Below are positions 1 to 24,794 of a DNA stretch of 24,794 bases, in pieces (position 1 is the first letter of the stretch; each line of letters starts with the position of its first letter). The DNA comes from a virus. The notes beneath the pieces are model-generated. The model did not search any database and was not told the DNA's origin. It saw nothing but the letters and a program-made list of their open reading frames with translations. A program made the translations under genes and the position numbers. The DNA is taken from positions 1-24,794 of the IMG/VR virus record IMGVR_UViG_3300020312_000020. One strand, 5' to 3'.

Positions 1-3000
1 CTTATAAGGAGAATCTACAACATCAAGATAACTTCCTGGAATTACAGGAGATGTATCAGATGTAGTCCTAGATGGGTCGAAATAGTAAGAAATATTAGTA
101 ACAACATCACCATCAACTTTAAACTTAACAGATGGAGTAGGTACACCTTGACCAGTTACTCCAGGTGTTCCAATTCTTTCAATGCTGTTAAAGGAATATT
201 CGAGTTTATAGAGACTATCTTTAGCAAAGGATAGGTTACCACCAACCAAAGATGAATGGCTGAGGTCAAAGATATATTGGTGTCCATAGAACATCTTCAG
301 AGTTGGGGACTTCACAAAGATGCTAACATTACCAGGAGTTGTAGCAGGATCAGTTACTGCTGCCTGTGGCAGTTTGTAAGTGAATTCCTTAACACTAATA
401 ACATCTTTTACAAAGAATGCACCATCATATTCATCATAAACTACAGAGTTATATGTCTGTGATGGGTTACCATCAACATAAACCATTTCACCAGGTGTGA
501 GATAATGACTTGTAGATGTAATTACATAAACTTGGTCACTATTAGCAACTGAAGAAACTTGAAGAATCTTAGTTAAATTTGCAACAAGAGTAATCTTAGT
601 AACAGCAGTCAATCCAGTGATTTGAAGAGTGCTGTATGCAGCATTAAATGAAGTCTGGTTAGCAGGGACATCTACAACAGATCCAACAATATATGCTGAC
701 CCTCCTGCAACTTCATCGATTCTTACAGTATAGTCACTACCAGACCATGCTTTAAACTTAGCAAAACTATCAAGGTTTTGACTACCACCAGCATTATAAG
801 TGCCGTCTAAATTATAATCGTCTAGGTCAATATCAAATGTACCAGGAGTTGTGTTATTAACTTCTGCAAATGTATATGCAGCAATTTCATTGGTATCATT
901 TGGTATAGGACCACGAATACCATAAGTGGATTGCTCATCAAATCTTTCTGTAGAAAGTTGACCTGTATTGGTATCGTTAGTCCAAACATTATTATTAACA
1001 GCAACGTAAACCTTATTATTATCCTTATCAACACTGGTAATATAACCACTATTAATAAAGGTGTTGCCATTCTTGAGCATCAACTTAGCACCAACAGTAA
1101 AGTTGAATGCTTGGTTGATAGTTAATTCTTGTATATTATCAATCTTAGAAGTATCTGTTACCTTAAAGAAGTAACGGTCTTTAACCTTAGCAGTTGCATT
1201 AACCTTAGTAGAACCAGGAGAAGGAACTGTACCTGTCCTAGATGACCAAATATCTTGGACATAAGTCATTGATTCAGTTGCTTCAGTATATGCTACGTTA
1301 GCATCGTCAAAGTCTAGTGACTGGAATCCAGCATCACCTAATGATAGACCAACATTACCGATAGTCAAAGTTGACCCTGTAACAGGAGTAATAGCAGTCC
1401 TTGTTAGAGAAAGTTGTGTATTTGTAAATGCAGTTTTAACACCTAATCTTGCAGCATCAGCATTCTTATCAACTTTCAGTCCAACAGCATTAAAGTCAAT
1501 GTAATCATACTTATTAAGATGATTAGTAAACCATGCATCATCTACCCAGTCAAATGTTAAACCATAACTTGCTACTGGAGGTAGAGTTGTAATATCAGAA
1601 GGAACTGTAGGAACAAGTGCCCTATTTCTCAATCTAATGTTATCAATATAGAATTGTCCTTGCTTACCAGCAGAGAAATCTGTTGCACCACTACCGAAAC
1701 CAATCTGGTTACCAAAGTAGAGTGTCTTATTACCGAGTGAAGTATTTGATTGTGTGCCACTTAATACTTCAATACCATTAACATATGCTTTAAATGTATC
1801 ACCATTCTTACTTACTCCAATTGTCTGCCAACTGTTATTAGCATACATTGTTGTCTGAGTAGACTCAATAGCACTACCAGCAGCAATTGTAGTAGAATTA
1901 TTAGTTACAACGAAAGTTAACTTACCGTTAGAAGTATTATATCCTAACCATAGTCCACCAGTTGCATCTTGAGCACCACCAATACCTACAAGAGTTTGGA
2001 AACCTTGAGATAAAGTCTGTGATTCACTAGCATTCTTATAGATGAAGAATTCAAGAGTCCAGTTATCACCTAGTTTTGTACCTAATTGAGTATTAGTTAC
2101 AGAAAGATATGAATTGACCCATGTAGAGTTAGATCCAGCAGGGTTATATCCATATATCTTCGCCATATTATCGGCGACTGTAACTGAGTTAGTAGTTTGT
2201 CCAATTCCAAGTGTATAATGACCTGTTATATCAGTTGTTTGGTTACTTGCAAAGTCGTATATAAATTCGTTTCTATTATGAGATGCCTGACCAAATACAT
2301 GAAGGTCACCTGAATTATCAATATCAAGTGAATGTGCAGTCCATCCCTCAGTAGTATTTGCGGTAGCAGTATCAACACGGAATTCATTACTTGTATGATT
2401 TAACATCGTGCCATCATACTTAATCTTAGCAGTGTTAACTATCTTCTTACCATCTACCTGAGAGGCAGAATGAGTATAAGCAACGTTAACATCACCAAAG
2501 ATATCAACTCTAGTCTTACCAACTACTTCAATATCTCTTGCTTCTGCAACATATCTCTTATTCCAAAGTACTGCACCAGCAGCATCAAACTTACAAATCC
2601 AGAAACTATCCTTAGTTACATCATCAGACTTAAGTCTACAAGTAGCAGTAACATAGAATTCGTTAAATTCATCAAAACATACACTAGCATTCTGGAAGGA
2701 ATATAGAGTATTGCTTATTTCTTTAATCCATTCAATCGTAATTACATTAATACCTACAGTTGCTTTACCAAAGGATACGTTAATATCATTTGAAGCAGCA
2801 GATGTAGATGTCTCCATAGTAAAGTAAACTGAACCATCACTAGCAACTGTAATGTCAGTAATCTTCTCATTTCCAGCAGCAGTTGCTAATTTTCTCTTAA
2901 CAACGAAAGAACCAGCAGTATCAGTAACTGCTAAGAATGCATCATAAGGATTAGCAGAGTTAGTATTAGTATAACCACCCATTATGAAACGAGTAGGATT

Positions 3001-6000
3001 GCTAGACAACTTAGTCAGAGCAGTTACATAATCTTCTCTAGTAGAACCTGAAATACCAGCATATGCCTTCTGAATTGCTAATCCAGCACTCAAACCATTT
3101 GATGCTTCAAGATACTTACATAGGATTACATCAGGGTTATATGCATCCAATACAGTAATATTTGGTCTATTAGTACCAGCAACCCAAATATCATTACCAT
3201 CAACGTAAATCTTATTAAATTCTAGGTAAGTTGTGCCTGTGTTAGGAGCAGTAGATTCTAATGTCTTCTCCCATTCCTTAACACCAGTAGCAGACAGTTT
3301 TGCAACTATACCTACAGTATTACCAGAAGTATCCTTTGTCTTACCACAAACATATACTTCTTTAGTAGTATTGACGAAAATATCGTTAATCTTAACGAAA
3401 TCGTTATTACTAATCAATGAAGCATAATAATCACACTTCTTGAATACCTGTGGGTGAGATAGAATAACACGAGGGTTACTTGTATATCCAGACCCTGAAT
3501 TTAGAATCTTGAATGATTCAATAGATCCAACAGAAGAAACAACTGCTTCTATAGATCCACCAGTACCGCTATCACTATCAATAGTAACAGTAGGAGGAAT
3601 GTCTGTGTTATATCCACTTCCGATTGTATTAACAATAACTTCTTCTATACCTTTGTATTGACGGACTACAAATGTCTTATTTGTATTGTCCATTGTAGGA
3701 GCATAGTCTACAAAGACTGTATCTCCAGCAACTAGGTTATGAGGATTAACTGAGGTTAAAATACCATAGTTAACTCCATCAAGGGTTTCATAAGTATATG
3801 ACTCAACTGCTTCACCTTTAATTCTTGCAACACGAGCAGAAACACCACTACCATCAGTATCAGTGTTATCAAATATTAGACGGTCATTAACCTGATAAGA
3901 TATACCTGGGTTTTCAACAGTAAATCCAGTTACAGATGCATCTTCAAACTTGGTAATAGTATCAACTTCAATATCAACCTTAGAATCAAATCTTACTTTA
4001 GGGAAGTAATCAAACAGTTGTAGAGGTGCTTCCTCAAACATCTGTTCTGGATCTGCGGTCTCATCAGCAGTAATAACACCATCTCTATTTTCGTCTTCTG
4101 GGTCAAATAGGAGTATATCACCTGCTTCAGTAGTTAAAGCGTTTGTAGAGGCATTTGGAGTCCTCTCAACGTCAATATCTACATTCTCGTATGGGTCTCT
4201 ATAACGGACAACACCAGTAGGAATATTCTGTTGGACAGCATCATCTACTAGGTTCCATGTATCAACTACAGAGTTATAACTTGGTCCTAAAATATAAGGG
4301 AATTTTGGATTACCTGCTTCAGCAGCATCAATAGTAACGAAATAGCAGTATCTACCAGCAGAGAATTCAGGAGTCTTACAGAAACGTCCATTATACTGGT
4401 CTAAGTCACCACTACCAAATACATATTCGTAGTCTTCAACAAACTTACCAGCAGCTTCGTCTGTTAGTAAAGGACCATCAGTTCTTACAGGATATGGGTT
4501 TGAAACAGCATCATAGACTAGATTTGTCTTAAGACTATAAGATGTGTTTAATCTTTGTACCTGTGAAGTCTGATTAGTTGGGTCAGAGTAACCATAAGGT
4601 CCATAAATTGGGTTACCATCAAATGCCCACCCAATAATAGGTGAGTGTGTTAACTGGACATCCTGCTCAAGGATTGTACCAGATTCTGATTCATATAGAT
4701 TATCACCTAAAATATATCTTAATTTCTGTGGGTTAGAGAGGTGAGCATATTCTCCACCATATTGTACGTTAAATCCTTCAAATACAGATCCTTTCGCAGT
4801 ATCGAAGGTAGAAGTCTCTTGTAAATTATAAGTCCACTCAAATACGTTTGCTGTAAAGGTAGCATTAATACCAATAGAAGTGAGGTTAATTAATGTTGTA
4901 CCTTGAATATATCCAATACCTTTGTTGGTAATAGTGATACCAGTAACTTTACCAGCATTCTCACCGTCAACATCGATAGTTGCTTTTGCTACAGCACCAA
5001 ATCCTTGACCCTGTATGCTAACTTCAGGAGCAGTAGTGTATCCGCTACCAGCAGAAATAATAGCAATCGATATAATTCTACCATTGTTAACAATTGCCTG
5101 AGCAACAGCACCACTACCAGATGATAGTTTTACATTTGGTTTTGAAGTATAAGATGCACCACCATTGGTGATATTAACAGTCTTAATTGGACCTCTGACA
5201 GATGCAGTAGCAGTTGCCCCAGATCCACCTCCACCGACTATAGTTATCTCAGGTTGAGAAGTATATCCACTTCCTCCAGCATTTATTAGTACTCTTGAAA
5301 CGACTCCTTTCGTTATAATCGCAGTTGCAGCAGCACCTGAGCCACCTCCACCAACGATAGAAACAAGAGGTGAAGAAGTGTAACCACTACCACCTGCTGT
5401 TACATCAATAGAAGAAATTGCACCGTCAACTGTTACAGTTGCAGTTGCTCCAGATCCACCACCCCCAGTAAGGGTCATTGCAGGAGGAGAAGCAGCATCG
5501 TAACCTTCACCAGCAGCAGAAATGCTAATAGAGGTTACAGCACCAAAGGTTTTAGTTTGTTTAGACTTATAAGACCAAATTGATACACCATTAACCCATG
5601 TTCCAATTGGACCAGGGACAATAGCAGTCTTAGTTGAAATAGTAGTAGGAAGTAAGGCAAACCTGTTCAATTTACGTTGGTTGCCTGGTAATAAAGCAGA
5701 TCCAGGGAATGGACCAATTTCATAGTTTGGAATACCAGTAGATGCAACATAAACGTAACTGGTATTGAAAAATGTATTCTGAACGTTAGTAGTGTAAGGT
5801 CCAATAGCATTACTAATTGCAGTATTAACTGACTTACCTTTGTTAAGGTCAACTGAAATTAGAATATTACCCTGTGGCACAACTTGTGCTGGTTGAGGTA
5901 ATTGATATTGGAATACAGTCGTGGAATCCCTTGATGTTACTAGGAAACTTCCGTTATAAAGAATTGGGTTTGCACCATAAATTGTAACTTGGTCTCCAAC

Positions 6001-8898
6001 CAATAAACCATGAGGGTTAGCACAAGTAACTGTAGCAGACTGATTATTAACACCACCATAAGCAATGCTAGTTACATTAATGAGTTTCTTAACGTTATAC
6101 AACCAAGTTGTTAGTTGAGGTTGTGTAGATGTGCCTCCTAACTTAGAAACAGTTAATTTATCTCCTGGTAGGTAGTAAGAACCTGTATCAGTTAATGTAG
6201 TTTGGTTAGCATCAACGATACCAACCACATTCATCACAACTTCTTGTAATGTGCCTTTATTGAGGTAAACTACGAAATTAGACTTAACTACTGTAGCAGA
6301 GTCCCAAATTTGTGCATTTGATGCTCTAGTACACTCAATAAACTGGTTTAATGACTTTTCTTTATATCTAACCGTCTCTTTGTCACCAATGACTATTTCA
6401 CCGTTCCTTTCTGGCCAACCGATGGTGGAGTCAACCGTAATAATGTCACTGGTGGCTGTGAGAGGCTCAGCGAGTTTTGTTTTGTAAGGTACAATAAATG
6501 TGCCTTGAATAGTTTCTTCTGATAGGACTAATTCAAATATCTCTAGGTCAGAAGTCTTAATTGAAATATAGTTTTCAACCAATGCAGATGCTGCTTTAAT
6601 ATTAGGGTCAGCAATATCAGCAACCTGTTGAATTAAAGCATCTTGAATGTTGCGAGGGTCACCTGAAACCAGTGTAGCACGCAAAATTGTGTTAATAGAC
6701 CAAGTAGCAGCAGATGGCTTAGTAATTTGGTCTTTTGGATATGAAATACTTACACTTTCACCATATAGTAACTTAAAGAGATAAGCAATACTAAATGATG
6801 TGCCTTTTGTTGAATAGAAGGTCTTAATGTGCTTAATAGCACTTCTTACATCAATACTATCATAATCTAACTGAGGAACATCAGGAAGGAATTGCTCTGT
6901 GTACTTATCAAGCAATCTCTTAACAAATAGTGCATCAAGACACTTAACTTCAGAATCAACAGCATGTGCAGCAGCAGAAGTGTCTCCAGAGAATACTGCG
7001 TTACCTTCTTCAGTATATTCCTTAATACCACTAGCAGCTCTAGCACAACCAGTTAGTTTACATTTGGTGTAATTGGCACCAGCATTGATAACTTGGAAAC
7101 CAGTTACTTCACCCAAACCAATATCTACAGATGCAGAAGCATGTGGAGGTGGTTGAATAAAGACTTTTGGAGGATTAGCAGCACTATAACCACTACCAAA
7201 GGCAGTTATGTTAATATCAGTAATAGCACCGTTAAAAATGGATGCAGCAGCAGTTGCTCCTGATCCTGGATTTGTAGTCCTTTCATCAACGATATAAACA
7301 GATGGAATATCCTCATATCCACTGCCACCAGCTAATAATTCGATGTCAGTGATTCTTCCATCACCATCAACCTTAGTTTCTAGTATTTGAGCACCAACTG
7401 GGTCAATAACTGCAACCCTTGGTGTTGTTTCATAACCTTGACCAGCATTCAATACAGTTATACTTGCAAGTTCTCCAGTAGGAGTTAATACAGTCTGGAA
7501 TGATGCTTTAATACCATTTAACCCAGTAGGCTCATCAACATAGATTGCTGGAGGTGTAGTATATCCAAATCCATTCTTAGTAATAGGAGGAGCAGCAGCA
7601 AAACTACCAGCAGTGATAGTTGGGGTGCCTAATTCAGCTCCACCAGGTTGCACAAAGGTTAATCTTGGTGTAAAGGTGTATCCTGACCCACTACTGGTGA
7701 CAGTAAGAGCAGTAACAGCACCATCTACAACTGTTGCATTAACAGTAGCAGCAGTTGAACCTTCTTTGGTTGGAGTTTGAATTTGGACGACTGGAGGGTT
7801 GGATGTAGAATATCCAGCACCACCTGTTAGTAGTGATACAGATTTAACACCATTAATTAATGGTTTTACAGAAGCATCTCTACCAGTCGTTGATTTGACT
7901 GAAATCTTAGGTGGAAACTCAAATCTATAATTTTTACCAGTATTATTAACTTCAACTGAACTTAGTGCTCCTAATGCATCAACACGAGAGAATCCAACAG
8001 CACCAGTACCAAAAGAAGGAATTGGTGCTTCAATTGAGAATACATCTAGTCTTCTACCTGCAATAGGAGTAAATCCTAGGGTAATATATGTCTCGTCAAA
8101 CGTAAAATCAACTTTTGGTGTTAAAAGTCTGTTATCATAAATCGCAATACAATATTCGTCTACAATCGGTGCATAAGGTAAATTTGCAACCGTCATTTGG
8201 AAAGTTTTCTTACCATCTCCAAATGAACCTGAAATATTATCTAATGCTACAATACTATTCTCAATAAAACCATTGAGATATGTGATATTAGTTGCTGTTG
8301 TATCATCTGATGCAAGTCTAGTCCTTGGTGCAACACTGAATACAATACTTGTGCCATCTATAGTATAATCAACGCCTGGTACCTGTATTTCACCATATAC
8401 CTTTACTATTAGGTGTTGAGCACTTGGAGGTGCTACAGGAGCGTCCTGAGAGGTTAATGAAAACCTTTGTGTGTTACCATCAAACTGATTAATAATATTA
8501 GCAAGAGTAATCCACTTAAGTTTTACCTGCTCATATGAAATACCTGGTGAAAGTGCAATACTTGGAGAAGCAACTGCTTTTTCATAGAAGATGATCTCAT
8601 CTCCTATCATCACACTACCATTATCAGTTAAAAATTTATCTACGTTCTCAACAACAATCTCTGTATCATCTATTTTTGAAGCTTCAACAATCTTTGTAGC
8701 ACCACCTAATATCCCAACATCTAGTTTATCAATATCGAGATAATTTAGAAAATTATTAAGTATATTTTGTCCAAACCCTGTCTTCTCTTGTGACTTATAA
8801 TAATACTCCAGAAACTTGTCAAACAGGGGATACCCGTCCGAAATGAACTGAGGGGTCTGTCTTGCTATCGCTTGCGATACCTTACTACTTGTCGTCAT
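1..8898 (-). CDS. Giant baseplate/tail structural protein, 3' end beyond window
   Basis: One uninterrupted frame runs from ATG at 8898 to the window edge, giving 2,966 codons with no stop. The start lies 6 bases after the gp6 stop. The position after gp25 and gp6 is that of the T4-like gp7/gp8 wedge genes, so this is inferred to be a virion baseplate-periphery or tail protein; I cannot show homology to gp7. Visible layout: N-terminal conserved part (about 1-310); GSGY repeats (about 313-613); a middle part; GGGGSGA repeats (about 1120-1333); a YHYH-type domain (about 1380-1543, motif GWAFDGNPIYGPYGYSD); an EF-hand-like loop (1602-1613); more GSGY units (about 1655-1815); a propeller-like region (about 1822-2202); a LamG/concanavalin-like domain (about 2226-2428). 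A module of the type NPHGLLVGDQVTIYGA appears in variant form near residues 960, 1715 and 2795. The binding domains suggest contact with a cell-surface ligand; that is inference. Confidence 0.88.
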   Translation of the reverse strand, partial: MTTSSKVSQAIARQTPQFISDGYPLFDKFLEYYYKSQEKTGFGQNILNNFLNYLDIDKLDVGILGGATKIVEASKIDDTEIVVENVDKFLTDNGSVMIGDEIIFYEKAVASPSIALSPGISYEQVKLKWITLANIINQFDGNTQRFSLTSQDAPVAPPSAQHLIVKVYGEIQVPGVDYTIDGTSIVFSVAPRTRLASDDTTATNITYLNGFIENSIVALDNISGSFGDGKKTFQMTVANLPYAPIVDEYCIAIYDNRLLTPKVDFTFDETYITLGFTPIAGRRLDVFSIEAPIPSFGTGAVGFSRVDALGALSSVEVNNTGKNYRFEFPPKISVKSTTGRDASVKPLINGVKSVSLLTGGAGYSTSNPPVVQIQTPTKEGSTAATVNATVVDGAVTALTVTSSGSGYTFTPRLTFVQPGGAELGTPTITAGSFAAAPPITKNGFGYTTPPAIYVDEPTGLNGIKASFQTVLTPTGELASITVLNAGQGYETTPRVAVIDPVGAQILETKVDGDGRITDIELLAGGSGYEDIPSVYIVDERTTNPGSGATAAASIFNGAITDINITAFGSGYSAANPPKVFIQPPPHASASVDIGLGEVTGFQVINAGANYTKCKLTGCARAASGIKEYTEEGNAVFSGDTSAAAHAVDSEVKCLDALFVKRLLDKYTEQFLPDVPQLDYDSIDVRSAIKHIKTFYSTKGTSFSIAYLFKLLYGESVSISYPKDQITKPSAATWSINTILRATLVSGDPRNIQDALIQQVADIADPNIKAASALVENYISIKTSDLEIFELVLSEETIQGTFIVPYKTKLAEPLTATSDIITVDSTIGWPERNGEIVIGDKETVRYKEKSLNQFIECTRASNAQIWDSATVVKSNFVVYLNKGTLQEVVMNVVGIVDANQTTLTDTGSYYLPGDKLTVSKLGGTSTQPQLTTWLYNVKKLINVTSIAYGGVNNQSATVTCANPHGLLVGDQVTIYGANPILYNGSFLVTSRDSTTVFQYQLPQPAQVVPQGNILISVDLNKGKSVNTAISNAIGPYTTNVQNTFFNTSYVYVASTGIPNYEIGPFPGSALLPGNQRKLNRFALLPTTISTKTAIVPGPIGTWVNGVSIWSYKSKQTKTFGAVTSISISAAGEGYDAASPPAMTLTGGGGSGATATVTVDGAISSIDVTAGGSGYTSSPLVSIVGGGGSGAAATAIITKGVVSRVLINAGGSGYTSQPEITIVGGGGSGATATASVRGPIKTVNITNGGASYTSKPNVKLSSGSGAVAQAIVNNGRIISIAIISAGSGYTTAPEVSIQGQGFGAVAKATIDVDGENAGKVTGITITNKGIGYIQGTTLINLTSIGINATFTANVFEWTYNLQETSTFDTAKGSVFEGFNVQYGGEYAHLSNPQKLRYILGDNLYESESGTILEQDVQLTHSPIIGWAFDGNPIYGPYGYSDPTNQTSQVQRLNTSYSLKTNLVYDAVSNPYPVRTDGPLLTDEAAGKFVEDYEYVFGSGDLDQYNGRFCKTPEFSAGRYCYFVTIDAAEAGNPKFPYILGPSYNSVVDTWNLVDDAVQQNIPTGVVRYRDPYENVDIDVERTPNASTNALTTEAGDILLFDPEDENRDGVITADETADPEQMFEEAPLQLFDYFPKVRFDSKVDIEVDTITKFEDASVTGFTVENPGISYQVNDRLIFDNTDTDGSGVSARVARIKGEAVESYTYETLDGVNYGILTSVNPHNLVAGDTVFVDYAPTMDNTNKTFVVRQYKGIEEVIVNTIGSGYNTDIPPTVTIDSDSGTGGSIEAVVSSVGSIESFKILNSGSGYTSNPRVILSHPQVFKKCDYYASLISNNDFVKINDIFVNTTKEVYVCGKTKDTSGNTVGIVAKLSATGVKEWEKTLESTAPNTGTTYLEFNKIYVDGNDIWVAGTNRPNITVLDAYNPDVILCKYLEASNGLSAGLAIQKAYAGISGSTREDYVTALTKLSSNPTRFIMGGYTNTNSANPYDAFLAVTDTAGSFVVKRKLATAAGNEKITDITVASDGSVYFTMETSTSAASNDINVSFGKATVGINVITIEWIKEISNTLYSFQNASVCFDEFNEFYVTATCRLKSDDVTKDSFWICKFDAAGAVLWNKRYVAEARDIEVVGKTRVDIFGDVNVAYTHSASQVDGKKIVNTAKIKYDGTMLNHTSNEFRVDTATANTTEGWTAHSLDIDNSGDLHVFGQASHNRNEFIYDFASNQTTDITGHYTLGIGQTTNSVTVADNMAKIYGYNPAGSNSTWVNSYLSVTNTQLGTKLGDNWTLEFFIYKNASESQTLSQGFQTLVGIGGAQDATGGLWLGYNTSNGKLTFVVTNNSTTIAAGSAIESTQTTMYANNSWQTIGVSKNGDTFKAYVNGIEVLSGTQSNTSLGNKTLYFGNQIGFGSGATDFSAGKQGQFYIDNIRLRNRALVPTVPSDITTLPPVASYGLTFDWVDDAWFTNHLNKYDYIDFNAVGLKVDKNADAARLGVKTAFTNTQLSLTRTAITPVTGSTLTIGNVGLSLGDAGFQSLDFDDANVAYTEATESMTYVQDIWSSRTGTVPSPGSTKVNATAKVKDRYFFKVTDTSKIDNIQELTINQAFNFTVGAKLMLKNGNTFINSGYITSVDKDNNKVYVAVNNNVWTNDTNTGQLSTERFDEQSTYGIRGPIPNDTNEIAAYTFAEVNNTTPGTFDIDLDDYNLDGTYNAGGSQNLDSFAKFKAWSGSDYTVRIDEVAGGSAYIVGSVVDVPANQTSFNAAYSTLQITGLTAVTKITLVANLTKILQVSSVANSDQVYVITSTSHYLTPGEMVYVDGNPSQTYNSVVYDEYDGAFFVKDVISVKEFTYKLPQAAVTDPATTPGNVSIFVKSPTLKMFYGHQYIFDLSHSSLVGGNLSFAKDSLYKLEYSFNSIERIGTPGVTGQGVPTPSVKFKVDGDVVTNISYYFDPSRTTSDTSPVIPGSYLDVVDSPYK
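3450..3935 (-). repeat. GSGY repeat cluster 3 in the giant structural protein
   Basis: Three further units flank a linker: PGISYQVNDRLIF near 3900, IGSGYNTDIPPTVTI near 3615 and GSGYTSNPRVILS near 3475. They sit between the EF-hand-like loop and the propeller-like region and match the consensus of the other two clusters. Confidence 0.7.
4900..5540 (-). repeat. GGGGSGA/GSGY repeat cluster 2 in the giant structural protein
   Basis: Six units lie at about residues 1120-1333. The first three end in a nearly identical GGGGSGATAT or GGGGSGAAAA segment after GSGYTSSP, GSGYTSQP or GEGYDAAS, and the later ones are diverged. The DNA is also similar between units (recurring gcagttgctccagatccacc on the plus strand), suggesting more recent duplication than in cluster 1. 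Confidence 0.85.
7060..7960 (-). repeat. GSGY repeat cluster 1 in the giant structural protein
   Basis: About eight diverged units of 30-40 residues lie at residues 313-613. Each has the core (A/S)G(S/Q/A)GY followed by a PP/P-x-V-x-(I/V) strand, for example GSGYTFTPRLTFV, GQGYETTPRVAVI and GSGYEDIPSVYIV. They encode a repeated beta-rich element, not a DNA-level repeat. Confidence 0.8.
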
Positions 8899-8904
8899 TA
8901 TACC

Positions 8905-10965
8905 TTAGAAACAAGATTGTGTTGTAGTGCTACCAACGTTAGTAACAGATATAGGTTCGAGTGTAGTTGGTGTGCTCGAAGTCTCAAAAATGGTTGGCGT
9001 AAGACTATTTAGTGGGATACTGGTAGGTGGAGTAGTACCAATCGCACCAATGTCAATCGTTGGGTTTATTACACCGATAATAGTATCTGGACTTGGAGTA
9101 GGTATTTGAGATGCGTTTGCAGGAATAATCTGTACAGGAATGTTTAAATCTCCTAATGCAGCAAGGTTTGCAGCAGAAGAATCTACTGTGCCACCTTCAA
9201 ATACACCGTCTGCATCAGTATCAACTGCTGTACCTGCTAATACTCCCAAATTATTACCTGCTGCACCTGTTACATTTGCAGGACCAAAACAGATATCACC
9301 AGTTGTATAGTTAACTGTACCAGCAGAAGAATTAGTAATAACTTTTCTATTACCACTGTTGTAATAAGTTCTTAAGTTTCCAAACCCATCATCCTCGAAA
9401 TACTGGTCTACAGTAGGACGATCAGCGAGTCTAAACCTACCAGAAACGATTACAGGCTCTTTGACACAACCATCTGCATTAGAAGTCTTACCTGGAGCAC
9501 TATCGTAGATAGGAGCACCAGTTGATATACAGTATGTGTTTGTTTCTGCTGGTTTTGGATTAATATATTTTAGTAGTGAGACTTGAGTCGAAACATCAGA
9601 AATACACTTATCTGCAAGTGTTATTGCCTTCTGGAATTTCGCAAGACTGAATGAAGAATTGAAGTTGTTAACTTTAGAAGCAACTGCCCACTCATTAATA
9701 GCATTTTGAGCATTTGATTCGATAGCAGAGACGCTTCTAGCAGAGCAAGCAGGGTCATAAGTGATAAACACTTTAGGATAGACGTAAATGCTCTCAGCAT
9801 CGGTTACAACGGGTTCAATCGATGCCATAGCGTATGCTCTCAACTGTTTAGAGAGGTTTATCTTTGTTGCATCGTTTAATTTAGATCCTGTCTTAGTTTT
9901 GACTGCGATGTAGACTTTTCCATATACAGGAGGATATAATTCATCTCCACCATAAGCGACAACGCTTGCCACGTTATCATATATCTTTTGCATGATAACT
10001 TCGTAATCCTTTGAAGTAACTGCACGATATTGGGCAGAATAGTATCTTGGAGCATTATATTTGATGGATTCAACGCTTTCTTCATCAGAACCTCCGTAGG
10101 ATGTATTCTTAACTATTACGTCTACATCAGATGCAGAATAGTTAACACCATTACTATCAGAGATTAAACCGATAAATGCAAAGCTTGTTACATCATTTGC
10201 ACCTTTTCCAGCAGTTACAAGGTATTCAAGGTCAATAACCTCACCATCAGTTAATTTTCTACCAATTACATCATCACCAAAAGTCAATTCATATCTCATA
10301 TCCTCTGTTTCGGATAAGAAATAAACCCTGTCAGTTGCTGTTACATTAGTAACATTTTCTACTTTATTATAAACGTCTGAGCTAGTGCTACTTTCGTTTG
10401 CTCTAACACTAACTTTTAGAGTGGCAATATCTGCATCAGATGTTGGTACCACATAATTCTGTTTAGCAAATGTGTTAACAAGATACGAGAAGTTGATAAC
10501 GCTACCTTCTTGTATCAATACACATTTTAATGTTGCAATTCCTGTTGTTTGATCAACCTCAGCAGTGAATGGCTCTAGTCTATTCCAAGTGTAATTACCA
10601 CCAGTAGCAACGGATCCCTTCGCTAAAGTGACTGAAGCAGGCCAAGCACCAGCAGTTTGATTAGTTTGTATCGCTAATTCCAAATACGCCTTAGAAGCAG
10701 TAACAGAATTAGGTGTATAGTTTAAAAGCTTCGCAATATTGACAATATTATCTCTTACAGTAGATGATGCTATAAATGCCTCATTCATTGACATATTTGC
10801 CATGAATGCACTATAATAAGTGTTATAAGCAAGAGTATCAATTAAATACGACAGACCTGACCCTTCAAAGTCATAATCTGAAAATTCACTACGAGTTCGC
10901 AGATATGCCTTGATAGAAGACTTAATATCTGTAAAATCTAATGCTGTTAAATTATTCGGTTGCAT
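8905..10965 (-). CDS. 6: Baseplate wedge protein gp6
   Basis: This is the T4 gp6-type (phage baseplate J-like) wedge protein; gp6 dimers form the continuous inner ring of the T4-like baseplate. At 686 aa it is close to T4 gp6 (about 660). The N-terminus (LTALDFTDIKSSIKAYLR, then residues 20-60 ending in TYYSAFMANM) is typical of cyanophage gp6. A central part around residues 295-330 (GGSDEESVESIKYNAPRYYS) matches the J-like core. The start ATG overlaps the gp25 stop as TAATG, so the two are translationally coupled. Near residue 580 there is a DTDADG calcium-loop-like motif. The last 70 residues are a Pro/Thr/Ser-rich low-complexity tail ending in Cys-Phe, unlike the folded body; it may be a lineage-specific extension. 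Confidence 0.93.
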   Translation of the reverse strand: MQPNNLTALDFTDIKSSIKAYLRTRSEFSDYDFEGSGLSYLIDTLAYNTYYSAFMANMSMNEAFIASSTVRDNIVNIAKLLNYTPNSVTASKAYLELAIQTNQTAGAWPASVTLAKGSVATGGNYTWNRLEPFTAEVDQTTGIATLKCVLIQEGSVINFSYLVNTFAKQNYVVPTSDADIATLKVSVRANESSTSSDVYNKVENVTNVTATDRVYFLSETEDMRYELTFGDDVIGRKLTDGEVIDLEYLVTAGKGANDVTSFAFIGLISDSNGVNYSASDVDVIVKNTSYGGSDEESVESIKYNAPRYYSAQYRAVTSKDYEVIMQKIYDNVASVVAYGGDELYPPVYGKVYIAVKTKTGSKLNDATKINLSKQLRAYAMASIEPVVTDAESIYVYPKVFITYDPACSARSVSAIESNAQNAINEWAVASKVNNFNSSFSLAKFQKAITLADKCISDVSTQVSLLKYINPKPAETNTYCISTGAPIYDSAPGKTSNADGCVKEPVIVSGRFRLADRPTVDQYFEDDGFGNLRTYYNSGNRKVITNSSAGTVNYTTGDICFGPANVTGAAGNNLGVLAGTAVDTDADGVFEGGTVDSSAANLAALGDLNIPVQIIPANASQIPTPSPDTIIGVINPTIDIGAIGTTPPTSIPLNSLTPTIFETSSTPTTLEPISVTNVGSTTTQSCF

Positions 10966-11381
10966 TATGGTCTCTGTAAGACGAAGGTGATATTCTCAAT
11001 TACTGGAAGACCAACTATTTGGTATTCTAGGTCAACGGTTATAGCGTTGTCATCATAATCAGGTACGCACTCTAGGCTAGTAATCTTTATACGTGGCTCG
11101 TGTTGCTGTAATGTATTTAGTATCTCACTATGGATCGAGTCAATTAAAAATGGGTCTAACGGCTCAAATAGCATTTGAGATACATTAGAACCAAAATTAG
11201 GTTGAAATGGTTTTTCTCCAGGAGTTGTTAATATAATATTTTTGACCGCTTGTTTTATTGCTTGGTCATTTTTAGTAGGTTGTACGTCTTTCGTAAATGG
11301 GTTCTTGGTAAAACCGACGGGAATGTCCTTAAACGCTCTCGACTTATTAAATTCCTTACCTGTTATCGGTTTTAATGCCAT
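10965..11381 (-). CDS. 25: Baseplate wedge protein gp25 (GPW/gp25 family)
   Basis: A 138-aa protein of the gp25 family, which binds gp6 and the sheath-initiating part of the wedge in contractile tails. The family signature is visible in the middle: ILTTPGEKPFQPNFGSNVSQ followed by LFEPLD, that is, the T-x-x-GE(R/K)-x-x-x-P-x-(F/Y)GS motif at about residues 50-75. The C-terminal half holds the usual beta strands ending in NITFVLQRP. The ATG overlaps the upstream SET-domain stop (TAATG), and its own stop overlaps gp6 in the same way. Such coupling fits fixed stoichiometry in the wedge. The length is normal for the family (T4 gp25 is about 132 aa). Confidence 0.95.
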   Translation of the reverse strand: MALKPITGKEFNKSRAFKDIPVGFTKNPFTKDVQPTKNDQAIKQAVKNIILTTPGEKPFQPNFGSNVSQMLFEPLDPFLIDSIHSEILNTLQQHEPRIKITSLECVPDYDDNAITVDLEYQIVGLPVIENITFVLQRP

Positions 11382-11665
11382 TAGACTTCATAGAAAGTAT
11401 ATCTCAAGAATAGTTCCTCCATAGGACCTATAGACCTAATGGTCTTAACATAATATTTGTTTCCGACTTGATACTTAACACAATTAGGGTTTATGCTATG
11501 ATTTAGAAATCCACCTAGGGGTGTTCTGTATATTTCGCCGTTTTCAAGGTAATGTGACATACCAAGCTCTTTGCCTTCGGTTAATTCATATCGTGTGAAT
11601 ATACCTTGTCCTGCTACTGGACTATTTTGCACAAAAAGTCCTTCAGGAAGTGCTCTGTAGGTCAC
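11381..11665 (-). CDS. Small SET-domain protein
   Basis: 94 aa with a minimal SET-domain pattern. It has the entry motif AGQGIFT (18-24), the diagnostic GGFLNHSINPNC (51-62, equal to the N-H-S-x-x-P-N S-adenosylmethionine-binding motif) and a C-terminal IGPMEELFLRYTFYE segment resembling the usual I-x-x-GEEL-x-x-x-Y. SET proteins are usually protein-lysine methyltransferases. This one is much shorter than cellular SET enzymes and lacks room for pre-SET or post-SET parts, so activity is uncertain. The frame starts with GTG at 11665, because the nearby ATG is out of frame. No clear Shine-Dalgarno is seen, but a late-promoter-like GATAAATA lies about 20 bases upstream. It is coupled to gp25 by TAATG, which points to a virion or assembly target. 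Confidence 0.78.
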   Translation of the reverse strand: MTYRALPEGLFVQNSPVAGQGIFTRYELTEGKELGMSHYLENGEIYRTPLGGFLNHSINPNCVKYQVGNKYYVKTIRSIGPMEELFLRYTFYEV

Positions 11666-11686
11666 TATTCATAATGTAACTAATTA

Positions 11687-11881
11687 TTATTTATCAGAGA
11701 AACGGACACCTTTGCATCCCTCTTTAGAACAGTAGTATCTTCCTTCACCTTGATTAGGTGTCAAATAGTCAACACCTTCTGCCCATTCATCCATTGCTTC
11801 TCTCACAATAGACTTTATTTCATTACGAATATACTCTTTCTGCTTTTCTCTACGCTCTTTAATCTTTTTGAAGTTAAACAT
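11687..11881 (-). CDS. Hypothetical 64-aa protein
   Basis: Function not recognised. The N-terminal half is strongly charged and helical (FKKIKERREKQKEYIRNEIK). The C-terminal half has YYCSKEGCKGVRF, a single C-x4-C pair that may be half of a metal site. The ATG overlaps the heme oxygenase stop as TAATG, so it is probably translated from the same message. A late-promoter-like element overlaps its end. Confidence 0.7.
   Translation of the reverse strand: MFNFKKIKERREKQKEYIRNEIKSIVREAMDEWAEGVDYLTPNQGEGRYYCSKEGCKGVRFSDK
11688..11695 (-). promoter_or_regulatory. Candidate T4-type late promoter GATAAATA
   Basis: Reads GATAAATA on the minus strand, one mismatch from T4 late TATAAATA. It is positioned about 22 bases before the GTG start of the SET-domain gene and overlaps the stop of the preceding gene. 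It could feed the SET-gp25-gp6-giant protein unit. No -35 is expected for this class. Confidence 0.4.
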
Positions 11882-12558
11882 TAGTTTCCCCGTAAAAAAC
11901 CTAATAACACTTTCCAGAATCCTTTAGTAGCAGATCCTTGAATTTCATCAAATAGGTACATATTTAACCTAAATGCATAATTTGCCTCTGTAATTAGTGC
12001 ATTTGTTTGAGATTCATCTAAACCAAGATTATCTAAAACGTTCCTATAGTTATTCTTAAACTCTTTAGCATCAGGTATCTTACTAAAATCGTAAAACCAT
12101 AATCCTTCACCTTTAGGTGGATTAAGTGCTTTTTGAGCAATATTGCATAAAATCTGTCCTCCAGACAAATCACCGATATATCTCGTGTAATGATGTCCTA
12201 TTAATAGGTAAGGTTCATCATTAGCAACTTGATTAATTCTATAACAATATGTGTTACATGCCTCAGTAGGTATCTGTAATGCTCTCCAATTAGGACCATA
12301 GAAGTATCTAAGGTCTCTTTCTAAGTTATTAACACGCTCTAACTCACCTTGGAATCCACTTATTATTTTCACCCAAGGATCCTCGGATTTCCTAATTTGC
12401 TCCTCCATCGTCTGATAGACGTAATAGAAATTAGTCAATAATTGACGATATTGCTCAGGGTCTAACACCCCTTTAAGGAATCCAGAAACAAATTTAGTGT
12501 TTTCTGCTGCTGAATGGGACTTTTTAGTCCCTTCCTTCAATGCTAGTGCTAATCCCAT
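11881..12558 (-). CDS. ho1: Heme oxygenase (biliverdin-forming)
   Basis: 225 aa, the usual length of cyanobacterial Ho1. The enzyme opens heme to biliverdin IX-alpha with release of iron and CO, using reduced ferredoxin, and feeds phycobilin synthesis in the host. The proximal heme ligand is expected at His15 (KKSHSAAEN). The family signature HHYTRYIGDLSGGQ is at 122-135, with the distal-helix glycines intact, and no key residue looks lost. It is a known auxiliary metabolic gene of cyanophages, often alongside pebS or pcyA; neither is in this window. It sits inside the late structural operon, coupled on both sides by TAATG, so it is probably expressed with the virion genes rather than from its own promoter. 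Confidence 0.96.
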   Translation of the reverse strand: MGLALALKEGTKKSHSAAENTKFVSGFLKGVLDPEQYRQLLTNFYYVYQTMEEQIRKSEDPWVKIISGFQGELERVNNLERDLRYFYGPNWRALQIPTEACNTYCYRINQVANDEPYLLIGHHYTRYIGDLSGGQILCNIAQKALNPPKGEGLWFYDFSKIPDAKEFKNNYRNVLDNLGLDESQTNALITEANYAFRLNMYLFDEIQGSATKGFWKVLLGFLRGN

Positions 12559-12740
12559 TATTCTGTCTCCGCAGTTTCAAATTCTTCAATTTGGTCAACA
12601 TACACCTCATTTCCAGCAATGCGGTATTTGTGACCTCTTTCATCCTCACCAAGATATTCAAGACTATTCTCACCAGAGAAAGTATGCTCTCTTAGAACAG
12701 CTTGAAGTCTATAGTGAAGCAAATCAACATGTGATATCAT
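12558..12740 (-). CDS. Hypothetical 60-aa protein upstream of heme oxygenase
   Basis: Function not recognised. It begins MISHVDLLHYRLQAVLRE and ends with an acidic stretch (DQIEEFETAETE). The middle (YLGEDERGHKYRIAGNEVYV) looks like a small beta hairpin. The start overlaps the stop of the preceding basic protein (ATGA) and the stop overlaps the heme oxygenase ATG (TAATG), so it is a coupled member of the same operon. No membrane segment or signal peptide is seen. Confidence 0.75.
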   Translation of the reverse strand: MISHVDLLHYRLQAVLREHTFSGENSLEYLGEDERGHKYRIAGNEVYVDQIEEFETAETE

Positions 12741-12886
12741 CTACCCTGTCCTCTATAACGCTTCTTTGCGTTATTGCGGGAAGTAGCAGACAACTTAGTG
12801 TGCATACTTGAGCCTTGTCTAGTCTTTTTAGGGTTTGGTTGCACATAGTTAGTGGTAATCCATGCACCACCTTTTGCTTTTGCCAT
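12737..12886 (-). CDS. Small basic protein, 49 aa
   Basis: ATG at 12886 and TGA at 12739-12737, starting 2 bases after the PAAR-like gene. The product begins MAKAKGGAWITTNYV and ends SRNNAKKRYRGQGR. It has about a dozen Lys/Arg and almost no acidic residues, suggesting nucleic-acid contact or a structured tail of a virion part; that is inference. The coding frame is supported by perfect packing: a 2-base gap before it and an ATGA overlap after it. I recall similar small proteins at this place in cyanophages but cannot name a function. Confidence 0.75.
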   Translation of the reverse strand: MAKAKGGAWITTNYVQPNPKKTRQGSSMHTKLSATSRNNAKKRYRGQGR

Positions 12887-12888
12887 AG

Positions 12889-13398
12889 TTAGTCACCTAC
12901 GAATACATTATTAGAAGCACCTGCAATGGTAGAATAACACTCACCTTCAATACCTCCGTTTAGAGGATCACCGAATCTATTTGCCAATTTTCCCATTATA
13001 TACACTGTTTTAGTGGTTGCGTGGGAAACTCGCTTATGTTTACCGCCATCACGGACATCTTCAGAGGTAAGGTACTTACCATTACAGATATCTGGTGGAG
13101 GTGGACTCTTACATCCTCCATGAGCGTGCTTGTTGGTAGTAGAGCAAGGATGGTTAGTTAAAACGTCCTTATCGATAATCGGACATATGTTGTTTATCAA
13201 CACAGTCGGATTCTTCGGTGTTTTAGGTCTCTGTGCTAAGGGATTCCATTTAAGGACGCTATTCTTAGACGACAGAGGTTTCGGACTCGCTTGAGGGCAA
13301 TTCATAGGACATCCATACGTGGCATGTACATGTCCTGTAACTGCTCTTCCGTGTCCTGAGCATTTACCTTTGTAGTAAGCTGCTTTCTGTGCTCCCAT
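12889..13398 (-). CDS. PAAR-like spike tip protein
   Basis: 169 aa, beginning MGAQKAAYYKGKCSGHGRAV. PAAR proteins form the metal-bound sharp tip on the central spike of contractile tails and type VI secretion. Supporting features are the glycine-rich and His/Cys-rich composition (SGHG, GHVHATYGCPMNC, HAHGGC), alternation typical of a compact pseudo-threefold tip, and the closing segment TIAGASNNVFVGD, like the conserved end of PAAR repeats. The metal ligands cannot be assigned with certainty. A strong Shine-Dalgarno (AAAGGAG) stands 6-7 bases before the ATG, unusual among its coupled neighbours and consistent with independent translation. It follows the VrlC-like gene by 15 bases. Confidence 0.75.
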   Translation of the reverse strand: MGAQKAAYYKGKCSGHGRAVTGHVHATYGCPMNCPQASPKPLSSKNSVLKWNPLAQRPKTPKNPTVLINNICPIIDKDVLTNHPCSTTNKHAHGGCKSPPPPDICNGKYLTSEDVRDGGKHKRVSHATTKTVYIMGKLANRFGDPLNGGIEGECYSTIAGASNNVFVGD

Positions 13399-13413
13399 TA
13401 TACTCCTTTTAAT

Positions 13414-16155
13414 CTAAATGTCAAATGGATTGCCGTATGCCTCGACACACTTACTCATATTTAGGGTTGAAGCAGTCAAGTCATTCAATATTTGTAGTTG
13501 ACCATATGCAGTCCAGTCTTGAGCACCAGGACCACGTATGCCAGACATACTATAAGATGTGGTAGTTGTGCCACCATTTGCGTTATTCGTTGTTCCACCT
13601 GCTCCTGGAGTGGGTGGAGGACATGCATTTGAACCAGTACAACCACTTTCCTCAACCTTACAACCTATGGTTACCTTAATCAACATGTCCGTAGTGCTAG
13701 ATGCACGATACTGACGCATGTGGTATTTGGTTAATTTGGATGCGTGCGGTAAATCTGCAAACCTACGTTGCACTGTGCTAACCAATGTTCCTGCATAATT
13801 GAGGTATTCTGGGACACTTTCCTGTGCTAATGCCTTACATTGCTGTTCAATACTCGCTAATCGTGTCTCTTCCGCTTCTTTTGTCTTCTTTTTCCAGTTA
13901 GCCATCTCTTTTTTATAGTCTTCACCAACTACAGATTCATCAGTAATCGCATCTTTTACATCATTTACACCTTCAATACCGTATTTTGTGACAATTTCCC
14001 TGTATCTGTCTACCTTATCCTTAGAATAACGTCTTTGAGCTAGCATATAGATGTCATTTTTCGCTAAATCCATCAAAGATTCGGAATTTGGTTGTGGTGC
14101 AGTGGTAGATTTGCTCTCATATGACCTTTGACGCATCTCATCAACCTGTTTATCCTCAGCACGATCTAGTGCGTTAATCATTTCAGGGAAACCACGACTT
14201 GCACGTAACTTCTCATAGAAACTTTCTATGCCAGTTTCTGATGCATCTATGCCATCTGTAATCTTTAACGTGTCTATTCTGTGCACATTCTGTACAACTG
14301 CCCTAGGCTCGTCTGTAGCAACCGAATATCCACTTCCTGCATTCTTTACTGTTATGTTAGTAACGACTCCATCTGCCCATTTACCGACTGCTGTAGCACC
14401 ACTTCCACCTCCTCCACTGAATGTAACAGTAGCATCAGCAGAATATCCACTACCGTGGTTAGTAATTCTGACACGATTAACGTAACCACCTTGTCCACTT
14501 ACCTGTGGAGTGACTTCCGCTACTGCTGTTGCATTACCAGAAACAGTTACGGTAGGTGCAGAAGTGTATCCTATACCTGGATTTGTGACATCAATGTAAG
14601 AAATTGCTCCATTTGTTACCGTAGGCTCTAATTCTGCCTCTTTTCCTATGCTCGCCATAGGTGTAGTGCAGTTAAGTTCAGGTGGTGCACCTAGTAAATG
14701 CCATCCTGCTCCACCCGAATATACATTAAATCCAGTAATGGTGCCATTAGTGATAATTCCTTCCGCAATTGGCTGTTTTAAGGTATTATATACGTCTGGA
14801 GACCCTCCATCTATGCTTTCTGTGGTATATTGGACGCTTTTATCGTAAAATTCGTATAATCCCATCAAACATGAGTGTGTTTTGACCCCTTTTCCAGCAA
14901 AAACAGTGATTTGGTGTGCCCTATTGCTCGTATATTGCGTATTATAGGCAAAATCGTTGCCATTTCCGTCCAAATAGACCAAATGACGCTGAAAATTGTC
15001 AAATTCGGTGTGAAAAACCTTAGTTATGGTATGTCCGTTAATAGTATCACCCTCACGCATGGCATCAAACCCTGCTTGCGGTGCTGTTCCTTCTATAGGA
15101 CCAACTGCTGATACTTTTAAGTCTATAGTTAATACAGAAGTAGTAAGGTCATCATGTGTATGAGTATAGTTTAATGTATAGGTATCATTGACTGCATAAT
15201 TCTGTCCAGGATCCATTAATTCTAAAAATGTCCATTTAGTACCAGTGAATACACTGTTATCATAGTCATAGACAGCTTCTAGTCTTACTTTAACTCTCAG
15301 TCCTTGTTTTATACCACTTTCTAGTGCTGCACCTTCAAATATTATAATAGTATTCAGATCATCATCTCCTGTCTTCCAAGGATTCTGAGAAGTTACTACA
15401 GGAAGTCCTGAATAGGTCGATGCATCCCATACGTCTACATCTATACTATCAGGAGTGTAAACAAAGTTAACATCAGTAACGCCATTAGGCAAGACTGTGG
15501 AAAAGGCATCATACTTGAATACAATTTTATTAGAAAGGGTGCCAATACCAAATACAGTAGGGTAAGGACAATCGGGGTCACCAGTTTCGTCTCCTTCGGG
15601 GTTTTCGTATCTACAAATCGCTTCTTTGGGTGTAGCACTGAATCCTGTGCAAGGATGACACTGAGAAGTTGTTACAGTCTCATCTGCATCACCATTAGTT
15701 GCACCAGAGGATGCTGCTGTTTGAGTTTCAATGTAAAAACAAGGATATCCTATATTACCACCATTGGTACCCATGTCAAATAGGTAACAAAACCATGTGT
15801 CCGAATTCATTGCTTGAAATGATAGTCGTGACGGCACGTGGTCATAGATAACAGTCCTTGGTGGACTACAAGCTATATCTCTGGTTATTCTTCCACAATA
15901 AGAACTAGCACTACCTGAGAAACCACCTCCTGCTGGAGTAGCAACTATTGTAGAACCATACATTACAGCATCTATTGCCCAACCTGGTACATTAACACCA
16001 GCATTAAAATCTGATGGATATGCTCTTAATGTAAAGTCTGCTTTCGTTGCTGTTTCAGGTACATAAGCATGGTTATGCAAACCACTGCCTATAACATCAC
16101 CAGCAGTTTGTCTACACAAGTCATTAGAGTCATTATGACAACCTAAAACACCCAT
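13414..16155 (-). CDS. VrlC-like large virion protein with GSGY repeats
   Basis: 913 aa. Its place before the PAAR gene in a T4-like cyanophage is that of the protein usually annotated VrlC, after a Dichelobacter vrl gene of unknown function; I assign it by context and general look, not by alignment. The N-terminal 450 residues are beta-rich with many Cys and Tyr. Residues 478-618 hold four GSGY-type repeats (GIGYTSAPTVTVSG, GSGYSADATVTFSGGGGSG and others) of the same family as in the giant protein. Residues 650-790 are charged and helical, probably coiled coil. The C-terminus has a Gly/Thr/Asn-rich stretch followed by SMSGIRGPGAQDW. The ATG overlaps the preceding stop (TAATG). A role in the spike or baseplate hub periphery is inferred. 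Confidence 0.82.
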   Translation of the reverse strand: MGVLGCHNDSNDLCRQTAGDVIGSGLHNHAYVPETATKADFTLRAYPSDFNAGVNVPGWAIDAVMYGSTIVATPAGGGFSGSASSYCGRITRDIACSPPRTVIYDHVPSRLSFQAMNSDTWFCYLFDMGTNGGNIGYPCFYIETQTAASSGATNGDADETVTTSQCHPCTGFSATPKEAICRYENPEGDETGDPDCPYPTVFGIGTLSNKIVFKYDAFSTVLPNGVTDVNFVYTPDSIDVDVWDASTYSGLPVVTSQNPWKTGDDDLNTIIIFEGAALESGIKQGLRVKVRLEAVYDYDNSVFTGTKWTFLELMDPGQNYAVNDTYTLNYTHTHDDLTTSVLTIDLKVSAVGPIEGTAPQAGFDAMREGDTINGHTITKVFHTEFDNFQRHLVYLDGNGNDFAYNTQYTSNRAHQITVFAGKGVKTHSCLMGLYEFYDKSVQYTTESIDGGSPDVYNTLKQPIAEGIITNGTITGFNVYSGGAGWHLLGAPPELNCTTPMASIGKEAELEPTVTNGAISYIDVTNPGIGYTSAPTVTVSGNATAVAEVTPQVSGQGGYVNRVRITNHGSGYSADATVTFSGGGGSGATAVGKWADGVVTNITVKNAGSGYSVATDEPRAVVQNVHRIDTLKITDGIDASETGIESFYEKLRASRGFPEMINALDRAEDKQVDEMRQRSYESKSTTAPQPNSESLMDLAKNDIYMLAQRRYSKDKVDRYREIVTKYGIEGVNDVKDAITDESVVGEDYKKEMANWKKKTKEAEETRLASIEQQCKALAQESVPEYLNYAGTLVSTVQRRFADLPHASKLTKYHMRQYRASSTTDMLIKVTIGCKVEESGCTGSNACPPPTPGAGGTTNNANGGTTTTSYSMSGIRGPGAQDWTAYGQLQILNDLTASTLNMSKCVEAYGNPFDI
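14290..14725 (-). repeat. GSGY/GGGGSGA repeats in the VrlC-like protein
   Basis: Four units occur: GGAGWHLLGAPPEL, GIGYTSAPTVTV, GSGYSADATVTF followed by GGGGSGATAV, and GSGYSVATDEP. The third unit is almost the same as units in cluster 2 of the giant protein, down to GGGGSGAT. Confidence 0.85.
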
Positions 16156-16535
16156 TATTGCTTTTGTTTATCTTCAATACTATTTAACCGTTGATATATC
16201 AAATCGAGGTTTTCCTTGTAATTCAAATACTTCTCGTCGGCGTGGGGACGGTAGAGTATAAGGTTTGTAAAAGTCTGTGGTAACGCTTGTACATACTCTT
16301 CTATAGACGTTAATCTTTGACCTATCGTCTCTAAACACTTATTAACTACCTCGTGTGCAATCTCGTTATCCTTAAACCTAGGATCATCTTCGAGTTGCCG
16401 TTTAATTTCTTTTTCAATGTCCAGATGTATCTCTGAAGCTGTCAACGCGGTTGAAACGTGGTTTCGCGGGTCTGACATTTCTGTTTCTTCCATAGTACCT
16501 ACTTCTTCATTCCAAGGGATTAAAAACCAAGTCAT
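16155..16535 (-). CDS. Hypothetical helical protein, 126 aa
   Basis: Function not recognised. After MTWFLIPWNEEVG the protein is mostly charged and helical (LDIEKEIKRQLEDDPRF, VNKCLETIGQRLTSIEEYVQ) and ends with YQRLNSIEDKQKQ, suggesting coiled-coil pairing. The start at 16535 overlaps the preceding stop (ATGA); an internal ATG at MSDPRNH (residue 20) is an alternative. The stop overlaps the VrlC-like start (TAATG). The tight coupling suggests a virion component or assembly helper for that protein. Confidence 0.75.
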   Translation of the reverse strand: MTWFLIPWNEEVGTMEETEMSDPRNHVSTALTASEIHLDIEKEIKRQLEDDPRFKDNEIAHEVVNKCLETIGQRLTSIEEYVQALPQTFTNLILYRPHADEKYLNYKENLDLIYQRLNSIEDKQKQ

Positions 16536-16702
16536 TCATCAGTGACCTTTTTGAGAGTGAATGATAGATTTACTTCATCTATCTCGTATTCTAACTCATC
16601 TCCGACAGCCCATCCAAGGTCTTCACATATATTATCATCGATATAAAGTAGACTATCGCCGTATTCATCCTCGTTGATAGTGATTGTGAATCTCTTGGAC
16701 AT
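16532..16702 (-). CDS. Small AbrB-like beta protein, 56 aa
   Basis: ATG at 16702 and TGA at 16534-16532. The product starts MSKRFTITINEDEYGDSLLY and contains LGWAVGDELEYEID, which resembles the gW-x-x-GD-x-(L/I) turn of SpoVT/AbrB swapped-hairpin DNA-binding domains, with strands before and after. The likeness is visual only; another small beta fold is possible. A weak Shine-Dalgarno (GGAGAT) precedes the ATG by about 6 bases. It is coupled to the next gene by ATGA. Confidence 0.7.
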   Translation of the reverse strand: MSKRFTITINEDEYGDSLLYIDDNICEDLGWAVGDELEYEIDEVNLSFTLKKVTDE

Positions 16703-16713
16703 ATGCCATCTCC

Positions 16714-16926
16714 TTATAGTTTATTCAGTTGTGAGTATGTATCTCGTTTGTGAGTCTTCTTCCATTTATTCCATTCAGCAATGACTACTTCTCTATCAGT
16801 GCATTTCTTTGCATCTGCTAACCAACTTGCACAATCGTAGATTCGTGGGTCGAGCATTCCTTCGTGCCTCAGCATTACTTCAAGTGCCCACACTCTGTCA
16901 TCCTGTGAGTCTTGTCTGAAATTCAT
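16714..16926 (-). CDS. Hypothetical 70-aa protein, first gene of the late operon
   Basis: Function not recognised. It begins MNFRQDSQDDRVWALEVMLR and is helical, Trp-rich and charged (CASWLADAKKCTDREVVIAE, WNKWKKTHKRD). It lies just after the late-promoter-like TATAAAAT and is the first cistron of the unit that continues to the giant structural protein. The gap to the next gene is 11 bases. Confidence 0.7.
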   Translation of the reverse strand: MNFRQDSQDDRVWALEVMLRHEGMLDPRIYDCASWLADAKKCTDREVVIAEWNKWKKTHKRDTYSQLNKL

Positions 16927-16938
16927 AATCGTCTCTGG

Positions 16939-16948
16939 GGGAATTTTA
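16939..16948 (-). promoter_or_regulatory. Candidate late promoter TATAAAAT before the structural operon
   Basis: The minus strand reads AGTATAAAATTCCCCC about 15-22 bases before the ATG at 16926. TATAAAAT is close to the T4 late consensus TATAAATA. No good -35 is present, as expected for sigma-gp55-type promoters. It lies directly downstream of a terminator-like hairpin, at the switch from small genes to structural genes. Confidence 0.45.
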
Positions 16949-16976
16949 TACTGGAAAAAAATTTTTGATTTCCATA

Positions 16977-17018
16977 GAAAAAGATACCCATTGAGTATAT
17001 AGACCTCTTTCGGGTACC
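16977..17018 (-). terminator. Intrinsic terminator at the early/late boundary
   Basis: On the minus strand GTACCC (17017-17012) pairs with GGGTAT (16989-16984), with an inner GAG/CTC helix, and is followed by TTTTTC. The loop is large (22 nt), so strength may be moderate. Confidence 0.55.
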
Positions 17019-17166
17019 TTTGTAGGTTAGGGTAGTTTACTTTTTTAATATAGCGGCCCCCGAAGGGGCAACATCCAAGGCCACCACTGCGATTTGGGTG
17101 CCATTTCTTTATTGTTTCACTTTAAACATTTTCTAAGTAGTCATCACTTTTACCTTGAATGTGTAT
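16977..17166 (-). ncRNA. Candidate small RNA with GC-rich hairpins
   Basis: A consensus sigma-70 promoter (17173-17201) predicts a start near 17166, and the terminator at 16977-17018 would end the transcript after about 190 nt. No gene of normal length lies between. The core at 17053-17103 is about two-thirds GC in an AT-rich genome and folds as two hairpins: GGCACC with GGUGGCC (one bulge), then GCCCC-UUC-GGGGGC. A 19-codon Trp-rich ORF (MAPKSQWWPWMLPLRGPLY) spans the core, so a leader peptide is an alternative to a non-coding role. Confidence 0.45.
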
Positions 17167-17172
17167 GCACTA

Positions 17173-17201
17173 AGTATAACATAGTGAGAGAATTGTGTCA
17201 A
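17173..17201 (-). promoter_or_regulatory. Near-consensus sigma-70 promoter
   Basis: TTGACA (17201-17196), a 17-base spacer, then TATACT (17178-17173) on the minus strand: a perfect -35, five of six at -10, ideal spacing. It begins 7 bases after the stop of the 67-aa gene and faces the GC-rich segment, not a normal gene. Confidence 0.8.
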
Positions 17202-17208
17202 GTAGTTG

Positions 17209-17412
17209 TTAAGAACTGTTTGGGGAATTGTTATCAACTACTTCCCAAAACCATCCGATACTTTTTATATAATCAAAGCAGGAATGTCTGGGCAATTGTT
17301 GATATCTTTCTCCCCTACAGTTTCTAACACTATCCATGTGCAATTCCATCTCACTAATTGAACTAAACTCCCCTTGAAGTTCCTGTGAATTGTTATAAAC
17401 TTTGTAGAGCAT
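17209..17412 (-). CDS. Hypothetical 67-aa protein
   Basis: Function not recognised. It begins MLYKVYNNSQELQGEFSSIS and is followed by SEMELHMDSVRNCRGERYQQ, then an aromatic C-terminus (IGWFWEVVDNN). Support comes from a strong sigma-70 promoter placed correctly upstream (-10 at 17448-17453, leader about 29 nt) and from a second promoter directly after its stop. No clear Shine-Dalgarno is seen. A 77-aa frame on the opposite strand is taken as a shadow. Confidence 0.55.
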   Translation of the reverse strand: MLYKVYNNSQELQGEFSSISEMELHMDSVRNCRGERYQQLPRHSCFDYIKSIGWFWEVVDNNSPNSS

Positions 17413-17447
17413 GATTGTGAGAGGTTCTTGTTAACCCTGACAGTGTT

Positions 17448-17476
17448 ATTGTAGCAGGTTTGTGATAATTTGTCAA
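17448..17476 (-). promoter_or_regulatory. Near-consensus sigma-70 promoter for the 67-aa gene
   Basis: TTGACA (17476-17471), a 17-base spacer, then TACAAT (17453-17448). The predicted start is near 17441, giving a short leader to the ATG at 17412. Such host-type promoters fit early phage transcription. Confidence 0.8.
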
Positions 17477-17595
17477 GAATGTGTGAGTTTATTGTTAATA
17501 CTTGACAGTCGGTAGATTACGTGCTAAGGGTGTTACATAGGGAGACAATTAATCGAGATAATTAACACAAATACATTTAAAATAACATTTAATTG

Positions 17596-17627
17596 TTTTC
17601 CACAATTATGCGTAATCCTGTGGAAAA
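17596..17627. repeat. Inverted pair of DnaA-box-like TTTTCCACA
   Basis: TTTTCCACA at 17596-17604 and its exact complement TGTGGAAAA at 17619-17627 are separated by 14 bases in AT-rich DNA. TTTTCCACA is the DnaA-box form used in cyanobacteria. A third copy is at 17808-17816. It could instead be a hairpin at the end of the upstream transcript, although no T-run follows. Confidence 0.5.
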
Positions 17628-17755
17628 GTGTTAATTAGTTGTTGAAATCGTCCTTTGAATTGTTTACATTTAGTTGATGTAATCGTTTCTTTCTAATGTT
17701 ATCATAGATGATAATTGTAATCTCCTTAAGTGTTATCCAGACATAGTGAATTTGT

Positions 17756-18001
17756 TTAAGGTTTGAGATACTTCCATTCTTGTAATTCTTCGTCATAGTA
17801 CTTACATTGTGGAAAACTGTTTGTATAACATAGCACGTTAACTTCATTGTATTTGTTCATACTATGCTCTGCTAATTCTTTTGATTTTAACCATCTATTA
17901 GTCGTTACAGTTATGTATTCATTAGAGATGAAATTAACCTCTCCTTGTTCTCCATCAGGGAGCATAATCTTTAGACCCTTTTTTAACACTTTTGGGAGCA
18001 T
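17756..18001 (-). CDS. Conserved hypothetical protein, 81 aa
   Basis: Function not recognised, but the pattern LPDGEQGEVNFISNEYITV is one I associate with a small protein common in cyanophages. It begins MLPKVLKKGLKIMLPDGEQG and ends EELQEWKYLKP, and looks like a small beta barrel (KIMLPDGEQGEVNFI, YITVTTNRW). The frame is open upstream to a TTG at 18091, which would give 111 aa, but that extension (LPYFTQLLVCGRHGFF) is unlike the rest, so I prefer the ATG at 18001. There is no clear Shine-Dalgarno. One TTTTCCACA copy lies inside the coding sequence. Confidence 0.65.
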   Translation of the reverse strand: MLPKVLKKGLKIMLPDGEQGEVNFISNEYITVTTNRWLKSKELAEHSMNKYNEVNVLCYTNSFPQCKYYDEELQEWKYLKP

Positions 18002-18157
18002 AATTGTGTGGTAGTTAGTGTTATATAGTGAAAAAAATCCGTGCCGTCCACATACTAATAGTTGTGTAAAGTACGGTAAGGTTTGTAACAATATTTCTGG
18101 TCATATTGCTGTTGAGTTTGTATTACTTTAGATGGGGTAGATTTGATGTGGTTTGTG

Positions 18158-18301
18158 TTACTTTTTGGTTGGATGATTTGCATAGAATTGTGTTAAGAAG
18201 TAGTAACGGATTGTAGGGGTGGGGTTAACAAGTTGTTCGTAAACATCTTGTGGTAATTCGTGATACTTAGAAGAGTTAATCTTCCTGGAATTGTTCTTCA
18301 T
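18158..18301 (-). CDS. Small hypothetical protein, 47 aa
   Basis: ATG at 18301 lies inside the 3' end of the 63-aa gene in another frame (26-base overlap); the stop TAA is at 18160-18158. The product starts MKNNSRKINSSKYHELPQDV and includes YEQLVNPTPTIRYYFLTQFY. It reads as a folded amphipathic protein, supporting a real gene rather than noise. AGAAG just before the ATG may serve as a ribosome site. No function recognised. Confidence 0.55.
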   Translation of the reverse strand: MKNNSRKINSSKYHELPQDVYEQLVNPTPTIRYYFLTQFYANHPTKK

Positions 18302-18467
18302 CTTCTGGGGGAAATTGCTTGAGTTTAACATCACTTAGTGCTGAAATCATCGTCCATACTTTCTCACCTGAAAGTTGAAATTCTCGGCATAAGTATTCAA
18401 CAGAGTCCTCAATCGTGTTGAGAACTTCTATTGCTTCTGCCTGTAATTGTGCGTCTTCGTTATTCAT
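18276..18467 (-). CDS. Hypothetical acidic protein, 63 aa
   Basis: Function not recognised. It is helical and acidic: EAIEVLNTIEDSVEYLCREF followed by LSGEKVWTMISAL, then a very acidic end (FPPEDEEQFQED). The start overlaps the preceding gene by 8 bases (ATGAATAA), typical coupling. The 47-aa gene begins inside its 3' end. The style and position fit the small regulatory-size proteins of cyanophage early regions. Confidence 0.7.
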   Translation of the reverse strand: MNNEDAQLQAEAIEVLNTIEDSVEYLCREFQLSGEKVWTMISALSDVKLKQFPPEDEEQFQED

Positions 18468-18669
18468 TAGTAGAAAAAGTTTGTTGGACTAAATGATCTT
18501 TAAAAAGGGTTAATTGCACCAAGGGGGGAAAGTTAGGGTCGATATTGTGAATTTCGATGTTACTAACTTCGTGATATCTTCCTGTAATATCATCATAAAT
18601 TGTGACGTTAGTTTGCAATTCATCTTTACTTAGTGAGCGAAGTTTACAGAGAAGTTCTTCATAAGTCAT
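18460..18669 (-). CDS. Hypothetical 69-aa protein
   Basis: Function not recognised. It begins MTYEELLCKLRSLSKDELQT and then has a beta-rich part (NVTIYDDITGRYHEVSNIEI) and a hydrophobic strand PPLVQLTLF. It resembles the 51-aa protein at 22968-23123, which also starts MTY-x-(D/E)LL, has a (V/T)x(I/V)YD strand and ends with a P-rich acidic strand; the two may be paralogues. It is coupled to the 63-aa gene by an 8-base overlap. Confidence 0.7.
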   Translation of the reverse strand: MTYEELLCKLRSLSKDELQTNVTIYDDITGRYHEVSNIEIHNIDPNFPPLVQLTLFKDHLVQQTFSTNE

Positions 18670-18695
18670 GGAAATATGCCTTTAGTTAATACTAT

Positions 18696-18824
18696 TTACT
18701 GGCATAAATCTTCAAACCTTTGTTTAGCAATAGTCTCGCATTGTTCCTCATCAAATTGAGGATATTCTTCTAAAACTTCTTCATATAAAGTTTCAAGAAT
18801 TGACTCGTGATGTAATACTGACAT
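18696..18824 (-). CDS. Small hypothetical protein, 42 aa
   Basis: ATG at 18824, stop TAA at 18698-18696. It begins MSVLHHESILETLYEEVLEE and ends AKQRFEDLCQ, acidic and helical throughout. A strong Shine-Dalgarno AGGAG stands about 9 bases before the ATG, inside the 3' end of the upstream small membrane-type gene. Function not recognised; the helical pattern and ribosome site make it a convincing gene despite its size. Confidence 0.7.
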   Translation of the reverse strand: MSVLHHESILETLYEEVLEEYPQFDEEQCETIAKQRFEDLCQ

Positions 18825-18826
18825 GA

Positions 18827-18964
18827 TTAATAACTCCTGTGAGGGTGAACAACTGTGCTGATACTATCTAATACATTAGAGGTTAAAATGCGTGCATTAG
18901 TTCTCAAGTTAAATGCGTTAGTTAGTAATACAAATAAAAGGAAAAATGTGCCTAGATGTTTCAT
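18827..18964 (-). CDS. Small protein with N-terminal hydrophobic segment, 45 aa
   Basis: ATG at 18964, TAA at 18829-18827. It begins MKHLGTFFLLFVLLTNAFNL: a short basic start, about 13 hydrophobic residues, then NARILTSNVLDSISTVVHPH. This is a signal peptide or single membrane anchor, so the product is probably exported or held in the host inner membrane. It starts 2 bases after the 79-aa gene and stops 2 bases before the 42-aa gene, and its last codons carry that gene's Shine-Dalgarno. No lipobox cysteine is seen. Function unknown. Confidence 0.65.
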   Translation of the reverse strand: MKHLGTFFLLFVLLTNAFNLRTNARILTSNVLDSISTVVHPHRSY

Positions 18965-18966
18965 AA

Positions 18967-19206
18967 TTAAAAAGATAATTGTGGGTTAGTTTCTAATATT
19001 ATGTCTCTGCATCTTTCTCTGTCTAAACTATCACCACCACCCCAAGAATAGTGGACATATTCTAGATCTCCCTTTTCAATTCTTTCAATGTAAATATTAA
19101 ATGCTTGGACAATATCCAACTTAGTTAAACCTTTAATTGGATAAAGATCGCTGTCTGGTGAATAGAAAGACCAAACATAATTTACAAATTCTGTTAAGTT
19201 AGTCAT
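18967..19206 (-). CDS. Conserved hypothetical protein, 79 aa
   Basis: I choose the ATG at 19206 (MTNLTEFVNYVWSFYSPDSD); a longer frame to 19230 adds an unlikely MYFRHLII. The pattern LYPIKGLTKLDIVQAFNIYI followed by YSWGGGDSLDRERCRDIILE is one I recognise as a recurrent small cyanophage protein without known function. WGGGDSLDRE is the most distinctive part. It lies downstream of the terminator at 19234-19259, so it needs its own promoter, which I could not place with confidence. Confidence 0.75.
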   Translation of the reverse strand: MTNLTEFVNYVWSFYSPDSDLYPIKGLTKLDIVQAFNIYIERIEKGDLEYVHYSWGGGDSLDRERCRDIILETNPQLSF

Positions 19207-19233
19207 GATAATTAGGTGGCGAAAGTACAAAGA

Positions 19234-19259
19234 AATAGAGAGGGGTGACCCTCTCTATT
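19234..19259 (-). terminator. Strong intrinsic terminator
   Basis: A perfect 11-base-pair stem (AATAGAGAGGG / CCCTCTCTATT) with a 4-base loop is followed on the minus strand by TCTTTGT. The stop codon TAG of the 48-aa gene is part of the stem. Confidence 0.85.
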
Positions 19260-19401
19260 CGGCATCATTGACCTTATCCCATAGGGTGTCAAACTCGTCT
19301 GACTCTGTGAAAGGGAATTCAAGACTGGCAACTGTGGAAAACATCTCTTGAAGTGTTGCGAATTCTTCAGAGGAAAGATTTTGAATGGAAATTGTTTTCA
19401 T
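19255..19401 (-). CDS. Small hypothetical acidic protein, 48 aa
   Basis: ATG at 19401, TAG at 19257-19255. It begins MKTISIQNLSSEEFATLQEM, is acidic overall and ends DKVNDAE. An AAAGG sequence lies 1-2 bases before the ATG, too close for a normal Shine-Dalgarno, and a TATAAT ends only 6 bases before the ATG, so the message may be leaderless. The stop is embedded in the terminator stem. Function not recognised. Confidence 0.7.
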   Translation of the reverse strand: MKTISIQNLSSEEFATLQEMFSTVASLEFPFTESDEFDTLWDKVNDAE

Positions 19402-19407
19402 ACCTTT

Positions 19408-19413
19408 ATTATA
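19408..19413 (-). promoter_or_regulatory. Consensus -10 TATAAT abutting a start codon
   Basis: TATAAT on the minus strand ends 6 bases before the ATG at 19401. The usual start site (6-7 bases downstream) would fall on the ATG itself. No good -35 is found at 16-18 bases. Confidence 0.45.
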
Positions 19414-19455
19414 GTGAGTGATGGGGTGGAATGGGAGAAATGTGTGACAGTTTTC

Positions 19456-19647
19456 TTACTGTCCATTTCTGTATTCACCCATTAGGCACTTGCCGTAATA
19501 TACAGCAGCATATCCATATTCTTCGGATAAGTCGAGGCATAGACCCCAACACTCGTCTAAAGTCCTTTTGACACTATTCTCAAAAGGTGCGGATGGGCAA
19601 ACTACTGTGTAAGGTAGTGATGGATTGAAAGCGATTGAATTATTCAT
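19456..19647 (-). CDS. Hypothetical 63-aa protein
   Basis: The most likely start is ATG at 19647 (MNNSIAFNPSLPYTVVCPSA); a longer frame from 19665 adds MCHTYS across a promoter-like TATAGT and is not preferred. The rest reads RTLDECWGLCLDLSEEYGYA followed by AVYYGKCLMGEYRNGQ, with four Cys. Function not recognised. TATAGT (19648-19653) directly abuts the ATG, so either a leaderless message or transcription from further upstream is possible. Confidence 0.6.
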   Translation of the reverse strand: MNNSIAFNPSLPYTVVCPSAPFENSVKRTLDECWGLCLDLSEEYGYAAVYYGKCLMGEYRNGQ

Positions 19648-19713
19648 ACTATAAGTATGACACACTTTGGGGCAAAAATCAAGCGACCTTGTGACACTTT
19701 GTAGGATGGCACA

Positions 19714-19890
19714 TCAATTCTCTTCTACTTCTCTGATAGAATTGACATCCCATTCTGATACATACTCATCTAATACTTCAAATGAGTTTATATCTTTTCT
19801 TGCTAATTCGATTGCTTGTTCTTCACTTTGTGCATCAACTTCGATAGTAAAATAGTTAATTTCTGCACACTCAATTAGATATGATTTCAT
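19714..19890 (-). CDS. Hypothetical protein, 58 aa
   Basis: ATG at 19890, TGA at 19716-19714. It begins MKSYLIECAEINYFTIEVDA, then QSEEQAIELARKDINSFEVL, a beta-beta-alpha pattern with acidic surface. A GGAG sequence 9 bases before the ATG is a good ribosome site, and the ATG overlaps the upstream stop (TAATG). A 62-aa frame on the plus strand here is a shadow. Function not recognised, though E-V-x-A-x-S-E-E-x-A-I-E-x-A is a common pattern in small phage proteins of unknown role. Confidence 0.75.
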   Translation of the reverse strand: MKSYLIECAEINYFTIEVDAQSEEQAIELARKDINSFEVLDEYVSEWDVNSIREVEEN

Positions 19891-20108
19891 TATACTAACT
19901 CCCTATCTAATTTGTGGACTCTTTGTATTACTAACTCACGATGGATTGCAAATAGTTTGGTGAAGTTAACACCCTCAAAATCAGTCCATTCTGATACATA
20001 ACCCCAGTTATGTAAGTCAGGTGTGTTGTTAGTAAATGTGGGACAATAACAAAACTCGTTATCATCATCTAACCAGAATGTCATGCCGAATGTGTCAGAA
20101 TTAAACAT
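19890..20108 (-). CDS. Hypothetical 72-aa protein
   Basis: Function not recognised. It begins MFNSDTFGMTFWLDDDNEFC, rich in aromatic and acidic residues, and ends in a basic helix (FAIHRELVIQRVHKLDRELV). It starts 5 bases after the 69-aa gene and is coupled to the 58-aa gene by TAATG. An internal ATG at residue 9 is a possible alternative start, but the upstream one fits the spacing better. Confidence 0.65.
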   Translation of the reverse strand: MFNSDTFGMTFWLDDDNEFCYCPTFTNNTPDLHNWGYVSEWTDFEGVNFTKLFAIHRELVIQRVHKLDRELV

Positions 20109-20113
20109 AATAA

Positions 20114-20323
20114 TTAATACTCCTCCTGTGCAATAAATGGGATAATGTTATCAACTTGAACTTTATATCCTACTACCTTAGCATTAAAATGCTCGTCTAA
20201 TTCATCATCATAATATGATAGATTAGAGTTTAAATATGCTTGGATTTCTTCACATAAATGTAAAGGATTTGGTTCGTCTCCATCCTCACAAACTATGCGA
20301 AATGAGTAGTTGTAAGTTTTCAT
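20114..20323 (-). CDS. Hypothetical acidic protein, 69 aa
   Basis: Function not recognised. It begins MKTYNYSFRIVCEDGDEPNP, followed by a helix (LHLCEEIQAYLNSNLSYYDD) and a beta C-terminus (AKVVGYKVQVDNIIPFIAQE). It is very acidic. The ATG immediately follows the stop of the 39-aa gene with no spacer, suggesting reinitiation. Nothing in the sequence indicates membrane or nucleic-acid binding. Confidence 0.7.
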   Translation of the reverse strand: MKTYNYSFRIVCEDGDEPNPLHLCEEIQAYLNSNLSYYDDELDEHFNAKVVGYKVQVDNIIPFIAQEEY

Positions 20324-20443
20324 TTAGTCCTCTGAATCCATGTAAGCAAATAATTCACAACCGATGTTAAAATCATCGTGTTCGGTGTTACCTACCCAAA
20401 CTTGTAGGATTTCTTCGTAACATTCAAATGGAAGTGATTTCAT
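20324..20443 (-). CDS. Small hypothetical protein, 39 aa
   Basis: ATG at 20443, TAA at 20326-20324. It begins MKSLPFECYEEILQVWVGNT and continues with EHDDFNIGCELFAYMDSED. It is acidic and contains three Trp/Tyr-rich turns. It is the first gene after the terminator at 20468-20497; an AT-rich stretch with TATTAT just upstream may be its promoter. The stop directly abuts the next ATG. Function not recognised. Confidence 0.6.
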   Translation of the reverse strand: MKSLPFECYEEILQVWVGNTEHDDFNIGCELFAYMDSED

Positions 20444-20467
20444 GATAAAGAGAATAATAAAGGACAG

Positions 20468-20497
20468 TAAAAAGAGATAGTAGTTTATACTATCTCT
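20468..20497 (-). terminator. Strong intrinsic terminator
   Basis: A perfect 10-base-pair stem (AGAGATAGTA / TACTATCTCT) with a 5-base loop, then TTTTTAC on the minus strand. The stop codon of the 115-aa gene lies in the loop. Confidence 0.88.
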
Positions 20498-20832
20498 AGG
20501 GCAAATTCGTCAAGTAGAATGAGACCGTCAAAGAAAGATTTGGTTGCTTGATTGTTACCAATAAACCAATCCCAGTTCTTTTGAAATACTCTGACACCTG
20601 TCTTACACTCTGTTAGGATAGCATTTAGTCTTGATTTTGTGGTGTTTGTCTCATATCCACAAGATGAGAGTTTCAATGCCTGAGTGTTATGGTCTAGTGT
20701 TGCGATGTTGTGACCATGTAGAAAGACTTGACTGCAATTTGTAGAATCGTTGAAAACAACTGTTGTATTTGACCCAGACCAGTTTGCTTTGTTGGAAAGA
20801 GCGAAATTCATTTGCTTTTCAAGTTTTCTCAT
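20485..20832 (-). CDS. Conserved hypothetical protein, 115 aa
   Basis: It starts MRKLEKQMNFALSNKANWSG and continues with NTTVVFND, VFLHGHNIATLD, TTKSRLNAIL and VFQKNWDWFIG. I recognise this order (MRKLE-x-QM, then LHG-x-x-IA, then NTTKSRLNA, then VFQK) as a recurrent small phage protein, especially in cyanophages, whose function I do not know. A promoter with TTGACC and TATAAG lies just upstream and a strong terminator overlaps its stop, so it forms a one-gene transcription unit. Such isolation suggests a need for independent timing or dosage. Confidence 0.82.
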   Translation of the reverse strand: MRKLEKQMNFALSNKANWSGSNTTVVFNDSTNCSQVFLHGHNIATLDHNTQALKLSSCGYETNTTKSRLNAILTECKTGVRVFQKNWDWFIGNNQATKSFFDGLILLDEFALEIV

Positions 20833-20852
20833 AAGTGCTTTGGTTGACTACT

Positions 20853-20880
20853 CTTATATAATAACCCATTCTAGGGTCAA
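20853..20880 (-). promoter_or_regulatory. Sigma-70-like promoter for the 115-aa gene
   Basis: TTGACC (20880-20875), a 16-base spacer, then TATAAG (20858-20853); an overlapping TATTAT is also possible. It sits between the helicase stop and the ATG at 20832. Confidence 0.65.
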
Positions 20881-20903
20881 TGGGGAAAATAGTGGACACT
20901 TCC

Positions 20904-22148
20904 TCAACTGGCATACGATATAGGCACAACTCCCTCGTTGAATATAGTATTAACAATGGACTGCACTCTTTTATGTGTTTTAGTGCCTATACCTTTTGTT
21001 AAAGGTATTCTAACGTAACCGCATTTCTTACGATAAAAGTTAATCATACCAGCAGGTATTTTACCTGATTGAATGTTACTTCTGTCTTCATTATGCAGTC
21101 TAATTACTCTACCAATAGTTTGTGCCATTTCAATACTAGGTAGATTTCTTAATAAAATAGTATCACTTAAACCTGGTACATTAATGCCTTCTGATAATAT
21201 CGAATAATGAAAGATTACAAATCTTTTGTTATCATCAGCACCCCAATTTGTGAGAGTATTAAAGAACTTATCTCTCCTAACTTTCTGCTGATTGATATAT
21301 GCACCATGCTTACTTGTGATGTGCATAATATCATAACCCATCAATTTAAGGTCATTAATTATACTTGTTTGAGACAACATTCTCCACAATACTTTAGTAT
21401 TAGGTGCAGCAATTAGCACCTTATGGTTCTTACCTTCCTCTAAAGATTCTAAGATGTTGATAACATTTTCTCTGTCAACATCGTGGGCATTAATTCTCTC
21501 TCTTACTAAATCTGTGTCAAAAGGTACTACTAAAGGTGGCACAATCTTACCTGATTGTATTAACTCAGCAGCAGCAGTTTGCTCTAGTATGTTACCATAA
21601 ACTCTGTTATTATCCATCCCTCTTTCTTTACTTTGTCCTCTACCTATACGTGGTGTAGCAGTAAAATAGTATCTGCGATTAGCATACTTAGATGTTGCTA
21701 ATACTGCCTCAAAAAAGTGCTTACTTGTGCCATTATGTGCTTCATCAAAGTAAATATTATGGATAGGTATGTCAGCATCAACAATACGATGCAAACTATG
21801 GTAAGTTGTGTATATTATATGGTGTGAATCATTGTTGTTAACGTAGTCTGCAATCTCTTCCGCATTAGTAGAACTAAACTCCTTAACTTCTCCACTATGC
21901 ACGTGCGAAATGCGGACATCTTCATCAACTAAATGCTCGCTAAACTCAGAATGTAGTTGATTAGATAACAAAATCCGTGGTGCAACAACTACACTAATTA
22001 AACCAGAATATGCAGTCCTTAATTGTTCTTTTAAGTCTGCTATCATAATATACGTTTTACCTCCACCTGTAGGTATAAGTATTTGTCCGCAATCTTCAGA
22101 TTGCATGTTATCAAATGCCCTCTGTTGGTGTGGTTGTAATTGAATCAA
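20904..22148 (-). CDS. SF2 DEAH-box helicase
   Basis: 414 aa with a full superfamily 2 set: Q-like QLQPHQQRAF (3-12), Walker A PTGGGKT (26-32), DEAH (135-138), TAT (163-165), SEGINVP (319-325) and QTIGRVIR (343-350). These give ATP-driven translocation or unwinding on DNA or RNA. The set resembles the restriction-subunit/UvsW-type group; UvsW in T4 handles branched DNA and origin R-loops, but identity with UvsW is not shown, and cyanophages often carry a separate helicase of this kind. The start is TTG at 22148, placed 8 bases after a strong GGAGG; no in-frame ATG fits. TATAAT at 22172-22177 may be its -10. No nuclease motif is seen. Confidence 0.92.
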   Translation of the reverse strand: MIQLQPHQQRAFDNMQSEDCGQILIPTGGGKTYIMIADLKEQLRTAYSGLISVVVAPRILLSNQLHSEFSEHLVDEDVRISHVHSGEVKEFSSTNAEEIADYVNNNDSHHIIYTTYHSLHRIVDADIPIHNIYFDEAHNGTSKHFFEAVLATSKYANRRYYFTATPRIGRGQSKERGMDNNRVYGNILEQTAAAELIQSGKIVPPLVVPFDTDLVRERINAHDVDRENVINILESLEEGKNHKVLIAAPNTKVLWRMLSQTSIINDLKLMGYDIMHITSKHGAYINQQKVRRDKFFNTLTNWGADDNKRFVIFHYSILSEGINVPGLSDTILLRNLPSIEMAQTIGRVIRLHNEDRSNIQSGKIPAGMINFYRKKCGYVRIPLTKGIGTKTHKRVQSIVNTIFNEGVVPISYAS

Positions 22149-22171
22149 TAGGGTTTCCTCCGAATGAATAC

Positions 22172-22177
22172 ATTATA
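22172..22177 (-). promoter_or_regulatory. Candidate -10 TATAAT for the helicase gene
   Basis: Consensus TATAAT between the terminator and the helicase gene. The predicted leader is about 17 nt and includes the GGAGG ribosome site. No good -35, because the terminator occupies that place. Confidence 0.45.
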
Positions 22178-22205
22178 AAAGAAAAATGCCCCTAGATGGG
22201 GCATT
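22178..22205 (-). terminator. Intrinsic terminator
   Basis: An 8-base-pair stem (AATGCCCC / GGGGCATT) with a 5-base loop, followed on the minus strand by TTTCTTTT. It ends the message of the 87-aa gene, just upstream of the helicase. Confidence 0.85.
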
Positions 22206-22215
22206 AGTGTGTCAC

Positions 22216-22479
22216 TTAGTCAACTGGTCTATTCGGGTTGCCCAGTTGTGGGATGACATGGAAATCAACAACATTAAACAGTTTATCGAAGATACATTCA
22301 TTGACTTGTGCAATCATGTTTCTTTTAGTCACAAACTGTTTTTTCTTAGTTGTATAATAACCCTCAGAGTCTAGGATAGTTTGTATTTTTAAAAACCATC
22401 TTTCTGAGGTGTCACCATTAACATTCTTGACTGGATACCAATCATAAATGGTTTCTTTATTGGATGAGATTAATTGCAT
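22216..22479 (-). CDS. Hypothetical 87-aa protein
   Basis: Function not recognised. It begins MQLISSNKETIYDWYPVKNV, then RWFLKIQTILDSEGYYTTKK and a basic KKKQFVTKRN, ending PQLGNPNRPVD. The mix of beta and basic patches could bind nucleic acid, but no family is visible. It is coupled to the 36-aa gene by TAATG and is followed by the terminator at 22178-22205. A 62-aa frame on the plus strand is a shadow. Confidence 0.7.
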   Translation of the reverse strand: MQLISSNKETIYDWYPVKNVNGDTSERWFLKIQTILDSEGYYTTKKKQFVTKRNMIAQVNECIFDKLFNVVDFHVIPQLGNPNRPVD

Positions 22480-22589
22480 TAAACCTCATCATCTGTTGCT
22501 AGATAGTCATCAATAACTGCCAACAGTTCTTCAGAGGTTTGTGCATCCTCAAGAAGATTAAACAATGCAACTTCAGAATTAAATGCCAT
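22479..22589 (-). CDS. Very small acidic protein, 36 aa
   Basis: ATG at 22589, TAA at 22481-22479 overlapping the next ATG. It begins MAFNSEVALFNLLEDAQTSE and ends with ELLAVIDDYLATDDEV, a strongly acidic amphipathic helix pair. No clear Shine-Dalgarno; the leader contains the nested hairpin at 22622-22702. Function not recognised. The coupling and codon pattern support it as real. Confidence 0.6.
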   Translation of the reverse strand: MAFNSEVALFNLLEDAQTSEELLAVIDDYLATDDEV

Positions 22590-22621
22590 CGGATTGATAG
22601 GATAGAGTGGATAAGGTGAGA

Positions 22622-22702
22622 GAAACAAAAACTGGACTTACGAGTCAGTTACTGTGAGAGGCATAACCCATGACTCCAGATGAGCAATGCCAGTTTTGTT
22701 TC
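22622..22702 (-). ncRNA. Candidate structured RNA: nested long hairpin before a small operon
   Basis: An outer stem of 13 base pairs (GAAACAAAACTGG with CCAGTTTTTGTTTC, one bulged T) encloses an inner stem GAGTCA/TGACTC (22671-22676 with 22642-22647), which encloses GTTA/TAAC. The whole is 81 nt and symmetric enough to fold on either strand. A -10 TATATT (22713-22718) would start transcription right before it. A 22-codon ORF (MGNKTGIAHLESWVMPLTVT and two more residues) fills it, from ATG at 22706 to TAA at 22638, so a leader peptide with attenuation-like folding is an alternative. Confidence 0.5.
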
Positions 22703-22712
22703 CCATGATGTT

Positions 22713-22718
22713 AATATA
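22713..22718 (-). promoter_or_regulatory. Candidate extended -10 TGTTATATT
   Basis: TATATT on the minus strand preceded by TGT (extended -10 form). It is placed so that transcription would begin at the foot of the hairpin at 22702. The -35 position (TACCCA) is weak. Confidence 0.4.
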
Positions 22719-22755
22719 ACATGGATTCTACCGAATGGGTAGAATAGTGGACACT

Positions 22756-22965
22756 TTAGAAATCGTCCTCATCTGGTGCCTCGTGTGCATCTAAATCAAA
22801 CTCATGTAGATAGTAGTCTAATTCAATGCCTAGATTCTCACAATAAGTAAGAACTTGTTTAGCAACTAATTCATTAGGATATGAAACTTGATGATACTCA
22901 GTTTCTAATACACAAGCACCAGATTCATCATCTGGGAATACACTTTCATCATGAATGTAGGTCAT
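22756..22965 (-). CDS. Hypothetical acidic protein, 69 aa
   Basis: Function not recognised. It begins MTYIHDESVFPDDESGACVL, then a helix (PNELVAKQVLTYCENLGIEL) and a very acidic end (FDLDAHEAPDEDDF). Starting 2 bases after the 51-aa gene, it is probably translated from the same message. The stop overlaps the repeated AAGTGTCCACTATT element. The high Asp/Glu content recalls small DNA-mimic proteins, but that is speculation without structure. Confidence 0.7.
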   Translation of the reverse strand: MTYIHDESVFPDDESGACVLETEYHQVSYPNELVAKQVLTYCENLGIELDYYLHEFDLDAHEAPDEDDF

Positions 22966-22967
22966 GT

Positions 22968-23123
22968 TTAAATCTCCAAAAAAGGTGGGAAGTTTTGAGG
23001 GTCATTAACTAATACTCCAACAGGTGAAAATTCACCGTTGAATGTATCATAAACTGATACTTCTTTAAGAAGTAAATCATCATCAAAAGACTGTAATTCA
23101 GTCAATAAGTCAAGATAAGTCAT
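22968..23123 (-). CDS. Hypothetical 51-aa protein
   Basis: ATG at 23123 overlaps the zinc-ribbon stop (ATGA); TAA is at 22970-22968. It begins MTYLDLLTELQSFDDDLLLK and continues with EVSVYDTFNGEFSPVGVLVN. The order of a short helix and a beta hairpin resembles the 69-aa protein at 18460-18669 and may mark a small paralogous family. A GGAG lies 10 bases before the ATG. Function not recognised. Confidence 0.7.
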   Translation of the reverse strand: MTYLDLLTELQSFDDDLLLKEVSVYDTFNGEFSPVGVLVNDPQNFPPFLEI

Positions 23124-23281
23124 GCAATACTCCAATCAATTTTGTTAATAGACTTGCCACAATATTGACAAGTTAATGCACTCCAACTGAAGTGAAATAC
23201 ATGTGCTGGTGCAGAACAATTAGGACATTTTATAGTCTTTCCATTGTTACCTGCACGAGTCCTAGAGTTAACATTAGTCAT
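23120..23281 (-). CDS. Zinc-ribbon protein, 53 aa
   Basis: The preferred start is ATG at 23281 (MTNVNSRTRAGNNGKTIKCP); a longer frame to 23317 would overlap the upstream gene. Two knuckles, CPNC (19-22) and CQYC (38-41), form a four-Cys zinc ribbon with 15 residues between, followed by GKSINKIDW. I recognise this as a recurrent tiny cyanophage protein. Zinc ribbons of this size bind nucleic acid or an RNA polymerase surface; the target here is unknown. It starts 5 bases after the upstream stop and is coupled to the 51-aa gene by ATGA. Confidence 0.82.
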   Translation of the reverse strand: MTNVNSRTRAGNNGKTIKCPNCSAPAHVFHFSWSALTCQYCGKSINKIDWSIA

Positions 23282-23286
23282 GATGA

Positions 23287-23655
23287 TTATCTCAAATAAA
23301 GATAACCACCTGCCCAATCTGTAAAGTTTGGGTCATGTAATTTACTCCTGTCATTATCATTGAAGAAGTTAAATCTTACATGCTTTGCTGGTGCTTTCCA
23401 TGATGCTGGTTTATATACATCACCAGTTTTTTTGTCAATGAAAGCATGGACTGATGTATCTTCCTGAATGATTTTAATATACTTCTTACCGAATGACATG
23501 CTAAAAGTAACAGGTGCATGAGAATAATCTGGATATCTTGAGATATAATTTTGCTCAAGACTTCTGCATAGTTGCCAAGTCCATTTTTCTATTCTCTCAG
23601 ATTCTTGTAGTTTTTCATCTGGGAATAGTGCGATAGTTGGAACTGCTGTTACCAT
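23287..23655 (-). CDS. Conserved hypothetical protein, 122 aa
   Basis: I place the start at ATG 23655 (MVTAVPTIALFPDEKLQESE), which has GGAG at the right distance; a GTG at 23712 would add 19 residues with no ribosome site. The C-terminal half SVHAFIDKKTGDVYKPASWK followed by APAKHVRFNFF and ending DWAGGYLYLR is highly characteristic of a protein seen in many marine myoviruses, with no known function that I can state. KKTGDVYKPASWKAPAKHVR looks like a beta hairpin with a basic face. Confidence 0.82.
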   Translation of the reverse strand: MVTAVPTIALFPDEKLQESERIEKWTWQLCRSLEQNYISRYPDYSHAPVTFSMSFGKKYIKIIQEDTSVHAFIDKKTGDVYKPASWKAPAKHVRFNFFNDNDRSKLHDPNFTDWAGGYLYLR

Positions 23656-23789
23656 TGATACTCCGATAGTGTGAATAGGTGTGGAGAGGTTCGACTTAAA
23701 GACCTTTTCCACCCATCTATGCTAACTCGTTTGGTGAGTCTAATTAAGATGGGAATGAGGTCACCCTTGCCTCCACTCTTTTAATATAC

Positions 23790-23815
23790 ATGAAAAAACC
23801 CCCTAGTGGGGGTTT
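23790..23815 (-). terminator. Strong intrinsic terminator
   Basis: An 8-base-pair stem (AAACCCCC / GGGGGTTT) with loop ACTA, then TTTC on the minus strand, 11 bases after the stop of the basic-tailed gene. The plus strand also has a T-run after the stem, so it might work in both directions. Confidence 0.88.
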
Positions 23816-23825
23816 AGTGTGACAC

Positions 23826-24200
23826 TTATTTGACTGGCACAGGGTTAAATGCTCTGTTGTAAGAAGCAATAACGTAGTCATAACCTTTCTTTACGAGTGG
23901 TTTTGACTTCTCATAAACCCATTTGCAATCCTTGATCAACTCATTCACCTCGTAATTGTGAATTTTGAGTCTTGCCTCGAAGTCTTTTTTATAGTCTTCA
24001 AAGGAAAGAATTGCCTCTGGTTTCACTTGTGCCACTTGTGTCTCCTCTTTTTTTACCTCAGTCACGACTGTCTTCTTAGAAACGACTGGTGTATTTAGTG
24101 AGGTGGACTTTCTTTGCCTTGTCTTCCTTGCAGTAGTTTTACGTGCAGTAGGTGACTTGGTTGTTGGCATAGAAACGTGAAATCGTTTGGACTCGTTCAT
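23826..24200 (-). CDS. Basic-tailed protein, 124 aa
   Basis: Starts MNESKRFHVSMPTTKSPTAR at 24200 (a second ATG at 24170 is possible and would trim ten residues). Residues 15-35 are a Lys/Arg/Thr/Ser tail (TARKTTARKTRQRKST) with repeated (T/S)-(A/x)-R-K, resembling histone H3 or H1 tails, then a Lys/Glu linker, then a folded helical C-terminus (SFEDYKKDFEARLKIHNYEV, then KCWVYEKSKPL-like and YNRAFNPVPVK). The tail suggests DNA or RNA contact; this is inference. I recall similar proteins in cyanophages without function. It is a single-gene unit ended by the terminator at 23790-23815. Confidence 0.78.
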   Translation of the reverse strand: MNESKRFHVSMPTTKSPTARKTTARKTRQRKSTSLNTPVVSKKTVVTEVKKEETQVAQVKPEAILSFEDYKKDFEARLKIHNYEVNELIKDCKWVYEKSKPLVKKGYDYVIASYNRAFNPVPVK

Positions 24201-24272
24201 TTTACACGTTAAGGGGTTGACAAGTCTTGAAATGTAACGAGTTTGTTGTAAAAAAGTTCAGTTTGTTGACTG

Positions 24273-24794
24273 TCACAATAGTTTGCTTAAAGAATCATTG
24301 GGTAATCTCTCCTCTATTAAATTACTATAATCACGATGCAATTCGCACCCTAAGTAATATCTTCCTAACTTCTTTGCTACCATTGCAGTTGTGCCACTAC
24401 CCATAAATGGGTCTAGTATTATATCATTTTTCTCACTACCTGCTAATATACAAGGGGTGATTAATTCCTCTGGAAATACAGCGAAGTGACTACCTTTATA
24501 TGGTTTAGTTGTTACTTTCCATACACTACGTTTATTCCTCTTTTCATACACCATCTTTCGTGGTCTAGTTAAACCTGAGAACTGTCCAGTTGTGTCTTTA
24601 GTGTTATTCATATTAATGGGTTTGTTACCACCCCATCGCTCACCTACTGCTGGTTCTTTAATACTTTCATGGTCATAATAATATCTCTTATTCTTACTTA
24701 AGAGGAAAATATATTCATGTGATTTAGTACATCTATCCTTTACACTTTCTGGCATTGGATTAGGTTTATGCCATATAATATCTTGTCTTAAATA
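24273..24794 (-). CDS. DNA methyltransferase, N6-adenine/N4-cytosine type, 5' part outside window
   Basis: The frame is open to the right edge: codons upstream of the first ATG (24755) read YLRQDIIWHKPNP, which continues the protein, so the true start is outside. The visible 173 residues include KSHEYIFLLSKNKRYYYD, SVWKVTTKPYKGSHFAVFPE and the SAM-binding motif DPFMGSGTTAMVA near the C-terminus, followed by GCELHRDY. With the SAM motif at the C-terminal end, this is the beta-class order; the catalytic (D/S)PP(Y/F) motif should lie upstream. It methylates A-N6 or C-N4 in DNA. No restriction gene is seen here, so a protective or regulatory role is likely. Confidence 0.93.
   Translation of the reverse strand, partial: YLRQDIIWHKPNPMPESVKDRCTKSHEYIFLLSKNKRYYYDHESIKEPAVGERWGGNKPINMNNTKDTTGQFSGLTRPRKMVYEKRNKRSVWKVTTKPYKGSHFAVFPEELITPCILAGSEKNDIILDPFMGSGTTAMVAKKLGRYYLGCELHRDYSNLIEERLPNDSLSKLL

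What the first reader, a model, noticed from the sequence alone, without database searches (positions are those of the whole stretch)
22622..22706. 81-nt nested hairpin holding a 22-codon ORF
The outer 13-bp stem, inner 6-bp GAGTCA/TGACTC stem and GTTA/TAAC tip are nested and in register, preceded by an extended -10 and followed by a small-gene unit. The hairpin arms are also codons of MGNKTGIAHLESWVMPLTVT. Coding and folding overlap fully, which suggests a leader-peptide attenuator, a self-contained RNA, or a stable 5' cap protecting the message.
Basis: partly seen in the sequence, partly recalled or inferred. Interest (0 to 1): 0.65.

Follow-up and report, generated by a model that had tools for sequence, protein, structure and literature searches.

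The report
Closed 5′ leader hairpin of cyanophages
The hairpin is the 5′ leader of a small-gene mRNA in a virus of marine cyanobacteria; the same closed leader, with exchangeable inner modules, sits in front of many unrelated genes in many such viruses, probably shielding their messages from host RNA-degrading enzymes, and it matches no RNA family in the library searched.

Summary
The hairpin is real, and it belongs to a widespread leader-RNA family with no Rfam match. The window is a fragment of a T4-like cyanophage. The predicted transcript start (22706, minus strand) lies two bases before the outer stem; the stem closes at 22620, and a 36-aa gene starts at 22589.

The same design occurs in about 75 IMG/VR contigs and phage records, including cultured P-SSM2, P-SSM5 and P-SSM7. 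Related leaders with other stem sequences occur in S-SSM4, S-SSM5, P-RSM1, P-RSM6 and P-TIM68.

Evidence for a structured 5′ leader:
- a -10 box at fixed spacing (57/59);
- the rod ends 18-28 nt before a start codon (50/70), ahead of ~17 unrelated protein groups;
- the stems covary, including a compensated A/U insertion and swapped outer pairs.

The 22-codon ORF is not conserved beyond MGNK, which the stem forces, so a leader peptide is rejected. The interior is a kit of internal-loop modules with replaced stems; identical flanks can carry different interiors. The window holds a second such leader at 23681-23776.

Best reading: a 5′-closed rod that blocks 5′-end-dependent mRNA decay and leaves only the ribosome site unpaired. 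Structure and position are well supported; function is inferred, without transcript data.

The parts
22713..22718 (-). -10 box TATATT (extended -10, TG before it) of the leader's promoter
   Evidence: Sequence; 57 of 59 relatives have a -10 hexamer (at least 5/6) at this place
22618..22706 (-). Leader RNA element: predicted +1 at 22706, closed rod, conserved 3' end CTCTC at 22618
   Evidence: Folding, relatives, coordinates
22690..22704 (-). 5' arm of outer stem P1, GGGAAACAAAACTGG
   Evidence: Covariation of inner P1 pairs and compensated insertion
22620..22635 (-). 3' arm of outer stem P1, CCAGTTTTTGTTTCTC
   Evidence: As for the 5' arm
22636..22642 (-). GTAAGT, the 3' side of internal-loop module M3 (GGCA / GUAAGUCC)
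   Evidence: Recurs in other rods and as separate hairpins
22643..22680 (-).
   Evidence: Exact 23-nt core found in L139 with a different closing stem
22638..22706 (-). 22-codon ORF of the finding; not conserved, incidental
   Evidence: ORF comparison in 55 elements
22479..22589 (-). Downstream 36-aa gene MAFNSEVALFNLLEDAQTSEELLAVIDDYLATDDEV, starting 28 nt after the element
   Evidence: similar small genes follow the element in L015, L061 and L063
23681..23776 (-). Second closed leader of the same design: +1 at 23776 after TATATT (23788-23783), P1 GUGGAGG/CCUCUCCAC, modules M9 and M2
   Evidence: (z -3.47)
23287..23655 (-). Gene behind the second leader, probable start ATG at 23655 (25 nt after the rod), DUF7717-like

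Best explanation
22706-22620 (minus strand) is the structured part of the 5' leader of a cyanophage mRNA. Transcription is predicted to start at 22706, so only two bases (AU) precede the first base pair of the long outer stem, and the RNA folds into a closed rod. The rod's conserved end lies 28 nt before the start codon of a 36-aa gene, leaving little more than the ribosome-binding stretch unpaired. I propose that the rod hides the 5' end from pyrophosphate removal and from host 5'-end-dependent nucleases (RNase E type), and that the initiating ribosome covers the rest of the leader; this would prolong the life of phage mRNAs. The interior is a kit of interchangeable internal-loop modules, kept either as structured filler or as protein-binding sites. 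Supported by sequence evidence: leader architecture, base pairing, module exchange. Inferred: the exact +1, mRNA protection, ribosome cover.
For: A -10 box stands at fixed spacing in 57 of 59 elements against 0-4 in shifted controls. The element ends 18-28 nt before an ATG in 50 of 70 cases with a downstream gene, in front of about 17 unrelated protein groups. Inner P1 pairing is 4.55 bp against 2.80+-0.21 for re-paired arms. A compensated A/U insertion is seen in 9 promoter-linked elements, the uncompensated form in none. Outer pairs are swapped in P-RSM1 and S-SSM4. Type A interiors covary. A 5' hairpin is known to stabilise mRNA and impede RppH (PMC3997798), and host RNase E rises during P-SSP7 infection (PMC9692554).
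Against: No transcript or half-life data. Conserved internal-loop bases suggest more than a passive cap. The element length and module content vary widely, more than a simple protective hairpin needs. The RNase E evidence is from a T7-like podovirus, not from a T4-like phage. A module-free scan for any 5'-closed leader found no excess over shuffles beyond the canonical ones.
Confidence: 0.6

Rival explanations
1. Cis-regulator: the conserved internal loops (M1 UA/ACAUGA, M2 UUAAUUA/AGCAUA, M3 GGCA/GUAAGUCC, M9 GGCAUGGGUGA/UUUAAGUCGAACC) are binding sites for a phage or host protein, or a ligand, and the rod controls translation or timing of a set of phage genes.
For: Loop bases are conserved while the stems around them are replaced; modules recur in different rods and phages.
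Against: Different interiors stand in front of the same gene with identical flanks (L049/L080, L008/L033, L056/L068), so no single module is needed for a given gene; no shared gene function behind one module.
Confidence: 0.25
2. Self-contained small RNA ending at the U-rich 3' arm, with the hairpin acting as its own terminator.
For: Own promoter; U-rich 3' arm (CCAGTTTTTGTTTC) in canonical elements; strong stem.
Against: A gene starts 18-28 nt downstream in most cases, with no room for another promoter; rods with other P1 sequences have no U tract (window rod 2, S-SSM5).
Confidence: 0.07
3. Mobile DNA element: the constant arms are terminal inverted repeats of a small insertion sequence, and the hairpin is a by-product.
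For: Constant ends with variable interior; modules nest in one another (P-SSM5 L025, L062); same flanks with different interiors.
Against: The ends are at fixed distance from a -10 box and a start codon. P1 sequences differ between phages but stay paired. The compensated insertion implies selection for pairing.
Confidence: 0.05
4. Leader-peptide attenuator translating the 22-codon ORF.
For: An ATG stands at the predicted 5' end in 54 of 59 elements.
Against: Peptides run 7-42 codons and share only MGNK, which the stem forces; the ATG is missing or the frame shifted in some; no common downstream operon.
Confidence: 0.02

Closest known systems
5'-terminal stabilising stem-loops of bacterial mRNAs (E. 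coli ompA and papA, B. subtilis aprE leaders; PMC3997798)
   Same: A stem at or next to the first transcribed base, at most two bases unpaired before it, ribosome site left free downstream.
   Different: Here one design is shared by many unrelated genes and many phages, the rod is 55-170 nt long, and its interior is built from exchangeable conserved modules. Stabilisation has not been measured.
manA, wcaG and PhotoRC-II RNA motifs of cyanophages (PMC2864571)
   Same: Structured RNAs in potential 5' UTRs of T4-like cyanophages and marine metagenomes.
   Different: None of these Rfam families matches the element; the leaders here are not tied to one class of gene.
RNA structures at translation starts of T4-related phages (genes e and others; PMC3014915)
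   Same: Hairpins in leaders of T4-related phages.
   Different: Those enclose the translation initiation region and block early translation; here that region is left free.
Antisense RNAs said to protect cyanophage P-SSP7 mRNA from RNase E (cited in PMC9692554)
   Same: A way to shield phage messages from host RNase E during infection.
   Different: There the duplex is formed with a second RNA across the message; here it is an intramolecular stem at the 5' end.

Membership tests
5'-terminal mRNA-stabilising stem-loop (ompA type) | Stem begins within 0-2 bases of the transcript start | tested here: inconclusive
   Met for the predicted +1; no mapped 5' ends
5'-terminal mRNA-stabilising stem-loop (ompA type) | Stem kept by selection on pairing | tested here: met
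   Covariation and compensated insertion
5'-terminal mRNA-stabilising stem-loop (ompA type) | Ribosome-binding stretch downstream of the stem left unpaired | tested here: met
   18-28 nt between rod and ATG in 50 of 70
5'-terminal mRNA-stabilising stem-loop (ompA type) | mRNA half-life falls when the stem is opened | not testable with these tools
   Needs an experiment
Leader-peptide attenuator | Conserved leader ORF with regulatory codons | tested here: not met
   Only MGNK shared, median 10 codons
Leader-peptide attenuator | Related operon downstream | tested here: not met
   About 17 unrelated downstream protein groups
Riboswitch | One conserved aptamer core in front of functionally related genes | tested here: not met
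   Interior differs in front of the same gene; genes unrelated
Any Rfam 15 family | Score at or above the family's gathering score | tested here: not met
   Window: none at gathering score. Relatives: no match reached its gathering score at permissive E-values
Free-standing small RNA with intrinsic terminator | Transcript ends at the hairpin | tested here: inconclusive
   Fixed distance to a gene argues against it; no transcript data
MITE-like mobile element | Terminal inverted repeats plus target-site duplications, insertion independent of promoters | tested here: inconclusive
   Inverted ends present, but locked to a promoter and a start codon; duplications not searched for systematically

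The most novel reading that the evidence does not exclude
T4-like cyanophages use a combinatorial kit of small RNA modules (conserved internal loops, freely replaced stems: at least M1, M2, M3, M9 and the module shared with L139) that are nested and swapped by recombination inside a 5'-closed rod at transcript starts. The modules are recognised by phage or host factors, so that each leader is both a 5' cap and an exchangeable regulatory address shared by a set of phage genes.
Probability: 0.3. Interest if true: 0.85.

Novelty: new variant of a known kind. Interest (0 to 1): 0.7.

Why it matters
How the messages of marine cyanophages survive in infected cells, where RNase E has been seen to rise, is not settled. 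A gene-independent, covarying 5′ leader in many genera of cyanophages gives a concrete answer that can be tested in cultured phages. The mix-and-match internal-loop modules look like an undescribed way of building RNA. The leaders also explain some start codons annotated inside rods and some 'empty' intergenic stretches.

Tried and rejected
Leader peptide: ORFs compared in 55 elements, rejected.

Host origin: the exact two-arm pattern in genome contigs gave 0 matches.

Known RNA families: Rfam at gathering score and at permissive E-values, nothing relevant; no tRNA or tmRNA.

Generic census: scans for any 5′-closed leader near -10 boxes gave the canonical ones plus noise (58 observed, about 42 expected from shuffles). 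Non-canonical rods are therefore claimed only where shared modules identify them.

Covariation of the window's own interior could not be tested broadly: its only relatives are near-identical copies (L001, L002) and one module match (L139).

Literature: no description of this leader was found in the open library. Subscription papers, such as those on Syn9 transcript starts, are largely not held, so an earlier mention cannot be excluded.

Full report
**What the window is.** The window is itself a whole IMG/VR virus record of 24,794 bases. Its genes are those of a T4-like cyanophage: gp6-like baseplate wedge, heme oxygenase, DNA methylase and a helicase. Over the helicase and methylase the DNA is 71-75% alike to Kyanoviridae isolates such as P-SSM7 and S-TIM4.

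**The observation.** The hairpin, the -10 box and the 22-codon ORF are all there. TATATT lies at 22718-22713 and predicts +1 at 22706. GGGAAACAAAACTGG (22704-22690) pairs with CCAGTTTTTGTTTCTC (22635-22620), with one bulged U. Energy alone is only moderately unusual (z -2.5, 3/200 shuffles). A gene of 36 codons starts at 22589, 28 nt after CTCTC.

**Relatives.** A 22-nt exact match to an intergenic stretch of P-SSM2 led to the same layout there: ATGGGAAACAAAAGAGG ... CCTCTTTTTGTTTCTCTCACC. Pattern scans of IMG/VR and searches of phage records gave 60 distinct elements of 77-169 nt, in about 78 non-duplicate occurrences. Because both arms were searched for in most scans, the constant arms are not independent evidence. 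The following points are.

**(i) Transcript start.** Of 59 elements with enough upstream sequence, 57 have a -10 hexamer (at least 5/6), 45 of them exactly 8 nt before GGG. The same scan shifted by 15-30 nt finds 0-4.

**(ii) Distance to a gene.** 70 of 80 occurrences have an ATG ORF of at least 35 codons within 400 nt, and 50 of these start 18-28 nt after the element. Many of the larger distances contain further structured modules. The downstream proteins fall into about 17 unrelated groups, mostly of unknown function where tested. Few spacers have a Shine-Dalgarno motif (8 of 33).

**(iii) Pairing.** Inside the constant arms, the next bases pair over 4.55 bp on average, against 2.80±0.21 when right arms are dealt out anew (maximum 3.42 of 2000). 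A variant with one extra A in the left arm and one extra U in the right arm occurs in nine elements with a -10 box, P-SSM7 among them. The uncompensated form has none with a -10 box, while the canonical form has 31 of 31. In P-RSM1 the outer pairs are GUCGAAAC/GUUUCGAC and in S-SSM4 GCGAAAAC/GUUUUCGC. For the commonest interior (type A), 19 sequences give 12 pairs with double changes, 57 double-change cells against 24.4±3.7 shuffled, and 91.7% paired cells against 49-62% when slid. In that alignment the variable apical insert was replaced by N's.

**(iv) No coding constraint.** From the ATG, peptides run 7-42 codons (median 10) and share only MGNK, which the stem forces. The ATG is absent in some elements and in P-SSM7.

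**Modular interior.** Interiors fall into several types made from recurring internal-loop modules with conserved loop bases and replaced stems: M1 UA/ACAUGA, M2 UUAAUUA/AGCAUA with a GUAAA loop, M3 GGCA/GUAAGUCC, and M9 GGCAUGGGUGA/UUUAAGUCGAACC. Modules nest (a type M3 hairpin inside the type A loop of P-SSM5 and L062). Identical flanks can carry different interiors (L049/L080, L008/L033, L056/L068). The window's own interior combines M3 with a module found again in contig L139, where the closing stem is ACAUCA/UGAUGU and the rod has another P1. Forcing the L139-like fold in the window costs 3.5 kcal/mol, so the two folds are not settled.

**Rods with other outer stems.** Rods recognised by shared modules but with different P1 sequences also begin at, or within a base or two of, the predicted +1: the window's rod 2 (23776-23681, z -3.47), S-SSM5, S-SSM7, L087, L139 and L147. 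Rod 2 ends 25 nt before the ATG of its gene. The phages with rods span several Kyanoviridae genera (Salacisavirus, Palaemonvirus, Greenvirus, Glaucusvirus, Lipsvirus, Emcearvirus, Haifavirus). A generic scan without modules had no power.

**Mechanism.** A stem that begins at the first transcribed bases is a known way to slow 5′-end-dependent decay: a 5′ hairpin stabilises mRNA and impedes RppH, and B. subtilis RppH needs at least two unpaired 5′ bases (PMC3997798). RNase E is raised in Prochlorococcus infected with P-SSP7 (PMC9692554). With 18-28 nt between rod and start codon, an initiating ribosome would cover most of the unpaired leader (inference from the usual footprint of a 30S subunit, own knowledge). 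I therefore favour a protective 5′ rod, at 0.6. The conserved loops keep a protein-binding or regulatory role open (0.25). A free RNA, a mobile element and a leader peptide are unlikely for the reasons given under the rivals.

**Novelty.** No Rfam family matches, and no description was found in the open literature searched. As a kind it is a variant of the known 5′ stabilising stem-loop. The module kit and its spread through cyanophages appear new.

**Limits.** No transcript data were available; +1 positions are predicted. Interior folds, especially the L139-type module in the window, are less certain than P1. Counts are lower bounds because scans needed exact arms. Many contigs are related, so occurrences are not all independent.

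Noticed in passing
window 23681-23776 (minus strand): A second closed leader of the same design, with another outer stem (GUGGAGG/CCUCUCCAC) and modules M9 and M2; the ORF starting at GTG 23712 begins inside it, the likely true start is ATG 23655.
   Followed up: yes
window 22743-22755 and 20888-20900 (minus strand): AGTGTCCACTATT occurs right after two stop codons and upstream of -10 boxes; similar GTGKCACA motifs precede promoters in many relatives.
   Followed up: partly
L005 1588-1650 (P-SSM2 about 56.04-56.10 kb): A further conserved module after the leader, GAGG-GGATGT-CCTC-CGGTTCGCAACCG-ACATCC, which could form a pseudoknot and also reads MDVPLGSQPKKELTS behind a strong AGGAG; the reading frame after it is not conserved.
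   Followed up: partly
P-SSM2 56566-56933 (L090 6566-6933): Three rods in tandem between PSSM2_070 and PSSM2_071, including M3 and M2 modules.
   Followed up: partly
P-SSM2 about 66.0-66.1 kb (L090): Three copies of an ATCTCGACTAGAT-like palindrome around a TATAAT box, looking like operator sites.
   Followed up: no
L140 (P-RSM6), L144 (P-HM1), L145 (S-SSM7): Annotated coding sequences (CPXG_00171, PHM1_076, SSSM7_050) start inside or cover M9 rods, probably mis-annotated. In S-SSM7 no gene start was found within 40 nt of the rod.
   Followed up: partly
non-canonical rods: window rod 2, S-SSM4, S-SSM5, S-SSM7, P-RSM1, L087: The second base from the predicted +1 is U or C, never G. B. subtilis RppH prefers G at position 2 (PMC3997798), so this may be another way to avoid it; small sample, and cyanobacterial specificity is unknown.
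   Followed up: no
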